Source: Synechococcus sp. UW105
Lineage (GTDB): Bacteria > Cyanobacteriota > Cyanobacteriia > PCC-6307 > Cyanobiaceae
Assembly: GCF_900473935.1 (NCBI RefSeq)
Contig: NZ_UCNN01000012.1
Span: 1-64,000 of the forward strand
DNA: 64,000 nucleotides
Direction of reading: 5' to 3'
Shown here: positions 1-64,000 of the stretch, piece by piece
Position numbering within the stretch: position 1 is the stretch's first letter
How the letters are laid out: each line of letters opens with the position of its first letter
Program-made: the position numbers and the translations under genes
The notes under the pieces: generated by a model
The model's database searches: none
Told to the model about the DNA's origin: nothing
What the model saw: only the letters and a program-made list of their open reading frames with translations

Positions 1-90
1 GGCGGAGGGGTCTCCGCCAGCGACGCGCTGATAAGCATTGCTGGCGTCAAAACCGTTGAAGAGGTCGCCGTCGAGGTTGAACTCAAGCAT
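1..90 (-). CDS. N-terminal fragment of an unrecognised protein (cut by window start)
   Basis: A minus-strand frame opens with ATG at 90 and runs off the left edge, giving 30 residues beginning MLEFNLDGDLFNGFDASNAY. The frame contains no stop. No Shine-Dalgarno is visible ahead of the ATG; the preceding bases on that strand are pyrimidine-rich. I do not recognise the family from so short a piece. The CRP-like palindrome at 192-213 lies about 100 bases upstream of this start and could control it. Confidence 0.4.
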   Translation of the reverse strand, partial: MLEFNLDGDLFNGFDASNAYQRVAGGDPSA

Positions 91-394
91 GGGAGGAGGT
101 GAGAACGTTGGAGACCGGAGTGGGGTGTGGCCTCTGGATGAACTCAGCTTTTCCGATTTGTTGATTGGGCTTGATGATCGAGATTGAGGCGGGCTGTGAT
201 CTTGCTCACAGCCTGTTTTCGTGCCTCATACATCGGGGTGGTGGAGCACCACACAACCTTCTGAAGATTCAGTCAACGAGCCGCATCCTTTGTTTTCAGT
301 CGATGGCCGTTGCGTTGATTGGGCTCCTGCCCACAGATGATTGGTTGCGCTTGACGTTGGATGGTTGGGGATTTTTCTGAGATGGTGATGCAGC
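91..394. other. 304-bp intergenic region, probable promoter of the left-hand minus-strand gene
   Basis: This stretch lies between the stop of the aminotransferase gene (minus strand) and the start of the cut-off minus-strand gene. It holds two dyads: a perfect TGTGA-N6-TCACA palindrome at 192-213 and a short GTGGTG/CACCAC hairpin at 238-252. A 71-codon open frame on the plus strand (165-380) has no recognisable protein features and is not called. No convincing terminator for the aminotransferase gene is visible. Confidence 0.5.
192..213. promoter_or_regulatory. CRP-type operator palindrome (TGTGA-N6-TCACA)
   Basis: GGCTGTGA at 192-199 and TCACAGCC at 206-213 are exact reverse complements separated by six bases. 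The core matches the TGTGAN6TCACA consensus bound by cAMP-receptor-type regulators, including cyanobacterial SyCRP1-like proteins. It is in a gene-free stretch about 100 bases upstream of the cut-off minus-strand gene. Binding is inferred from the match only. Confidence 0.55.
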
Positions 395-1612
395 TCAGGC
401 CACCATGCGCTCTTGTGTGCTGCTGCTGAGAAGACGCTTCACCACCCTGATGACACGATCCTGCTGTTCCACGCTCAGTTCTGGGAAGATCGGCAAGCTC
501 AGCACTTCACTACAGAGCTGTTCGGTGATGGGCAGGCTGCCAGGTGCAAGCCCGAGGTCGACATAGGCGGGCTGACGGTGGATTGGAATCGGGTAGTAGA
601 TGATCGTGTTCACACCTTGCTCTTGCAGGCTTTGCTTGAGCCAATCCCGCCGATGGCTACTGGGCAGTCCAAAGTTGTTGGCTGCATTACTGCCAAGAGC
701 GGCCTCCGTTTGCTGCGCCTCTGGGCTGAGATTGACGCGCACCACAAATTGATTCCAGCCATGGCCCACGGCAGGATCGGCGGCAGGATCGGGTAATTCC
801 AAGCCTGGTAGGTCTGCTGCTAGCGCCTTGATGTAGCGCGAGGCAATCGCAGCCCGCTTATCCACCCAAGTGCGCAGATGGGGCAGCTTGACGTTGAGCA
901 CCGCTGCCTGCAGGGCATCAAGCCTGCTGTTGTAGCCAAGTTCAGTGTGGAGGTAGCGGCGAGGCATGCCATGCACAGCCAGTTCGCGAATGCGCTGAGC
1001 AAGACCATCGTCATCGCAAGTGACGGCGCCGCCATCGCCTGCTCCGCCCAGGTTCTTGGTGGGGAAGAAGCTGAAGCAGCCCGCATCGCCCCAGCTGCCC
1101 ACCGGTTTGCCGTTCCAGCAGGCACCTGTCGCTTGGGCACAATCCTCAACCACCTGGAGGCTGTGGCGTTGAGCGATCGCCATCAGCGCCTCCATATCGA
1201 CCGGCCGGCCGAAGAGGTGCACGGGCATTAGCGCTTTGGTGTTCGGCGTAATGGCGGCTTCGATCTTGGTGAGATCAATCAGATAGGTGACGGGATCCAC
1301 ATCCACGAACACCGGGGTGGCACCAACCGCACTGATTGCCTCAGCGGTGGCAAAAAAGCTGAAGGAGGCTGTGATCACTTGATCGCCTGCTCCGATGCCG
1401 AGGCCACGCAGGGCAAGGATCAGGGCGTCGGTGCCGCTGTTGCAACCCACGCTATGAGCTGTGCTCACGCAGGTTGAGAAGTCGGTTTCAAACTTCTGGA
1501 TCTCACCGCCGCCGATGTATTGGCCGCTGTGCAACACGCGCAGAATGGCGTCATCCAGCTCAGGCCCCAGATCGGCGAGCTGCTGACTGAGACTGAAGGG
1601 AGGCACCTGCAT
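395..1612 (-). CDS. DegT/DnrJ/EryC1/StrS-family sugar aminotransferase
   Basis: A 405-residue PLP-dependent aminotransferase of the family that aminates nucleotide-linked keto-sugars for surface polysaccharide or glycan synthesis. Visible fold-type I features are the GTDA cofactor loop (residues 60-63), VVEDCAQATGA (154-164, Asp157 pairing with the PLP pyridine nitrogen), and SFFPTKNLGGAGDGG, whose Lys186 is the expected Schiff-base lysine. The C-terminal YYPIPIHRQPAY segment is typical of the family. Length is normal. The start is the ATG at 1612, just before the MQVPPFSL sequence these proteins commonly begin with. The exact sugar substrate cannot be read from the sequence. The redoxin gene upstream is on the same strand, 19 bases away. 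Confidence 0.9.
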   Translation of the reverse strand: MQVPPFSLSQQLADLGPELDDAILRVLHSGQYIGGGEIQKFETDFSTCVSTAHSVGCNSGTDALILALRGLGIGAGDQVITASFSFFATAEAISAVGATPVFVDVDPVTYLIDLTKIEAAITPNTKALMPVHLFGRPVDMEALMAIAQRHSLQVVEDCAQATGACWNGKPVGSWGDAGCFSFFPTKNLGGAGDGGAVTCDDDGLAQRIRELAVHGMPRRYLHTELGYNSRLDALQAAVLNVKLPHLRTWVDKRAAIASRYIKALAADLPGLELPDPAADPAVGHGWNQFVVRVNLSPEAQQTEAALGSNAANNFGLPSSHRRDWLKQSLQEQGVNTIIYYPIPIHRQPAYVDLGLAPGSLPITEQLCSEVLSLPIFPELSVEQQDRVIRVVKRLLSSSTQERMVA

Positions 1613-1631
1613 GCGGGAAACCTTAAGCCGT

Positions 1632-2228
1632 CTACCTAAACCATTGGGGCTCCTCGCCAGGGTGCCACTTGATGTTGCAGCCGAGCGAAGGGTGTTGTTC
1701 CGGATTGGGAGCGTTCCCTTTCAGCACGGCATCCAGGGCGGCGCGTAGGTCGTGGCCATCCAGAGCCCGGTCATTGCCCGGTCGGCTTGCATCCAATTGG
1801 CCTCGGTAGCGCAGGGTCTCGATTCCCTTGTGATCTGGAGCGAACAGATAGAACTCGGGCGTGCAGGCGGCTTGGAGGGCTTTCGCCAGAGTCTGCTTTT
1901 GGTCGAGCAGATAGGGAAAGTGCCAGTGGTTCCTTCGGGCTTGGTCTGCCAGCGCATCAGCTCCGTCCTGGGGATGGGTGATCCAGCTGTTGCTGGCCAC
2001 CCCAAGCAGGCTCACTTGCTGGCCGTAGTCCTGTTCGATTCGGGTCAGTTCTGCTTCGATGTGCTTCACGAACGGGCAGTGACTGCACAGCAGCATCAGC
2101 AGCACGGGACGCGGTGGAAGTTGGCTGCTTTTGATCAGCCCATCGCTCCCCGTGCCTGCGGCCACCGGCAGGGCAAACGCCGGCATTGCACTGGCGAGTG
2201 GAAGCATGGTGGAGGGTGTCAGAACCAT
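1632..2228 (-). CDS. Thioredoxin-like / redoxin family protein
   Basis: A 198-residue protein with a thioredoxin-fold core. PVLLMLLCSHCPFVKHIE holds a CxxC pair (Cys48, Cys51) after a beta strand, followed by GVASNSW, PYLLD and ACTPEFYLF (with the cis-Pro expected opposite the active site). This pattern is that of the AhpC/TSA-like redoxins often annotated as thioredoxin family protein in cyanobacteria, with an unusual CSHC rather than CGPC active site. The first 25 residues are hydrophobic and may be a weak signal or anchor, but there is no clear cleavage site. The role is presumably thiol redox exchange or peroxide handling; the partner is unknown. Confidence 0.8.
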   Translation of the reverse strand: MVLTPSTMLPLASAMPAFALPVAAGTGSDGLIKSSQLPPRPVLLMLLCSHCPFVKHIEAELTRIEQDYGQQVSLLGVASNSWITHPQDGADALADQARRNHWHFPYLLDQKQTLAKALQAACTPEFYLFAPDHKGIETLRYRGQLDASRPGNDRALDGHDLRAALDAVLKGNAPNPEQHPSLGCNIKWHPGEEPQWFR

Positions 2229-2332
2229 GAAACGGCGGCGCTTTGCCCTCAGGATGGTCCGGAATCTGCTGGAGTCGTGTCGTGGCTGTGCAGCGCATCA
2301 CCCCGCCAACCCAACCCGGTGTGGCCTTCCCT

Positions 2333-2875
2333 ATGCGCATGGCGTCCTTGCTGTTCGGGGCTGGGGTGATGCTGGCGCTCACTGCCTGCAACAGCTCTGA
2401 GCCCCGTCCTGCCTGGAAGGTGTTCCCGCTGCAACGCCATCAAGCTCACGACGGTCTGGCGGTGGTCAACCAGCCTGATGGCTACGGCATCCATCTCTAT
2501 CTCGAGACGGATACAACCGACAGGGCTGTCTGCAAGCCGCGCTGGTTGGTCGATCCAGCGCGGCTGTTTAACGGCAATGGCAGCCATCCGTTCTCGTCCG
2601 GTGTGGCAACAAGACAGGAGTTCTTTGCAGCTGTGGGTCGCAAGGATGTGCGCAGTGCCCTAGAGGAACAGCTCAAGGCGTTGTGCATGGCCCGCGAGCC
2701 CCAGGCTCGTTGGCTTTGGATCGAACCTCCGCGTCAGGCTTCAGACGTGAAGCCTCTGCACTTGCCGGCGCTGGAGGAGCACCACCTGCTTACCGATCCC
2801 GGGGAGGAGAATGCGCGTCAGGAGGCGCTGCTGACAAATCCCTCCCAGACCACGGATTCAGCTTCACGCCAGTAA
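2333..2875 (+). CDS. Hypothetical lipoprotein
   Basis: From ATG at 2333 the product (180 residues) begins MRMASLLFGAGVMLALTAC, a short basic end, a hydrophobic stretch and an LTAC lipobox with Cys19 as the lipidation site. This signal decides the start; an upstream in-frame ATG at 2243 would bury it. The rest shows no family I recognise. It includes a conserved-looking GYGIHLYLETD segment and a region rich in Glu, Arg and Pro at the C-terminus. It probably sits in the periplasm on a membrane. Its last 58 bp overlap the end of the convergent photolyase-domain gene. Confidence 0.65.
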   Translation: MRMASLLFGAGVMLALTACNSSEPRPAWKVFPLQRHQAHDGLAVVNQPDGYGIHLYLETDTTDRAVCKPRWLVDPARLFNGNGSHPFSSGVATRQEFFAAVGRKDVRSALEEQLKALCMAREPQARWLWIEPPRQASDVKPLHLPALEEHHLLTDPGEENARQEALLTNPSQTTDSASRQ

Positions 2876-3261
2876 CGGCTGAATCGCCCGAGGCGGGGTG
2901 GGCGCCGGAGTGCCACAAAGGGTTCGGGATCGAGCAGTTCGAGGGGGAGCTGCTCGTCAATCGCATCGGCGATCCGCTCCAGACGGGGATCGACAGGGGT
3001 GCTGCTCACCACGCCATCAGCCTTGTGGCGCTTGGCGAAGGCCATCACTTCGGCTGCGACATCGCCTTTGCGAAGGCTCAGCGGCAGGGCCAGGGCGCTC
3101 TCATAGAGGAAGCCGACGCGTTTGCGGCTGATGCTGGCTTCCCGGATCCAGCCACTGTCGAACACGAACAGGGCCGGGGCTTGGGGCCAGGCGAGCAGGG
3201 CTGGGTTGCGGGGGCCAAGGGCCTCGTCATGAACCCAGAGGACGGGACGTTGAAAGGGCAT
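2818..3261 (-). CDS. Photolyase-like alpha/beta (antenna) domain as a stand-alone protein
   Basis: A 147-residue protein starting MPFQRPVLWVHDEALG (ATG at 3261). Its order of motifs is that of the N-terminal Rossmann-like domain of DNA photolyases/cryptochromes: NPALLAW, ALFVFD, SRKRVGFLYESALALPLSLRKGD, then a VVSSTPVDPRLERIA strand. It ends where that domain would normally link to the FAD-binding half, and no FAD half follows. The FAD-binding half is instead encoded by the gene directly upstream, 7 bases away on the same strand. A longer frame starting at 3408 would overlap that gene and is Pro-rich, so I chose 3261. The two products probably form one complex. Its last 58 bp overlap the convergent lipoprotein gene. 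Confidence 0.65.
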   Translation of the reverse strand: MPFQRPVLWVHDEALGPRNPALLAWPQAPALFVFDSGWIREASISRKRVGFLYESALALPLSLRKGDVAAEVMAFAKRHKADGVVSSTPVDPRLERIADAIDEQLPLELLDPEPFVALRRPPRLGRFSRYWREAESVVWEGFVSSAS

Positions 3262-3268
3262 GGTGGCG

Positions 3269-4213
3269 TCAGCGTTTTGGGCGGGCGGTGGCGGCTGAGG
3301 GCCGGGCAAAGGTGGCGCCTCGCCCCCTCCCATGCGTTCCGCCGGTGTCGTGGCTGGCGGCTGGGGTGGCAAAGAGCTGGTTCTCGAGTTGTGCGTAGCT
3401 GCCTTCAAACGGACAACAGCCCGCGCTGGGGCAATCCGTGCAGAACCGGCCCTGGCTGTATCGCTCCAAGTTGTCGCGGTTAAAGAAATAGGGCTTATGG
3501 CTGAAGCTGCTGGCCACCCATTGCCAACTCAGGTGGTTGCTGGCTGGATCGCCATCCAACAGATGCCTAAGGAACCAGTCGGCCCCTGCTTTCCAGTGCA
3601 CCCGTCGCCAGTGCACCACGTAGGCCGCAAGCCATAGGCGGGCGTGGTTGTGCAGCCAGCCTGTTTCGACCAAGTCTGCTTGGAACCGATCCATACAGGC
3701 CAGTCCGGTCCGCCCTGTGCGGATGTCGTCCGGCACGTTTCGGCCATAAGAGTTCGGATCGTGGCCGGTGTTGAGTTCCTCTTGGTTGTCGTTGATCTGA
3801 TCACCTAGGCCAGTCCACATCCGCTGCCAAAAATCCCGCCAGCCCAGCTCCTTGATCAGCGTCGCTCCGTCTTCGCGCTGCTGGCGGCGCTGGCGCAGTT
3901 GGTCAAAAACCGCCTCACGCACTTCCGCAAGGCTGAGAACGCCGTGACGGATGTATGGCGACAGCTGGGTAACGGCGCCATCGAGATGGTTTCGGCTGCG
4001 CCCGTAACGCTTGGCATTCATCCGTTCCAGCTGCTGTTCGGCTGCATCACGTCCGCCGCGGAGTGGGCTGAGGCCTCCTTCGATCTGCGGAAACAGCTGC
4101 TCCAGATGTTGTGCGAACACGTCTCGGTTAGGGAACTTCCGGGGCAGGTCGTCCTCTGCAACTGCCCAGTTCAGGGGTGGTGGAGCGGGCAGCTGGGTCA
4201 CCGGGTCATCCAC
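3269..4213 (-). CDS. Photolyase/cryptochrome FAD-binding domain protein
   Basis: A 314-residue protein (GTG start at 4213; no ATG is available) that covers only the helical FAD-binding half of the photolyase/cryptochrome family. Visible motifs: LSPYIRHG (84-91), ELGWRDFW (122-129), WLHNHARLW (186-194) and DGDPASNHLSWQWVAS (220-235), all parts of the flavin pocket and DNA-binding face. After KPYFFNRDNLERYS comes FCTDCPSAGCC, a cluster of four cysteines (258, 261, 266, 267) absent from classic CPD photolyases but reminiscent of the iron-sulfur FeS-BCP photolyases. The tail (about residues 285-314) is low-complexity Arg/Ala/Pro. The missing alpha/beta domain is the next gene downstream. Likely role is light-driven DNA repair or blue-light sensing; which one is not decidable here. 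Confidence 0.8.
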   Translation of the reverse strand: MDDPVTQLPAPPPLNWAVAEDDLPRKFPNRDVFAQHLEQLFPQIEGGLSPLRGGRDAAEQQLERMNAKRYGRSRNHLDGAVTQLSPYIRHGVLSLAEVREAVFDQLRQRRQQREDGATLIKELGWRDFWQRMWTGLGDQINDNQEELNTGHDPNSYGRNVPDDIRTGRTGLACMDRFQADLVETGWLHNHARLWLAAYVVHWRRVHWKAGADWFLRHLLDGDPASNHLSWQWVASSFSHKPYFFNRDNLERYSQGRFCTDCPSAGCCPFEGSYAQLENQLFATPAASHDTGGTHGRGRGATFARPSAATARPKR

Positions 4214-4312
4214 CTGACACTGGCTTTCACTCTGTCGTTCTGCAGTTGAAAGCGCGAATGGTCGCAGTGTGGGGGAGAATCACCCGAATTGTTATCCCGC
4301 GGGCACGGCTCG

Positions 4313-5095
4313 ATGCTTCTCGATCTCACCGGCAAGAAGATCCTCGTCACAGGTATTGCCAACAACCGTTCGATTGCCTGGGGGATCGCCCAGCAGCTCA
4401 AGGCCGCTGGTGCCGAGTTGGGCATCACCTATCTGCCGGATGACAAGGGTCGTTTCGAGGCGAAGGTGCGTGAGCTCACCGCTCCGCTTGAGCCCAGCCT
4501 CTTTCTGCCACTGAATGTGCAGGACGCTGACCAAATGGAAACGGTGTTCGCTGAGATCAAGGAGAAGTGGGGCCAGCTGGACGGGCTGGTGCATTGCCTT
4601 GCCTTTGCGGGGAAGGAGGAGTTGATCGGTGATTACAGCGCCACCACGGCTGCAGGCTTTGCCCGTGCTTTGGAGATCAGCGCTTACTCCCTGGCTCCTC
4701 TTTGTGCCTATGCCAAGCCGCTGTTCAGTGAGAAAGCTGGTGTGATCACGCTCTCCTACTTGGGCTCTGAGCGGGCCATCCCGAACTACAACGTCATGGG
4801 TGTGGCTAAGGCGGCTTTGGAAGCCTCCGTGCGTTATCTGGCGGCGGAGCTGGGTCCCGAGAAGCAAGTTCGAGTTAATGCCATCAGTGCTGGCCCGATC
4901 CGCACCCTCGCAAGTTCTGCCATCGGCGGCATCCTCGACATGATTCACAACGTGGAGGAGAAAGCTCCTCTGCGTCGCACCGTCACTCAGATGGAGGTGG
5001 GTGGCACCGCTGCCTTCCTGCTCAGCGATCTTGCTAGCGGGATCTCTGGCCAGACCATCTACGTCGACTCCGGCTACTGCATTAACGGCATGTGA
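4313..5095 (+). CDS. fabI: Enoyl-[acyl-carrier-protein] reductase (NADH)
   Basis: A 260-residue short-chain dehydrogenase catalysing the last reduction of each fatty-acid elongation cycle. The N-terminus [23 protein letters not shown] is the FabI variant of the NAD-binding glycine motif. The catalytic Tyr-x6-Lys is seen in YNVMGVAK, preceded by [10 protein letters not shown], and SAGPIRTLA follows. The start at 4313 is chosen over an ATG at 4289 because homologous proteins begin next to the LLDLTGKK strand. hisB follows on the same strand, separated by about 100 bp that include a long palindrome. The divergent photolyase gene begins 99 bp upstream, so the gap should hold both promoters. Confidence 0.96.
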
Positions 5096-5152
5096 TGCGT
5101 TGCCAGCGAGCAGGCATCGGCTGAAGGAGGCTGGTGCCTTTTGCTCTGTTCG

Positions 5153-5182
5153 GCATGATCAGTCAGTACTGACTAATCATGC
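5153..5182. promoter_or_regulatory. 30-bp near-perfect palindrome upstream of hisB
   Basis: GCATGATCAGTCAG (5153-5166), a TA centre, and CTGACTAATCATGC (5169-5182) are reverse complements at 13 of 14 positions. It lies in the fabI-hisB gap, ending 19 bases before the hisB start. There is no run of T after it on either strand, so it does not look like an intrinsic terminator. A dimeric-regulator operator is the simplest reading; the regulator is unknown. The core AGTACT resembles part of the cyanobacterial LexA box, but the match is partial. Confidence 0.5.
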
Positions 5183-5201
5183 GCTTCGGGCGCAGAGGGC
5201 C

Positions 5202-5804
5202 ATGCGCACAGGTGAAGTCCATCGCGTCACCGGTGAAACTGATGTGCGCGTCAGGCTTGGCCTCGACGGCAATGGACGCTGCACGGCCTCGACTGGTGTG
5301 CCTTTCCTGGATCACATGCTCCACCAGATCAGTAGCCATGGGCTGATTGACCTGGAGATTGCTGCTACCGGAGACACGCATATTGATGACCATCACACCA
5401 ATGAGGATGTGGGCATCGCTGTGGGCCAGGCTCTGTCCCAAGCCCTTGGTGATCGCCGCGGCATCCATCGATTCGGACATTTCGTCGCCCCGTTGGACGA
5501 GGCCTTGGTGCAAGTGGCACTGGATTGTTCAGGCAGGCCCCACCTCAGCTTCGGACTGGACATCCCGACCCAGAAGATTGGCTCATACGACACCGAGCTG
5601 GTGAAGGAGTTCTTTGTGGCTGTGGTGAACAATTCAGGTCTCACCTTGCACATACGTCAGCTGGATGGAGTGAATTCGCATCACATCGTGGAGGCTTGTT
5701 TCAAGGCCTTTGCCCGAGCCCTGCGCCTCGCCACCGAGATCGATCCTCGGCGGGCAGGGGCAGTGCCAAGCAGCAAGGGGGTGCTGGAGCAGGCGGGGAG
5801 CTAA
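5202..5804 (+). CDS. hisB: Imidazoleglycerol-phosphate dehydratase
   Basis: A 200-residue cytoplasmic enzyme of histidine biosynthesis, converting imidazole glycerol phosphate to imidazole acetol phosphate. It shows the family's paired metal-binding motifs: [12 protein letters not shown], then [17 protein letters not shown], and in the second half the repeat-related [17 protein letters not shown] and [17 protein letters not shown]. The start at ATG 5202 ([17 protein letters not shown]) gives the normal length; the frame is open further upstream but that part overlaps the palindrome and the end of fabI. A monofunctional HisB, as is usual in cyanobacteria. Confidence 0.96.
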
Positions 5805-5860
5805 CGCCCACGCTTCATAGTCCGTTACGAGAGGATGAATGCCTTGATGCTCGTGCCGTT

Positions 5861-7372
5861 GTGACTGTTGCTCCTGCCACCGCCCGTTTCAATAGGGCTG
5901 ACTGGGCCAGCGCCTTCCGCAACGTTGAGCAGGAGCTCACGCGGGAGAGGGTGCAGGTGGCCAGCGGGAGTGTCCCGGTTGAACTCGATGGCTGTCTTTA
6001 CCGCAACGGGCCGGGTCGGCTTGAACGGGATGGTCATTCCGTGCATCACCCCTTTGATGGCGACGGCATGATCACCGCGATCCAGTTTGGTGCCGGCGAA
6101 GCCCACTGCAGCAACCGCTTCGTACGCACCAAAGGCTGGCAGGAGGAAGAGCAGGCCGGTCGCTTTCTCTATCGGGGTGTTTTCGGCACTCAGAAGCCAG
6201 GTGGTGCACTGGCCAATGCATTCGATCTGCGCCTCAAGAACATTGCCAATACCCATGTGGTGCGATTGGGCGATCAGCTCCTCGCCCTCTGGGAGGCGGC
6301 CGAACCCCACGCGCTAGACCCTGAAAGCCTTGAGACACGCGGGCTGTCGCTGCTCGATGGGGTGCTGAGTCAGGGCGAGGCCTTCAGTGCCCACCCCCGC
6401 TTTGATCCCGGCCATCACGGCAGTCCGCGCATGGTCACGTTTGGGGTGAGCACCGGGCCTCGAAGCACCATCCGTTTGATGGAGTTCGCCACTCAAGACG
6501 ATCCCTCGGCGGCCATCCGGGCCGGAGATCTGCTCTGTGATCGCCGCGACAGCTTCAACGGTTTTGCCTTCCTCCACGATTTCGCCATCACGCCGAACTG
6601 GGCAGTGTTTTTGCAGAACGCCGTGGCGTTCAATCCTCTGCCTTTCGTTATGGGCCAGAAGGGTGCAGCGCAGTGCTTAGCCTCCAAGACCGGCGGCCAA
6701 GCGATGTTCTGGTTGGTGCCGCGGGAGTCAGGGGCTTATGCCGGAGAGCCTCCCCGTCTGGTGCCTGCGCCCGAAGGGTTTGTCTTTCACCACGTCAACG
6801 CCTGGGAGGAGAACGATGCTCTGCTGATCGACAGCATCCACTACAGCGATTTCCCCTCGATTGGGCCGGAGGTGGATTTCCGTGAGGTGGATTTCGACAG
6901 CATTCCTGCCGGTCTGTTGAAGCGGTGTCGCATCGATCTCCCGAGTGGTCAGTGCAGCACTGAGCTGCTTGGAGACCGTTGCTGTGAGTTCGCAATGGTG
7001 CATCCCGACCATCAAGGCCTGCCTGCACGCTTCGCCTGGATGGCGGTGGCGGAGCGGGAGCAGGGCAATGATCCCCTGCAGGCCATTCAAAAGCGGGATG
7101 TTCACACCGGAGAAACGCAGCGATGGAGTGCCGCGCCGCGCGGGTTTGTGAGTGAGCCGATCATGGTGCCCCGCCCAGGCAGTGCAAAGGAAGACGACGG
7201 TTGGGTGCTGGTTCCTGTTTGGAACGGTGCCCGCCAAGCCACTGATCTAGTAATTCTCAGGGCTGACGACCTCCAAGAGCAGGCCGTGCTGGAGCTTCCC
7301 CTGGCGATCCCTCATGGTTTGCATGGCAGCTGGGTGCCTAGTCATGGTTTGACGCAGCCCGGTCATGGTTGA
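5861..7372 (+). CDS. Carotenoid oxygenase (RPE65/CCD family)
   Basis: About 503 residues. The frame is open back into hisB but contains no ATG between the hisB stop and the conserved region, so GTG at 5861 (VTVAPATARFNRADW) is the likely start. It is a seven-bladed propeller non-haem iron dioxygenase that cleaves carotenoids or apocarotenoids. Typical motifs are DGCLYRNGPGRLERDGH, HHPFDGDGMI, and the four segments expected to carry the iron-binding histidines: SAHPRFDP, FLHDFAITPNW, FHHVNAWEE and the C-terminal GLHGSWVP. The substrate is unknown; bacterial members make retinal or other apocarotenals. It follows hisB by 56 bases on the same strand. Confidence 0.88.
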   Translation: MTVAPATARFNRADWASAFRNVEQELTRERVQVASGSVPVELDGCLYRNGPGRLERDGHSVHHPFDGDGMITAIQFGAGEAHCSNRFVRTKGWQEEEQAGRFLYRGVFGTQKPGGALANAFDLRLKNIANTHVVRLGDQLLALWEAAEPHALDPESLETRGLSLLDGVLSQGEAFSAHPRFDPGHHGSPRMVTFGVSTGPRSTIRLMEFATQDDPSAAIRAGDLLCDRRDSFNGFAFLHDFAITPNWAVFLQNAVAFNPLPFVMGQKGAAQCLASKTGGQAMFWLVPRESGAYAGEPPRLVPAPEGFVFHHVNAWEENDALLIDSIHYSDFPSIGPEVDFREVDFDSIPAGLLKRCRIDLPSGQCSTELLGDRCCEFAMVHPDHQGLPARFAWMAVAEREQGNDPLQAIQKRDVHTGETQRWSAAPRGFVSEPIMVPRPGSAKEDDGWVLVPVWNGARQATDLVILRADDLQEQAVLELPLAIPHGLHGSWVPSHGLTQPGHG

Positions 7373-7427
7373 GCAGGATTGTTTGGCCTGGGTTCTCCAG
7401 CATGGGGATGTGGTCTGATCGTTCTCG

Positions 7428-8171
7428 ATGACGATGCTGAGCTTCTGTCCACTCTCTGCCGTGTCTCGACGCACGCTGGGTGCTTGTGCTGGATGGGCTT
7501 TATTGGCTCCGCTTGGGCTTGGGCTGCAGATGTTGCCTGTGGCGCCGATGATGGCTGCGGAGCGCGTTTGCAACGGCACCCTTCTCCAGATCAAGGTGCT
7601 TGAACGCGGCAATGCTGTGAGTGATCGGTTTCGCTTTTCGCTGCGTCTGGAGGCGGAGGCCAGCACCAAGAGTGCAGCGATGAACTTGCTCAATCAGCGG
7701 GTTGATCAGGCTCGTCGGGAGATCAAGCCGTTGGCGATGGGCCGGCTCACGATTCCCGCTCCCCGTCATGACCGCATTGGTGGTGGTGCCGCTGGGCGCC
7801 GTGTCGAACGGGCTAGCACCAGCATCAGCGGTGACGTGAGCCGCCATCGTTACGACGCCCTGATTCAGACCGCTGCTCGGCTTGAAGGGGTGCGTTTGCA
7901 GGGGATGCTCTCCCTCGCATCGAGCAGTGGCAACAAGTCACTGGCTGGTCAGTTGTTGGAGCGGGCTTTGCAGAACGGGCGTGGACGGGCCGAGCTCACG
8001 GCCAACGCCCTTGGCCTGCGGCGGGTTGATTTGCTGCGAATTGATCAGCGAGGGTTTGGTGCCCAGCCGATGGCCATGGCCTCGCGCCAGGCCAGTGAGG
8101 GTTACAACCCTGATGAGGCGCCCAAGCCAAGCCAGACTCTCAGCCTTGATCTCTCGTACTGCCTGAGCTGA
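7428..8171 (+). CDS. SIMPL-domain (DUF541) secreted protein
   Basis: A 247-residue protein with an N-terminal hydrophobic signal (about residues 8-43, ending near MMAAERVCNG). It is followed by a region with the look of the SIMPL/DUF541 fold: LRLEAEASTKSAAMNLLNQRVDQARREIK, then a second repeat beginning STSISGDVSRHRYDALIQTAARLEGV. The periplasmic family includes proteins linked to oxidative stress and signalling, but no enzymatic activity is established. Assignment rests on overall pattern rather than invariant residues. It is followed after 39 bp by an MFS transporter on the same strand. Confidence 0.65.
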   Translation: MTMLSFCPLSAVSRRTLGACAGWALLAPLGLGLQMLPVAPMMAAERVCNGTLLQIKVLERGNAVSDRFRFSLRLEAEASTKSAAMNLLNQRVDQARREIKPLAMGRLTIPAPRHDRIGGGAAGRRVERASTSISGDVSRHRYDALIQTAARLEGVRLQGMLSLASSSGNKSLAGQLLERALQNGRGRAELTANALGLRRVDLLRIDQRGFGAQPMAMASRQASEGYNPDEAPKPSQTLSLDLSYCLS

Positions 8172-8210
8172 ACCTGATTCACACAATGGGGCTACCCCTA
8201 GGTGTGTTGG

Positions 8211-9401
8211 ATGCGCGATCGCTTGCTTTGGCTCACAAGCTTGTTGTTTGTCGCTTGGTTGGTCTGGTCAGAGACCAGTTTTCAGTTTTATGAGCAGTCA
8301 CTCGGGCGGGATCTGGGCTTATCGGTGAGTCGGGTTTCGTTGATTGCTGGCAGCTTTCTCGTGCCCTATGGATTGCTTCAGATTCCTGTGGGTCGCTTTC
8401 TCGATCAGGGACGCCTGGACCGTTGGTTGTGGATGGCTGCCTTGCTGGCCTCTGGATTCAGTGTGGCCTTTGCCTTCAGTCACGATTTGCCCGGTCTGAT
8501 GCTCAGCCGAATGGGGATGGGGATGGCCTGTGCAGTGGCTTTCCCTGCCTCAGCGCTGATCGCCCGTAAGACGCTGCCAGCGAAGCGTTTCCCGTTGGCG
8601 ATGGGGCTCACGGACAGCCTGCTGGGGTGGGGGGCTGCTTTCGCCGCCTTTGTGCCGTTGGTCTTGCCGTCGGCTGCCTGGAGGCATCTTGTGATCGTTC
8701 AGGCGCTGTTGTTGGCGGTGTTGGTGGTTGTGCCTGTGATTGTCTTGACGCAAGGCAGGACGGTTCTGGTGTGTGCTCCTGATCGACACCGCTCGCAGAG
8801 TGCTGTTCCGTGGACCCCCACAGCTGTTGGCCAAGTCATCCGCGCTTGTCTCATTTATGCGTGGGGCGGTGGGTTTGTCTTCGGTCTTGCCCAATACGGA
8901 TTGATTTCTGGTCTGCGTGGTTGGAGCGGTGAGCGCATGCAATGGATGTCACTGACGATGTCCCTGGGGATCGCCTTAGGCATGGTGCTGTCGGGATATC
9001 TCGGCAGCTGTGCGCTGCGTCGGGGGCGGGTGCTGCTGACAGGCACCGTTTTGAATGGTTTGGCTCTTCTGGCTCTATTGCAGCTGCCCAACCATGCGAC
9101 TGCGCCGCTGGGGGCGTCCGCTCTCTGTCTGGGTTTGGGGCTAGGTGCTGCAGTGCTCGCCTTCCCATTGGCAGAAGAAGGGGCTCCGCAGGGTCACACT
9201 GCGTTCACAGTGGCGATCGTGAACACGACAGGCACGGTAATGGGTGGGGTGATGGCGATTGTCTCTGGGTTGATCCTGCAGGCATCAGCCCCAGGCGATG
9301 TGATGCCTGTGCTGATGGTCTATGGCCTGCTGGCCTTGTTTGGCGTTGCAATCGCTTTGGGGCTGGTGTTCAGGCCATCGGTTGTTCAAGATCTGTCTTG
9401 A
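8211..9401 (+). CDS. Major facilitator superfamily transporter
   Basis: A 396-residue inner-membrane protein with about twelve hydrophobic segments. Segment 2 and the loop after it read LIAGSFLVPYGLLQIPVGRFLDQGRLDRWLW, the MFS motif A region (G-x3-D-x-G-R). Start chosen at ATG 8211 (MRDRLLWL), preferred over the GTG at 8202. Substrate cannot be inferred from sequence. The 3' end overlaps the convergent BCCT transporter gene by 16 bp. Confidence 0.85.
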   Translation: MRDRLLWLTSLLFVAWLVWSETSFQFYEQSLGRDLGLSVSRVSLIAGSFLVPYGLLQIPVGRFLDQGRLDRWLWMAALLASGFSVAFAFSHDLPGLMLSRMGMGMACAVAFPASALIARKTLPAKRFPLAMGLTDSLLGWGAAFAAFVPLVLPSAAWRHLVIVQALLLAVLVVVPVIVLTQGRTVLVCAPDRHRSQSAVPWTPTAVGQVIRACLIYAWGGGFVFGLAQYGLISGLRGWSGERMQWMSLTMSLGIALGMVLSGYLGSCALRRGRVLLTGTVLNGLALLALLQLPNHATAPLGASALCLGLGLGAAVLAFPLAEEGAPQGHTAFTVAIVNTTGTVMGGVMAIVSGLILQASAPGDVMPVLMVYGLLALFGVAIALGLVFRPSVVQDLS

Positions 9402-10990
9402 CCGCTGCGCTGCGCTTCTTTCCAAGCCAACCGTGGGGCCGTCCATAGCGTCGCGAGCACAAGCGGTGTGACAGGAACCGCAGCAATCACAATGAAGGCC
9501 TGAAGAGCGTTGATGGAGGTGGGATCGGTCAGGCTGGACCCGACCCGGAGCAGCACCAGCGTGAGGCTGCCGATCATCAGAGCCCAGAAAAGGCGGAGTG
9601 GTGCTGGGGGTTCATCCCGGCCGCTCACCACCATGGCTGCGGCATAGCTCATCGAGTCGGCGCTGGTGCACATGAACAGCACCACCAGCAACAGACCAAT
9701 TGGAATCAGGAGTCCCGACAGCGGAAGCTGGCTGAGGATCGTCAGCAATGTGGATGCAGCGGCATTGATGCCGTCGCTCTCAAGTGCACTGGTGATGTCA
9801 GCACCGTTCAGGTCTAGATACATGCCTGTTCCACCCACAAGCGTGAACCAGAGATTGGTGACCAGTGGGCAGAGAATGGCGACCGCAAGCACCAATTCCC
9901 GGATGCTGCGTCCACGGCTCACCCCGGCGGTGAACAGGCCCATCAGGGGTGCGTAGCCGAGGAACCAGCCCCAGTAGAAGATCGTCCACCAGTTGAGCCA
10001 TTCGCCTGTATTTGCATACATTGGACCCCAAGATCTGCCTGCAAAGAAGCTTCTAGGTAAGAGGGCCATCTGGGGGAGATGAACCACATTGCTCAGCAGT
10101 GCGCTGAAGAAGTGTTGGATCAGCCAAAATCCAGGACCCAGAAGCAGCAGCCCAGCCGCCAGGGCGATGGTGAGCCATACATTGAGCTCCGACAGCCATT
10201 TGATGCCTTTCTGAATGCCGCTGACGGTTGACGTGGCGAACACGGCAGTGAGTAGGACCACAACGAGCGATTGCAGGCCAGCACTGTTGGTGAGCCATGG
10301 CAGTTTGCCGGCAGCATCGCTGAGCTGAAGGGAGAGAAACCCAAGCGGCCCAACGGTGCCGGCGATGGCTGCGACCACTGAAAGGCCATCGGCGAGATCG
10401 CCGATGGGTCCGTCCACCCACCCCCTTGGCAGCACAGTGACCAAAAGGGTGCGGGGGCGAAGGGGTTCACCACGCCGCTCCAGAATCGAGAAGGTGATGG
10501 TGGTAGTGGTGGCGACCAGGGCCCAGGCGAGGAATCCCCAGTGCAGAAAACTCACGGCCAGGGCTGGATCCACGGCCGCAGCCGTTTTCCCCTCAACCCC
10601 TGCTGCTTGGAACAGAGGGGAAGGGGTGAGGTAGTGAAACAGCGGTTCGGCTGCTGACCAGAACACGCCACCGCCGGCGAGCAGGGTGCAGATCAAGACT
10701 GCACACCAGTCAAAGAACTTGAAACTTGGTTTCGCGTTCTCACCCCCCAGTCTGAGCTTCCCCACAGGGCTCACTGCGATGGCCAGCGCGATCAGGAACA
10801 GCAGCAGCACCATCCACTGCCAGAGCCCACCGAGCAGTGTGCTGATCAGTGCTTGCCCCTGATGGGTGAACTTTTTGGCCAGGGCCAGGTCGATGGCTGA
10901 CACGACCAGGAACACCAGCAAAGGGCCAGCTCCCACCCACAGCGGTGGTTGGCGCCACCAGGGGCGAGGGGAAGGGGGGGATTGCGACAT
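9386..10990 (-). CDS. BCCT-family transporter (betaine/carnitine/choline type)
   Basis: A 534-residue membrane protein with about twelve hydrophobic segments. The signature WLNWWTIFYWGWFLGYAPL followed by MGLFTAGVSRGRSIREL is the conserved BCCT region (Trp-rich box in TM8 and the loop after it). These secondary transporters move quaternary or N-methylated amines such as glycine betaine, choline, proline betaine and related osmolytes. It is the last gene of a minus-strand run with a sarcosine-oxidase-like enzyme, an amino-acid dehydrogenase-like enzyme and a SABATH methyltransferase. That supports an amine substrate linked to methyl-group chemistry. Spacing from the oxidase gene is 36 bp. The exact ligand is not decidable from the sequence. 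Confidence 0.92.
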   Translation of the reverse strand: MSQSPPSPRPWWRQPPLWVGAGPLLVFLVVSAIDLALAKKFTHQGQALISTLLGGLWQWMVLLLFLIALAIAVSPVGKLRLGGENAKPSFKFFDWCAVLICTLLAGGGVFWSAAEPLFHYLTPSPLFQAAGVEGKTAAAVDPALAVSFLHWGFLAWALVATTTTITFSILERRGEPLRPRTLLVTVLPRGWVDGPIGDLADGLSVVAAIAGTVGPLGFLSLQLSDAAGKLPWLTNSAGLQSLVVVLLTAVFATSTVSGIQKGIKWLSELNVWLTIALAAGLLLLGPGFWLIQHFFSALLSNVVHLPQMALLPRSFFAGRSWGPMYANTGEWLNWWTIFYWGWFLGYAPLMGLFTAGVSRGRSIRELVLAVAILCPLVTNLWFTLVGGTGMYLDLNGADITSALESDGINAAASTLLTILSQLPLSGLLIPIGLLLVVLFMCTSADSMSYAAAMVVSGRDEPPAPLRLFWALMIGSLTLVLLRVGSSLTDPTSINALQAFIVIAAVPVTPLVLATLWTAPRLAWKEAQRSGQDRS

Positions 10991-11026
10991 GGATTTCTGG
11001 GGAGGGAGCGTGGCGCGGACGTGGAT

Positions 11027-12217
11027 TTAGGGGCGCACTGCCTGACGTTGGTGGCTCCAGCAGCTCAGATCCACAGCTGGTTGTTCGCCACGGGCTAGTC
11101 GGGCGAGTGAGTCACCGATGAGTGGTGCGAATTTGAAGGATTGGCCCGACCCCCCTGCGAACAGGCTCAGTTTCGGGGTGAGACGATCCAGCACGAAGTT
11201 CACATCGCTGGTCATGGAGTACGGGCTGATCACCGTTTCAACGCGTTCCTGCACGCCTTCGAGGTTGTTAAACAGGAAATGGTCCAGCAGCTCGACCAGT
11301 CGTGGCGGTGGTTCGCTGCTCATGGCGTTGGGTTCAACCACGCGCAGCTCTTTCGGTGCCCAATCGATCCCGCTTTTGATCCTTGGCCTGCCATCCTCTG
11401 TTCGGCTCAAGACGGGAAAGCCGTAATACAGCCCGCCGTCATCGCCACGCTCCTGCTGGAAGCAGAACCATTGCGGGTAACGGTCGGCGAGGTTTGGATC
11501 CACCGTGTAGTGGGCCCAGAGCATCGGCCAGATCTCGAGCTTGGGAGCAAGACCGAGGGGAGCGAGCAGCAACTGGCTCCAGATTCCGCAAGCCACCACG
11601 ACCTGGCCGGCTGCGATGTGATGGCCATTCTCCAGGCGGACGCCGCCGCCATCAGCATCAATGCTGCTGACTGGGCTGTGTTCGATCAGCTGATGGCCCG
11701 CGTTGCGGGCGGTGCGAATCCAGTGGGCGATCACTTTGTCGCTGCGCACTGCACCCGCGGTGGGCTCAAACAGGCCGGTGAACTCCGCTTTGGGTTTCAG
11801 CGGGAAGCGGGCTGCAATTTCTGCCGCATTGAGTGCTTCGTAAGGAATGCCCTGGTCATCCATCACCCTGCGCGCCCCAGGGATCGATCCCTCGATCGTT
11901 TCCTCATCCCAGCTTTCGCCGTAGAAGAGCAACCCGTGGGTTTGGCGCAGTGTTTCGCCGGCGTGGGTTTCTTCCTCTCGCCAGAGCCTGTTCGCTTCCT
12001 GGGCGAGACGGCAGAGCACCGGGTCGGAGTACATCTCGCGGAACATCCGGGTTTCGCCGAAGCTGCTGGCTTTGGCATGGGCCAGGGTCTGGGCCTCAAC
12101 CAACACCACATCGGTGATGCCACTGCGCGCAAGGGAAGCCGCGCAGCTCAGGCCTGCCATGCCACCGCCAACGATGACGACAGACGTCTGAGCTGGAATG
12201 GAGGCAGGACTGGTCAT
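11027..12217 (-). CDS. Sarcosine oxidase-like FAD-dependent amine oxidase (MSOX/MTOX family)
   Basis: A 396-residue flavoenzyme. The Rossmann motif VVIVGGGMAGLSCAASLA (GGGMAG at 17-22) is followed by SSFGETRMFREMY, the MSOX-type loop near the flavin, and by FAGGSGQSFKFAPLIGDSLA near the C-terminus. The family oxidatively demethylates secondary N-methyl amino acids (sarcosine, N-methylproline, N-methyltryptophan) giving formaldehyde and H2O2. In monomeric sarcosine oxidase FAD is attached to a Cys just before the MT-x-D motif; here the aligned sequence is SPYSMTSDVNFVLD, with Ser331 in that place, so FAD may be non-covalent. The ATG overlaps the stop of the upstream dehydrogenase gene by 4 bases. 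Substrate is inferred to be an N-methylated amino acid but is not known. Confidence 0.85.
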   Translation of the reverse strand: MTSPASIPAQTSVVIVGGGMAGLSCAASLARSGITDVVLVEAQTLAHAKASSFGETRMFREMYSDPVLCRLAQEANRLWREEETHAGETLRQTHGLLFYGESWDEETIEGSIPGARRVMDDQGIPYEALNAAEIAARFPLKPKAEFTGLFEPTAGAVRSDKVIAHWIRTARNAGHQLIEHSPVSSIDADGGGVRLENGHHIAAGQVVVACGIWSQLLLAPLGLAPKLEIWPMLWAHYTVDPNLADRYPQWFCFQQERGDDGGLYYGFPVLSRTEDGRPRIKSGIDWAPKELRVVEPNAMSSEPPPRLVELLDHFLFNNLEGVQERVETVISPYSMTSDVNFVLDRLTPKLSLFAGGSGQSFKFAPLIGDSLARLARGEQPAVDLSCWSHQRQAVRP

Positions 12218-13269
12218 TCCGTTTCTCCGAAGCTGAGACCGATGGGCTCCGTGCGGGGGGCTGCAGCCACTTCATTCAGGGCAGCTCCCACAGACAGGCC
12301 TTGATCGCGTTGGTTCAGATACTTGCTGGCGCGTTGGCGCACTTCATCCCTAACGAATGTGTAAACGTCCTCAGCACCGGCGCCTTTCCAGGCTTCAGGC
12401 GAGAAGCGTTCAATGGAGTCGGCAATCACGGCCCCCGCATTAACCAGAGGGTCGGGCAAAACCGGAATGTCACGTTCCCTCAGACTTTCGGCCAGCTGGG
12501 GATCCTGGAAGGGTGCATTGGCGGCAGGGACCACCGCCTTGGTCCGCAGCGCCGCGGTGATCGAGGCATCTATCAGGCCTGAGATCGAGCAGGGCAGCAA
12601 CAGATCCAGCTCCAGTTCCCACCAAGGACAATCGTTGGGAAGAGGTGTTGCGCCTTTGAAGCCTGCTCGCTCACGGCTCAGATCAACGGTGAACACTGTC
12701 CAGCCGTGGTCCACCAAAGTGCGGGCGACCGTGCCGCCCACCGCGCCGCAGCCGTGAACCAGGGCGCGCCCTGGTTCAGCATCTTCCAGTTTGTTGCCCA
12801 GCACGGCTTCCACAGCACCAAGGGTGCCGTGGGCAGTGGCAGCGCTGGCATCCACCGGACTGCCCACCGCTGCCAGGACATGGGGTGTCAAAGCGGTCAG
12901 ACGCTCCATGTCCTCGAGGCTGGTGTTGAGATCACAGCCTGTGATCATTGCCCCATCCAGAGATTCGAGAAGCCCTGCGGTGACGCTGATCAATTCCTCC
13001 TTCACAGCTTCTGGGTCGGAGGCGCGAGCAACGATCTTCCCGCCTGCGAAACCGGTGCCGTAGAGATCGTGTTTGTGGGTCATCAGACCAGCCAGGCGCT
13101 GTCCGTCAGCGATGCAGGCTTCATCGCTCGGGTAATTGAGCAGCCGAAGCCCACCATTCGCCGGCCTCTTGGCATCCGTGGCTTCGCCCACCACAAAGAC
13201 AGAGAGATGGTCGGAGACGTGTTCCGCCAGAACCGTCACCGGCGGCGTGTGATCTGTGGTGCTGCCCAT
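12214..13269 (-). CDS. Glu/Leu/Phe/Val dehydrogenase family protein (leucine-dehydrogenase-like)
   Basis: A 351-residue protein of leucine/phenylalanine-dehydrogenase size. The substrate lysine and catalytic lysine are both visible: MTHKHDLYGTGFAGGK has Lys66 and Lys78 at the spacing of K68/K80 in leucine dehydrogenase. Asp113 in GCDLNTSLEDM matches the catalytic Asp. GCGAVG (173-178) is the NAD-binding turn in LVHGCGAVGGTVARTLVDHG. The family deaminates L-amino acids to 2-oxo acids with NAD(P)+, or the reverse. Start at ATG 13269 overlaps the SABATH stop (TGATG), and the stop overlaps the oxidase start (ATGA), so the three genes look translationally coupled. Substrate unknown; context suggests an amino acid that is also methylated or demethylated. 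Confidence 0.88.
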   Translation of the reverse strand: MGSTTDHTPPVTVLAEHVSDHLSVFVVGEATDAKRPANGGLRLLNYPSDEACIADGQRLAGLMTHKHDLYGTGFAGGKIVARASDPEAVKEELISVTAGLLESLDGAMITGCDLNTSLEDMERLTALTPHVLAAVGSPVDASAATAHGTLGAVEAVLGNKLEDAEPGRALVHGCGAVGGTVARTLVDHGWTVFTVDLSRERAGFKGATPLPNDCPWWELELDLLLPCSISGLIDASITAALRTKAVVPAANAPFQDPQLAESLRERDIPVLPDPLVNAGAVIADSIERFSPEAWKGAGAEDVYTFVRDEVRQRASKYLNQRDQGLSVGAALNEVAAAPRTEPIGLSFGETE

Positions 13270-14306
13270 CAGCCCACCCGTTCCATCATTTGGTGGTGCT
13301 CGACGTAATCGAGACTCCACTCGCTCGGCGCAGCAGCAATTCGCTCCTGCAGGCGTTGATAGACCGTGTCTGCAGCTTGATCGCCTGCGGCGGAAGCAAA
13401 GCTGTGACGGCTCCAACTGCGGATCGTGGCCATCAGTCCTGCCGCGAACGTGGCGGTGTCACCGTCCTCGTTCCAGCGGCGGCGATAGGGGCACTTCACA
13501 TAGGCCGTCCGCTCATCCACTAGGCGAAGACCGTTGCGGTATGCCGGTGAAGACTCATCTTTGAGCGGAGCCATGAACTCCGTCGGTGACTTGTAGAAGT
13601 TGTTGACGGTGCCATTGCGGTATTGCTCCTCGCTAATCAGTCCTTCGTCCGCCATGCCGCGCCAGATCTGATGGAGCTGGTCGTGCACATTGCGGGTTTC
13701 CCCTCCGTTGTGCCCCAGATAGCGACCCTGTTCATCGCGTGAAAGATTCACGGTTAACAGTCGCCCTCCCACCTTGAGCTCGCGGCTGCGTAGTTCAAGG
13801 ACGTAGTTCCAGTCCTTCAGCGCTTGGGCCGTGAAGCGTTCCAAGGCTTCGCTATCGCCGGAGGCAAGCACATGGGTATGGGTATTGAGCGGACCTGGAG
13901 AGGCGCTCAGCCAGTGCATCGCTGTGGCGGAGAAGCCGAAACTCACCGTGTCTGGAGCGACGGAGGGCTCATAGAAACTGCGAGCACTCACTAAGACGGT
14001 CGGTTTCGGGGACCGGGGAATCTGGAGGGCCAAGTTTTCCGCCAAGGCCACGTTGTCGTTGCTTGGCAGGTCATTGCCGATTAGCGTCAGATGTGCCGCC
14101 GGCTGGTTGGCATGCAGGCGATCCAGAATCTGGTTCCAGAGACCAACAGCGGTGCCACCATCGGCAGCTCCGTAGTCGATTAGCACGTGGCTGTTTTGGG
14201 CAGCCAGGGAATCCACACAAGTCAAGGCCCAGTCCGAAGCAGCTTCGATGCAGAGCAGAGCTCCTTCGGTCTGTGCGCTGTAACCCGTGGTCATGGCGAT
14301 GGCCAT
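13269..14306 (-). CDS. SABATH-family SAM-dependent methyltransferase
   Basis: About 345 residues from ATG 14306 (ATG at 14294 is also possible; a GAGG lies 3 bases before the first). The sequence follows the plant-type SABATH pattern: IDYGAADGG (43-51) for SAM binding, IGNDLPSND (77-84, as in the plant NDLPGNDFN), SFYEPSVAPDTVSFGFSATA followed by MHWLS (110-134, equivalent to SFYGRLFP...SSYSLHWLS). VGGRLLTVNLSR and IWRGMADEGLISEEQY come next. SABATH enzymes O-methylate carboxylates of small molecules or N-methylate xanthines. Finding one in a coupled operon with an amino-acid dehydrogenase, an N-methyl amine oxidase and a BCCT carrier is unusual. Substrate unknown. The upstream rdgB gene ends 52 bp away. 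Confidence 0.85.
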   Translation of the reverse strand: MAIAMTTGYSAQTEGALLCIEAASDWALTCVDSLAAQNSHVLIDYGAADGGTAVGLWNQILDRLHANQPAAHLTLIGNDLPSNDNVALAENLALQIPRSPKPTVLVSARSFYEPSVAPDTVSFGFSATAMHWLSASPGPLNTHTHVLASGDSEALERFTAQALKDWNYVLELRSRELKVGGRLLTVNLSRDEQGRYLGHNGGETRNVHDQLHQIWRGMADEGLISEEQYRNGTVNNFYKSPTEFMAPLKDESSPAYRNGLRLVDERTAYVKCPYRRRWNEDGDTATFAAGLMATIRSWSRHSFASAAGDQAADTVYQRLQERIAAAPSEWSLDYVEHHQMMERVG

Positions 14307-14358
14307 CGACCTCGTCAGCGTCAGATTGCACGGTACAGCGCTGCCCAGGTCTGACTCG

Positions 14359-14946
14359 CTACACAACCTTAAGAAGCTCGCGCAGCTTTGGCTCCAGCTG
14401 CATGAAGGCAAGGCCGCGATGGCTGAGGCGCTCTTTGGTGTCTGACGGCATCTCGGCAAAGGTCAGATCGGTACCGGTTGCTTCGAAGATTGGGTCGTAT
14501 CCAAAGCCGTCTACCCCCCGTGGTTCCTGGGTGATGCGTCCTAGGCAACGGCCCTCGACTTCGGCTAGCACGCAGCCATCGGGGGCGGCGATGCAGAGGG
14601 CAGCACTGAAGTGCGCCTCACGGTTTTTGCTCGCGCCCAACTCCAAGAGCAGGCGGGTGATCCGTGCTTCATCTGTGTCGGCATAGCGCGCGGAGTAAAC
14701 GCCAGGAGCGCCTCCGAGGGCTTCCACGCTTAATCCCGAATCATCGGCCAGAGCCCAATGGTCGGTTGCAGCGGCCACGGCAATGGCTTTGATCCTGGCA
14801 TTTTCGCTGAAGCTGGTGCCGGTTTCCTCCACATCCATGTCCCTGGGCTGGGGCTTCAGGCTCAGAGGTAGATGGGCCAGCAGGCGGGCGAATTCACGGA
14901 TCTTGCCGGCATTGCCGCTGGCGATGACCAGGGTGCGAGGTCTCAT
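14359..14946 (-). CDS. rdgB: RdgB/HAM1-type non-canonical purine NTP pyrophosphatase
   Basis: A 195-residue enzyme that hydrolyses dITP/XTP and related triphosphates to monophosphates, keeping deaminated purines out of DNA. Diagnostic motifs are VIASGNAGKIREF at the N-terminus, ADDSGLSVEALGGAPGVYSARY in the middle, and GFGYDPIFEATGTDLTFAEM with SHRGLAF at the end. Length is normal. It precedes the SABATH gene and follows the phosphohexomutase gene (31 bp), all on the minus strand, so the amine cluster may be read from a longer transcript. Confidence 0.95.
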   Translation of the reverse strand: MRPRTLVIASGNAGKIREFARLLAHLPLSLKPQPRDMDVEETGTSFSENARIKAIAVAAATDHWALADDSGLSVEALGGAPGVYSARYADTDEARITRLLLELGASKNREAHFSAALCIAAPDGCVLAEVEGRCLGRITQEPRGVDGFGYDPIFEATGTDLTFAEMPSDTKERLSHRGLAFMQLEPKLRELLKVV

Positions 14947-14977
14947 CGTGGCGAAAGGGAGAGTTGCGGAGACGGGT

Positions 14978-16438
14978 TCAGATCGCGGTGGCGAAACTCT
15001 TGGCCCAGGCGAGCACCTTCTCGACTTGTTCGGAGCTGGGCGCTTCGCAGTACAGACGCAGCAGTGGTTCGGTGCCGGAGAATCGGAGCATGAGCCAGTG
15101 GCTAGGGCCGAGCCGCAGCTTCACGCCGTCGATGCTCATCACCTCTTGCACCGGGATGCCGGCAACCTCCGTGGGTGGGTTCTGCGACAGCAGTGTCTCG
15201 AGGCGGTGGCGGGAGGCCATGTCGGCCAGGCGCAGGTCCACCCGGTCATAATGGCTGGCGCCACCGCAGCGATCCTGGAGCGACGTCACTCTGGCGCCCA
15301 GCGGTTTGCCCCCTTCGACAAGCGCTTCGAGCACCAGTAGGGCGGCAAACAGGGCATCCCGTTCAGGTAGATGCATGCCGAAGCCCACACCACCGGATTC
15401 TTCGCCGCCGATCAGCACCTTTCCGTTCAGCATCTCGGAGGCGATGTATTTGAAGCCCACAGGCAGTTCCAGCACCTCACGCTCAAGGTCTTCAGCGACT
15501 AAACGCATCAGATCTGAACCGCTCACTGTTTTCACGACTGAGCCGGGAAGTTGCCGTGCACGCGCCAGATGGTCGATCAAGAGAGGCATCAGTTGTTGCG
15601 TACTGCAGAAGTTCCCCTGCTCATTAACGGCAGCAATGCGGTCGCCGTCGCCGTCAAATACCAGACCCACAGCTGGAGAACCGCTCGCGCTTGTCTCCTT
15701 CACCGTTGCGATCAATTCCTGCAAATAAGAGGCGAGAGGCTCAGGTGGGTTGCCGCCGAACAGGGGGTCGCGGCTGCTGCGGATTTCACGGACTGGTCCA
15801 TCCGGGCCACCGAGCAGCTCGGCCATACAGCCGGCGGCAGAGCCATGCATGGGATCAACAATGACCTTCAGGTTCATGGCATCAAGGCCGCGGCGGAGGC
15901 CATCAAGGTCGACTTTGGTTCGTAGCGATGCGAGATGCTCCGCTCTGGCGTCAAATCGCTCCGTATCACCTTGGCTGGCTGCGGTGATGCCTCCCGCCGC
16001 CAGGCGCTTCTCGACTGCTGTGGTGAAGTCACCCTCCACAGACCCTCCAAACGGGCCTTTGATCTTCAGTCCCAACCATTCCGGTGGGTTGTGGCTGGCA
16101 GTAATCACCAGTGCCCCGAGGGCTTGGCGTTCCACGACTGCTGAGCTGCAGGCCGGGGTGGGCACGGCGGTGGTGCTGAGTAGCGGTTTGAGGCCGCAGC
16201 CGCGTACTGCTGAGGCAATGGCCTCGGCCAGTTCTGGTGCAAGGAAGCGGCGGTCGTATCCGATCACCACCGTTTCACTCGCGTTACTAGGCGGAGCGCG
16301 ATGCGCCAGTTCCTGAGCTGATGCGGCAGCAACCATCAGCAGGCGTTCCACGGTGATGTCGACCCCGAGGATCCCCCGCCATCCGTCGGTGCCGAACTGG
16401 ATTGGCGAGGCAGCGAGAGGTAGGGGAGCTGAAGCCAT
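14978..16438 (-). CDS. Phosphoglucomutase/phosphomannomutase family protein
   Basis: A 486-residue alpha-D-phosphohexomutase. It contains the N-terminal QFGTDGWRGI, the phosphoserine loop VITASHNPPEWLG (Ser115), the metal loop VFDGDGDRIAAVN, the sugar-recognition GGEESGGVGFGMHLPERD, and the phosphate-binding RFSGTEPLLRLY. It interconverts hexose 1- and 6-phosphates for glycogen, nucleotide sugars or polysaccharides; glucose versus mannose preference cannot be read reliably. Start ATG 16438 gives the family's usual beginning. The divergent nuclease gene starts 66 bp away. Confidence 0.93.
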   Translation of the reverse strand: MASAPLPLAASPIQFGTDGWRGILGVDITVERLLMVAAASAQELAHRAPPSNASETVVIGYDRRFLAPELAEAIASAVRGCGLKPLLSTTAVPTPACSSAVVERQALGALVITASHNPPEWLGLKIKGPFGGSVEGDFTTAVEKRLAAGGITAASQGDTERFDARAEHLASLRTKVDLDGLRRGLDAMNLKVIVDPMHGSAAGCMAELLGGPDGPVREIRSSRDPLFGGNPPEPLASYLQELIATVKETSASGSPAVGLVFDGDGDRIAAVNEQGNFCSTQQLMPLLIDHLARARQLPGSVVKTVSGSDLMRLVAEDLEREVLELPVGFKYIASEMLNGKVLIGGEESGGVGFGMHLPERDALFAALLVLEALVEGGKPLGARVTSLQDRCGGASHYDRVDLRLADMASRHRLETLLSQNPPTEVAGIPVQEVMSIDGVKLRLGPSHWLMLRFSGTEPLLRLYCEAPSSEQVEKVLAWAKSFATAI

Positions 16439-16503
16439 GGACGGCTGGAGGGAAGCAGGCGTTCGATTCAGGATCTAGCAGCGGGCCGCCGTAACGTCGG
16501 GCG

Positions 16504-18006
16504 ATGGGTGACACCCCTTTTGCTGACAAGCCACTCACTGATCGCCTGTTGCGCAGCTGGGTGCGTTGCCGGCGTCGGGCTTGGCTGGATCGGCATGGTG
16601 ATCCCCACGCCAGGATCTACACCGCCCATCGCACCCTCCAGCTCGACGATCAACAACGCAGTTTTGTGGCTTTGCTGCCGAGGAAGCCCGCAGCGGGGCT
16701 TTCCGGCTTGGCCGAGGGGGCTCCTGGTGTGGTGGGTGTTCGTTTGACAGGAGAGGGGCCCGATGGCCTTCCTCTGGAGGCGCATCCGCCGTTGCTGGAA
16801 CGGGTGGCCGGCAGCAGCCGCTGGGGAGACTTCGCCTATCGCCCAGTGCTTGCTCGTCAGGGACGGAGGCTCACCCGTGAACATCGTCTCCCCCTTGCCC
16901 TGGCTGGACAATTGCTCGCGGATTTCCAGCAGTCGCCGGTGGGAGAGGCTCTCGCGGTTGCAGGAGCTGGGCGACGGTTGGAGAAGGAACGGCTGCCCCT
17001 GAATGCAGCCCTTCAGCGCCAGTTGGATGAAGCATTGGTCAAGTTGGCGGCTGATTTACAGCGTTTGGATCCGCCTCCGCTAGCGGCCGATCGACGCAAA
17101 TGCACACTCTGTAGCTGGAGAGGCCTCTGCAATGCCGAGGCAGCGTCCGAAGGTCATCTCAGCGAAGTGAGTGGAATCGGGGCGAAACGCCGCGAGATGC
17201 TCCAGGAGTTAGGAATCCATGGCCTCAAGGACTTGGCGGCGGCCGAGCCTGCGGTGTTGGCCACTCAGCTCGAGCGCTACGGCGAACAGCACGGTGCGGT
17301 GGCACTTCCGTTGGTCGTCCAAGCCCGGGCCCAACGTGATGGTCTGGTGGAGCGACTTGATCAGGCTCCGAGTCTTCCCGAGCTGGCGATGGCGCCAGGG
17401 GTGCTGCTTTACGACATCGAGTCGGATCCCGATGCTCGCGATGACTTCCTGCATGGTTTTGTTTGTCTGCCGCGTGACCAGTCAGGCCGCTGGGACCTCG
17501 GTCGAGGCCGCTATCACCCACTTCTGGTGCTCCAGGAACATGGTGAGAAGCGTTCTTGGCTGAGGTTGCGCCGTTTGCTGGCTGCTTACGCCGACTGGCC
17601 GATTCTTCATTACGGCGAGACCGAATCGCTGGCTTTGAAACGCATGGCGCAGCGTCAGGGGGCTAGTGATCGCCAGTTAGAGAGCTATAAACATCGGTTG
17701 GTGGATGTGCATGCCCGGGTGCGGCATCACTGGCGATTACCGCTCAACAGTTATGGCCTTAAGTCCGTCGCCGCATGGCGCGGTTTTCAGTGGCGTCAAC
17801 GCAGTGTGGACGGAGCCAGGGCGCTGCTGTGGTGGCGGCAGTGGCGGGGATCCGGCCCTCTCGATCGCGGACATCACCAAACCTTGCGCTGGATTTTTAC
17901 TTACAACGAAGATGACTGCCTGGCGACATGGGCGGTGGCCTCATGGTTGTTGGAGCAAGACAACAATGAGGAGAGATCGGACGTCACCGGTGCGTCGGAG
18001 AGATGA
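16504..18006 (+). CDS. TM0106-family RecB-like putative nuclease
   Basis: A 500-residue protein with three parts. The N-terminal third resembles RecB/Cas4-like nuclease modules: WVRCRRRAWLDRHG near the start and KCTLCSWRGLCNAEA around residue 200 supply the Cys set that in relatives binds an iron-sulfur cluster. Next is a helix-hairpin-helix-like stretch, LSEVSGIGAKRREMLQELGI. The last half is a RNase H-like exonuclease domain with LLYDIESDP, ILHYGETESLALKRM and FTYNEDDCLATWAVASWLL, the D-x-E and NxxD motifs. This layout is that of the TM0106 family; biological role is not established, probably DNA repair or RNA/DNA processing. It ends just before a terminator hairpin that serves the opposite strand. 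Confidence 0.82.
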   Translation: MGDTPFADKPLTDRLLRSWVRCRRRAWLDRHGDPHARIYTAHRTLQLDDQQRSFVALLPRKPAAGLSGLAEGAPGVVGVRLTGEGPDGLPLEAHPPLLERVAGSSRWGDFAYRPVLARQGRRLTREHRLPLALAGQLLADFQQSPVGEALAVAGAGRRLEKERLPLNAALQRQLDEALVKLAADLQRLDPPPLAADRRKCTLCSWRGLCNAEAASEGHLSEVSGIGAKRREMLQELGIHGLKDLAAAEPAVLATQLERYGEQHGAVALPLVVQARAQRDGLVERLDQAPSLPELAMAPGVLLYDIESDPDARDDFLHGFVCLPRDQSGRWDLGRGRYHPLLVLQEHGEKRSWLRLRRLLAAYADWPILHYGETESLALKRMAQRQGASDRQLESYKHRLVDVHARVRHHWRLPLNSYGLKSVAAWRGFQWRQRSVDGARALLWWRQWRGSGPLDRGHHQTLRWIFTYNEDDCLATWAVASWLLEQDNNEERSDVTGASER

Positions 18007-18029
18007 AAAAAGGGGCTGTGGAGCCCCTT
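18005..18029 (-). terminator. Intrinsic terminator of the DUF805 gene
   Basis: AAGGGGCT (18010-18017) and AGCCCCTT (18022-18029) pair around a four-base loop. On the minus strand the hairpin is followed by a run of six T, so it ends transcripts from the minus-strand DUF805 gene 44 bp away. It begins immediately after the stop of the plus-strand nuclease gene. Confidence 0.8.
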
Positions 18030-18072
18030 CGCATATTCAGTGGTCAATCTCTGTGGTCAACCTGGGTTGGAG

Positions 18073-18414
18073 TCAGCCGACCACGCTGGGCTGCACCAGA
18101 AGATAAAGAAACCAGAAGCCGCCAATAAAGGGCACCAAGTTGATGAAAATCCAGACCCACTCCTTGCCGCTGTCGCGAAGACGGCGAACGGTGATTGAGA
18201 GGGACGGAAAGATTTGGGCAATGGCATAGATCACGGCCACGCCTAGGAGGATGCCATTTTCCGTGTTGGCGAAAACGGTGGTGCCGATGATCAGGAGGAT
18301 GAAATAAACAATCGCGTCAAGCAGGGCGAACCACCAATACTCAGATCGCGTTGCTTTGCCGCCGTAGGTGAAGGATTTCCGCCATGCAGTGGTGAACGCC
18401 TCAATCGGTCCCAT
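18073..18414 (-). CDS. DUF805 small membrane protein
   Basis: A 113-residue protein with three or four hydrophobic segments and the DUF805 pattern: FTTAWRKSFTYGGKATRSEYWWFAL at the start, SLSITVRRLRDSGKEWVW in the middle, and a final GFWFLYLLVQPS. The family is widespread in bacterial inner membranes (YhaH type) with no established function. It is a single-gene unit with its own terminator at 18005-18029. Confidence 0.88.
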   Translation of the reverse strand: MGPIEAFTTAWRKSFTYGGKATRSEYWWFALLDAIVYFILLIIGTTVFANTENGILLGVAVIYAIAQIFPSLSITVRRLRDSGKEWVWIFINLVPFIGGFWFLYLLVQPSVVG

Positions 18415-18484
18415 GGATGTCGTTGGATTACTCGCCGGAACTATGGCGCTAGTCAGGAATTTTGTCTATTTCGAGACAAAAAAA

Positions 18485-19342
18485 TTAGCTGGTTTGTGCA
18501 GTCCCGCACTCTTGGAAGGCTGGCGGTTCGTGCAAGCTCAAGGCTTGGCTTCCGGTCGATAGCTCAAGCGATGGCTGTTGTAAGGCGCCACGTCGAATTA
18601 AAGCCAGTCCTCGCCAGCTGCTGCCCTCTTGAACGGCAGAGGTGATGGTTCCTGCTCGATCGCCGTTGTGCAGAAGGGTGTCTCCGATTGCTGGGGAGGT
18701 GGCTAGGGCCTCGGAGGGTTGAACGGTCCAGCAACGCAGCTTTTGTTTCACGCCATCGCGGGATGCCAGCTTGGCGATGGTCTCTTGGCCGAGATAGCAG
18801 CCTTTATCCAGGCTCACCCAGTCGCCGAGGCCAAGCTCCAGAGGATTGGTGTCGCCGTTTAACTCCTGCTTGCTGAAGGGCAGCCCAAGGTTGAGACGCC
18901 AGTGCTCGAGTTGGTCTGGGTTGGCCAAATTCAGGCTCTCCCAATCTGAGGGTAGGGATGTGCCCTCAAGCCAGAGGACTTCCTGATCCCACTGCGGGGG
19001 TTGGTGCGCAGGGCAGAGTCGTTGCAGCCGCCGCCGTTGACCTGACTGGGTGATCTTGACGCGATCGGCGGGAAAGATCACTCGATCGAAGCCAGTGAGC
19101 ACGGCTTCTGCATCGCCGCAGAGAACCAACACATCGGCGCCCTCTGGATCGAGGCGCACCTCCAGGAGAGCTTGCACCCTGCCTGTAGCCGTGAGCCAGC
19201 AGCTGCGGATGAGCTGATGGTCGGGGGCCTGCTGAATCGCAGCACTGGTTTGTCCATGCAAGAACTGACGACTGCCGCCTCCTTTCAGGCGCAGAGAGGG
19301 GAAGCTGGCATCCCAGAGCAGTGCTTGTGCGCCATCGTTCAT
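18485..19342 (-). CDS. ygfZ: YgfZ/GcvT-like folate-binding protein
   Basis: A 285-residue protein related to the T-protein of glycine cleavage. The YgfZ signature KGCYLGQE is at 180-187, with the conserved Cys182, preceded by LGDWVSLD. YgfZ helps make or repair some iron-sulfur proteins in a folate-dependent way. The N-terminal [10 protein letters not shown] is also typical. Its ATG overlaps the pyrE stop by 4 bases, so it is probably translated from the pyrE transcript. Confidence 0.92.
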
Positions 19343-19896
19343 GGCTTCAGCTCCTTGGCACGGGCTGCGATTTCGCTCAGTTTGAACAAGCTGACCAATT
19401 CCAGCCCAGCGGCGTCCATGGCTTCTTGGCCGCCTTCTTCTCTGTCAACGATCGTGACCACCCGTGCCACGACATAGCCGGCTTGTTTGAGTTGATTCAC
19501 CGCTTGAATCGACGATCCTCCGGTGGTCACCACGTCTTCCAGCACGGTGACCCGGGCTCCTGCGGGGGGTAAAGGACCTTCCAGCCATGCGCCGGTGCCA
19601 TGGCCTTTGGCCTGCTTGCGCACAATCAAGGCATCCAAGCTGCGGCCAGCTTGAGCTGCAGCCATCGCCACTCCGCTCACCAATGGATCTGCCCCCAAGG
19701 TGAGTCCTCCGACGGCGACCGCGTCAGGCTCCACGCAAGCGAGCATGGCAGGGCTGAGTAGGGCTAGGCCAGTTCCACTCAGGGCGACAGGTTTGCAGTT
19801 CACGTAATGGTCACTGTTGCGGCCGGAGGCGAGCGTGAAGGCGCCATGGCGGTAGCACTCAGCTGCTAGTCGGTTCAACAGGTTGTCGCGGCTCAT
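19339..19896 (-). CDS. pyrE: Orotate phosphoribosyltransferase
   Basis: A 185-residue enzyme of pyrimidine synthesis that joins orotate to PRPP to give OMP. It shows [20 protein letters not shown], then [18 protein letters not shown] (the mobile loop with catalytic Lys), and the PRPP motif [14 protein letters not shown]. Length is typical of the bacterial enzyme. Start at ATG 19896. Coupled to ygfZ by a 4-base overlap. Confidence 0.94.
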
Positions 19897-19931
19897 AGGG
19901 GGACTGGTCCGGGACGGATCTTCTGCCTAGT

Positions 19932-20495
19932 TTGCGCTCAGCTGGGTCCTGGGCTGTGTCGCGCCTTCTTCACTCTTCGCTTGTGTTGTTGGTGTTGGCT
20001 GTGACGAATCCTGCGCGACAGGTGGTCGCCCGTCCTGTGGTCTGTACCACCAGCCTTGAAGCGCCTACTGCCATACAAGCCTCCGGGCCTGCTCTGCCGG
20101 TAGAAATCACTCGCTGCGCGCCGGTGGAGCGTACGGACACGATGATGGATCGCCGTTTTTATACCTGGACTTCTCCCTTTGCCCGCGGCGTGGATGTGAT
20201 CCATCAGGTCACAGACCTGCTCGGCATCGCAATGGCCGGTCCGGAGGGCACTCGCCTGATGGGTTTCGGATTCCCGGATCAAACGATCATCTGGGATGGC
20301 TCTGCTCTGCAAAACACCACAGAGTCCTTGTTGGAGGAGCAGAGCAAGCCGATTCCTTGGCGCACTGTCGATATCTCAAGTGGTTTTGATCGCAGCCTGG
20401 CTAGTGAGGATGAAGTCACCACTGAGGCGGTGATGGTGGACCTGGACCTCCCCCCCAGTGAAACCATTGGCACCCCGGTGCGCGGCCTGTGGTAA
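19932..20495 (+). CDS. Conserved hypothetical secreted protein
   Basis: Up to 187 residues with a hydrophobic N-terminal signal (LLHSSLVLLVLAVTN) and a likely cleavage near VVARPVV. The start is uncertain: TTG at 19932 or GTG at 19956; neither has a clear Shine-Dalgarno. The mature part has two Cys (VVCTTS and ITRCAPVE) that could form a disulfide, and conserved-looking RGVDVIHQVTDLLGIA and GFGFPDQTIIWDG segments. I recall similar hypothetical proteins in marine picocyanobacteria but know no function. A tRNA gene follows 13 bp downstream. Confidence 0.7.
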   Translation: MRSAGSWAVSRLLHSSLVLLVLAVTNPARQVVARPVVCTTSLEAPTAIQASGPALPVEITRCAPVERTDTMMDRRFYTWTSPFARGVDVIHQVTDLLGIAMAGPEGTRLMGFGFPDQTIIWDGSALQNTTESLLEEQSKPIPWRTVDISSGFDRSLASEDEVTTEAVMVDLDLPPSETIGTPVRGLW

Positions 20496-20508
20496 ATCCT
20501 CATGCCAA

Positions 20509-20581
20509 GGGGGTCTAGCAATCTGGTGAATGCAGCGAACTCATAATTCGCCTAAGGCGAGTTCGATCCTCGCGACCCCCA
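20509..20581 (+). tRNA. tRNA with CAT anticodon (elongator tRNA-Met, or tRNA-Ile2)
   Basis: A full cloverleaf is readable. The acceptor pairs GGGGGTC with GACCCCC (20574-20580). The D arm is GC...GC around AATCTGGTGAAT. The anticodon stem GCGAA/TTCGC encloses CTCATAA (anticodon CAT). The T arm is GCGAG-TTCGATC-CTCGC, and the discriminator is A. CCA is not encoded. The paired first base (G-C) argues against initiator tRNA. CAT may also mean an isoleucine tRNA whose C34 is changed to lysidine; the sequence alone does not settle this. Confidence 0.9.
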
Positions 20582-20594
20582 TTCACCCCAACTG

Positions 20595-21908
20595 ATGCGC
20601 ATCCTGCTTCTGCTGGTTTTGTTGGTGATGCCTGCGTTCTTTGCAGCGGTCGAGGTATCTCTTCTGCGCTTGCGCACCAGTCGGGTTCGGGTGCTGGATG
20701 AGCAGGGCGTGGCAGGTGCTCATGCGGTGCATCGCCTGCAGCGCCGCATGCGGCGGGCCCTGCTGATGTGTCAGCTCGGAGCCACGCTCTCCCTGGTCGC
20801 TCTCGGCTGGGCCGGCAGCGGATTTGCGTGGCATTGGTGGCCTCAGCAGACGCTGCCAAGCCGGTGGTGGACTTTGGTCTGGTTCCTGTTCCTCACCCTC
20901 TTGGCCACGTTGGTGGCGGGCTTGTTGCCCCGTGCCTGGGTGCTTAGCCGTCCGGAACGGGCGGCGCTGATCTTGGCACCGGTTCTGGAGGCAGTGATGC
21001 GGGTGCTGAGGCCGATTCTCTCGCTTTTGGAGGCGTTGGCCTCCTTAGTGCTGAGACTGATGGGCCTGCCAGCGCGCTGGGATTCCCTCGGTTCACCGCT
21101 GACTGCGGGTGAATTGGAAACCCTGATCGAAAGTGGCGATGTCACCGGCCTGCGGCCGGACGAACGCAACATTCTTGAAGGGGTTTTCGCGTTGCGCGAT
21201 ACCCAGGTGCGGGAGGTGATGGTGCCTCGTTCGGGCATGGTCACGCTTCCTGTGGATGTGCGTTTTGCTGAGCTGATGGAGGCGGTGCACCGCACCCGTC
21301 ATGCCCGCTTCCCGGTGATTGGCCAATCGCTTGATGACGTGCGGGGAGTCCTTGATCTGCGCTTGCTTGCCGAACCGATTGCTGGCGGGCTGCTGGATGA
21401 GGCTTCGCCACTCGAGCCTTACCTACTTCCTGCCGAACGTGTCCTCGAAACCAGCACCCTGGCGGAGCTGCTGGCCCTGATCCGTAATGGCCACCCCTTG
21501 CTTCTGGTGGTGGATGAACACGGTGGTACTGAGGGGCTGGTGACGGCAGCGGACCTCACCGGTGAGATCGTTGGGGAGGAGCCGGAGCCGGATTCGGAGA
21601 TTCCGGATCTCCAGCCCTTGATGAACAGCCCTGGTAGCTGGCTGGTGGCTGGGGACTTGGAGATCTTTGAGCTCAATCGTCAGCTGGGACTTGAATTGCC
21701 CGAGGCCACGGAGCACCACACCCTTGCCGGTTTTTTGCTGGAGCGGCTACAACACATCCCTGCAGAAGGAGAAGCACTGCGACATCACGGGCTGCAATTT
21801 GAGATCGTGGCGATGGACGGACCCCGCATTGGCCGTGTGTTGTTGATCTGCCCAGAAGGCTCTCCCACCGCTTCTGATGACCACAATCCTGAGATCTCCG
21901 ATGCCTAA
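20595..21908 (+). CDS. CNNM/CorC (HlyC/TlyC) family membrane protein with CBS domains
   Basis: A 437-residue protein. The N-terminal half is a DUF21/CNNM transmembrane domain with hydrophobic segments and the FFAAVEVSLLRLRTSRVRVL start typical of the family. Then comes a linker (ILEGVFALRDTQVREVMVPRSGM) and a pair of CBS domains (ARFPVIGQSLDDVRGVLDL and LLLVVDEHGGTEGLVTAAD followed by LTGEIVGE). A C-terminal CorC/HlyC domain follows (SWLVAGDLEIFELNRQLGLEL, TLAGFLLERLQHIP). Relatives are implicated in Mg2+ or Co2+ efflux and ion homeostasis. The gene begins 13 bp after the tRNA. Confidence 0.9.
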   Translation: MRILLLLVLLVMPAFFAAVEVSLLRLRTSRVRVLDEQGVAGAHAVHRLQRRMRRALLMCQLGATLSLVALGWAGSGFAWHWWPQQTLPSRWWTLVWFLFLTLLATLVAGLLPRAWVLSRPERAALILAPVLEAVMRVLRPILSLLEALASLVLRLMGLPARWDSLGSPLTAGELETLIESGDVTGLRPDERNILEGVFALRDTQVREVMVPRSGMVTLPVDVRFAELMEAVHRTRHARFPVIGQSLDDVRGVLDLRLLAEPIAGGLLDEASPLEPYLLPAERVLETSTLAELLALIRNGHPLLLVVDEHGGTEGLVTAADLTGEIVGEEPEPDSEIPDLQPLMNSPGSWLVAGDLEIFELNRQLGLELPEATEHHTLAGFLLERLQHIPAEGEALRHHGLQFEIVAMDGPRIGRVLLICPEGSPTASDDHNPEISDA

Positions 21909-21975
21909 CAGCTGTGTTCAGTTCGTCTGATCAAGAGCAATCAGGGATAATTGGCCGGATCCCTTTCGCCTGCCC

Positions 21976-22980
21976 ATGACCGAACCAATGGTGCCGGTGA
22001 AGGTTGGTGTGATCGGAATTGGCAACATGGGCTGGCATCACGCTCGCGTGCTGAGCCTGCTCAAAGATGCTGAGCTCGTTGGGGTCGCCGACCCTGACCC
22101 CGACCGCGGCCAGCTGGCAAAAGAGCAGTTCGGCTGCGGTTGGTTTGCCGATTACCGCGAGATGCTCTCTGAGGTTGAGGCGGTTTGCATCGCGGTACCA
22201 ACGCTGCTGCACCATGCCGTTGGCCTCGCCTGTCTCGATGCCGGCCTGCATGTGCTGATCGAGAAGCCGATTGCGGCGAGCCAAGAGGAGGCATCGGCCT
22301 TGATCGCTGCTGCCAGCAGGAACGGGCGTTTGCTGCAGGTGGGGCATATCGAGCGTTTCAACCCTGCCTTCCGCGAACTGATCAAGGTGGTTGCCAATGA
22401 GGAGGTGGTTGTTTTGGAGGCGCGTCGGCATAGTCCCCATGCCGACCGGGCCAACGATGTGTCGGTGGTTCTCGATCTGATGATCCATGATCTCGACCTG
22501 GTCTTAGAGCTTGCTCAGGCCCCTGTGGTCAGCCTCGCTGCCGCGGGTGGCCGCAGTGCTGAGGGCCCGATTGATTATGTGAACGCCACACTCGGTTTTG
22601 CGAACGGTGTGGTGGCGAGCCTCACGGCTAGCAAAATGAGTCATCGCAAAATCCGCAGCTTGAGTGCCCATTGCCGCGCAAGCCTTGTGGAGACTGACTT
22701 CCTCAATCACAACCTCCACATTCATCGCCGTGCCCACGAGTGGTACTCGGCTGACCATGGCGAGCTGTTGTATCGGAATGATGGTTTCATCGAGGAGGTG
22801 AGTACCACCTCCATCGAGCCCCTGTATGCCGAGCTTGAGCACTTCCTTCAGTGCGTGCGAGGCAGGGAAACGCCTGCTGTTGATGGTCAACAGGCATCTA
22901 GAGCCTTGAAGCTGGCGGATTTGATCGAGCATGCCGTTGAGCATCCAGGCATCGGTGTGCCTCTGAACGATCCGATCTGA
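21976..22980 (+). CDS. Gfo/Idh/MocA-family oxidoreductase
   Basis: A 334-residue NAD(P)-dependent sugar dehydrogenase. The Rossmann motif VGVIGIGNMGWHHARVL is near the N-terminus, AVCIAVPTLLHHAVGLACLDAGLHVLIEKPIA holds the catalytic EKP motif, and GHIERFNPAF and DLMIHDLDLVLEL follow. The arrangement resembles UDP-N-acetylglucosamine 3-dehydrogenase-type enzymes, used for modified surface sugars, but the substrate is not certain. It converges on the GH15-like gene with a 15 bp gap. Confidence 0.88.
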   Translation: MTEPMVPVKVGVIGIGNMGWHHARVLSLLKDAELVGVADPDPDRGQLAKEQFGCGWFADYREMLSEVEAVCIAVPTLLHHAVGLACLDAGLHVLIEKPIAASQEEASALIAAASRNGRLLQVGHIERFNPAFRELIKVVANEEVVVLEARRHSPHADRANDVSVVLDLMIHDLDLVLELAQAPVVSLAAAGGRSAEGPIDYVNATLGFANGVVASLTASKMSHRKIRSLSAHCRASLVETDFLNHNLHIHRRAHEWYSADHGELLYRNDGFIEEVSTTSIEPLYAELEHFLQCVRGRETPAVDGQQASRALKLADLIEHAVEHPGIGVPLNDPI

Positions 22981-22995
22981 CCTCTTCCGCTCTGT

Positions 22996-25900
22996 TCAGA
23001 CCAGGCCTTCCAGTTCCGCCAAGTCCCGAAGAGCAGCAATCTGCCAGTGGCGACACTGCGCTGGTGAGGCGCGATAGAACTGAGCCCATGCAGCCGCCTT
23101 GTGCTCGGAGTAACTGGCAACGTCTTGCTCGGGGTGGGTGAGTCCCCAGCCGACACGCACCGCATGTCCGATCACGACATCGAGAGCAATGTCATCGTCG
23201 AAGCGCACGTTTGGATTGGTGGCGGTGAAGGCCATCAGTGACAACAGGCATTCGCTGCAGAGTTGTCGGTATTCCGGTGCGCTGATTCTGCCGAGTAGAT
23301 GCTCGATTTGAACGGCAAAATTTCGCTCGCCAGGTGTTTTCTCCAGTAGCAGTGCACTGGTCAGTCGATTGCGCCGTTCAAGCTTGTCGCCGATGACCAG
23401 GCCGCGGCAATGTTCCAGCAGTGACCAGATTCCTGCATGGAAGTCTTTGGGTACGCGCTGCAGTGATCCGAGTCGGATTCGATGCTGGAGCCAGTCTCCA
23501 CCACTGGGTTGCTCTTCCATAGGGGCTGGTACGGCCCATTGCACCGTGCCGCTGAGATGAAGCTGTTCGTTGCGTTTCAACGATGCTCGGGCGTGCTCAA
23601 GGTCGCTGAGCACGGCCCGAAGGCGTAGCCCGATGGCGTGGGGAGGCTCGCTGCAGAGAGCCTCGAAGCCTTCGTCTTGGCTGCAGTGTCGTTCAGCGGC
23701 CAGTTCGGAGGTCAGCAGTAACAGCAGTTGTCCCAGTTGCAGGGTGAGAGTGCCGCTCAGCAGCTGGGGTTGGCGTCTGGCCAGGCCATCCAGTGCCAGT
23801 AAAAGTTCCTGTTGAAGGCTGCTTTCGCGGGCATCACTGCCACAGGTACGGCGAATGAGCCCCGCAATTGTTCCACTGCCCACTGGGCGACTGAGACTCG
23901 AGTCGGCGGTGTAGTTGCGCCCCACCACAACAGTTTTCTGGCGGGCAAGCAGGTCGATCAGTGCGTCCTCTAGCTGGGGGTGCACCAGACCGAGCACGCC
24001 CGCGCAGCGTCTGACCACATTCCAGTCTTGTTGTTGCAGCCCTCGGCGATAGATCTCCTCAACCAGGGCAAGCAGTGTGACGCTGCTGCCCTGTGGTCCC
24101 TGTAGTTGGGCCCCATCGCCGAGACGAATGTTCAGCTGTTCGAGCACTTCGGCTTGCTCGCGCAGGGAGGCACTGCTCCAGAGGCGTTCGCAGAGTTCGG
24201 CTGGAGAGATGTCATCGAGTTCTTGCTCCTGCGCGGCAGTGAGATCGCCCAGATCCGTTGAGTCCTGCAACAAGCGTGTCGGGTCAGTGCTCTGGTCATG
24301 GTCTGCATGGTCAGCCCAGGTACCGCGCCGCTGATCCGATAAATCGACCCATTGGCCCTGCCTGGCCAGGTCGTCTAGGTGTGCATAGTGCACGGCGATG
24401 CCATCGATTTCTCCAGTGCACAGCCGTTCTGCGAGGGCCAGCACAGTCTCCGGTGCTCTTGAGAACACCGTTTCCGAGATTGGGATCACCAGCAGAGGAG
24501 CACCTGTACCACGCCAGTGACGCTGCAGGAGGTGGAGCTCGTTCAACACGGTTTCCACCAGATGATTCGGGTCATCCGTGAGATAGAACGTGTCCTCCTC
24601 CAGTACGGAGGGGGGGAAGACCATCTGGTTTTGCCCTTGCCGATAGAAACGGGCGGTGACCGCCGATTCCGTCCGTACCGGTGGATGGCCAGTGAGACCG
24701 AGGTTTGGATTGGCACCGATTGGGCGCAGCCGTTGTTTGAGGGCTGCCGATGGCTGCACCGTTACCTCTCCTGAGCCTGTGTCAGACACTGGAAAGCCTC
24801 GACCTCTGAGGATGTTGGCCTGGTTAGAGTTGCTGGCCACCAGTGTCACCAACACCCGATCTGCGCCAAGCGCAGCCGGCAGCCTCCGCCCGCAGGGGTC
24901 TAGGTCTTCGGGCAGCAGCAGGCCTGCCAGCAACATCTCCCCTAGCCAGGCGAGGCTTTGGGTCCACAACAGCGGCACGTTGGCGTTGGCGTGTCGCTGT
25001 TGACTTCCAGCTTGCCGACGTTCAGCGCTGAGAGCGTCCTTTGGCACCACATAGAGCTCTGGATAAAGCCGCTCGCCGTTGTGCTCGACAGCCAGCGGTT
25101 GGAGCCGCTGCTGCCATTGCTTGGCCTCATCCCAGCGTTCTTCACAGCAGGCGGTGATGAGTTCGTAGGCCAGGAACAGGGGCCATTCCGATTCGATCCC
25201 CTCAAAGGTGGCTAGTTCCTCCCGCTCGTAATGGAGACGGCTGATGTCTTCCACCACGGTCTGGTGACCATCACGGCGGAAGCGTTTGTAGCCATAGGGT
25301 CCGCCGAGATCACGGCGGATTCGGTCGCAGGTGCGGGCCACCAGCTGCCGGTCTTCGATCGCCCAGGCGGGGTAGCCCACCACAGAGAGGCAAGCACTAT
25401 CAGATTCTTTGCTTGCCGACTCACGAGGGAGCAGCCCTTGCAGTGCGCGGCGCAGACGCACCAATGAACCCTGGGGGATCTGCACAACCATGCTGCCGTC
25501 ACCGTTGGTGCCGAACAGATCGAGGGCCTCCAGGGCCTCCAGCGCCGCTTTGGCCATCCCGATCGAGCTGGCGTTGCGTTCGGGTAAGCCGTGATTGCCT
25601 TTGTCGCCGCGCTCCCAAATGCCGTAGTCGGGAATGCGGTAAGCCCTGGCGACGTAATACACCAGGTTTTGGATGAAGTCCGCTTCATGGCGGCTACGCA
25701 CCACCGTCAGCCCGCTCCGGGTGAGTTGCGCCAGTTGGAGCAGAAACAGCGATGTGGCATCCAGTTGCAGGTGCCCCCAGCCGTTATCAGGTACCACCGT
25801 GTCACCGGTGGCTGTGTCGTACTTGGCGTGAAGGGCGTCAAGCGGATGGAGGCTTTTTTTGAAACGCTCAACTTTGTGGGCCTGGCGCATCATGGCGTTG

Positions 25901-26208
25901 AGCAGGCCCCGCATCAGTGCCAGAACCCGTTGCTCCAGCTCCCAGGAGCGTGCCGTGGCAACCCCCTCGAGGCGCCGGTGGGCAAGGGCCAGGCCCCAGA
26001 CGCACTGGATGGAATACACGCAGTCGCGGACCCAAGCATCGCCATAGTTGCCATGGACGGTGTGAGCGGTGCTGGCGGGAAGCAGACCGGTGACCGGATG
26101 CTGGCGGCTCAGGACCACCCGCTCAATTGATTGATCCAGGCTGTGGAGCAGCTGCCTTCGCTGCTGTTCTTGATTGAGATCGAAGGGGGTGGCTTGCGTC
26201 CGAACCAT
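22996..26208 (-). CDS. Large GH15 / phosphorylase-kinase-alpha-like protein
   Basis: About 1070 residues from ATG 26208, with GGAGG 2 bases ahead; an upstream ATG at 26271 would overlap the divergent glycosyltransferase gene. The N-terminal half has an (alpha/alpha)6-barrel pattern: TVHGNYGDAWVRDCVYS, LDALHAKYD, VPDNGWGHLQLDATSLFLL, IWERGDKGNHGLPERNASSIG and WPLFLAYELI. These occur in GH15 enzymes and in phosphorylase kinase alpha/beta subunits. The C-terminal half (LARQKTVVVGRNYTADSSLSRP, then helical repeats) also matches the large PhK-alpha-like family in cyanobacteria. Whether it is a hydrolase or a regulatory protein is unknown. No signal peptide is seen, so cytoplasmic action is likely. 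Confidence 0.8.
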   Translation of the reverse strand: MVRTQATPFDLNQEQQRRQLLHSLDQSIERVVLSRQHPVTGLLPASTAHTVHGNYGDAWVRDCVYSIQCVWGLALAHRRLEGVATARSWELEQRVLALMRGLLNAMMRQAHKVERFKKSLHPLDALHAKYDTATGDTVVPDNGWGHLQLDATSLFLLQLAQLTRSGLTVVRSRHEADFIQNLVYYVARAYRIPDYGIWERGDKGNHGLPERNASSIGMAKAALEALEALDLFGTNGDGSMVVQIPQGSLVRLRRALQGLLPRESASKESDSACLSVVGYPAWAIEDRQLVARTCDRIRRDLGGPYGYKRFRRDGHQTVVEDISRLHYEREELATFEGIESEWPLFLAYELITACCEERWDEAKQWQQRLQPLAVEHNGERLYPELYVVPKDALSAERRQAGSQQRHANANVPLLWTQSLAWLGEMLLAGLLLPEDLDPCGRRLPAALGADRVLVTLVASNSNQANILRGRGFPVSDTGSGEVTVQPSAALKQRLRPIGANPNLGLTGHPPVRTESAVTARFYRQGQNQMVFPPSVLEEDTFYLTDDPNHLVETVLNELHLLQRHWRGTGAPLLVIPISETVFSRAPETVLALAERLCTGEIDGIAVHYAHLDDLARQGQWVDLSDQRRGTWADHADHDQSTDPTRLLQDSTDLGDLTAAQEQELDDISPAELCERLWSSASLREQAEVLEQLNIRLGDGAQLQGPQGSSVTLLALVEEIYRRGLQQQDWNVVRRCAGVLGLVHPQLEDALIDLLARQKTVVVGRNYTADSSLSRPVGSGTIAGLIRRTCGSDARESSLQQELLLALDGLARRQPQLLSGTLTLQLGQLLLLLTSELAAERHCSQDEGFEALCSEPPHAIGLRLRAVLSDLEHARASLKRNEQLHLSGTVQWAVPAPMEEQPSGGDWLQHRIRLGSLQRVPKDFHAGIWSLLEHCRGLVIGDKLERRNRLTSALLLEKTPGERNFAVQIEHLLGRISAPEYRQLCSECLLSLMAFTATNPNVRFDDDIALDVVIGHAVRVGWGLTHPEQDVASYSEHKAAAWAQFYRASPAQCRHWQIAALRDLAELEGLV

Positions 26209-26257
26209 GACCTCCTGGCCGACCGGACCTAAATTCTCCTCTCTTGGCTCGACCTGG

Positions 26258-26992
26258 ATGGGCACTGTCAATCTCGATCCTTCTGATCAACGCCGTTGCC
26301 ATGTGCTGGGGATTGGGGTGGATGTCTGTGCAGACGTGCGTAGCGCTGCCATTGGCCTGCACGCTCGAGGAGGTGGTCAGATCGTGACCCTGAATGCTGA
26401 GATGACGATGTTGGCCAGGTCCAACCCCTCTCTGGGCGCTGCGATTGCTGATGCTGAGCTGGTGATTCCAGATGGTGCGGGAGTGGTTTGGGCTCTGGCT
26501 CGCCAGGGTGTCAAGGTGCGCCGCAGTCCCGGTATTGAGCTGGCTCGTGCCCTGCTCAGCGATGCCCAGAGTCATGGCTGGAGAGTGGCGCTGATCGGTG
26601 CCACTCCGGAGGTGATGGGCCGTCTCCGCGATTGTTTGGCCCGGGAACTGCCGGAGCTGCATGTTGTGATCGCAGAGCATGGTTACCAATCAGCTGAGGA
26701 TTGGCCAAAACTGGAAGCCAATCTCAGGGCTCAGGCTCCGGACCTCGTGCTGCTTGCCCTCGGCGTACCGCGCCAAGAAACCTGGGCACAGCGTGTGCGA
26801 CAAGGGCAGCCTGGATTGTGGATGGGCGTAGGAGGCAGTTTCGATGTGTGGGCCGGAGTCAAGCAGAGGGCACCACAATGGTTGAGCCGCTTCCAAGTGG
26901 AATGGCTTTATCGCTTGGTGCAGGAACCGAGTCGCTGGAGACGGATGTTGTCCCTGCCTGCCTTTGCATTTGCAGTGTTGCGTCGTCGTTGA
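26258..26992 (+). CDS. WecG/TagA/CpsF-family glycosyltransferase
   Basis: A 244-residue enzyme that transfers a sugar (N-acetylmannosamine or similar) to a lipid-linked acceptor. Typical features are VLGIGVDVCADVRSA at the start, IVTLNAEMTMLAR, LVIPDGAGVVWALARQG, VALIGATPEVM and APDLVLLALGVPRQETWAQ, followed by GVGGSFDVWAGVKQRAPQW. Start at ATG 26258. The divergent GH15-like gene starts 49 bp away, so the gap must hold both promoters. A WecA/MraY-type transferase lies at 42.7 kb; both could serve polysaccharide synthesis. Confidence 0.92.
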   Translation: MGTVNLDPSDQRRCHVLGIGVDVCADVRSAAIGLHARGGGQIVTLNAEMTMLARSNPSLGAAIADAELVIPDGAGVVWALARQGVKVRRSPGIELARALLSDAQSHGWRVALIGATPEVMGRLRDCLARELPELHVVIAEHGYQSAEDWPKLEANLRAQAPDLVLLALGVPRQETWAQRVRQGQPGLWMGVGGSFDVWAGVKQRAPQWLSRFQVEWLYRLVQEPSRWRRMLSLPAFAFAVLRRR

Positions 26993-27102
26993 ATGGGTTG
27001 GCCAATCACTGCCGATCGCTGCACTCCAAATCAAACCTCTGCTCTACAAGGCTTGTGGGGCCTCGGAGAGGATCTCAAATCTTCGTTCTGTTTGGGCCTT
27101 GA

Positions 27103-27246
27103 TCAGCGGAAGCCCACGGAGGCCTGCCAAACGAAGGCGAGAAGCAGGAACAACAGAGGAATGATCGGCAGGATGTCGACCAGCGGACCGAAGGCCTGAT
27201 AAGCCTCGGGCAGTTGGGCCAGCAGATCGAGTGTGGTGGCGGCCAT
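27103..27246 (-). CDS. psbK: Photosystem II reaction centre protein K
   Basis: A 47-residue protein. After a short presequence ([11 protein letters not shown]) the mature part reads [20 protein letters not shown] and then a single hydrophobic helix ending [10 protein letters not shown]. This matches PsbK of other cyanobacteria and plastids almost residue for residue. It is a one-helix thylakoid subunit of photosystem II close to CP43. It lies 31 bp downstream of tgt on the same strand. Confidence 0.96.
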
Positions 27247-27277
27247 CCCGGCGATGTAAAACGTCGTTCAGCGGACG

Positions 27278-28414
27278 CTACCACGTGTGATGGGCGGGAG
27301 AGTTCGGATCCCAGGGAGCGAAATCCTCTGAAAAACAGCCTTCGCGGATCGCTTGGCCCATGGCGGTCGTGAAGCGGATCAAGTGGGTGAGGTTGTGCAA
27401 GCTCAGCAGCGTCAGTCCCAGCAGCTCTTCACTGCGGATCAGATGGTGCAGGTAGGCCCGGGTATGGCCTTGACAGGCTGGGCAGCTGCAACTTGGATCC
27501 AGGGGCGTGTGGTCATGGCGGAAGCGGGCATTACGCAGATTCCAGCGCTCGCCATTCACCAGGGCGGTGCCATGGCGACCGAGGCGTGTCGGTAGAACGC
27601 AGTCGAACAGATCAATGCCGTTCGCAACAGCGATCGCCATCTCCGGGAGTGTGCCAATCCCCATCAGATAGCGGGGACGGTCGCTGGGCAGCAGGGGGGT
27701 CACTTGGCGGACGATTCGATGCATGTCTTCAACCGGCTCCCCCACACTCACCCCGCCAATAGCGATGCCGGGTAGGTCGAAGCTGGCAATGGAACGGGCA
27801 CTTTGTTCGCGCAGATGGGGGTAGCAGCCTCCTTGCACAATCCCGAACAGGGCTTGATCGGTTTTGGTGTGAGCGGTGGCACAACGCTCAAGCCAGGCAT
27901 GGGTTCGGCGGCAGGCCTCCTCCACGTCGTTCTCGGTCGCTGGATAAGGGGGGCACTGGTCGAATGCCATGGCCACATCGGCCCCCAGGGCCATCTGGAT
28001 CTCCATCGAGCGCTCCGGTGTGAGCAGGATGCGGCTTCCATCCCTGGGATTGCGGAAATCCACGCCGTGATCGTCGATGCGGTTGAGGTCCGCCAGGCTG
28101 AAGACTTGGAACCCTCCTGAATCAGTGAGCATCGGGCCATCCCAGCCCATAAAGCGGTGGAGGCCGCCGGCTTCAGCCACCACCTGCTCACCAGGCTGTA
28201 GATGCAGGTGATAGGTGTTGGAAAGCACCATCTGCGCTCCTGTCTCAGCCAGTTGCGCGCTGGTCACTCCTTTGACGGTTCCCAAAGTGCCGACCGGCAT
28301 GAACCGAGGGGTGGAGACGGGGCCATGGGGCGTTTGAAAACAACCGCAGCGCGCTTTGGTGTTGCTGCAGTGTGCGTCGATCTGAAAGCGGAACACGGGC
28401 CAATCCGGGGCCAT
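27278..28414 (-). CDS. tgt: tRNA-guanine(34) transglycosylase
   Basis: A 378-residue enzyme that swaps guanine at the wobble position of Asp/Asn/His/Tyr tRNAs for preQ1 during queuosine formation. Motifs include [27 protein letters not shown] with the catalytic Asp, [28 protein letters not shown], and the zinc site [18 protein letters not shown] frame open to 28714 would add 100 unrelated residues; ATG 28414 gives the family's normal length. The cobS gene diverges 48 bp away. Confidence 0.95.
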
Positions 28415-28462
28415 GCCTGACCCTACGGTGAGCGGGATCTCCTGCTGCGGCGTGGGCCGCTC

Positions 28463-29266
28463 ATGTCGATGCCGAGCGCTCCTGGCTGGTTGCGCGATCT
28501 TTCCGGTGCCTGGGTCTTCTATTCCGTGTTGCCCGGTTGGCCTGGTGTGGCTCCTGGATTTGAACGCATCGCCCGCTTTGCCCCTTGGATTGGCCTCGTG
28601 ATTGCAGCGCTGCAGGTTGCTGTATGGCTTCTCCTGCAGGCTCTGGGCTGGCCTGTGGCGGCTTCCGTGTTGCTCGTGATCAGCGTTGGGGTTTGGATCA
28701 CCGGCGGGTTGCACGTCGATGGGGTGATGGATAGTGCCGATGGTTTGGCTGCCGGTCCGTCACGATGTTTGGAGGCGATGGAAGACAGTCGGGTCGGTGC
28801 CAGCGGCGTCCAGGCGTTTGCCTTGGTCTTGATCCTGCAGGTTGCTGCGTTGTGGTCTCTTGCGGACCGCCTGCCGGCGTGGATCCCTGTGGTGTTGCTT
28901 AGTGCTGGTTTCTGGGGGAGATGCTCACCGCTATGGGCCCTGCATCGGTTTCGCTACCTGCGGCCGGATGGAACGGCGGGCTTTCATCGGGCCAGGGCAC
29001 GTGGCCTGAGGGAGTGGGTGCCTGCCCTGATCGTGGTGTCCATCACCCTTGCGCTCACCTTTGCTTTGGCTCAGCCGTTGGGGCTTCTGATCGCTTTGAC
29101 GATGGCGGTCGGTGTGGTGATCAGTGGGGTGGTGGCTGAATGTTTCGGCCGCAGGCTTGGTGGCCATACCGGAGACAGCTACGGAGCATCGGTTGTGTGG
29201 ACCGAGAGCTTCACCTTGGTGGCTCTCGCTGTACTTCTCCCTCTGCTGGATGGCGCGGCAGGTTGA
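28463..29266 (+). CDS. cobS: Adenosylcobinamide-GDP ribazoletransferase
   Basis: A 267-residue membrane enzyme that joins the nucleotide loop base to adenosylcobinamide-GDP, the last assembly step of cobalamin (pseudocobalamin in marine picocyanobacteria). It has [19 protein letters not shown] with the Asp-rich metal motif, ALMEDSR-type [10 protein letters not shown], and GHTGDSYGA near the end, with about six hydrophobic segments. Its last 56 bases overlap the 3' end of the convergent histidine-kinase gene. Confidence 0.94.
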
Positions 29267-30359
29267 GCACAAAGGCATTGCCTTTCGCTGGTAATTGGGG
29301 ATCGACTGCGGCTGGGCTGTCGGCCAGCACAAGGTTCCCGCCCCGTTCTTCCGCGAGTTGGCGTGCGAGGGCCAGACCGAGTCCACTGCCGCTGCGGTCC
29401 TTACTGCGGCTGCCTCGGACGCCCCGGCTAAAAATCGCTTGCCGTTCATGCTCAGGGATCGGGTCTCCCTCGTCCCAAAGGCAGAGACCCTTCTCAAGAA
29501 TTTTGAGCCCGAGTGCCGCTCCGGATGGGCTGTAACGGAATGCATTTTCCATCAGGTTGGCCAGGATCTCGGCCACGACTGCATCGGCAGCCGGTCTGGG
29601 TTCTTGCATCCATGCCGGCCACTGCATCGGTCCATGCCAGTCACGCCCCTGCAATGCGGCCGTGGCGGCGGCGCGTTCCGCCAGGGGCGCCACCAGCGTC
29701 TGAAGGCTGATTGCGGGGTGGTCGGGGAGCACTGGAGGCAGCAGCAGTGGAGTGCTGCCGCTGCTGGCGAGGCGTACATCGGGGTTGCCAATCCGGTCGA
29801 GGGCGGAGATGTAGCGATCCAATTGCCCTTGTTCCTGCAGCAGATTTTCGACCAGCGCCCTGTGGTGACTGTCGGGATCAAGCCGGCGCAGCAGCAGTTG
29901 GGCGTAGGTGCGGAGAGCGGCAAGCGGATTGCGAAGCTGATGCACCATCAGATTCAGTTGCTGTCGCTGTTGCTCGAGCTGCTCCATCAGACGGCTTCGC
30001 TCGACGTCCAGGCTCAGGCACTGGGCCATGGCGCTGGCACTGGCCTGGAGGCGTTGATCCAGATCGGTTGTCCAGGCCTGGTCGTGAATGGCTTCGGCTC
30101 GAAGGGCCCCGAGCAGAAGATTGCCGTTGCGCAGGGGATACCAGCGCCGTTCAGGGCTCGGTATGCGAAGGCTGGGATCGGCTTCGGCTGGTGGTAAGGA
30201 TGTTGCGCTTGTGGGCCATTGCTGCACCATCTCCAAGCTGGCGCTCTCGCCCTCCTGCCCTTGGGCTGCATACAGAACCAAACGGGACAGCGCATTCACA
30301 GCAGCGAAGCTCTCGAGCTGTTGCTGCGCCAGTTGCAGGAAGCGTTCCGACAGTGGCAT
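29211..30359 (-). CDS. Soluble sensor histidine kinase
   Basis: About 382 residues from ATG 30359. There is no transmembrane segment. The N-terminal 115 residues look like a degenerate GAF-type sensor domain, then a coiled coil (RSRLMEQLEQQRQQ). The H-box HQLRNPLAALRTYAQLL has phospho-acceptor His140. The catalytic domain has the N-box EILANLMENAFRYSP, an unusual G1 (LWDEGDPIPEHE, where D-x-G-x-G-I is usual), and GSGLGLALARQLAEERGG as G2. What it senses and its response regulator are unknown; no regulator gene is adjacent. Its 3' end overlaps cobS by 56 bp. Confidence 0.85.
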   Translation of the reverse strand: MPLSERFLQLAQQQLESFAAVNALSRLVLYAAQGQEGESASLEMVQQWPTSATSLPPAEADPSLRIPSPERRWYPLRNGNLLLGALRAEAIHDQAWTTDLDQRLQASASAMAQCLSLDVERSRLMEQLEQQRQQLNLMVHQLRNPLAALRTYAQLLLRRLDPDSHHRALVENLLQEQGQLDRYISALDRIGNPDVRLASSGSTPLLLPPVLPDHPAISLQTLVAPLAERAAATAALQGRDWHGPMQWPAWMQEPRPAADAVVAEILANLMENAFRYSPSGAALGLKILEKGLCLWDEGDPIPEHERQAIFSRGVRGSRSKDRSGSGLGLALARQLAEERGGNLVLADSPAAVDPQLPAKGNAFVLNLPRHPAEGEVQREPPR

Positions 30360-30717
30360 GGCATCGATCGTGCCCCTTAATACAGACGACCTGAAGGTCT
30401 GCTTTGCCCAGGGACTTGAAAAATTGGGAAAAAGTCTTAAGATCTGATGATCGACAGACATCGCAACGCCCTAAGGCGTGTGCGAAACGTCATCGGGCCC
30501 AGTTTTTGGTTGCACATTTCTTGCAACCAAGGCTACAGCAGAGTTTGACCACTAACCATCTCTGTCTGCGTCAACTCCGGTTGACTGAATCGTGATGCGT
30601 GCTCTGGTGCGGCGCTGAGTTCACTCAGTTCCCTCTAGCCGCTTCTGCTGCTGACGTTTGGACAGTTCTGTCCCTCCCTGCTCTTTCTCTTGCCCTCGCT
30701 CCGGGGGTCATCGTCTT
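30360..30717. other. 358-bp divergent intergenic region with inverted repeats
   Basis: This region separates the histidine kinase (minus) from the DUF3155 gene (plus) and must carry both promoters. It contains a perfect 9-bp inverted repeat TTGGTTGCA / TGCAACCAA at 30506-30530 with a 7-base spacer, and a weaker imperfect hairpin around 30462-30484 (ACGCC-CTAA-GGCGT). No protein-coding frame is convincing. A small RNA is possible, but I did not recognise Yfr1 or another known family. Confidence 0.5.
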
Positions 30718-31086
30718 ATGTCCAAGAAGCGCAAGCGCATTAGTCGCCGCCGCCTGGCAGGTCAGCGGGTTCTGGCCCATGTGGCCACCTTTCATCTTGA
30801 GACGGGCGAGCACAAGCCGGTGACGGCAGCCCGACGCTATATCGCTGAAAGCTGCATCAGCGCGCCTGCACTCCTGCGTGTGCGCCGTAACGAGCACACC
30901 ACGGATCATTTCTTCTGGGGTGAGAAGGGCTTGTTCAGCGCCCAGTACGCCGAAGAGAACCACTTCCTCTTCCCCTCATTGCGCTCCATCGTCGACAAGG
31001 TTGGCGAAGAGGTGATGTTCGAAGGTCTTGAACTGGCCTCCGATGACTGGGAAGAAATGGAAGAGTACGAGTACGCCTTCGTTTAA
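30718..31086 (+). CDS. DUF3155 conserved cyanobacterial protein
   Basis: A 122-residue protein with a very basic N-terminus (MSKKRKRISRRRLAGQRVL), then PVTAARRYIAES and RRNEHTTDHFFWGEKGLFSA, and a very acidic C-terminus (DDWEEMEEYEYAFV). This charge pattern and the HTTDHFFWGEKGLF motif match DUF3155, conserved across cyanobacteria with no known function. The start is the ATG directly before the Lys/Arg block. A strong hairpin after the stop (31123-31158) probably terminates it. Confidence 0.88.
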   Translation: MSKKRKRISRRRLAGQRVLAHVATFHLETGEHKPVTAARRYIAESCISAPALLRVRRNEHTTDHFFWGEKGLFSAQYAEENHFLFPSLRSIVDKVGEEVMFEGLELASDDWEEMEEYEYAFV

Positions 31087-31114
31087 GTCCGGTCGCTGAC
31101 GCCTTCAGCGGTCA

Positions 31115-31750
31115 TCAAGCGTCGACACCTGGAGTTTCTAGCCAGGTGTCGATTGTTTTGCAGATGGTTGGAAAGACGCTTTCGGGGATGGTATGCCCCC
31201 CGTGGAAGGTCTCGAGGTTCAGCTCAGCTTGGCTCTTGGCCAGGCGTCTTGAGAGCTCATCAACCGCTGAGGCAGGTACCACCTCGTCTTGAAGGCCGTG
31301 AATGAGCAGCACAGGTGGACGCTGGATTGGCGGGTTCCAGTTGGGATGGGGATAGCCGCTGCAAGCAATTAATCCGGCTAAGGGGAGAGTGGTGCCGGTG
31401 GCTAGGGCCATGGCGGCTCCCTGGGAAAACCCAAGCACCACTGTTGCTTGAAGGGGTAGGCCATCGTTGGCCAGCTCGAGCAGTCTGGCCTTGAGGTGCT
31501 CCTGTGCTGCGGGCACAGCCTCCCATTCTGCAGGGAAAAGGCCATACCACTGACGACCCATGCCCTGGGGATGGAGCTCAGGTGCGGGCAGGGCCACCAC
31601 ATCAAGAGCTGTTCTCGTCTGCCGCACCAGGGCTTCCCCAAGGATCAGTAGGTCATCGGCATCTGCGCCCCAGCCGTGGAGCAGCACCAGTCGGGCTTGT
31701 GCGTCAGCTCTCGGCTGCTGCCGGAGCGCGGTGGTGGTGGCCAAGGGCAT
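31115..31750 (-). CDS. Alpha/beta hydrolase (phospholipase/carboxylesterase type)
   Basis: A 211-residue serine esterase-like protein. LVLLHGWGAD at the N-terminus forms the oxyanion region. The nucleophile elbow is GFSQGAA (Ser109), LLIHGLQDEVVPA carries Asp155, and FHGGHTIPE carries His186, completing the triad. The size and order match the YpfH/acyl-protein-thioesterase-like family. Substrate unknown. The last codons (ending near TPGVDA) lie inside a hairpin that probably terminates the convergent DUF3155 gene. Confidence 0.86.
   Translation of the reverse strand: MPLATTTALRQQPRADAQARLVLLHGWGADADDLLILGEALVRQTRTALDVVALPAPELHPQGMGRQWYGLFPAEWEAVPAAQEHLKARLLELANDGLPLQATVVLGFSQGAAMALATGTTLPLAGLIACSGYPHPNWNPPIQRPPVLLIHGLQDEVVPASAVDELSRRLAKSQAELNLETFHGGHTIPESVFPTICKTIDTWLETPGVDA
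31123..31158 (+). terminator. Intrinsic terminator of DUF3155, embedded in the opposing gene
   Basis: CGACACCTGG (31123-31132) and CCAGGTGTCG (31142-31151) are perfect 10-bp arms around a 9-base loop, followed on the plus strand by ATTGTTTT. It follows the DUF3155 stop by 36 bases. The minus-strand hydrolase gene ends at 31115, so the hairpin is also coding for that protein's last residues. On the minus strand no T-run follows. Confidence 0.7.
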
Positions 31751-31808
31751 GAGGGGAGCTGGAGCGTTGCTGCGTAGGTTGGCTCAGGCCTGATTTTGCC
31801 CCGATTCC

Positions 31809-33371
31809 ATGGCTCCGTTCGCCCTGCTGAGCGTCTCTGACAAAACCGGCCTGGTTCCTTTGGCTGAGGCGTTGCACCATCAGCATGGCTTTCAGCTGCT
31901 CTCCAGCGGTGGCACTGCAAAGGTGCTTCAGGACGCGGGGTTGCCTGTGACCAAGGTGGCGGACTACACCAGTGCGCCTGAAATCCTTGGCGGACGAGTC
32001 AAAACCCTGCATCCGCGTGTGCATGGCGGCATCCTTGCCAAGCGCGATGATGCCGCCCATCGTCAGGATCTTGAGCAGCAACAGATCCCTCTGATCGATT
32101 TGGTGGTGGTCAACCTCTATCCCTTCAGGGAGACGGTTGCCCGCCCGGATGTGACCTGGGATCAGGCGATCGAGAACATCGACATCGGCGGACCGACCAT
32201 GGTGCGGGCTGCGGCCAAGAACCATGCCGATGTGGCAGTGCTGACCAGCCCTGATCAGTACGAGCGTGTGCTGGACGCTCTTCAGAACTCAGGAGGAGGT
32301 GTGCCCGCTCCAATGCGCCGACAGTTGGCGCTCGAAGCTTTCCAGCACACTGCTGCTTACGACACGGCGATCAGTGTCTGGATGGCTGGACAGATGGATG
32401 TTGAGTCAGCTCCCTGGCTTGATGCCGTGCCTCTGCGCCAGACGTTGCGTTATGGCGAAAATCCCCATCAGAAGGCTCGTTGGTACAGCCAGCCCAACCA
32501 GGGTTGGGGTGGTGCGCTCCAATTGCAGGGCAAGGAGCTGAGCACGAATAACCTGCTCGACCTTGAGGCATCACTGGCGACAGTGCGCGAATTCGGCTTT
32601 GGTGTCGATGGTCGTCATCCTGCCCAGCAGCCAGCAGCGGTTGTGGTGAAGCACACCAATCCCTGCGGTGTTGCCGTGGGCGATGGGGTCGCTCATGCCC
32701 TCAAACGCGCCCTCGATGCAGACAGGGTCAGTGCTTTCGGTGGCATTGTTGCCATCAATGGGGAGGTGGATGCGGAGGCGGCTCGTGAGCTCACCAGTCT
32801 CTTCTTGGAGTGTGTCGTGGCCCCAGGCTTCACTGCGGAGGCTCGCGAGGTGCTGTCCGCCAAGGCCAATTTGCGCCTGCTGGAGCTGTCGTCCGCCGCG
32901 ATTGATGCGGCTGGTCATGATCACCTGCGCAGCATCCTGGGTGGCGTGCTTGTCCAGGATCTCGACGATCAGCCGATTGATCCCGCCACTTGGACGGTGC
33001 CGACTCAGCGCCAGCCCACAGAGCAGGAAAAAGCAGACCTTCAATTCGCCTGGCAGCTGGTCCGTCATGTGCGTTCAAACGCAATTGTGGTGGCGCGTGG
33101 GGGTCAAAGCCTTGGTGTCGGTGCCGGCCAGATGAATCGGGTTGGTTCAGCCCGGTTGGCACTTGAGGCTGCAGGGGAGCAAGCCAACAATGCGGTGCTC
33201 GCCAGCGACGGGTTCTTCCCGTTTGATGACACCGTGCGTCTCGCTGCCAGCCATGGCATCTCCGCGGTGATTCATCCCGGCGGCAGCATGCGCGATGCCG
33301 ACTCGATTAAGGCTTGCGATGAACTGGGGCTGGCGATGATGCTCACCGGTCGGCGGCATTTTCTTCACTGA
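31809..33371 (+). CDS. purH: Bifunctional AICAR formyltransferase/IMP cyclohydrolase
   Basis: A 520-residue enzyme that carries out the last two steps of purine synthesis. The N-terminal IMP cyclohydrolase (about residues 1-190) has [34 protein letters not shown] and [17 protein letters not shown]. The C-terminal transformylase has [38 protein letters not shown], and a terminal [16 protein letters not shown]. Length is normal. The divergent hydrolase gene is 58 bp upstream. Confidence 0.97.
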
Positions 33372-33451
33372 ATCAGGTTTCAGCTGGACCGTGTTGGTCA
33401 GCGACGGGTTGGGTGCAGTTCTAAATTCCTTCCACGCAACTGCTTCTCTCG

Positions 33452-33910
33452 ATGCTGGCCACTCTTCCTTTCAGCCTCAACTTCGTCCATCCACTTCTGA
33501 TGGGGCTGCTTCTTGCCATGGGTGGCTATGCCATGTTTCTTGGCATCAAGACTAAGAAGGTACGCACTGGTACTGCTGAGCAGCGAAAGGCTCTGCTGCC
33601 CGGCAAGTTTGCCCAGCGTCACTATTTCTGGGGCAGCATGCTGCTGGCGTTGATGGTGTTTGGCAGCCTTGGAGGCATGGCCGTCACCTACCTCAATAAC
33701 GGCAAACTGTTTGTTGGCCCTCATCTCTTGGTGGGCCTGGCGATGACGGGAATGATTGCTGGAGCTGCCTCACTGTCACCCCTGATGCAACGTGGCAATG
33801 TGATTGCCCGCAAGGTTCATGTTGGTCTCAATATGGGCATGCTCACGCTCTTCCTCTGGCAGGTCGTGAGTGGGCTGCAAATCGTGAACAAGATCTGGAC
33901 GAACAGCTGA
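33452..33910 (+). CDS. DUF4079 membrane protein
   Basis: A 152-residue protein with four hydrophobic segments. Histidines at the ends of helices (FVHPLLMG, QRHYFWGS, VGPHLLVGLAM and RKVHVGLNM) suggest a b-type haem arrangement like cytochrome b561-related proteins. The pattern matches DUF4079, found mainly in cyanobacteria and plastids. Function unknown, likely in thylakoid or plasma membrane. Followed by a strong terminator. Confidence 0.85.
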   Translation: MLATLPFSLNFVHPLLMGLLLAMGGYAMFLGIKTKKVRTGTAEQRKALLPGKFAQRHYFWGSMLLALMVFGSLGGMAVTYLNNGKLFVGPHLLVGLAMTGMIAGAASLSPLMQRGNVIARKVHVGLNMGMLTLFLWQVVSGLQIVNKIWTNS

Positions 33911-33936
33911 CCTTGGCAGAGGGCCTTGGCAACTTT

Positions 33937-33964
33937 GGGCGGCGTTTAAAACGCCGCCCTTTTT
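33937..33964 (+). terminator. Intrinsic terminator of the DUF4079 gene
   Basis: GGGCGGCGTTT is followed almost directly by AAACGCCGCCC and then TTTTT, forming a long GC-rich hairpin with a T tract. It lies 27 bases after the DUF4079 stop. The last codons of the convergent DUF1997 gene (ending at 33946) sit within it. Confidence 0.9.
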
Positions 33965-34590
33965 CGTGGTGGACAGACCAGATGATGGGTGGCGTGGAAG
34001 TCCTCCTGCACTTTCCAAGTCAGCCGTCGGGAGATCTGGCGCACGATCTGGCGTAGAAGATGATCACCGCTCGATTGCACCAGACCGTCTGGAAGCAATG
34101 TGATCACTTTGGGGAGCTTGATCCAGACAGAAAGATCAAGATCCCAGCTCACATTCGTCGAGACCTCTGAAGCTGCCGCAGGCTGTTCCGCCTTGCTGAT
34201 GGCGGTGTCTTCAAGTCGCAATGAGGCCTGAAAGTCAACGTCGTAGAGGGCATTGAGGCCATCGCCGCTGCCGGGAACAGGCACCGTGGCGATGGCATAG
34301 GTTCCCTGTTGCTGGGGAAGAAGTCGAAGGCCGATGGTCGGCTCCACTTCGAAGCCAAAATTGCCGAAGCGGCCGAGCCGTAGGGCGTAGGCCTGTGGAT
34401 CAAGCACCTCGACCTCCATCGGCTTGGCACAACGCCTGAACCAGCCCTCATGACGATCCAGGTACGAACTGACCTGGGCCATAGGGGCGCGCATCTCCAT
34501 CTGATCGGAGAAATGACTGCTGTAGCAGCGGACCTGTGGGTCCTTGCTATGGCGCAGGCTGTCAGCTGGATGTCTCGTCAAGAGCAGCAC
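33946..34590 (-). CDS. DUF1997 protein
   Basis: Up to 214 residues; the start may be GTG 34590, TTG 34581, or a later ATG at 34500. The stretch CYSSHFSDQMEMRAPMAQV through SYLDRHEGWFRRCAKPM, and later LPKVITLLPDGLVQSSGDHLLRQIVRQI, resembles DUF1997 proteins of cyanobacteria and plastids, whose fold resembles lipid-binding START-like domains. No signal or membrane segment is present. Function unknown. The 3' end overlaps the DUF4079 terminator. Confidence 0.75.
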   Translation of the reverse strand: MLLLTRHPADSLRHSKDPQVRCYSSHFSDQMEMRAPMAQVSSYLDRHEGWFRRCAKPMEVEVLDPQAYALRLGRFGNFGFEVEPTIGLRLLPQQQGTYAIATVPVPGSGDGLNALYDVDFQASLRLEDTAISKAEQPAAASEVSTNVSWDLDLSVWIKLPKVITLLPDGLVQSSGDHLLRQIVRQISRRLTWKVQEDFHATHHLVCPPRKRAAF

Positions 34591-34651
34591 GAATCGCGGT
34601 CCCTTTCCGGGGAGGGTCCCCGCATGTCAACCAATGTAAAGGTGCCCAGGG

Positions 34652-35854
34652 TCAGATTTCGCTCAGCGCGATCAGTCGCTGAATCACGTGTTCCACAACG
34701 CGATCAGGTGTGGAGGCGCCAGAGGTAATGCCGACGGTCACAGGGCCGGAAGGAAGGAAGTTGTCTTCCCTTCTGAGCTCTTCTTCCTCGTCCAGGGGCT
34801 TGTGCTCGATGCTGTTGTCGGCTCCGATCCGTTCCGGGGTGTCGATATGGAAGGAGCGGATGCCGCGGCTGATGGCAATCTCCTGGAGGTGAGTGGTGTT
34901 GGAGGAGTTGTAACCACCAATCACCACCATCAGGTCGAGGGGTTCATCCACCAGCGAGAACATGGCGTCCTGGCGTTCCTGGGTGGCATCGCAGATGGTG
35001 TTGAAGGCCAGGAAGTGATCGTTGAGGTCGGCGGGGCCGTATTTGCGCAGCATCGTGCGTTCGAACAAGCGCCCGATTTCCTCAGTTTCACTTTTGAGCA
35101 TTGTTGTCTGGTTCGCCACGCCCAGTCGTTCAAGGTCGCGATCGGGATCGAATCCCTGGGAACAGGCGTTGGCGAATTTGGCCATGAAGGCCTCCCGGTC
35201 GCCGTTGCCAAGGATGTAGTCGGCCACCATCTGCGCTTCCTTGAGGTCGAGCACGACTAGATAGGTGCCGGCAAAGGAGCTGGTGGCAAGGGTTTCCTCA
35301 TGCTTCACCTTGCCGTGAATGATCGAGGTGCAGGTGTGCTTCTTGTGCTTCTCCACCGTGTTCCACACCTTCGAGACCCAGGGGCAAGTGGTGTCAACGA
35401 TGTGGCACCCTCGCTCGTTGAGCAGTTGCATCTCCTGCACCGTTGCCCCGAAAGCGGGAAGGATCACCACATCGCCGCAGTCGACACCGGAGAAGTCCTT
35501 TACGCCTTGGTCGACTGCGATGAACTCCACGTTCATCTCACGGAGGTGGTCGTTCACAGATGGGTTGTGAATGATCTCGTTCGTGATCCAGATCCGCTCA
35601 TGGGGATAGTGCTTGCGGGTCTCGTAGGCCATCGCCACGGCCCGTTCCACGCCCCAGCAGAAGCCGAAGGCTTCTGCTAGACGAACCTTCAGGCGTCCAT
35701 GGCTGAGGCGATAGTCGTTATCACGGATGGAGCCGATCAGGCTGCTCTGATAAGCCTGCTCCAGGCTGCCGGCGACCTCGTCGGCGCGTCCGAAGCCTCG
35801 GCGGTTGTAGCGGTCGGAATGGTGCAGAGAACGCTTGAAGGCGTGGGTATCCAT
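34652..35854 (-). CDS. ispH: 4-hydroxy-3-methylbut-2-enyl diphosphate reductase
   Basis: A 400-residue iron-sulfur enzyme, the last step of the MEP isoprenoid pathway giving IPP and DMAPP. The three cluster cysteines are visible in [36 protein letters not shown] and [26 protein letters not shown] contributes a substrate-binding His. The long form with an N-terminal extension is usual in cyanobacteria and plants. Start at ATG 35854 rather than the TTG 9 bases upstream. Isoprenoids feed the carotenoids and chlorophyll tail that this phototroph needs. Confidence 0.95.
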
Positions 35855-35947
35855 ATCCGGCAAAGCAGTGGCATGACTCTATGGGCAGCTCCGGCTGTCT
35901 GACGTGACAGGGGGCGTTGTTGCGGATGGTTTGGCCATCACTGCCCA

Positions 35948-35975
35948 ATAAAAAAGTCCGACCTGATGGCCGGAC
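35948..35975 (-). terminator. Intrinsic terminator of amt
   Basis: Read on the minus strand, GTCCGGCC and GGTCGGAC pair around a short ATCA loop (one G-T pair), followed by TTTTTT. It lies about 30 bases after the amt stop and ahead of ispH. Confidence 0.8.
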
Positions 35976-36007
35976 CTGGTTTGTTGGATTCAGCCAAGAG
36001 TGGCTGT

Positions 36008-37549
36008 CTAGTTGTTGGTGGTGGCGAAGTCTGGATAGGCCTCCATGCCGTGCTCACCGATGTCAAGGCCTTCGGTTTCTTCGGCTTCAGTAACGCGGAT
36101 GCCACCGAATAGGGCACCGATCACTGACCAGGCGATCCAGCAGGTCACTAGGGCCCAAAGTGCGTAGGCACCAGCGCCAAGGGCTTGGATTCCAAGCTGG
36201 TCGATGCCTCCGCCGTTGAACAGTCCGAGCGCATCGCCACTCTCCTGGATGTCGTAGCCCCAGAGACCAATGACGAGAGTTCCCCAAACACCACAGACAC
36301 CGTGTACGGAGAAGGCTCCGACCGGGTCATCGATTCCGGCGGAATCGAGTGCGGCGACTGCGAAAACAACAATGATGCCTCCGATTAAACCGGCAAGCCA
36401 GGAGCCAACCCAGGTGAGGTTGGCGCAACCTGCGGTGATGCTGACGAGACCAGCCAAGATGCCGTTGATGATCATCGTCAGGTCTGGCTTACCCGACGTG
36501 AGTGTGGAGACAAGCGTGGCGCCTATGGCACCGCCTGCCGCCGCGAGGGTGGTGGTGACTGCCACATAGGGCACCCATTCATCCATGCCGAGTTGGGAGC
36601 CTGGATTGAATCCATACCAGCCGATCCAAAGGATCAGAGCTCCAAGAGTGGCAATGGCCATGTTGTGGCCTGGGATGGCCTGGGGACGGCCACTAACAAA
36701 TTTGCCAATGCGAGGGCCGAGGAGCATGGCTCCAACCAGCCCTGCCCAGGCCCCAACTGAGTGAACGATTGAAGAGCCTGCAAAATCGATGAAGGGTCGA
36801 ATCACGGCTCCATCAGCATCCCTGGCCCCAATTTCGTTCAGCCAACCACTGTTCCATTCCCAGGAGCCAGAGATGGGGTAGATCACACCCGTCAGCACAA
36901 TTGCGAAGACCACGAATTCACCGAACTTGACGCGTTCAGCCACGAGTCCGGAAACAATCGTTGCGGCAGTACCAGCAAAAGCAGCCTGGAAGAGGAAGTC
37001 GATGGATGGCACCAACTGCACACAATCCTTTGCTGGATCAGGGTTTGCGGCACATGCCAAGGCATCAGCTGCACTCCAGTCGAAGAAGAATCCTTTGAAG
37101 GAAAGCCAGCCGCTAACGATGGAATCTCCATACATCAGGGAATAACCGACAACCCAATAAGCGGTGACGGCCAGTGCGAAAACAAACAGATTTTTCGCAA
37201 GAATGTTGACGGCGTTTTTCTGACGGCACATGCCGGCTTCGACCATGGCGAAGCCGGCATTCATGAAGATCACAAGCACTGCTGCGATCAGCAGCCACAG
37301 GTTGTCAGCGAGGAACTTCGCTGCTTGTGCACCTGTGAGGTCACTGAGGCCGACGCTTTCGGCTCGGACGGAAAGATTGAAAATGCCTAGCCCTAGTAGG
37401 GCTAGGGGAACGGTTGCCAGCCAGAGGCGGGAGCGATCGGAGCTAAAGCCGCGGATGCTGCGGAGGAGGAGCATGGGGCCATCCAGGAGGCTGGCCTCCT
37501 GGAGACGCGTCTTGCTCCGCCTCGATGGCGGCTGCAGAGCAGTTGTCAT
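36008..37549 (-). CDS. amt: Ammonium transporter (Amt family)
   Basis: A 513-residue protein with a signal-like N-terminal segment (around WLATVPLALLGLGIFNLSVRA) and eleven transmembrane helices. Amt motifs include FMNAGFAMVEAGMCRQKNA and GSWEWNSGWLNE. The channel histidines of the twin-His pair are in GSSIVHSVGAWAGLVGAM and VHGVCGVWGTLVIGL. ATG at 37549 is chosen; a TTG lies 21 bases upstream and an ATG at 37474 would also precede the first helix. It imports NH4+/NH3 for a nitrogen-limited phototroph. A possible degenerate NtcA box is about 110 bases upstream. A terminator follows. Confidence 0.95.
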   Translation of the reverse strand: MTTALQPPSRRSKTRLQEASLLDGPMLLLRSIRGFSSDRSRLWLATVPLALLGLGIFNLSVRAESVGLSDLTGAQAAKFLADNLWLLIAAVLVIFMNAGFAMVEAGMCRQKNAVNILAKNLFVFALAVTAYWVVGYSLMYGDSIVSGWLSFKGFFFDWSAADALACAANPDPAKDCVQLVPSIDFLFQAAFAGTAATIVSGLVAERVKFGEFVVFAIVLTGVIYPISGSWEWNSGWLNEIGARDADGAVIRPFIDFAGSSIVHSVGAWAGLVGAMLLGPRIGKFVSGRPQAIPGHNMAIATLGALILWIGWYGFNPGSQLGMDEWVPYVAVTTTLAAAGGAIGATLVSTLTSGKPDLTMIINGILAGLVSITAGCANLTWVGSWLAGLIGGIIVVFAVAALDSAGIDDPVGAFSVHGVCGVWGTLVIGLWGYDIQESGDALGLFNGGGIDQLGIQALGAGAYALWALVTCWIAWSVIGALFGGIRVTEAEETEGLDIGEHGMEAYPDFATTNN

Positions 37550-37656
37550 AAATGAAAAGCAGGGCTGCAAAGCCGGTGGTTTTGGTCCACCGCTAAATCA
37601 AAAATGCTCGTTAGCGAACTTTTTTCAAGTGTCTTTGGCTACCGAATTTGCAAAAG

Positions 37657-37670
37657 GTGCATATTGTTAC
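37657..37670 (-). promoter_or_regulatory. Possible degenerate NtcA box upstream of amt
   Basis: On the minus strand the sequence reads GTA-N8-CAC, one mismatch from the GTA-N8-TAC NtcA consensus, roughly 108 bases upstream of the amt start. Unlike the ntcA promoter at 58289-58330, no TAN3T element lies 22 or 23 bases downstream, so the case is weak. It is listed because amt is a classic NtcA target. Confidence 0.25.
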
Positions 37671-37689
37671 ATTCGCTACAGCCCTTGTT

Positions 37690-38448
37690 CTAGCTGGGTT
37701 GCTGCCGTTTCACGGGTCTTAAGCCCAGCCAGCTCACCTGATCGCGTTCAAAACGGAAGCAGCAGGGCAGCACCTCGACGCCGGCATCAAGGGCCTCACG
37801 AAAGAGTTCGCCGTACCGTGGATCTGCGCGATCGCCTGGAGCAAAGCAGGTCAGATCCGGCCTGCTTAAACAGGGCACCAGAACAGCCCGTGCGCTGGGC
37901 AGTACGTCGATGAGCTCTTGCAGATGCTTCTGCCCCCGTTCGGTGATGGTGTCCGGGAAGAGGGCCAGGGAACCTTCGCACCAGGTGGTGTTTTTCACCT
38001 CCAAGTAAATCGGGCGTTGATCAACGGCCTGTTCCGCCGGCTGGAGCAGTAGGTCGATGCGGCTCTTCTTGTTCTTGCCATAGGGCACTTCCGCGCGGAT
38101 GGAGCCGATCTCGCCAAGCTGCGCATCGAGGCAGCCGGCTTCGATCGCGGCGCGGATTAGTCGATTAGGGAGTGCGGTATTGATGCCAACCCAGCACTCT
38201 TTCCCGTCCGCTCCAGGCACTTCTGCTTGCTCCCAGGTCCAGGCCAGTTTTCGGGTTGGGGATGGGGCATGGCGCAGTCGCACCCTTTGGCCTGGCAGGA
38301 GCACGCCAGTCATGGGTCCGGTGTTGGCGCAATGGGCTGTGACCTCTGTGCCGTCATCCAGGCGAACATCCGCCAGGAAGCGTTTGTAGCGCTTGAGCAG
38401 TACCCCTTCGTGTAAGGCCTCGAACTGAAGGAGGGGTAAATCCGCCAT
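37690..38448 (-). CDS. sfsA: SfsA family DNA/RNA nuclease
   Basis: A 252-residue protein. LLKRYKRFLADVRLDDG, then VTAHCANTGPMTGVLLPGQRV, YLEVKNTTWCEGSLALFPDTITERGQKHL and LVPCLSRPDLTCFAPGDRADPRY match SfsA, once thought a sugar-fermentation regulator and related in fold to nucleases (the EVKN segment is the PD-(D/E)xK-like site). ATG 38448. Physiological role in cyanobacteria unknown. It lies upstream of and on the same strand as amt, with 140 bp between. Confidence 0.92.
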   Translation of the reverse strand: MADLPLLQFEALHEGVLLKRYKRFLADVRLDDGTEVTAHCANTGPMTGVLLPGQRVRLRHAPSPTRKLAWTWEQAEVPGADGKECWVGINTALPNRLIRAAIEAGCLDAQLGEIGSIRAEVPYGKNKKSRIDLLLQPAEQAVDQRPIYLEVKNTTWCEGSLALFPDTITERGQKHLQELIDVLPSARAVLVPCLSRPDLTCFAPGDRADPRYGELFREALDAGVEVLPCCFRFERDQVSWLGLRPVKRQQPS

Positions 38449-38560
38449 GGGTGTGAGCTGAAGAGTCCGGGGATGGTGGCCATGGTGGCCCCTGGCCTGT
38501 GCCGCTCAGCCCCAGGCGGCCGAGAATGCCGCCCGACTCTTCACTGCCTGCGGTCCCTCC

Positions 38561-40168
38561 ATGGCGAGATCCCTCAAGCGCATCGCTCTGGTGGTGACCT
38601 ACGGCACCTTGCTCAGCAAGGTGGGTGGCCTCGCCCGACAACTGGTGATTGCTGCTGCTTTCGGCGTTGGGGCTGCCTATGACGCCTACAACTACGCCTA
38701 CGTGCTGCCGGGATTTCTGCTCATCCTGCTCGGCGGCATCAATGGGCCCTTTCACAGTGCGATGGTGAGCGTTCTGAGTCGTCGCCCTCGGCAGGAGGGT
38801 GCCCATATTCTCGCCACGCTCAACTCGATGGTGAGTGCTGTGTTGCTGGTGGTGACCCTCGCACTGGTGCTTGCGGCCGACCCGCTGATCACCCTGGTGG
38901 GGCCGGGTCTGCCTCCAGAGCTGCACCACAACGCCGTCCTTCAGCTGCAAGTGATGGCACCGATGGCTCTGCTGGCCGGTTTGATCGGCCTCGGCTTTGG
39001 ATCCCTCAATGCTGCTGATGAGTTCTGGATCCCGGCGATTTCGCCATTGATGTCAAGCCTGGCCTTGATTCTCGGCGTTGGTTTGCTCTGGTGGCAGCTC
39101 GGTGACTTGATTGCATTGCCCGAGTTCGCGATCCGGGGGGGAGTGGTGTTGGCCCTCGCCACCCTGGTTGGTGCCTTTTCCCAGTGGTTACTCCAGCTCC
39201 CGGCGTTGATGAAGCATGGGTTGGCTCGGCTCCATTTCGTCTGGGACTGGCGCCATCCCGGGGTGCGTGAGGTCTGGCAGGTGATGGGCCCTGCCACCCT
39301 CTCCTCGGGCATGTTGCAGATCAATGTGTTCACTGATCTGTTCTTCGCCTCTGGAATTCTCGGTGCGGCGGCTGGTCTGGGCTACGCCAATCTGCTGGTG
39401 CAGACCCCATTGGGTTTGATCTCCAATGCTCTGCTGGTGCCGCTCCTACCCACCTTTGCCAGGTTGACGGCCGCAGAGGATCGCCCCGCTCTGGTGGCAC
39501 GCATCCGTCAGGGACTGATGCTTTCGACGGCCAGCATGCTTCCTCTGGGCGCGCTGTTTGTGGCTCTCGGTGGGCCAATCGTGGCGCTGGTTTACGAACG
39601 TGGTGCTTTCGATGCCCAGGCTGTGCAGTTGGTCACCGGACTGCTGATGGCGTATGGCGTCGGCATGCCGGCCTATCTCGGCCGCGATGTGCTCGTGCGT
39701 GTTTTTTACGCCTTGGGCGATGGCACCACACCTTTCCGTCTCTCCATGGCGGGGATCGGCATGAATGTTCTGTTCGACTGGGTTCTCGTGGGTGGCCCGA
39801 CGCCTTGGGGCCCTCAGCTTCCGTTCAATCTCGGTGCTCCGGGTCTGGTGCTTGCAACGGTGGCGATCAATCTGATCACCTGCATCGCACTGCTGTTGGC
39901 GTTGCAGTCGCGACTTCAGGTTTTGCCCCTGCGGGACTGGGCCATGGATGGGCTGTCCCTGTTGGTGTCTGCTGGGCTTTCAGGTGCAGCAGCATGGGCA
40001 CTGAGTGCTCTGATTGCCTGGCCCTACGATTTGGTGGGGCGTCTGTGCCAGGTGGGCTTGTCGACGGCGGCGAGTTGTCTGGTCTTCTTTGCTCTGGGTC
40101 GTGCCTTTGATGTGCCGGAAGTGGCCCAAATCACAAGCACCGTCACGCGCCGATTTAGTCGTCGCTGA
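38561..40168 (+). CDS. murJ: Lipid II flippase MurJ (MviN)
   Basis: A 535-residue inner-membrane protein with about fourteen helices. It begins SLKRIALVVTYGTLLSKVGGLARQLVIAAAFG, the MurJ signature, with YDAYNYAYVLPGFLLILLGG, and a later RDVLVRVFYALGDGTTPFRLS. It flips lipid II across the membrane for peptidoglycan assembly. Its last 14 bp overlap the convergent small gene at 40155. Confidence 0.94.
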   Translation: MARSLKRIALVVTYGTLLSKVGGLARQLVIAAAFGVGAAYDAYNYAYVLPGFLLILLGGINGPFHSAMVSVLSRRPRQEGAHILATLNSMVSAVLLVVTLALVLAADPLITLVGPGLPPELHHNAVLQLQVMAPMALLAGLIGLGFGSLNAADEFWIPAISPLMSSLALILGVGLLWWQLGDLIALPEFAIRGGVVLALATLVGAFSQWLLQLPALMKHGLARLHFVWDWRHPGVREVWQVMGPATLSSGMLQINVFTDLFFASGILGAAAGLGYANLLVQTPLGLISNALLVPLLPTFARLTAAEDRPALVARIRQGLMLSTASMLPLGALFVALGGPIVALVYERGAFDAQAVQLVTGLLMAYGVGMPAYLGRDVLVRVFYALGDGTTPFRLSMAGIGMNVLFDWVLVGGPTPWGPQLPFNLGAPGLVLATVAINLITCIALLLALQSRLQVLPLRDWAMDGLSLLVSAGLSGAAAWALSALIAWPYDLVGRLCQVGLSTAASCLVFFALGRAFDVPEVAQITSTVTRRFSRR

Positions 40169-40481
40169 GAATGACGTTGCGGTCTTCCCGCACTTGGATG
40201 GGCAGCTCAAGTTGCTGGCGACCCACGACTTGAGGCCCCTGCACGGACAAGATGCGGGCCTCAATCCCGAATTCCTTGAAAGCGTTTTCGAGCTCCTGAA
40301 TCAATGCTTTCTCAACCTGAGCTTCGGAATCAACAACTTTCCCGATCAGGCGCTCTCCGAGCTTGCCGATGCGTTGACGCATCACCTCGCGGGCATTAGT
40401 GACCTCGATGATCAGCACGGGAACGTCCGGGTTGGCAGCAACCTTATCGGCAGTGCTCCTCCAGGATCTCCTCGAGATCAT
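40155..40481 (-). CDS. Conserved hypothetical protein
   Basis: Up to 108 residues; the first 21 codons overlap the end of the DUF3181 gene by 38 bp, so the true start may be the GTG at 40418 (VLIIEVTNAREVMRQ). The protein has a NAREVMRQRIGKLGERLIGKVVD segment and an acidic helix (ALIQELENAFKEFG). A basic-acidic alternation and no membrane segment suggest a cytoplasmic protein. I recall relatives in cyanobacteria but no function. It is the last of three minus-strand small genes. Confidence 0.7.
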   Translation of the reverse strand: MISRRSWRSTADKVAANPDVPVLIIEVTNAREVMRQRIGKLGERLIGKVVDSEAQVEKALIQELENAFKEFGIEARILSVQGPQVVGRQQLELPIQVREDRNVILSDD

Positions 40482-40734
40482 GAAGCTGTACAGCAGGAAT
40501 CAGACGCGCCAGCGGAAGTTTGGTGCTGCCGCCACCCATCGGAACCTGTAGGGCTTCGAGCGCTTGGCGGGCAGCAATCCCTGCACCTTGATCCAGTCGG
40601 GCGCTGCATTCGATCGCTAGAGCCTCCGCTAGGCCCGCATCGCCGAGATAGAGATGCCATCCGGCGACTTGCAGGTAAAGACGATCGCTGAGCGCGGTGG
40701 TCAGATCGCGTAGGGCAGCAGCATCGAGGCTCAT
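40444..40734 (-). CDS. DUF3181 protein
   Basis: A 96-residue protein: LTTALSDRLYLQVAGWHLYLGDAGLAEALAIECSA followed by MGGGSTKLPLARLIPAVQLHDLEEILEEHC. The pattern fits DUF3181, a cyanobacterium-specific family without known function. Its ATG overlaps the upstream membrane-protein stop by 4 bases, pointing to coupling. Confidence 0.8.
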   Translation of the reverse strand: MSLDAAALRDLTTALSDRLYLQVAGWHLYLGDAGLAEALAIECSARLDQGAGIAARQALEALQVPMGGGSTKLPLARLIPAVQLHDLEEILEEHCR

Positions 40735-41015
40735 GGCTGATCGCGTTGTGGGGGATGCGTAGGGGTGGTGGCCACTGGTTCTGTGCGGCCGGGTCGTTGG
40801 GCAATCACGGTGATTAATTGCACCACTAACAGCGTGAACCAGATGTCTGTGACCCAAGCAAGATGCTCCCAAGGGTGACGCATGCCCTGCACGAACCAGA
40901 GCCCGCTGTTGATGGCGGCAAACACACCTGCGTGCAGGGTGAGATTCACAATCCGGCTGAAGTGCCGGTAGATCGGATCCTCCGGATTGGCCGGGCCGTA
41001 CCAGCGGATGGGCAT
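40731..41015 (-). CDS. Small two-helix membrane protein
   Basis: A 94-residue protein starting MPIRWYGPANPEDPIYRHFSRIVN (ATG 41015). It has two hydrophobic helices (LTLHAGVFAAINSGLWFVQG and WVTDIWFTLLVVQLITVIA), resembling the 2TM-domain proteins. The C-terminus is Thr/Pro-rich and cytoplasmic or disordered. Function unknown. It starts a three-gene minus-strand group with DUF3181 and the gene at 40155. Confidence 0.7.
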   Translation of the reverse strand: MPIRWYGPANPEDPIYRHFSRIVNLTLHAGVFAAINSGLWFVQGMRHPWEHLAWVTDIWFTLLVVQLITVIAQRPGRTEPVATTPTHPPQRDQP

Positions 41016-41143
41016 GGAGCAGCGCCTGTGCACTGCATTGATTGTGGCGCTCGCTTCGAGCGCCTGGGAGCTCCGCTGATGCGACAGGGCCGCAGGCATG
41101 GTTGACGTCGGGTGCCTCGATGAGCTCAGATAGTCGGACTCAA

Positions 41144-41217
41144 GCGCTTGTAGCTCAGCGGATTAGAGCATCTGACTACGGATCAGAGGGTCGGGAGTTC
41201 GAATCTCTCCAGGCGCG
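41144..41217 (+). tRNA. tRNA-Arg (ACG)
   Basis: Acceptor GCGCTTG pairs with CAGGCGC (one G-T pair), the D arm is GCTC...GAGC, the anticodon stem TCTGA/TCAGA encloses CTACGGA (anticodon ACG), and the T arm is GGGAG-TTCGAAT-CTCTC with one G-T pair. Discriminator is G; CCA is not encoded. ACG is usually edited to ICG and reads CGN. A terminator hairpin follows. Confidence 0.95.
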
Positions 41218-41225
41218 CTTGAAAG

Positions 41226-41250
41226 CTGTCCGCAAGGGCAGTTTTTTTTT
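41226..41250 (+). terminator. Intrinsic terminator after tRNA-Arg
   Basis: CTGTCC and GGGCAG pair (one T-G) around a GCAA tetraloop and are followed by nine T. It lies 8 bases after the tRNA. Confidence 0.85.
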
Positions 41251-41306
41251 GCAATCAATTCGTTGGAAGTCATTTCCTACGATTCATCAACAGCAGGCCT
41301 CCTCCG

Positions 41307-42599
41307 ATGTCAGACAGCGCTTCCGCTCCGATCAATGCCGCTCTGGTGGATGCCGATCCCGCGATCGCTGCCCTGATTGATCAGGAGCAGAACCGTCAGG
41401 AAACGCACCTGGAGCTGATCGCTTCCGAGAACTTTGCCTCTCGTGCCGTGATGCAGGCCCAGGGCTCGGTTCTCACCAACAAATATGCCGAAGGCCTTCC
41501 CCACAAGCGTTACTACGGCGGCTGTGAGCACGTGGATGCCATCGAGGAGCTGGCGATCGAGCGGGCCAAGCAGCTCTTTGGTGCCGCCTGGGCCAACGTT
41601 CAGCCTCACAGCGGTGCCCAGGCCAACTTCGCCGTCTTTCTGGCGCTTCTGAAGCCTGGCGACACGATCATGGGTATGGACCTCAGCCATGGCGGGCACC
41701 TCACCCACGGATCGCCCGTGAACGTGAGCGGTAAGTGGTTCAACGTGGTGCAGTACGGAGTTGATCAAGCAACCCAGCGCCTGGACATGGAGCGGGTTCG
41801 GCAACTTGCGCTTGAGCACAAACCGAAGCTGATCGTTTGCGGCTATTCCGCTTACCCACGCACGATCGATTTCCCTGCCTTCCGAGCCATCGCCGATGAA
41901 GTGGGTGCCTTCTTGCTGGCTGATATGGCCCACATCGCGGGGCTCGTGGCGGCAGGAGTGCACCCCAGTCCTTTGCCTCACTGTGATGTGGTGACAACGA
42001 CCACCCACAAAACCTTGCGGGGGCCTCGCGGTGGCTTGATCCTCTGTCGCGATGCCGACTTCGCCAAGCGTTTCGACAAGGCCGTCTTCCCTGGCACCCA
42101 GGGTGGTCCGCTTGAGCACGTAATCGCGGCCAAGGCTGTGGCCTTTGGCGAGGCCTTACAGGCTGACTTCAAGGCCTACAGCCTTCAGGTCGTGGCGAAT
42201 GCCCAGGCTCTCGCTGAGCGCATTCAGGCTCGTGGCATCGATGTGGTCAGCGATGGCACCGATAACCATCTTGTGCTGCTTGATCTGCGCAGCATCGGTA
42301 TGACGGGCAAGGTGGCCGATCTGCTGGTGAGTGATGTGAATATCACCGCCAACAAGAACACCGTGCCGTTTGATCCTGAGTCGCCCTTCGTCACCAGTGG
42401 TCTGCGGCTCGGAACCGCAGCCCTCACCACCCGCGGATTTGATGCTGACGCCTTCGCTGAGGTGGCTGATGTGATTGCAGACCGGCTGCTCAACCCCGAA
42501 GACGATGCTGTGCAAAGTCGTTGCCGTGTGAGGGTCCTCGACCTGTGCCGGCGCTTCCCGCTGTATCTCAATCCTTCGCCTGTGCCGGCGCTTGCCTGA
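41307..42599 (+). CDS. glyA: Serine hydroxymethyltransferase
   Basis: A 430-residue PLP enzyme that interconverts serine and glycine with tetrahydrofolate, supplying one-carbon units. Features: [41 protein letters not shown], and [16 protein letters not shown] with Schiff-base Lys235. Length is normal. It comes 56 bp after the tRNA-Arg terminator. In cyanobacteria it also serves photorespiratory glycine. No glycine riboswitch is visible in the short leader. Confidence 0.97.
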
Positions 42600-42689
42600 C
42601 TGTCCTAGCGGTGGCTGGAACGATGTGGTTGGCTTGCCTAGATTGGAACCATCTCATCCGATCTGGGTGATCCGCCTCCGGAGTCTTCT

Positions 42690-43835
42690 GTGATCCTCGC
42701 GAGCAGCCCTCTCGCCATGGCCGTGATCACGCTGATGATCGCGGCAGGGATCACGACGTTGGTCGTTCCATTGGTGCGACGACTTGGTCTGCAACTGGGG
42801 CTGATTGATCAACCCGATCCGCGTAAACAGCACTCCTCCCCGATGGTGCGCCTGGGTGGTGTGGGCATGGTCTTGGGCTTCTGCGCTGCGTTGGCCGTCA
42901 TCTGGGGGATTGGCGGTTTTGGCCTGCTAGCCCCCGATCGTGACCAATTGATCTGGACGACGCTGGCTGGATCTCTCTGCTTTTTCTTCATCGGACTGGC
43001 CGATGATTTGTTCGCTCTTTCCCCCTGGCCGCGCCTCGCAGGCCAGATCACCGTGGCCATGGTGGTGTGGTCCCAGGGGGTGCGCATCGGTGCGATTGAC
43101 CTCCCCTGGCTGAGTGGGTCTGCCTCGGTCATCGTTTTGCCCGAACTCTTCAGCCTCGCTGCAACAGTGATCTGGCTGGTGGGTATTACCAATGCAATCA
43201 ACTGGCTGGATGGCCTTGACGGCCTTGCTGCCGGAGTGGCCGGTATTGCAGCGGTTGGTCTGCTTTCGGTGAGTTTCTCGCTTAACCAGGCGGCAGCTGG
43301 CTTGCTGGCGGCGGCCCTGGCGGGATGCTGTTTCGGTTTCTTGCGCCACAACTTCAATCCCGCCCGCATCTTTATGGGCGATGGTGGCTCCTATTTCCTT
43401 GGCTTCACGCTGGCTGCCGTCAGCATCGTTGGCCCAGCCAAAGGCCTCACTACCGTCAGTCTTTTGCTGCCATTGCTGATCCTGTCTCTGCCCCTTGCGG
43501 ATATGTCTGCCGTGATCATGGGGCGGCTGAGTGATGGCCATTCCCCCTTTTATCCCGATCGGCGCCACCTGCATCACCGCTTGTTACGTGCGGGGTTCAG
43601 TCATCGACGCACGGTTTTGCTCATCTACGTCTTCACGCAATGGTTGGCTGCTCTTGCAATGGTGGTGGCCAACGTTGAACTCCGCTTTCTCTGGTTGGCT
43701 TTAGCGACGGCGATTTTGGTGGCCACCGTCGTGGTGATGCGTCGTCGTCAGATGGAAGAAACGGCTCGGAAGGCTGCACGCCGAAGAGCCCATGCAGACA
43801 AGAACCTCGCAGCCTGTCATCACAAGCATGGCTGA
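42690..43835 (+). CDS. WecA/MraY-family undecaprenyl-phosphate sugar-phosphate transferase
   Basis: A 381-residue membrane protein (GTG start at 42690) with about ten or eleven helices. Asp-rich loops [11 protein letters not shown] and [12 protein letters not shown], then [10 protein letters not shown] and [17 protein letters not shown] are typical of the WecA/TagO branch, which loads GlcNAc-1-P onto undecaprenyl phosphate; MraY itself has a different C-terminal motif. It would start O-antigen or other surface-glycan assembly and pair with the WecG-like enzyme at 26.3 kb. The 3' end overlaps cinA by 8 bp. Confidence 0.9.
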
Positions 43836-45120
43836 GGGTGCGGCTGATGCCGCAACGGGTCAAGGTGTCGAGTTGCTCTGCGTTGGCACTGAGTTGCTGT
43901 TGGGGAACATTCTCAATGGCAATGCCCGTTGGCTTGGCGAGCAGCTCGCTGGTCTTGGTCTTCCGCACTATCGCCAGTCCGTGCTGGGGGATAACCGCGA
44001 CAGGGTGATTGCCTTCGTGCGCGAAGCGGCAACGCGCTCCAGGGTGCTCATTACCACCGGTGGTCTGGGACCGACACCCGACGATCTCACCACCGAGGCG
44101 ATTGCCTCCGCGTTTGAGGTGCCGCTCGAGGAGCGTCCGGAGGTGTGGGCTGACATCACTGCCAAGGCTCGCAGTCGTGGTCGTGAACCGTCCCTCAGTA
44201 CTCGCCGTCAGGCTCTGCTCCCAAGGGGTGCCACGGTGTTGCCCAACCCCACTGGCACTGCACCAGGGATGATCTGGTCACCTCAGGAGCATTTCACCCT
44301 GCTCACGTTTCCTGGGGTGCCGAGTGAAATGCGGGCCATGTGGACTGCCACCGCAGTTCCCTGGTTGCAGCAGGCTGGACTGACTCAGGGGGTCTTCACC
44401 AGTCGCCTTCTGCATTTCTGGGGGATTGGTGAATCCAGCCTGGCTGAACAGATCGATGATTTGCTCGCAGGCACCAATCCCACCGTTGCGCCCTATGCCG
44501 GTGGTGGGGAGGTGATGCTGAGACTCACTGCCTGCGCAGACAACCCTGAAGCAGGACGCAGGCTTCTAGAGCCGTTGGAGGTGGAGCTACGTCGGCGCAC
44601 CGGTGATCACTGTTTTGGGGCTGATGCTGACAGCCTTGCGTCAGTGGTCCTCCAATTGCTGCGCCAGCGAGGACAGACCGTTGCGGTGGCGGAGTCCTGC
44701 AGCGGAGGCGGTCTGGGGGCTGCACTGACAGCAGTCCCGGGCTCTTCCGAGGTTGTGCTTGGGGGGGTCATCGCCTATGCCAATGCGGTTAAGCAGTCGC
44801 TGTTGCGCGTTCCAGCAGAGCTGTTGAATTGCCATGGCGCCGTCAGTGACCCTGTGGCAGCGGCGATGGCTGAAGGAGTACGCCGCTGTACAGGGGCTGA
44901 TTGGGGCCTAGGAATTACTGGGATTGCTGGCCCTGGTGGGGGCAGCGATGACAAGCCTGTGGGGTTGGTTCATATTGCAGTGGCTGGTCCGGACGGCTGT
45001 ATCAGCAGTGCTTGCCGTTTTGGAGAGACGCGAGGTCGCGACTGGGTTCGTCGTCTCAGTGTTGGCGAAGCGCTTGATCGTCTGCGGCTGCGTCTCTTCA
45101 TGCACTCTCCATCAGGCTGA
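43828..45120 (+). CDS. cinA: CinA family protein (MoaB-like and amidohydrolase domains)
   Basis: About 430 residues. The N-terminal MoaB/MogA-like domain has [18 protein letters not shown] and [14 protein letters not shown]; the C-terminal NMN-amidohydrolase-like domain has [20 protein letters not shown] and [22 protein letters not shown]. Together they act on nicotinamide mononucleotide or ADP-ribose in NAD recycling. Start at ATG 43828 (MAEGAADAA) rather than 43792, which overlaps the upstream gene further. The overlap suggests coupling to the WecA-like gene. Confidence 0.92.
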
Positions 45121-45159
45121 GGCTGCGGCTTAGGGTGAGCGGCTGATCACTTGGCCGGA

Positions 45160-46575
45160 ATGAGCAGCGGCACGCTTTACGACAAGGTCTGGGATCTGCA
45201 CAGCGTTGCGGATCTCCCCGGTGGGCCCACCCAGCTGCTGATCGGATTGCACCTAATCCATGAGGTCACCAGCCCCCAGGCGTTTGCGGCTCTGGACGAC
45301 AAGGGCCTTCCCGTGCGTTGTCCGGAGCGCACCGTGGCCACGGTGGATCACATTGTGCCCACGACGAGTCAGGCAAGGCCGTTCGCCGATTCCCTGGCGG
45401 AAGAGATGCTCAGCACCCTGGAGCGCAACTGCGCTCGCCATGGCATCACCCTGTATGGGCTTGGTAGCGGCCGCCAAGGGATTGTGCATGTGATCGCCCC
45501 GGAACTGGGCCTCACCCAGCCTGGGATGACGGTCGCCTGCGGTGACTCACATACATCCACCCATGGCGCCTTCGGTGCCATCGCTTTCGGGATTGGCACC
45601 AGTCAGGTCCGTGATGTGTTGGCCAGCCAGAGCTTGGCGATGAACAAGCTGAAGGTGCGCCGTCTTTGGTTCGACAACAGGCTCAGCCCTGGGGTGTTTG
45701 CCAAGGATCTGATCTTGCACGTGATTCGCACTCTCGGCGTCAAGGCTGGGGTGGGCCATGCGTATGAGTTCGCCGGGCCTGCGATCGAGGCTCTGTCGAT
45801 GGAAGAGCGCATGACCCTCTGCAATATGGCCATCGAGGGTGGCGCTCGATGCGGGTACGTCAACCCTGATCAAGTCACCTTCGACTACCTCGCTGGTCGG
45901 CCGGAGGCACCTGAGGGTGAAGCTTGGGATCGGGCGGTTCAGTGGTGGCGCTCTTTGGCTTCCGATGCTGATGCCCGCTTTGATGATGAGGTGCGGTTTG
46001 ATGCCGCAGCGATCGCTCCGATCGTGACCTGGGGTATCACGCCAGGCCAGGGAATCGGTGTGGATGAGACGGTGCCCACCACCGAGCAAATGGATCCAGC
46101 CGATCGGCCGATTGCCGAGGAGGCCTACCGCTATATGGATCTGGCCCCGGGTTCTGCGATCGCTGGAGTCCCCGTGGATGTCTGTTTTATTGGCAGTTGC
46201 ACCAATGGCCGCTTAAGCGATCTCCAGGCAGCTGCCGATGTAGCTCGTGGTCGCCAAGTCGCAGATGGCATCAAGGCCTTTGTGGTGCCGGGTTCGGAAC
46301 AGGTGGCCCGTGCGGCGGAAGCTGAGGGGCTTGATCAGGTGTTTCGCGCCGCCGGATTTGATTGGCGGGAGCCGGGATGTTCGATGTGCCTGGCCATGAA
46401 TCCCGATCGGCTGGAAGGTCGTCAGATCAGTGCCAGTTCCAGTAACCGCAACTTCAAAGGCCGACAAGGATCAGCCACTGGCCGCACCCTGCTGATGAGC
46501 CCGGCCATGGTTGCGGCAGCAGCCATCCATGGTGCGGTCACCGATGTGCGCAACCTTGCTCCTGCCGACGGCTGA
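45160..46575 (+). CDS. leuC: 3-isopropylmalate dehydratase large subunit
   Basis: A 471-residue aconitase-family subunit with [47 protein letters not shown] and the [4Fe-4S] ligands in [14 protein letters not shown] and [13 protein letters not shown]. It isomerises 2- to 3-isopropylmalate in leucine synthesis, together with LeuD just downstream. ATG 45160 follows a TTG at 45151 that I do not favour. Confidence 0.96.
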
Positions 46576-46631
46576 ATGCATCCGCGCTGCGTTTCTGTTG
46601 TTCGTTTCTTCTTTGTTCTTCCACGTCAGCC

Positions 46632-47249
46632 ATGACCCAGTCCGGCCCTTTCCCCCAGGGAACGATCACCAGCGTCAATGGACGGGCCTTTGCCCTGCGT
46701 GGCGATGACATCGATACCGATCGGATCATTCCGGCCCGTTTCCTCAAATGCGTCAGTTTTGATGCCCTTGGCTCCCAGGCCTTCGCTGATGATCGTCAGG
46801 AGCTTGCTGGGGACCATCCCTTTGATCAGGCAGCTCATGTCGGAGCATCGATCCTTGTGGTCAATGGAAATTTCGGTTGTGGTTCGAGCCGGGAGCATGC
46901 TCCTCAAGCCTTGATGCGCTGGGGTATTCGTGCGCTCGTGGGTGTGAGCTTTGCCGAGATCTTCCACGGGAACTGCTTGGCTCTTGGCATTCCTTGCGCT
47001 ACGGCGAGCTCTGATCAGATCAAGCAGCTGCAGGCAGCAGTTTCCGCAGATGCCATGGCATCTTGGAGCCTGGATCTGCAGACCTGTCGGTGCCGCAGTG
47101 AAGCGGCTGGAGAGTGGGCTGTTGGCTTTGAGTCTGGAGCGCTCGAGATGTTGCTGAGCGGTCGCTGGGATGCCACCTCTCAGTTGGTGGCCCGCGATGC
47201 TGAGCTGAAGCAGACCATGGCTGCGCTCCCGTATCTGAACGGCTTTTAA
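46632..47249 (+). CDS. leuD: 3-isopropylmalate dehydratase small subunit
   Basis: A 205-residue subunit. FALRGDDIDTDRIIPARFLK and LVVNGNFGCGSSREHAPQAL are the LeuD signatures forming the swivel domain and its substrate loop. It pairs with LeuC in the same transcription unit (56 bp gap). Confidence 0.96.
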   Translation: MTQSGPFPQGTITSVNGRAFALRGDDIDTDRIIPARFLKCVSFDALGSQAFADDRQELAGDHPFDQAAHVGASILVVNGNFGCGSSREHAPQALMRWGIRALVGVSFAEIFHGNCLALGIPCATASSDQIKQLQAAVSADAMASWSLDLQTCRCRSEAAGEWAVGFESGALEMLLSGRWDATSQLVARDAELKQTMAALPYLNGF

Positions 47250-47309
47250 GTCACCTGGGCTGCGGACACTTGCCTCAGTGTCTATGAATGAAGAAGAGGC
47301 ATCCGGCTG

Positions 47310-47777
47310 ATGGGCTTTCCGCTGTTCCCCACCTGTTATCCCCTGACTGGGTTGCTCGCTTTGAGTCTTGGCACGATTGTCCAGTTGCGGGCGGCGGAGC
47401 CGATTCCGATCCAGGTCGATCCGGTGGTGCGTCTTCAGTCCACAGGTGACTGTCGTGGGTGTGATCTGCGAGGGGTGGATTTGGGCGGTGCCCATTTGAT
47501 TGGAGTGGATCTTCGTGATGCTGATCTGCGTGGTGCCCGCCTTGAAGGTGCAAATCTGGAGGGAGCGGACCTCAGTGGGGCTCGTTTGGATGGTGCCAAT
47601 CTGCAAAGGGCCGTTCTCAGCAATGCTGAACTCACTGGAGCGGATCTGCGTCGCGCTGATCTGCGGGAGGCGGTGGTGATCAATGCCTATGCCCCTGGAG
47701 TGAAAACCGATGGCATGCAGTACGCCGGCTCGGACCTCACCGGTAGCCACTTGATTTATGGCGGTGGACCTGATTGA
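47310..47777 (+). CDS. Secreted pentapeptide-repeat protein
   Basis: A 155-residue protein with a signal-like hydrophobic N-terminus ([20 protein letters not shown]). It is followed by a short [11 protein letters not shown] and then about twelve A(D/N)LxX pentapeptides (residues about 50-115), with the central L/F positions seen in repeats such as [20 protein letters not shown]. This folds as a right-handed beta helix. Such proteins are abundant in cyanobacteria, mostly of unknown function and often in lumen or periplasm. Follows leuD by 60 bp. Confidence 0.85.
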
Positions 47778-47799
47778 GCGGCTGAGAATGGAGCCTTGA

Positions 47800-50700
47800 T
47801 CAGAACAGGCCCTTGTCGGGGTTGTTCAGGTTCGTCGGTGTGTAGGGAACAAAGGGCACCCCGGTTCCGGTGAAGTTGAAGTCATGGAGGCGGAATCGGA
47901 AGCCGCCGATCCCTTCATAAGGGTTGTAGTAGAAACCGAAGTCGTAGGAACGCCGCTGCCATCGCAGCTCAAGGTTGGAGTTGATCACGTTGCCGTAGTA
48001 CGCCGAATTCGGGTTGACGTTTAGGGCCAGGCCGGCGTTGATGATCAAGGGACCGGCCAGTTGCTGGGTGACACCCATGCCAATCGTGCCGAGGTCGACC
48101 GCCTGATCGAAATCAAACGGACTGGATCCCTCTTTGAGGGTGCCGCCACCGATCACCGACACCTGGGTGTAATCCAGGAATGGTTTGCTGAAGGTCCCCA
48201 GGGTCAGGGTGGGGCCACCACTCAGCGAGAGGGTGTTCTGTTGCGTGCCGTTGCCGTACGCCGCTAGCAGGGTGTTGACATTGCTGTTGAGCGTGAGGCC
48301 AGGGACGATGGCGACTGGCGAATAGCGATAGGCCGCTTCAGGTGTGAGCGCTGCAGGTTGACCTCGCCAGAGTGGATAGCTGCTGTTGAGGGAGGCATAG
48401 ATATTGGCGCGCCACAGATCCGCAAGGTTTTCGCTCTCAAACGTTTCCGCCTGATAGTTGCCGACGCCCATGCGCCAGAGGAACGTGTTGGTGAGTTGGC
48501 CCCAGTTCCAGTCCCCTTTCTGTTCAGCGAATCCGCCAAAGGCTGAATACACGTCGGTTTGGCCAAGGGATCCATTCCATGTGCGGTAGCGGTAAGCGCC
48601 AAACATGCGTGTCTTGAAGTTGCCAACGACAGGCAGGTTGAAGCGGTTTTTCAGTTCTCCCCAGTAGCGGCTTGCATTCGCGAAGTTGGAGGGATTCAAG
48701 CTGCTGATGTCGGCGTTCAAGGATGTTTGCCATCCCCACAGCTGACCCGAGAGCTCGGCTTCAAGGCCAAAGGCATCGCCTGCCGTGATCGCTTGCTCCA
48801 CTTTGCCGCTGTCGACTGCACTGCCAGGAGCCACGTAACTGTCGGTCTGACCATCGATTGCCCGCTGCACCAGAAGCTGCGGTTGCAGATCCAATTGGTA
48901 GTCATTGCTGAGTTTGATCGGCTTGAGGTTGCGGCCGATGAAGAAGCCATCGCGGTCATCGTTGTCAATCCCGACCACCCAGCGGTTATCCACTTCTTCT
49001 TGCTTCTGGATGCGTTGGGTGCGGCTGACGCTGATGGGTAGCCGCTCTTCCACGATCAGCCTGTTCCGGCGCGCCTTGATCAGGATGTCGCCGTTGGGCT
49101 CCTGTCTGGCGACCACATCTTCGGCGTCAATGCGGGTCTGAGCAGGGGTGAAGGGATCGTTGGTGAAGCCCATGCGGTCAGCGGTCCAGCCTTCTGGTGT
49201 GAGGCGGATCTTGCTGGCCTGGATCCGCCAGCGACTGATTTCACCTGTCACCAGCTGCGTGCGTCCGAGCTGTTTCAGTTGGGTGGGTTTCATGCCGCCG
49301 TAATCGTTTTCTTCCTCGATGGTTTGCTCGCGGGTCTCCTGCTTCCTCTGGCCTCCGCCGGGGACACCGAGACGCCGTTCAATCGTGAGGGATTGTTGGA
49401 TCTGGATGCTGCTGATCCGTTGGTCAATTGCGGCAATGGCGCTGGCACGAAGCGCTTCTTGCTCCGATGGCGAGAGGCTGGAGTATCGGGTCTGTGCGAT
49501 GGGCTCCGGCTGGGTAGAGGAGTGTCCTGCAGTGACCCGCGTACCCGCACCATCCAGTGTGATGGCCTCGAGCTCCTGGTTGAGGGTTTGAGAGGGCCTG
49601 CGGTTTGCGCGGTCTGGGTCTGGACAACCCAGTGGTGGTGGCACCTCGCTTTGTGCTGCAGCAGCGCGATCTCGCCCCCAGCGGTAACGCGCACCGATGA
49701 GGTAGGCATTGCTGCCTTCTCGCACACCGCTGTAGGTGCCGAAGGCGCCTGATCTGTGGTGAATGCGTCCTACCAGTGAGAGCTGTTTCGAGACTGCGGC
49801 CTCGAGCTCAAAGCCGAGATAGTTGAGCAGCTGCGCGTAGTTTTCGCGGTAGGTGCGTTCATAGTTACTGGCTGCTGTGAAGTAACTGACGCCTTCCACC
49901 ACTCCGAAGCTCAGCCAAGGCTGGAGCCAAAGTCTGGCCCCAATGCCGAGAATGCCTTCACCGAACTGTTGCCCTGGTGTGTCCGCATAGGGAACAGCTT
50001 GATTAAATTCACCGCCTGGCTGTTGATAGGCCTGATGGCCGAAGAGATTGCCCTCGAGTTCGATCGCTAGGGGGCCCGCTTTCCAGATTCGTTTCTGCAG
50101 GGTTACACCGAGCAGATATTCCGGACGCATGCGTCCATTGAACAGAAAGGTGTCGCCAAAGTTGGAGTCGATGCTTTGGCCACCCCAGGCGGTGGCAGCC
50201 CAGGGATGGGGATGCCATTGAGGAATCGGGGGGAGAACAGGTGGACAGGCCATGCCCAGATGGGTGGCAGATTCGGCATGCACCGGCCCTGGAACGACCC
50301 AGTCCCCAGAGCCAGGAAGCTCCTGCGTCCAGAACTCACCAGTATCCCCTTGCGGGCTGATCCGTTCAGCGGTCCTGCCGGACAGCTCGATCTGCAACGC
50401 TGTTGGAAATCCCAGCCCCGAGCTCTCCAACACTGGCAGTGGTCGGATGGAACGAACGGCAGCACCTTGTGCCGATGGGCTCGTGGGATTGAGGTCGATT
50501 GCGGCGCTGTCGAGATCGAGAACGCCATAGACGTCCTTAAGGATGCCTTCGTTCTGAATCAGGCTGAAGCGAAGCGTGCTGGCCTGGAAATATTGAGCAC
50601 CCCTGCGGTAGCGCACACGGCCTTGTGCCGCGAAGGTACTGAAATTTGAATCGAATTCAATTCTGTCAGCCTGAAGCAGTCCACCATTGATTTGGGCAGT

Positions 50701-50952
50701 GACGTTGCCCTCGGCCACAAACAGGTCACGTTCGCCGTCGAACCGCTGCTGATCTGCTCTGAGCTGAATCTCAAGGGGCGGCGTCTGCGACGCTGCTGAC
50801 TGACTGACCTGGCCAGTGGTTGATGGCCTACGAATGTCTTCGCTTTGGGCCAGAGCCTTCTCGCCGCTCGTGAGTGCCAGAGCCGCAGACAGCCCAAGTG
50901 ACCCGATCGCAATCAGTTGATGGCGTTGGGGCTGGGCGAATCGACCTGGCAA
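47800..50952 (-). CDS. DUF3769 / LptD-like outer-membrane protein
   Basis: A 1050-residue exported protein. TTG at 50952 is the start; the sequence AGGAGA six bases before it supports this, and no ATG fits the frame. The signal peptide is QLIAIGSLGLSAALALTSGEKALAQ. An LptA/OstA-like stretch (DLFVAEGNVTAQINGGLLQADRIEFDSNFSTFAAQG) precedes a long aromatic-rich beta-barrel region that ends NFTGTGVPFVPYTPTNL. DUF3769 proteins are the cyanobacterial counterparts of LptD, which places lipopolysaccharide in the outer membrane. A Gln/Arg-rich insert sits around residues 490-560. Confidence 0.85.
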   Translation of the reverse strand: MPGRFAQPQRHQLIAIGSLGLSAALALTSGEKALAQSEDIRRPSTTGQVSQSAASQTPPLEIQLRADQQRFDGERDLFVAEGNVTAQINGGLLQADRIEFDSNFSTFAAQGRVRYRRGAQYFQASTLRFSLIQNEGILKDVYGVLDLDSAAIDLNPTSPSAQGAAVRSIRPLPVLESSGLGFPTALQIELSGRTAERISPQGDTGEFWTQELPGSGDWVVPGPVHAESATHLGMACPPVLPPIPQWHPHPWAATAWGGQSIDSNFGDTFLFNGRMRPEYLLGVTLQKRIWKAGPLAIELEGNLFGHQAYQQPGGEFNQAVPYADTPGQQFGEGILGIGARLWLQPWLSFGVVEGVSYFTAASNYERTYRENYAQLLNYLGFELEAAVSKQLSLVGRIHHRSGAFGTYSGVREGSNAYLIGARYRWGRDRAAAAQSEVPPPLGCPDPDRANRRPSQTLNQELEAITLDGAGTRVTAGHSSTQPEPIAQTRYSSLSPSEQEALRASAIAAIDQRISSIQIQQSLTIERRLGVPGGGQRKQETREQTIEEENDYGGMKPTQLKQLGRTQLVTGEISRWRIQASKIRLTPEGWTADRMGFTNDPFTPAQTRIDAEDVVARQEPNGDILIKARRNRLIVEERLPISVSRTQRIQKQEEVDNRWVVGIDNDDRDGFFIGRNLKPIKLSNDYQLDLQPQLLVQRAIDGQTDSYVAPGSAVDSGKVEQAITAGDAFGLEAELSGQLWGWQTSLNADISSLNPSNFANASRYWGELKNRFNLPVVGNFKTRMFGAYRYRTWNGSLGQTDVYSAFGGFAEQKGDWNWGQLTNTFLWRMGVGNYQAETFESENLADLWRANIYASLNSSYPLWRGQPAALTPEAAYRYSPVAIVPGLTLNSNVNTLLAAYGNGTQQNTLSLSGGPTLTLGTFSKPFLDYTQVSVIGGGTLKEGSSPFDFDQAVDLGTIGMGVTQQLAGPLIINAGLALNVNPNSAYYGNVINSNLELRWQRRSYDFGFYYNPYEGIGGFRFRLHDFNFTGTGVPFVPYTPTNLNNPDKGLF

Positions 50953-51058
50953 GCGATCTCTCCTGAGGCCGCTGATCTTGCCATGGTGAGATCGCTGGAA
51001 TGCTCTGGTGCTGACCAGTGCTGCGCGTGACCGACAGCCTGGATCAGATCAGCCAGAG

Positions 51059-51178
51059 TCAGTCTTCGAGATCCTTGCGGCTAGGTGTGCGGCTGGGATC
51101 GCTAGCCAAGAAGCCGAACACGAAGATCCCAAGGAAGAAGAAGACGACCGAGTACACGGAAATCTTGAGGGCAAGCAT
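51059..51178 (-). CDS. psbI: Photosystem II reaction centre protein I
   Basis: A 39-residue one-helix thylakoid protein: [20 protein letters not shown], then [19 protein letters not shown]. It matches PsbI of cyanobacteria and plastids nearly position for position. PsbI is close to D1 and is among the earliest PSII subunits to assemble. The divergent GH38 gene begins 37 bp away or overlaps, so the psbI promoter lies within or next to that gene's 5' end. Confidence 0.96.
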
Positions 51179-51215
51179 GGAGACCGACCGGCGTCTGGGA
51201 CAGCGTCATCATCTT

Positions 51216-54200
51216 ATGGGGCAATGTTTGCTAGACACGATGCAGAACCGTCTCCAGGCCCGGCGATCGGAGTGGATTGAAACGTTTCGCAGTCGCTCGC
51301 GTCTGGATCTGCTGCCGCAGTGGCGTCGAATGGAGGATCCAGGCCGGGGGCCTGCCCTTGATGACCCGTGGGGTCAAATGCACCGCCCTGACTGGGTTAA
51401 ACGTGGTTTGTTGATCTGGCCTAGGGGAGGCCTCTGGCGTCGGCTCACGCTTCAATTGATCTGTCCGCAGGCCTGGCGCACTGGTGAGCAGTGCCGCGAA
51501 CGTTTGGTGCTCAGTTGGTGGGCTGATCAGGTGCGCCTTTGGGTGGATGGGGTGCTGGTGCACGAGGGAGACCTGTTTGATACGCGCTGCCGCTGGCCGC
51601 TCCCCTCGTCCTGGCGTCAGGGGACGCCGCTTGAGATCCTGCTGGAATTGCGCAGTCCCTGTCATGACGACGGCGCGCTGATCACCAGTCAGGTGGTGCG
51701 TGAACCGCTGCGGCCTGCTCATGACGCAGCGCAGCTGCTTCTGCCCGAAGCGCTGGATTTGGCGCTCCCGTCCCTTGCGGACTTGCCTGAGGCATTGTTG
51801 GAGTTGGATCCTCTGTCCTCCCAGGCGTCTGAGGCCGTTGCGGCTGTGCTTCTCAAGACTCCTGCCCCTGCTGGAGTGCTGCATTGGATTGGCCATGCAC
51901 ACCTTGACCTGGCCTGGCTTTGGCCAGTCGCGGATACCTGGCAAGCGGCGGAACGGACCTTCCGTTCGGCGCTTGATTTGATGGAGCGCTTCCCGGAATT
52001 GCGCTTTGCCCATTCCACACCCGCTCTCTATCAATGGATGGAGCGCTTTCGGCCGGCGTTGTGGGCACGGATTCGTGCGGCCAGTATTGCTGGGCGTTGG
52101 GAACCCATCAACGGCCCATGGGTGGAGACTGATTGCGTGCTTGTCAGCACGGCATCTCTGTGGCAACAGTTCTGTCTCGGACAGGGATACAGCCGTCGGG
52201 CCTTCCCTGAATGGCGGCATCAACTGGCGTGGTTACCCGACAGCTTTGGCTTCGCAGCGGGTGTGCCGGCGGTGGCCGTGGCGGAGGGAGTGCGCTGGTT
52301 CTGCACCCATAAGCTCGCCTGGAATGCCAGTGAGCCCTTCCCCCATCGTCTGTTCCGTTGGCGTAGCCGCGGTGGCGCTGAGCTACTCGCCTTGATGCTG
52401 CCGCCGATCGGCACTGACGCCGATCCGGCTGCGATCCAGGCTGAACATCGAGCCTTTGGCGCTGCCACAGGGCTGAATCATGCGCTTTGGACACCAGGCG
52501 TGGGTGATCACGGCGGCGGCCCCACTGTGGAAATGCTCGAGCAGATGGAGCTATGGGATGGCCACCCCCAGGTGACGCATCGGTCTGCCTCCACGGTTCG
52601 CGCCTTTTTGGCGGAGCTGGAGCCGATGGCGGCGACTTTGCCGGTTTGGCGCGATGAGCTCTATCTCGATCTTCATCGGGGATGTTCCACCAGTCGACCG
52701 GATCAGAAACGCCACAACCGAAGCTTGGAGCGTCTGCTGCGGGAGGTGGATCTGACGGCGGCGCTGCTTCGTCGCCGCAGTGCGGCTCGACCAGCTGCCT
52801 CGGCTGATTGGCGCACGCTGCTGTTCCAGCAGTTCCATGACATCCTTCCTGGAACCTCCATCCCGGAGGTGTTCGACCAGGCCGAATCGCTGTGGCGCCA
52901 GGATCGCCGCCAGGCTTCAGCACAGCGTGATCAACATCTCGCCCAGCTTCTGGGGGATGGTGGCGTGGATGGCAAGGGCTGGGCATGGGTGGGCCTTCAG
53001 CCCTTGGCACGGTGGTCTCCGGTGCTGCGGTTGCCGCAAGCAGGATGGGCTGCCATGGGGCGGCCATTGCCCATTCAGCCTGCGGTGTCTGGCGGTACAT
53101 GGGTGCAGCTGCCGGTGCTCCAGGGAGTGGCGGCGTTGCCATTGGAATGTCGATTCAAAGGCGATGCCCCTCAGGGGGTTGTGCGGGGAGCTGTGCAGGT
53201 CGAATCCATCTCGACCGGAGGCTTTCGGCTGACCAACGGCCGCTTGTCTGCGGAACTCGGTGGGCAAGGAGTGCATCAGCTTTGGGATGGTGCCGGCGTG
53301 CCGCAGTTGCTGGGGCCAATCGCGTTGCGACGTTTTCGAGATCAGGGCGAGTTCTGGGATGCCTGGGATCTTGCAGCCGATTACCGCGATCATCCGTTGC
53401 CTGTGGAGTGGGAATCGGCCTCGTTTCAGCTGGTTGAGGCGGGCCCCCTGGTGGCACGGGTGCTCGTGCGTGCTCGTGCCGGTCACAGTCGGATTCGGCT
53501 TGATTGTCAGCTCAGGGCGGACAGCCCCTGGCTGGAGCTCACCTGCAGCGTGAACTGGAAGCAGACCCATGAGTTGCTCAGGCTGGAGATCCCCTTGGCG
53601 CAGTCGGCTGTGCGCTGGGCGGCGGACACCAGTGGCGGAGTGATCGAACGCCCAGCCAGGCCTTGCACACCTCGAGAGCGGGTGCGATGGGAAGTGCCAG
53701 TGATTTCATGGTGTGCAAGTGAGGCTGGGGCCCCAGGAGGTGGCTTGGCGCTGCTCCTCGATGGCCCTCAGGGGGTGGATGCCGAGCCGGGGCGTTTGGG
53801 TGTCTCACTGCTTCGAGGTTCGACCTGGCCTGACCCTGGTGCGGACCGTGGCTGGCATCGCCAGCGCGTGGCACTGATGCCAACGCCTGCAGGCTGGTGC
53901 AGGGATGGCATCCCTCAGGCGGCGATCGCTTTTCGCGAACCGGGCTGGTGTCGGCCCTCATCATTGGCCGATCCGACTGTCTTGTTGCCGTCGCTCCCCG
54001 TCGGGCTGGTGCCTGTGGCCGTCTTGACTCCACTCGATCGAGCGGAGGGCGACCCTTCCAGATTGACGATCAGAGTGCACAACCCTGGCGCTCGACGCCA
54101 AACCTGGTGCCCGCAAGGCTGGACTGTGATGCGACGGCACGAGGAGCCGGCTGCCTCGGTCACTCTCAGGCCAGGCGAACTGGTGGAACTGGAGCTTTCG

Positions 54201-54242
54201 CCTGCCGGCGAGACCGTTGAGCCGGTGAATCAGTCTTCGTGA
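51216..54242 (+). CDS. Glycoside hydrolase family 38 alpha-mannosidase
   Basis: About 1008 residues from ATG 51216 (51177 and 51240 are alternatives; earlier frames overlap psbI). The GH38 catalytic domain has [16 protein letters not shown] with zinc ligands His229 and Asp231, [32 protein letters not shown], and WLPDSFGF with the nucleophile Asp342. [13 protein letters not shown], another family motif with a zinc-ligand His, follows. The C-terminal half is the beta-rich domain of the family. No signal peptide, so it acts in the cytoplasm, perhaps on mannosyl-containing glycans or a compatible solute. Its end overlaps psbN by 13 bp. Confidence 0.88.
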
Positions 54243-54370
54243 TCATCAAAGGGATCGTCCAGTTTTTTGGACGGTGGTCCGAAGGCGGTGTAAACCCCGA
54301 ACCCGGTCAGGCCGAGCAATACAGCCAGTACGCCAATGGCAACGGATAGGGCTGGTGAAGAGGTTTCCAT
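54230..54370 (-). CDS. psbN: Photosystem II assembly protein PsbN
   Basis: A 46-residue protein: [20 protein letters not shown], then [20 protein letters not shown]. This is the conserved PsbN, a one-helix thylakoid protein required for assembly of PSII rather than a true subunit. It lies opposite psbH, the conserved divergent arrangement in cyanobacteria and plastids. Its 3' end overlaps GH38 by 13 bp. Confidence 0.96.
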
Positions 54371-54456
54371 CACATCTCTCGACAGGTTCGGCCTGAATCA
54401 GGGCCATGACCTTTACAGTACCGAGACTTAACCTCACCCGAGACCCAAGCGCTGCC

Positions 54457-54657
54457 ATGGCTCAACGCACTCGTCTGGGAGATCTCCTCCGTCCCCTGAA
54501 TTCCGAGTACGGCAAGGTGGTGCCGGGCTGGGGAACGACACCGGTGATGGGCATTTTTATGTCCCTTTTCCTTGTCTTCCTGCTCGTGATCTTGCAGCTG
54601 TACAACAAGTCCCTGATTCTTGAGGGCATCAACGTCAACTGGAACGGCCTCGGCTGA
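54457..54657 (+). CDS. psbH: Photosystem II protein H
   Basis: A 66-residue subunit: [40 protein letters not shown], then [20 protein letters not shown]. One transmembrane helix. Start at ATG 54457; an upstream in-frame ATG at 54406 is not favoured. It stabilises PSII and bicarbonate/QB-side function. The psbN gene diverges 86 bp upstream and shares the promoter region. Confidence 0.96.
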
Positions 54658-54666
54658 AGCTGATTC

Positions 54667-54963
54667 ATGAACGTTTTCGGGGTCGGCCTTCCTGAGATGG
54701 CCGTGATTGGTGCTGTGGCCCTGCTTGTGTTTGGGCCAAAACGCCTTCCCGAGCTGGGTCGCACCCTTGGTAAAACGCTCAAGGGATTCCAGTCAGCGTC
54801 CAAGGAATTTGAACGCGAGATCAACAAAGCCATGGCTGAGCCTGAGGTCACAGCCTCGGATGCTTCAGAGTCGTCTGGCGAAACCGGATTGTCTCAGTCC
54901 CAGTCCAGTGAGGACGGCGCTGATGTGGTTCAGTCCCCCTTGCCACCGTCGTCAGAGGGGTGA
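54667..54963 (+). CDS. tatA: Twin-arginine translocase subunit TatA/E
   Basis: A 98-residue protein with the TatA pattern: MNVFGVGLPEMAVIGAVALL, a helix with FGPKRLPELGRTLGKTLKGFQSA (the FGPKxLPELG hinge), an amphipathic helix, then an acidic Ser/Glu-rich tail. It forms the pore for folded proteins. It is 9 bp after psbH and its stop overlaps the pth start (TGATG), so all three may be in one unit. Confidence 0.9.
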   Translation: MNVFGVGLPEMAVIGAVALLVFGPKRLPELGRTLGKTLKGFQSASKEFEREINKAMAEPEVTASDASESSGETGLSQSQSSEDGADVVQSPLPPSSEG

Positions 54964-55583
54964 TGCAAAGCGGTGATCTCCGCTTAGTTGTGGGGCTCGG
55001 AAATCCGGGGAAGCGTTATGCCAGCACGCGGCACAACGTTGGTTTCATGGCTCTGGAGACCTGGGCTCAGCGCGAGAACGTACGCTTCCGCACCATGACC
55101 AAGCTCCAGGGGGAGTTGGCGGAGGTGGGGTTAGGCAGTAACCGACTGCGGCTACTCATGCCTCAGACCTACATGAATGAGAGCGGACGATCGATTCGTG
55201 CAGCTCTCGATTGGTTTGATCTCTCTGTCGATCAGGTGCTTGTCCTCGTGGATGACATGGATCTACCTCTGGGACGATTGCGCCTGCGTGCCAAGGGCAG
55301 TGCTGGAGGCCACAACGGTTTGAAAAGCACGATTCAGCATCTCGGCACTCAGGATTTTGCTCGCCTTCGGATCGGTATCGGAGCTCCCGGTCGCTCGGCG
55401 GAGGAGCGGCGGGCCCGCACCGTATCTCACGTTCTTGGCAGCTTTCATCAGGCGGAACAGACCCTGCTTGACGAGGTGCTTGAAGAGGTCTTGCGTGGTC
55501 TCGTCTTGATTCAGAAGCAGGGGCTCGATCGCGCTGGCAATCATCTCAATGGCTTGCAGCTCGCAACGGAGGAGCAGGGATGA
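54963..55583 (+). CDS. pth: Peptidyl-tRNA hydrolase
   Basis: A 206-residue enzyme that frees tRNA from stalled peptidyl-tRNAs. LVVGLGNPGKRYASTRHNVGF carries catalytic His24; LLMPQTYMNESGRSI, VLVDDMDLPLGRLRLRAKGSAGGHNGLKS and FARLRIGIGAPG are the other family motifs. ATG 54963 (GTG 54960 also possible). Its last 4 bases overlap the DUF3146 start. Confidence 0.96.
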   Translation: MQSGDLRLVVGLGNPGKRYASTRHNVGFMALETWAQRENVRFRTMTKLQGELAEVGLGSNRLRLLMPQTYMNESGRSIRAALDWFDLSVDQVLVLVDDMDLPLGRLRLRAKGSAGGHNGLKSTIQHLGTQDFARLRIGIGAPGRSAEERRARTVSHVLGSFHQAEQTLLDEVLEEVLRGLVLIQKQGLDRAGNHLNGLQLATEEQG

Positions 55584-55837
55584 CGCCACTTCCTGTGACG
55601 AATGCTCATCTGAGAGTTCTGCGTCAGAGCTTTCAGGAGAAGTGCCTGGAGGGAGAGGTGAGTGCCGGAGGATTCTCCTGGCAGTTCTGCTGGTCTTTCG
55701 ATCGTGGAGAACTGACGGTTGAACCCTCGCTTGGAAGGGCCTTGATTCAGGACGCGTTGCTGCGCTTTTTGGTGAAGGCTGACTACCACCTTGAAGCAGG
55801 AGGTGATTACACCTTCACCGTTCGGTCACGTTTCTGA
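55580..55837 (+). CDS. DUF3146 protein
   Basis: An 85-residue protein with VSAGGFSWQFCWSFDRGELTVEPSLGRALIQDALLRFL, consistent with DUF3146, a cyanobacterial family of unknown function. Its ATGA overlap with pth suggests coupling. Its 3' end overlaps the convergent YqgF-like gene by 23 bp. Confidence 0.78.
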   Translation: MTPLPVTNAHLRVLRQSFQEKCLEGEVSAGGFSWQFCWSFDRGELTVEPSLGRALIQDALLRFLVKADYHLEAGGDYTFTVRSRF

Positions 55838-56285
55838 AGCCAGGCCCTCTTGATGGTGGCCTTGGCCACTCGAGCTGCTGGCCAAGGTGATCCTCCAGGA
55901 GAACAAGGGCTGCAATGGCATCCAGTTCGCATGGTGGAAGACGCAGGCCATGCGGCAGCAATCGCCTCCATCCTCGAGCTGGCCAGATCTGCCAGTACCG
56001 ATCCCTTGCTCTGAGGGTTGTACCGGCCTCATTCACCCGCACGATGGGGGCCAGATGCTGCAGCTGTTGATCCAAGCCGCTGCTGAATGTTCCGTTGCCA
56101 AGCACCAGAGAGGAGAGGTGCATGCGTTGGTGCCATTGATTGAGCTGCTCAACGGTCTGCTCCGTTGCCATGACGAGAGCATCGAGGACATGTCCTCTGG
56201 TGCAATCCGCCAGAACTAGGCCGCATTTGCTTCGACCAGGGTCGATGGCGACGACAAGACCGCTGCACGGATTAGCGGCGGTCAT
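55815..56285 (-). CDS. YqgF/RuvC-like RNase H-fold protein
   Basis: A 156-residue protein from ATG 56285. VVAIDPGRSKCGLVLAD is the first strand with the catalytic Asp; LVLGNGTFSSGLDQQLQHL and LPPCELDAIAALVLLEDHLG supply the later acidic residues. It resembles the Holliday-junction resolvase/YqgF fold seen in cyanobacteria. Substrate not known. It overlaps the DUF3084 gene by 14 bp and DUF3146 by 23 bp. Confidence 0.8.
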   Translation of the reverse strand: MTAANPCSGLVVAIDPGRSKCGLVLADCTRGHVLDALVMATEQTVEQLNQWHQRMHLSSLVLGNGTFSSGLDQQLQHLAPIVRVNEAGTTLRARDRYWQIWPARGWRRLLPHGLRLPPCELDAIAALVLLEDHLGQQLEWPRPPSRGPGFRNVTER

Positions 56286-57477
56286 TGCTTCTGGGCTGGG
56301 GGATCTCTCCCATCGGTTCAATGGTCACCATCACAGGATCTGCAGTGTCGCTGCGACGCAATGCCAGCACGCGAAGCTCGACCCTTGAGGGGGCACGACT
56401 GAGCAGTGTGCTGCCGAGCTGATTGAGGGCGTTTGCGTCGAACTGCAGGCCCTGCACGAGCGATCCTCGCCGCTGGGCTTCGGCCAGAGCCGATGCGAGC
56501 AGCAGGTTGAGGCGGTTGCGAATCGCTTCAGCGTCGGTTTCGGATCGCTCCAAGGCCGTGCGGGCGAGCACTGCATCTCGTTCGACCACAGTGGTGTTGG
56601 GCCGCACCTCAGGGAAGGCGTAAACAACTTTCTCGCCCAAAAGCACATTGGCTGCCGAGCGAATGTTCACCACCCAGGTGCCCGGTTTTTTGATGGTGGA
56701 TTCCACGCCTTCAATATCGTTGCGGGGAACAAGAAGGATCTGGCGATCAGGGCTCTCGCCAGGCAGCACTCTTTGATAGGCCTGTTGATTGGCTTCTCGT
56801 AGCAGCTGATCGATCACTTGCTTCGCCTGTCCAGGATTGTCGAGGCGAAGGGTTGCGGTGGCCAGTGGCTGGCCGCTGCTGAGAACCACATTGCCAAGCC
56901 GCAGCGCAAGGCGTTGTTTCTCGAGTTCCCGCAGTTCTGCTTCCCCTTTGTTGATGCGCTCGCGCACATCGTTCAGTTCTTGTTCTGTGCGTTGGATTTC
57001 GGCATCACGAGCCTGCACATCGCGACTGAGGCGCTGACGCTCGGCCTCCAGTCTCTGCCGCTGCTGTTGCAGGGGCACCAGAGTTTTTCTCAGCGCATCA
57101 GCTTTGGCCTGGGCGGTGGCGAGTTCTTGACGGGCCCGTTGTCGTTCCGCCTGGGCTTGTTTCACTTCCCTGGTTGCTCCAGCCTGCGCATCACGACTGC
57201 GCTCCAGTTCCTTGCGACTTGAGCGCAATTTCTCCTGTAATGCATTCAGTTCGAACAGTCCTACGCGCAGCTGTCTGCTGACCAGCAACATCAATCCCAG
57301 TGACAGTGCGGAGATCAGGCTGCCGGTCAACACTGTGATCACAACGGCAGTGCTGCGCGGCCTCAGACCCAGCAGGCTCAGACGTGCTTTGCCGACACGT
57401 GAGCCAAGACGATCGCCCAGGGTGGCGAGTACGCCACCAAGTACGAGCAGAGTGAGAATCAGCAGCCAGCCGGTCAA
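56272..57477 (-). CDS. DUF3084 membrane-anchored coiled-coil protein
   Basis: A 401-residue protein, TTG start at 57477 (no in-frame ATG near). Two hydrophobic segments at the N-terminus, WLLILTLLVLGGVLATLGDR and AVVITVLTGSLISALSLGLM, are followed by a long coiled coil (about residues 75-190, rich in E/R/Q/L). The C-terminal domain has VVNIRSAANVLLGEKVVYAFPEVRPN. The pattern matches DUF3084, conserved in cyanobacteria with no known function. Confidence 0.83.
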   Translation of the reverse strand: MTGWLLILTLLVLGGVLATLGDRLGSRVGKARLSLLGLRPRSTAVVITVLTGSLISALSLGLMLLVSRQLRVGLFELNALQEKLRSSRKELERSRDAQAGATREVKQAQAERQRARQELATAQAKADALRKTLVPLQQQRQRLEAERQRLSRDVQARDAEIQRTEQELNDVRERINKGEAELRELEKQRLALRLGNVVLSSGQPLATATLRLDNPGQAKQVIDQLLREANQQAYQRVLPGESPDRQILLVPRNDIEGVESTIKKPGTWVVNIRSAANVLLGEKVVYAFPEVRPNTTVVERDAVLARTALERSETDAEAIRNRLNLLLASALAEAQRRGSLVQGLQFDANALNQLGSTLLSRAPSRVELRVLALRRSDTADPVMVTIEPMGEIPQPRSNDRR

Positions 57478-57538
57478 CGTTCCTTAGTGGTTGGGGGGTG
57501 ACCTTGCCAACCGACAGTCATTCTCACCCTTTGAATCC

Positions 57539-58267
57539 CTAGCTGAATTTCTTCGCTAGGGCGATTGGATCGAGCACTGTGATCTTTTTGCGGTCGATCT
57601 CAACCAGTCCTGAATTGCGCAGATCGCCCAGCAACCGTGTGATCGTTACCCGGGTGGAGCCAATGGCTTCGGCGATCGCCTGATGAGATAGGCGTAGGTC
57701 GATGGTGATACCGCGATCGCTGGGAACACCAAAATCACGGCAGAGAACGAGCAAGAAGCTGACCAGGCGGGAGGACATGTCCCGATGGGTCAATGTCTCG
57801 ATCATGGTCTCCGTTTGCAGGATGCGGCTCGAAAGCCCCTGCAGTAGCAGCAGGCCGACGCCAGAGTCGGCTTCGATCGCCTGGCGTACTGACCCGGCTG
57901 GAGCGGTGATCATTTCCACCCTGGTGAAGGCGACTGAGTGATAAAACCGGTCGGAGCGATGGCCAGTCAGCAGGGAGAGGACGCCAAACAGGCTGTTTTC
58001 CCTTAGCAGTGCCACCGTGATCTCTTCGCCGGACTCATAGACCCGAGAGAGGCGCACTGCACCTCGGCGGATCAGATAAACACGTTCGGCAGGATCGCCC
58101 GGGAAGAAAATTGTTTTGCCCCGCTCAACCATTTCCGTGGAGGCGCCATCAAGGCCACGGATCACGTCCATCAAAGTGCGTGGCTTCTGCTCGGAGGCGT
58201 TGGCGAGGTTCACCGGCCCTGTAAGTGGAGAGACGGTACGGCTGAAACCGTGCATGACTCCAGGCAT
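57539..58267 (-). CDS. ntcA: Global nitrogen regulator NtcA
   Basis: A 242-residue CRP/FNR-family regulator. The N-terminal sensor domain ([38 protein letters not shown]) binds 2-oxoglutarate; the C-terminal helix-turn-helix [20 protein letters not shown] (then LGDLRNSG) is the exact NtcA recognition motif. It activates nitrogen-assimilation genes when nitrogen is scarce. The start is ATG 58267 or 58255. Its own promoter at 58289-58330 carries a perfect NtcA box, pointing to autoregulation. Confidence 0.96.
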
Positions 58268-58288
58268 GAAGACACTGCTGATCTCCAG

Positions 58289-58330
58289 AAGTTAAGGATG
58301 AACTTTGTCGACTCGTGTAGCAACAGGTAC
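58289..58330 (-). promoter_or_regulatory. NtcA-activated promoter of ntcA (autoregulation)
   Basis: On the minus strand, GTACCTGTTGCTAC is a perfect GTA-N8-TAC box (58317-58330), followed after exactly 22 bases by TAACTT (58289-58294), a TAN3T -10 element. This is the class II NtcA-activated layout. It lies in the 68 bp gap between the rph stop and the ntcA start, about 50 bases before the ntcA ATG. Confidence 0.85.
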
Positions 58331-58335
58331 GGAAT

Positions 58336-59082
58336 TCAGCGCTCGTTCAGCGCCAGTCGTTGTGCTGCCATCAATTGGGTCAGGCTCGGTTCGGCAAGGT
58401 CGAGCAGCTGATTGAGCTGTTGCCGGCTGAAGGACGCACCTTCCGCTGTGCCTTGAATCTCTAACAGATTGCCGCTGCTAGCCATCACCACGTTCATGTC
58501 CACATCCGCTCGGCAGTCTTCGCTGTAGTCGAGGTCGAGAAGACCGTTGCCTGCGAGAAGGCCGACGGAAACGGCGGCCACTTGTTGGGTGATGGGCTGT
58601 CGCTGCACCAGCCCTGTCTCCAGAAGTTTGTTGCAGGCATATTGGAGGGCGACCCAGGCCCCTGTGATCGATGCTGTACGGGTTCCGGCATCAGCCTGAA
58701 TCACGTCGCAATCGATCAGCAGCGTGTTTTCCCCAAGCGCTTCCATGTCGATGCAGGCGCGCAAGCTGCGACCGATCAGGCGCTGAATCTCCTGGGTGCG
58801 GCCCGAGAGTTTCATCAGCTCTCGCTTCTGGCGTTCAGGGGTAGACCCTGGCAACAGGCGGTATTCCGCGCTTAACCAGCCTTTCCCCTCACCTTTTCGC
58901 CAGCGGGGTACGCCCTCCTGGTGGCAGATGCTGCAAAGCACGGCGGTCTCTCCGGTGTGGACAATCAGCGAACTGAGGGCAAAGCCCATAGGATCCCAAC
59001 TGATCGAGAACGGGCGCAGATCAGCGGCTGTGCGGCCACCGGCACGCACGGAGTTGCCGCCATGGCTGGTATGAGCTGTCAT
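58336..59082 (-). CDS. rph: Ribonuclease PH
   Basis: A 248-residue phosphorolytic exoribonuclease that trims tRNA 3' ends. RAGGRTAADLRPFSIS, GKGWLSAEYRLLPGSTPER, GRTQEIQRLIGRSLRA, IDCDVIQADAGTRTASITG and LDLDYSEDCRADVDMNVVM are standard motifs. ATG 59082. The ntcA promoter lies just past its stop. Confidence 0.95.
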   Translation of the reverse strand: MTAHTSHGGNSVRAGGRTAADLRPFSISWDPMGFALSSLIVHTGETAVLCSICHQEGVPRWRKGEGKGWLSAEYRLLPGSTPERQKRELMKLSGRTQEIQRLIGRSLRACIDMEALGENTLLIDCDVIQADAGTRTASITGAWVALQYACNKLLETGLVQRQPITQQVAAVSVGLLAGNGLLDLDYSEDCRADVDMNVVMASSGNLLEIQGTAEGASFSRQQLNQLLDLAEPSLTQLMAAQRLALNER

Positions 59083-59273
59083 GGCCAGAGCCTGGGGAGA
59101 GGGGGGTGGCTTGAGCCTGGCAGGTGGCCAGCTCGCTACCTGCGTCTTGTGCGGGCAGGGCGAGAGGGACGCTGCGGACCTTTACACCAGGGATAGTGTC
59201 AGAGTGCTTGTAAACCTGGCCGGCGGCGCTAGGTTTGAATTCAGCGGGATACTCCCGGACGCGCGAGAACTTG

Positions 59274-59882
59274 ATGACAGCGAGCCTCAGCACTAGCCAT
59301 CGTCCCGGTGATTCCCGATTGGCGGATCATCGGACTCTGGAGCGTGCAGGGCTTCATCCGCTGCCTTTGCCCGCGCCGCGGCCACCCTTGCATCTGGTTT
59401 CACCAGAAGGGGAGCTGCAAGTCCACACCGCTCCTTATCGCGGCAGTTTTGCCACTGTTCTCAGTCAGGCGCTTCGCTCAGCTGGGCTCGGCAGTCGCGT
59501 CATGGTGGTGCAGTTTCTGAAGGGTGGTGTGGCCCAGGGTCCGGAGCGTCGCCTCACCCTCTGTGGTCGGCTGCAGTGGCTTCGCCCTGATTTGGCCTGC
59601 TGCCTGGCCGATCCCGCTGCCGATCAGAGCCCGGATGTCAGGGCCGCTGTGGAGGCCCTATGGGTTGAGTGTCGGCAGCATCTGCTCGCAGGCGATCTGG
59701 ATCATCTGGTGCTGGATGAGTTGGGTCTTGCTGTTGCTTTGGGTTACCTGGATGAACAGGAGGTTCGCAGCACGCTCGACCAGCGGCCGGGCTCTATGGA
59801 TGTGATCGTGACGGGTCCATCCATTCCAGACTCCCTGATGGACATGGCCGATCAGGTCACCGAATTGCGTCGAGGTTTCTAA
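59274..59882 (+). CDS. Cobalamin adenosyltransferase-like protein lacking Walker A
   Basis: A 202-residue protein from ATG 59274. It aligns with CobO/BtuR along LQVHTAPYRGSFATVLSQAL, RSAGLGSRVMVVQFLKGG and LVLDELGLAVALGYL (the Walker B DEL). The P-loop, normally GDGKGKTT, reads APYRGSFA at 53-60: glycines and the key Lys and Thr are gone. It may not bind ATP in the usual way, or may have another role. cobS in this window shows the strain makes a cobamide. The stop overlaps dcd by one base (TAATG). Confidence 0.8.
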   Translation: MTASLSTSHRPGDSRLADHRTLERAGLHPLPLPAPRPPLHLVSPEGELQVHTAPYRGSFATVLSQALRSAGLGSRVMVVQFLKGGVAQGPERRLTLCGRLQWLRPDLACCLADPAADQSPDVRAAVEALWVECRQHLLAGDLDHLVLDELGLAVALGYLDEQEVRSTLDQRPGSMDVIVTGPSIPDSLMDMADQVTELRRGF

Positions 59883-60475
59883 TGCTCAAGAACGATCGCT
59901 GGATCACCGAGCAGGCTTCTGGCGGCATGCTTGAGCCGTTTCAGTCAGGGTTGGTGCGCCATCTCGACCCTGAACAGCGGAAGAGCCCTGTGCTCAGTTT
60001 TGGCTGTTCCTCCTATGGCTATGACCTTCGTCTCTCGCCCCAGGAATTTCTGATCTTTAAGCATGTGCCTGGCACGGTGATGAACCCCAAGCGGTTCAAC
60101 CCAGCCAATCTTGAACCGACTGAGCTTCATCACGACGAAGACGGCGCCTATTTCATCCTTCCGGCTCATTCCTATGGGCTTGGTGTTGCCCTCGAGAAGA
60201 TGAAGGTGCCGCCGAATATCACGGTGATTTGCCTTGGCAAGAGCACTTATGCGCGGCTCGGCATCATCGTGAATACCACTCCTGCTGAAGCCAGTTGGGA
60301 GGGGCATCTCACCCTGGAATTCAGCAATAGCTCCGGAGCGGATTGCCGCATCTATGCCAACGAAGGCATCTGTCAGCTGTTGTTCTTTGAAGGCGACCCC
60401 TGCGACACCACCTACAGCGATCGGCAGGGCAAGTATCAGCACCAGCCTGAGAGGGTGACGTTGGCAAAGGTCTGA
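59882..60475 (+). CDS. dcd: dCTP deaminase
   Basis: A 197-residue enzyme converting dCTP to dUTP (possibly bifunctional to dUMP). LSFGCSSYGYDLRLSP, and the key GKSTYARLGIIVNTTPAEASWEG with the catalytic Glu, then GICQLLFFEGDPCDTTY are typical. ATG overlaps the upstream stop. Together with thyX it forms the pyrimidine-deoxynucleotide supply. Confidence 0.93.
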   Translation: MLKNDRWITEQASGGMLEPFQSGLVRHLDPEQRKSPVLSFGCSSYGYDLRLSPQEFLIFKHVPGTVMNPKRFNPANLEPTELHHDEDGAYFILPAHSYGLGVALEKMKVPPNITVICLGKSTYARLGIIVNTTPAEASWEGHLTLEFSNSSGADCRIYANEGICQLLFFEGDPCDTTYSDRQGKYQHQPERVTLAKV

Positions 60476-60487
60476 AGGCTCTCCCCT

Positions 60488-61213
60488 TCAGGGAGCCAGT
60501 CTGGCCTTGTGTAATCGGGTTTTTTCGTACCAGGCCGCGAACTCCGGAGCCCATTGCTGCAAGTGCGGCCACATCAGATCGCACAACTCACGGATTTCTT
60601 GCTGGGCATCGAGCTTGGCTCTTAGATCCATGAAGTGAAGGAAAGCACGAAGACTGAAGCTCACAACAAAGTGCTGGCGGTAGTCGAAGGGAAGGATTCC
60701 ACGGGCATGCTCCTCGGCAAATCCGCCCTGCAGCAGGTCGCGATAGCGCTCAGCTCCCTGGCGACAGAGTTGGAGGTCCTGTGCTCGTTGCTCCTCGCTG
60801 TAGGCATATTTCTTGCCTTGCCGATCGCTGTAGGTGCCTAAGGGGCGTAGGTAGAACACTTCCTCGAGGTCCAGTTCACCGTTGGCTGCACGGCAGATTC
60901 GATCGCCGGTGTAGCGCATGGATTGAACGTCGAAACTCACGCCTACCCGGTGGGTGCGGGCCTGCTGCATCACTGAATGGGGAAACCAGCCCACGTTCAG
61001 CACGATCTGGGCATGTTCGAGTGGGCCGTAATGGCCACGTTCCCCAGCGAGGAGCCGTTTCACACAAACTTCGCCAGCACGGCGTTCATCCGGCCACTGG
61101 TCTCGATCCCCGGCCACGAAGCCTTCGCTGTAGTCCTGATGCATGCCGGCATACACACACTGCTGAGGGTTGGGTGTGGCGGCGATCAAGTCGACCCGGA
61201 AGCGAGGATCCAT
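60488..61213 (-). CDS. thyX: FAD-dependent thymidylate synthase
   Basis: A 241-residue flavoenzyme that makes dTMP from dUMP. The signature region reads QQARTHRVGVSFDVQSMRYT, a cyanobacterial version of RHRxxSxNExSxRY; HAQIVLNVGWFPHSV and QHFVVSFSLRAFLHFMDLR also match. ATG 61213 gives normal length; a frame start at 61252 adds nothing conserved. Convergent with dcd, 12 bp gap. Confidence 0.94.
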   Translation of the reverse strand: MDPRFRVDLIAATPNPQQCVYAGMHQDYSEGFVAGDRDQWPDERRAGEVCVKRLLAGERGHYGPLEHAQIVLNVGWFPHSVMQQARTHRVGVSFDVQSMRYTGDRICRAANGELDLEEVFYLRPLGTYSDRQGKKYAYSEEQRAQDLQLCRQGAERYRDLLQGGFAEEHARGILPFDYRQHFVVSFSLRAFLHFMDLRAKLDAQQEIRELCDLMWPHLQQWAPEFAAWYEKTRLHKARLAP

Positions 61214-61263
61214 GGCGGATGGGAATGAAATGAACGGGTCTTGGCCGATCATGGCCGTTTCTT

Positions 61264-61824
61264 TCAGCCGTGGCTGCGAGGCCCGGCACTGCCGGATGTG
61301 GCTGTAGCAATTGAATCGACAGGTTCTAGAGCGCTAATGCTGCCGATCCCTGAGAACTGCGGTAGGGGTGTTGCTTCGATCAGTGCTGTGCTGAGGGCTT
61401 CAAGTTCGGCGGGTGTGCGCACACCAAGCGATCTGCCGCGGAGCTCCCCATCGGCGTCGAACAGATTCAACTGAGGAATGCCGTTGACCTCATAGCGGTC
61501 AATCAAGTCTTGCCATTGGGGGTTGTCGATATTGATCAGCACCACATCCATCCGTCCGCTGGTGCGTCGTTCGGTGTCCAGCATCGCTGGTGCCATCTCC
61601 CGGCAGGCCTCGCACCAGTCGGCATAAAACTCGAGCATGGTTGGAGCTTGATTGCTCAGAGCCACTTCCGGCGAAAGTGATCGCCGCGCGAGTTGATCCA
61701 TCGGTGATTCCGCCGACATGCCATTGCGCAGCAAAAAGAGCACCACCGCCAACACCACAGCGCTGATGACAAGCAGGATCTTTTGCAGTGCGCTCAGGCT
61801 CGCGGACGCGGACTGACCGGTCAT
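61264..61824 (-). CDS. Membrane-anchored thioredoxin-like protein (HCF164/TxlA type)
   Basis: A 186-residue protein with one N-terminal helix (LLVISAVVLAVVLFLLRNG) and a thioredoxin domain: MLEFYADWCEACREMAPAM (WCEAC active site), VVLINIDNPQWQDLIDRY, NGIPQLNLFDADGE with the cis-Pro. TxlA/HCF164 proteins face the lumen or periplasm and supply electrons for cytochrome maturation. Same strand as thyX, 50 bp upstream. Confidence 0.9.
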   Translation of the reverse strand: MTGQSASASLSALQKILLVISAVVLAVVLFLLRNGMSAESPMDQLARRSLSPEVALSNQAPTMLEFYADWCEACREMAPAMLDTERRTSGRMDVVLINIDNPQWQDLIDRYEVNGIPQLNLFDADGELRGRSLGVRTPAELEALSTALIEATPLPQFSGIGSISALEPVDSIATATSGSAGPRSHG

Positions 61825-61903
61825 GCCGAACTTCAGAGACGGACTTCACTCTGGCAGGCTCTCGTGAACGGCGTTGCTAGCGTTTGATCAAGCGCGACTG
61901 CCG

Positions 61904-62407
61904 ATGCCGCTGCTGAGATTTTTGCTGCTGCCTTTTCGTGCGCCATTGGTGCTCCTCCTGTTCGGGGTAGCGACGGTGATGGGCCACCACTGGACCGTGT
62001 TCCAGCAGGAGCTGATTCAAGGGGAAGGCCTGGATCCTCAGATCTATTGGACGGTGGAGGTGGTCCAGTCTCTGGTGGTGGTGATCATTTGCACCATGCC
62101 GGATTTGCTGCTTCGTCAAATCTCGATGCTGATGGCCTCTAGCAGGGTTTTCAGCCTCGTGGTCACCTTGCTCTTGGTGATTACAGGTGGTTTGTATGTC
62201 TTGCAGCTGAAGTTGCTGGCTGATGTGCTGATTCTTGCCTCAGCTGTGCTTTTGGCTCGTTTGGATCTCACCCGAATCAGGGTGGTGCCGCCGCCTGTCG
62301 TGATGGCGTTCTGGATGGCGATGATTGTGCTGGCTGGGATCTGGCTGGGCCATTCCTTGCCGAGCCCGCTTTGGCCACTGGCGGCTTCAGCGTCGATCAG
62401 TTTCTGA
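61904..62407 (+). CDS. Hypothetical four- or five-helix membrane protein
   Basis: A 167-residue protein, ATG 61904 (MPLLRFLLLPFRAPLVLLLF); a TTG at 61874 would add ten residues. Very hydrophobic with four or five helices, and LMASSRVFSLVVTLLLVITG and VMAFWMAMIVLAGIWLGH. No known function. A homologous family occurs in cyanobacteria. Confidence 0.7.
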   Translation: MPLLRFLLLPFRAPLVLLLFGVATVMGHHWTVFQQELIQGEGLDPQIYWTVEVVQSLVVVIICTMPDLLLRQISMLMASSRVFSLVVTLLLVITGGLYVLQLKLLADVLILASAVLLARLDLTRIRVVPPPVVMAFWMAMIVLAGIWLGHSLPSPLWPLAASASISF

Positions 62408-62429
62408 ATCTGAAACAGATCCCCCCAGG

Positions 62430-64000
62430 TCAATCGTTTGCGCTGTCAGCGTGTCGCGGCGCGCAGGGGGCCTGGTTGCTCTGCAGGTAGGCCCAGAGGT
62501 TGCCCAGCACTTTTTTGGTGTAGATCCTCGTTTCCGGGTAGGGGATTCGTTCACTCCAGAGTTCCGGGTCCTGCTCTAGTTCGTCGCTGCGCCAACCTCC
62601 GGCGGCGCCTGGACCGGCGTTGTAGCTCGCCACCGTGAGCCAGGGGTTGCCTTGCCACTGGTCCAACAGTTGGCCTAAGTAGCGGGCTCCGAGTCTGGAG
62701 TTGGCCTTCGGATCCTTCAGCTCCTTGTCATTGAGCTTGCGTCCGGCCAATTCGGTTGCTGTGGATGGCATCAGTTGCATTAACCCTTGGGCCCCCACAA
62801 CCGAACGCACCCCGGGTGAATAGCGGGATTCTTGTTTGGCGATCGCTCGCAGCAGGGCTTCGTGCACGTTCTCTTCGTGCGCAGCCGCCGCAAAGACAGC
62901 GGCGAACGGACGCGGATGTTGGAGATGATGCAGGGTCCAGCGCGTGTTGCAGCTTTCACCCACGAGACGAAGGCTCGTGCGCCAAAGAGTGTCGAGCCCA
63001 CCCCAGTGGTCTCCGACAGCGAGACGTAGGCGTCCTGTCGTGATCATCTCGGTGTGATCGGGTGCAGGGCTGAGTGATGTGGGATCCAGGCGGCTGGCAT
63101 GACGGCTGCGCCAGCTTTCCCATGCCTCCTTCATCATGCCCAGTCGCCATAGGTTGTTGACTAAGGCGTCGTCGCTCTTGAGAGGGCGCCATTTCAAGCT
63201 CGGAGGGCTTGTGTCCCGATCACCAGAGTTCAACTTGACCTCCGCTGGTTGATTCAGGCCGGGAAGCGTGTCTTGCCCAAGCCGGGCTGAGGCTCGCCAC
63301 GTGTAGTACCCCGGAGGATGCTGTTTCAGCAGCGTTTGCCATTGGCGTTTGGCCTCCGCAGCACGCCCTTGCTTGGCAAGGCTGAGCCCGAGCCAAAAGC
63401 GCTGCCGTGCTGCAAGCGGTTCCGGCAGCACGGTGGTGGCCAGTGCCTGCAGCCAGCCTTCTGCCTGCTGCCAACGACCAGCCAAGAGTTCCGCTCGTGC
63501 CAGGTCCCACTGCAGCTGCCAACTGGCTGGATGCTTCGGCCATCGTTGGAAGACAGAGGCAGCCTTGCGCTTCCCCAGGCGCACCTCAGCTGTTGCGATA
63601 TCGGCGGACTGATCGCGCAACGATTGCGGCAGTTGGGCTAGCAGTGTTGCCTCCGGGTACAAGGGCTCGCTCAGGAGGCGTGCCGCCTCGAGGCCAGTGG
63701 CACCAACAGGATTGGCACTGCTATGGGTCAATGCCACCAGTAAGCGTTCCCCCTTGGACCGCTGTTCTTGAGTGCCCTGCAGCAAGGCTCGGCCGATGCT
63801 CAGGGCAGTGGCGGGTTGAGGGGGCGCTCCCTGCAGGCAGTCGAGGCTTGCCTGTCCATCCCCGAGGGTCGCCAGGGCCCTGGCCAGTAACTGACGCTCG
63901 TCGTTGCTGGGGGCTGCGGCAGTGGTGCTCAGGAGGCAGGCCTCACGGATGACCCCCCCGGCGCCATGGTGGCCTGGGCCCCAGCGCGCTAGATGCAGCG
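62430..64000 (-). CDS. Lytic transglycosylase (Slt70-like), 5' end beyond the window
   Basis: The minus-strand frame is open from 62430 to the right edge, so the N-terminus is missing; about 523 residues are seen. The visible part is Slt70-like: helical repeats (LPEPLAARQRFWLGLSLAKQG), then an SLT domain with LLRAIAKQESRYSPG (catalytic Glu), GAQGLMQLMPSTATELAG, and LTVASYNAGPGAAG. It cleaves peptidoglycan in the periplasm. The TTG at 63785 is not the start, since the frame runs on upstream with sensible sequence. Confidence 0.88.
   Translation of the reverse strand, partial: LHLARWGPGHHGAGGVIREACLLSTTAAAPSNDERQLLARALATLGDGQASLDCLQGAPPQPATALSIGRALLQGTQEQRSKGERLLVALTHSSANPVGATGLEAARLLSEPLYPEATLLAQLPQSLRDQSADIATAEVRLGKRKAASVFQRWPKHPASWQLQWDLARAELLAGRWQQAEGWLQALATTVLPEPLAARQRFWLGLSLAKQGRAAEAKRQWQTLLKQHPPGYYTWRASARLGQDTLPGLNQPAEVKLNSGDRDTSPPSLKWRPLKSDDALVNNLWRLGMMKEAWESWRSRHASRLDPTSLSPAPDHTEMITTGRLRLAVGDHWGGLDTLWRTSLRLVGESCNTRWTLHHLQHPRPFAAVFAAAAHEENVHEALLRAIAKQESRYSPGVRSVVGAQGLMQLMPSTATELAGRKLNDKELKDPKANSRLGARYLGQLLDQWQGNPWLTVASYNAGPGAAGGWRSDELEQDPELWSERIPYPETRIYTKKVLGNLWAYLQSNQAPCAPRHADSAND

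Follow-up and report, generated by a model that had tools for sequence, protein, structure and literature searches.

The four coupled genes on the minus strand at positions 14306-9386 of the window, by which we mean the whole 64,000-nucleotide stretch of Synechococcus sp. UW105 DNA that was analysed, probably make and keep homarine (N-methylpicolinate), a betaine-type compatible solute; we put the probability of this reading at roughly two in three, and every substrate, product and direction in it is a prediction. Established directly are the order of the genes, their co-occurrence, the families of their products and the conserved residues. In the proposed pathway a GLFV dehydrogenase would take the alpha-amino group off L-lysine with NAD, and the resulting 2-oxo-6-aminohexanoate would close on itself to give piperideine-2-carboxylate. 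A NikD-like flavoenzyme would then remove four electrons from this cyclic imine, aromatising it to picolinate, a SABATH enzyme would methylate the ring nitrogen with SAM to yield homarine, and a BCCT carrier would import or recapture homarine leaked out or released by neighbours. If true, this would provide a four-gene marker with which genomes and metatranscriptomes could be searched for organisms that make homarine, would predict which Prochlorococcus produce it, would make the lysine-to-betaine flow of carbon and nitrogen traceable, and would add three enzymes with new specificities.

Gene order, junctions and distribution

The first gene of the block encodes a SABATH-family SAM-dependent methyltransferase of 345 aa (13269..14306, minus strand), the candidate picolinate N-methyltransferase (homarine synthase). 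It is followed on the same strand by genes for a GLFV (leucine-dehydrogenase-like) dehydrogenase of 351 aa (12214..13269), the putative lysine 2-dehydrogenase; an MSOX-superfamily flavoenzyme of 396 aa (11027..12217), the putative piperideine-2-carboxylate oxidase or dehydrogenase; and a BCCT carrier of 534 aa with an altered aromatic motif (9386..10990), the putative homarine (betaine) carrier. In the window the SABATH stop and the GLFV start have the A of TGATG in common, the GLFV and flavoenzyme genes overlap by ATGA, and 36 bases separate the flavoenzyme and BCCT genes. The sequence-only reading had named these four families, their tight minus-strand coupling and a marine picocyanobacterial setting, and all of this held; each product scores above its Pfam cut-off and the junctions are as it described them. 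In the 27 other loci of the family sample, the SABATH/GLFV junction is an overlap of 1 base (18 loci) or 4 bases (6), or a gap of 5 (3); the GLFV/flavoenzyme overlap is 4 bases in 26, the exception being L036 with a broken flavoenzyme frame; and the flavoenzyme/BCCT spacing runs from -17 to +73.

The order SABATH-GLFV-flavoenzyme-BCCT was kept in all 28 SABATH-bearing genomes of a 201-genome family sample (the window and L031-L057). The SABATH search matched 31 genomes, of which three weak matches were dropped (G102 and G194, with 23% identity, and G122, where the match was a fragment). With cut-offs of E to 1e-30 for the carrier, E to 1e-20 for the dehydrogenase and more than 700 bits for the flavoenzyme, the same 28 genomes were marked by SABATH, flavoenzyme and BCCT, and the dehydrogenase marked those 28 and G030, which has it without the other operon genes. 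At E up to 0.001 the flavoenzyme matches 148 of the 201 genomes, but the matches listed in genomes beyond the 28 score no higher than 31 bits. Co-occurrence, which the sequence-only reading had proposed as a check, thus bore out the association; the kept order and the shared set of 28 genomes count for the homarine reading, and the lone dehydrogenase of G030 counts against it. Among 31 named loci, all four genes stand in this order in 28 (with a partial BCCT gene at the contig end in L060), and the other three (L067, L087 and L088) are broken by contig ends, L087 and L088 being second pieces of assemblies already counted.

Among Prochlorococcus-type genomes, 7 of 101 carry the three-enzyme unit in the same gene order and at 49-55% identity, without an adjacent BCCT gene. 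This triad without its neighbouring carrier favours the homarine reading and is poorly suited to a unit for import and degradation. That the BCCT gene in these genomes lies elsewhere or was not found counts against the homarine reading, as does the absence of a SABATH gene from G641 and G658, both near-complete genomes of genus g5. A wider cyanobacterial spread was considered and set aside, only 20 of 386 phylum-sample genomes matching, every one in this family (Cyanobiaceae). Carriage by viruses was likewise rejected, 35 stretches of viral_contigs fitting a pattern and none of them being a relative. The genome_contigs scan, whose profile was built from sequences of Synechococcus type, listed no Prochlorococcus and therefore says little on distant relatives outside the family.

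Family membership and conserved residues

The dehydrogenase falls in the GLFV superfamily (PF00208 at 55.5, cut-off 23.4; PF02812 at 29.1, cut-off 25.3) and has the fold and the catalytic Lys, Lys and Asp of LeuDH and ScyB, with K66, K78 and D113 (LeuDH K68, K80 and D115) present in 36 of 36 orthologs; its AlphaFold model (pLDDT 75.7) was used solely to compare folds. According to the part of PMC2723916 available, substrate specificity of LeuDH involves L40, A113, V291 and V294, and in GluDH a crucial part falls to positions 40 and 294. At these four positions the dehydrogenase has N38, G111, V281 and D284, invariant across the 36 orthologs, so that the hydrophobic pocket of a leucine dehydrogenase is absent and this assignment was rejected. 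The Asn and Asp in place of L40 and V294 fit a basic substrate such as lysine, whose ammonium group could sit at the acid D284, and the pocket therefore counts for the homarine reading. A tryptophan dehydrogenase was also dismissed, since ScyB, the best NCBIfam score, reached 93 bits, far under its cut-off of 600.

The flavoenzyme (PF01266 at 159 bits, cut-off 27.9) is nearest to NikD when searched as a profile of 10 orthologs, with NikD 2oln at 147 bits, 7exs at 129 and MSOX at 124, and the window protein alone also prefers NikD (121 vs 108 bits); one Prochlorococcus-type flavoenzyme (L108) alone lies nearer MSOX (109.5 bits) than NikD (99). By alignment, R60, E109, Y265, D285 and K362 are the counterparts of NikD R53, E101, Y258, D276 and K358, which we take to be active-site residues, and these are kept in 35 of 35 flavoenzymes, as is R57. 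A cysteine is absent in all 35 at both candidate columns for covalent flavin, those of NikD Cys321 and MSOX Cys315, which we assume to be the sites of FAD attachment in these two enzymes. The Cys321 column is occupied by V (28 proteins) or F (7), and two columns further on, where MSOX Cys315 may align, S stands in all 35; in nine, a cysteine lies at some other position within 318-362, away from the flavin columns as judged by eye. NikD Trp355, presumably at the substrate, is replaced by Q359 in 35 of 35. D285 aligns with an Asn of MSOX chain 1l9c, presumably the His269Asn form, and may thus stand at the column of the MSOX residue His269; the 7exs alignment is shifted there. The top NCBIfam names, N-methyltryptophan oxidase (187.7 of 257) and soxA (135.5 of 479.65), are both below cut-off. 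The AlphaFold model was poor (pLDDT 60) and was left out of the analysis.

A precedent for these two steps is found in nikkomycin synthesis, where, according to the available part of PMC4021061, piperideine-2-carboxylate is formed by a lysine 2-aminotransferase and then converted to picolinate by an enzyme of sarcosine-oxidase type, for which the cited reference names NikD. Together with the NikD-nearest profile and the kept NikD residues, this route (NikC/SanL and then NikD) supports the homarine reading. It differs from the pathway proposed here in that a GLFV dehydrogenase would replace the aminotransferase, the flavoenzyme is without the flavin cysteine and has Gln for W355, and the product would be N-methylated rather than activated by a CoA ligase. 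The missing cysteine, the Trp replacement and the MSOX-leaning Prochlorococcus-type protein weigh against the homarine reading. In excerpts of PMC11446937, spontaneous cyclisation of the 2-oxo acid is proposed, and a NikD homolog of another pathway is proposed to halt at a partly oxidised ring, so that likeness to NikD is no proof of picolinate.

The methyltransferase belongs to the SABATH family (PF03492 at 79 bits, cut-off 29.8), and its W132 aligns with W151 of SAMT. Its profile matched the fatty acid O-methyltransferase 5f2k best and SAMT 1m6e also, with the solved plant N-methyltransferases 6lyi, 6lyh, 2efj and 2eg5 weaker (24-31 bits vs 80 for a bacterial O-methyltransferase); this best match speaks against the homarine reading and leaves methyl picolinate as a possible product. 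In its favour, the coffee trigonelline synthases CTgS1 and CTgS2 are SABATH enzymes that N-methylate nicotinate, thus turning a pyridine carboxylic acid into its betaine (PMC8877179, in part), although nicotinate is an isomer of the picolinate proposed here and sequence similarity is low.

The carrier belongs to the BCCT family (PF02028 at 414.8 bits, cut-off 27) and is the sole BCCT match in the genome of the window. The TM8 motif WT[IV]FYWGWFLGY is present in 28 of 28 carriers and the TM4 motif HWGFLAWALV in 27, the pattern being unmatched in L040. In the best solved relative, 8ybq, TM8 reads WAWWIAW where WGWFLGY stands here, and TM4 reads GVF where ALV stands here. In glycine betaine carriers these positions presumably form the aromatic box known from BetP, and the full box was not found in the 28 carriers (27 for TM4). 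The carrier thus shares its family with BetP/BetT-type carriers, among them the presumed counterpart SYNW0229 of WH8102, mapped as BetT (PMC2874817, in part), and differs from them in its altered aromatic motifs.

Homarine in Synechococcus and alternative explanations

Both Synechococcus strains tested, WH7803 and WH8102, contain homarine, at up to 18 mM after correction (PMC8269262, in part; PMC10134881), and along a Pacific transect homarine made up as much as 0.25% of particulate carbon after a 25-fold downward correction (PMC10134881); a second study was corrected likewise (PMC10308880). The presence of homarine in WH7803, which carries the operon (L059), supports the homarine reading, whereas its low level there, about 0.2 mM compared with as much as 18 mM in the second strain, presumably WH8102 (PMC10134881), counts against it, as does quinolinate, another origin of homarine cited in the available part of Heal et al. 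In 2021, according to the parts of PMC8269262 and PMC8269247 available, the authors stated that neither pathways nor genetic information existed for homarine synthesis, and in the literature searched we found no description of homarine biosynthetic genes or of a pathway. The sequence-only statement that no pathway with this combination was described agrees with this, although single steps have precedents in the nikkomycin picolinate route and coffee trigonelline synthase. WH8102 makes glycine betaine, also by methylation, with GsmT/SdmT, encoded by other genes (SYNW1913-1914) and acting on another substrate (PMC2874817, in part), and glycine betaine synthesis was rejected as the role of the operon on this ground.

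The same route to the cyclic imine or picolinate might instead end in methyl picolinate, pipecolate betaine or an ornithine-derived pyrrole-2-carboxylate product, that is, a different small signal or solute. The nearest SABATH structures are carboxyl O-methyltransferases, N38 and D284 would suit ornithine too, and full aromatisation is not assured given the missing Trp355 and flavin cysteine and the partial oxidation proposed in PMC11446937 (in part). We nevertheless consider such a product unlikely, since homarine itself was measured in Synechococcus (PMC10134881) and the BCCT gene, in the operon of 28 of 28 genomes, is a better match for a zwitterionic product than for an ester. The leading idea of the sequence-only reading was uptake followed by demethylating turnover. 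A methylated amino acid or betaine would enter through the BCCT carrier and lose its methyl group to the MSOX-like enzyme, the dehydrogenase would draw nitrogen from the demethylated product by deamination, and the SABATH enzyme would carry out some methylation on the side. This idea has fared less well than the other option in that reading, the making of a methylated osmolyte, which stands as an option. In its favour, all four families include members with such activities, the best NCBIfam names for the flavoenzyme are N-methyltryptophan oxidase and soxA, both below cut-off, and one Prochlorococcus-type flavoenzyme lies nearer MSOX. The NikD-nearest profile, the lost flavin cysteine, the apparent Asp at the His269 column, the triad without an adjacent carrier, and a SABATH gene that is first and present in every operon copy seen, odd for a catabolic unit, make this turnover rather improbable. 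On residues and distribution, removal of methyl groups from sarcosine or N-methyl amino acids was accordingly ranked lower as the principal function.

It is very improbable that lineage history alone has kept together neighbouring genes with unrelated jobs. In 25 of the 27 other family-sample loci the operon does lie at one chromosomal place, adjoining ham1, a conserved gene for a Ham1/RdgB-type pyrophosphatase (14359..14946, minus strand; PF01725 at 194.5 bits) that is probably outside the pathway, and an independent exchange of the BCCT gene is suggested by its higher similarity (98% in L037 and 93% in L039) than that of its three partners (83-88%). Against this, the overlapping junctions are kept, the fetched stretches L041 and L043 carry the operon with no ham1 seen in them, and the diverged Prochlorococcus-type genomes hold the same three genes in the same order. 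A broader form of the homarine reading is in our judgement evenly balanced between true and false. In it, the gene-level homarine route of ocean picocyanobacteria would be a lysine-fed triad made up of a lysine 2-dehydrogenase of a new kind, a NikD-like enzyme lacking covalent flavin and a bacterial N-methyltransferase of the SABATH family. Almost all marine Synechococcus would share this triad with a minority of Prochlorococcus, and a BCCT subclass would serve as dedicated homarine carrier.

In WH8102, BetT SYNW0229 lies within a predicted operon SYNW0229-0233 (PMC2874817, in part), five genes as from BCCT through ham1 here, which counts for the homarine reading if SYNW0230-0233 are the presumed counterparts. 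The leader before the SABATH start (14307..14350, minus strand) holds a TAC[GC]GT block and, just 5′ of the ATG, CTGACGAGGTC, which may be the operon promoter and ribosome site; TAC[GC]GT occurs at -45 to -15 of the SABATH start in 20 of 28 loci and CTGACGAGGTC within the last 20 bases before the ATG in 18. An Rfam scan at the operon in the window, L108, L123, L059 and L084 gave no family up to threshold. Just upstream on the same strand lie ham1 (14946-14359) and a phosphoglucomutase-like gene (16438-14978), so that the operon transcript may be longer than four genes.

Organization and conservation of the operon

Four genes on the minus strand of the window, encoding a SABATH methyltransferase (14306-13269), a GLFV dehydrogenase (13269-12214), a flavoenzyme of the MSOX superfamily (12217-11027) and a BCCT carrier (10990-9386), follow one another closely. 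The sequence-only reading had described TGATG and ATGA junctions and a 36 bp gap among them, and the window confirmed this arrangement: the first two junctions are overlaps and the third is a 36-base gap. Upstream on the same strand lie ham1 and a phosphoglucomutase-like gene (the latter named by eye), and a converging MFS gene lies on the other side. A block in the leader preceding the SABATH start codon recurs in 18-20 of 28 operon copies, which suggests that the operon may have its own promoter despite ham1 being close upstream. At two loci (L041 and L043) neither ham1 nor phosphoglucomutase accompanied the operon in the sequence retrieved, pointing to operon movement or rearrangement. Elsewhere the window holds a psbNH RNA element (54381-54439, minus strand) and a tRNA gene (41144-41217, plus strand).

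The operon is real and conserved. In a 201-genome sample of the window's family, the SABATH gene was found in 28 genomes at 78-100% identity, a count that leaves out three weak matches, and the flavoenzyme (>700 bits) and BCCT (E up to 1e-30) genes were found in exactly the same 28, so that the co-occurrence proposed as a check in the sequence-only reading was borne out. The dehydrogenase (E up to 1e-20) was found in these 28 and in one more genome, G030. If genomes were independent, two identical sets of 28 would arise by chance with a probability near 7e-35; the genomes are related, so this value serves for orientation only. The results showed the order SABATH, GLFV, flavoenzyme, BCCT in 28/28 genomes (the window and 27 loci). 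All four genes were present in 28 of the 31 named loci, one BCCT being partial, and the remaining three were cut by contig ends; WH7803, RCC307, UW140 and MU1642 are among the named loci with operon matches. Within the window's genus the SABATH gene was present in 30/31 genomes, and in 24/24 of those with completeness of 90% or more and contamination of 5% or less. In another genus, g5, it was present in 28/34 genomes and in 17 of the 19 passing the completeness and contamination filter; it was looked for and absent in the other two, G641 and G658. The gene is broken across two frames in one genome of each genus (G666 and G638; window's genus and g5), and the flavoenzyme gene is similarly broken in G112 (locus L036); these copies may reflect either sequencing error or gene decay. 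Outside the family no match was found among 386 phylum-sample genomes, all 20 matches lying within it.

The dehydrogenase ortholog of G030 (locus L129, 9549-10673, minus strand) shares with the operon enzyme, by eye, the N and D residues of the pocket, and no SABATH, full-length flavoenzyme or BCCT match was obtained for this genome in the family-sample searches. A nearby ORF (7994-6435) resembles, by eye, a membrane-linked spermidine synthase. Two high-GC genomes of the family contain another SABATH-type gene that is only distantly related (20-23% identity; L109, 4268-5458; L110, 5273-6361).

The three-enzyme module in Prochlorococcus-type genomes

The SABATH gene was also found in 7 of 101 genomes of a small-genome genus, labeled Prochlorococcus-type in this analysis on the basis of genome size and GC content (26-31% in the stretches), and at all seven loci the SABATH, GLFV and flavoenzyme genes stood in operon order with 49-55% identity to the window proteins. 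No BCCT gene was found beside this triad in the stretches fetched (6 to 16 kb, seven loci). A BCCT 60-67% identical to that of the window was found in 4/101 genomes, two of which (G556 and G620) contain the triad with the BCCT at another place; the G556 carrier has the same TM8 motif as the operon BCCT. The chance probability of this two-genome overlap is 0.023 in a sample that includes incomplete genomes. We regard the three enzymes as the core, to which the carrier is an accessory. At three of the seven loci an ORF of about 240 aa lies 3′ of the triad on the same strand (L108, 3969-4691; L123, 10325-11035; L124, 10590-11301, a split copy).

A proposed route from lysine to homarine

We read the operon, with a probability of roughly two in three, as directing the biosynthesis of homarine (N-methylpicolinate) together with a carrier. 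The catalytic Lys, Lys and Asp of leucine dehydrogenase (LeuDH) correspond to K66, K78 and D113 of the GLFV dehydrogenase. The available text of PMC8766677 describes a LeuDH pocket lined by L40, V291 and V294, with A113 altering specificity. In our alignments the counterparts of L40, A113, V291 and V294 are N38, G111, V281 and D284, invariant in 36/36 orthologs (28 from the sample, one further Synechococcus-type and seven Prochlorococcus-type). With an acidic residue at position 294 and an amide at position 40, the pocket would fit an ammonium-bearing side chain. Judging from residue position, lysine is a natural candidate substrate, since spontaneous ring closure of the corresponding 2-oxo acid has been proposed to give piperideine-2-carboxylate, the NikD-type substrate (PMC11446937, in part). 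The first step would be dehydrogenase action on lysine followed by this closure.

For the flavoenzyme profile the best solved relative was NikD, the piperideine-2-carboxylate oxidase of the nikkomycin route (147 bits; next 129). The window protein alone scored 121 with NikD and at most 108 with sarcosine oxidases, and one Prochlorococcus-type protein alone scored higher with MSOX (109.5) than with NikD (99). R53, E101, Y258, D276 and K358 of NikD have identical counterparts in 35/35 flavoenzymes; the MSOX chain 1l9c has Ala at the E101 column and Asn at the D276 column, which we take to be a mutation of His. The covalent-flavin cysteine and NikD W355 are absent at their columns in 35/35 flavoenzymes. 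Weighing the profile and the kept residues against the missing cysteine and W355, the enzyme most likely works like NikD, though we do not class it as NikD; it would act on piperideine-2-carboxylate and aromatize the ring. In the nikkomycin route the corresponding step is assigned to a monomeric sarcosine oxidase, with a NikD paper cited there (PMC4021061, available text). For a NikD homolog in another cluster a partly oxidized ring was proposed as product (PMC11446937, in part), and given this homolog full aromatization by the operon enzyme may be regarded as putative.

The methyltransferase was assigned to the SABATH family, with W132 at the SAMT W151 position in the profile alignment; among solved relatives an O-methyltransferase scores best (80 bits). 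In coffee, the trigonelline synthases, which also belong to the SABATH family, N-methylate nicotinate, an isomer of picolinate (PMC8877179, available text). Judged by sequence, the operon enzyme may methylate either N or O; in the proposed route it would methylate picolinate as the third step. The BCCT protein would then carry homarine. Its TM8 motif is WGWFLGY in 28/28 copies and WAWWIAW in the best-scoring solved relative, 8ybq, which suggests a putative substrate other than glycine betaine. In L037 (2212-3777) and L039 (2159-3676) the BCCT is 98 and 93% identical, respectively, to that of the window (9386-10990) and the other three genes are 83-88% identical; in these lineages the carrier gene appears to have been swapped independently of the rest of the operon. 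Points that count against the homarine reading include the NikD homolog with a proposed partly oxidized product, the two genomes of g5 lacking the SABATH gene, and the 1l9c residues.

Homarine in Synechococcus and the literature

Homarine biosynthetic pathways were uncharacterized as of 2021 according to the available text of PMC8269262, and genetic information on its synthesis is described as lacking in that of PMC8269247. No homarine pathway of this kind was found in the literature searched, subscription papers and preprints lying outside it, so that a recent description is possible; within the same scope, the claim of the sequence-only reading that no described pathway has this combination agrees with the literature. 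The word homarine is absent from the main text of a Prochlorococcus ecotype paper by word search (PMC10654061), the homarine passages in the available text of a 2025 diatom paper name no synthesis genes (PMC12817926), and among the matches listed for SABATH in Synechococcus none is, by title, on this operon. As far as searched, the pathway is new, built from kinds of enzyme already known.

An operon SYNW0229-0233 with BetT as 0229 was predicted in WH8102 (PMC2874817, available text); judged from size and order alone, it should be the BCCT, flavoenzyme, GLFV, SABATH and ham1 genes. Homarine was detected in both Synechococcus strains tested (PMC8269262, in part; PMC10134881), at up to 18 mM, a value that by inference belongs to WH8102, and at about 0.2 mM in WH7803, both after 25-fold correction (PMC10134881). 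The operon is present in WH7803, and the hundredfold gap between the strains is thus not due to its absence.
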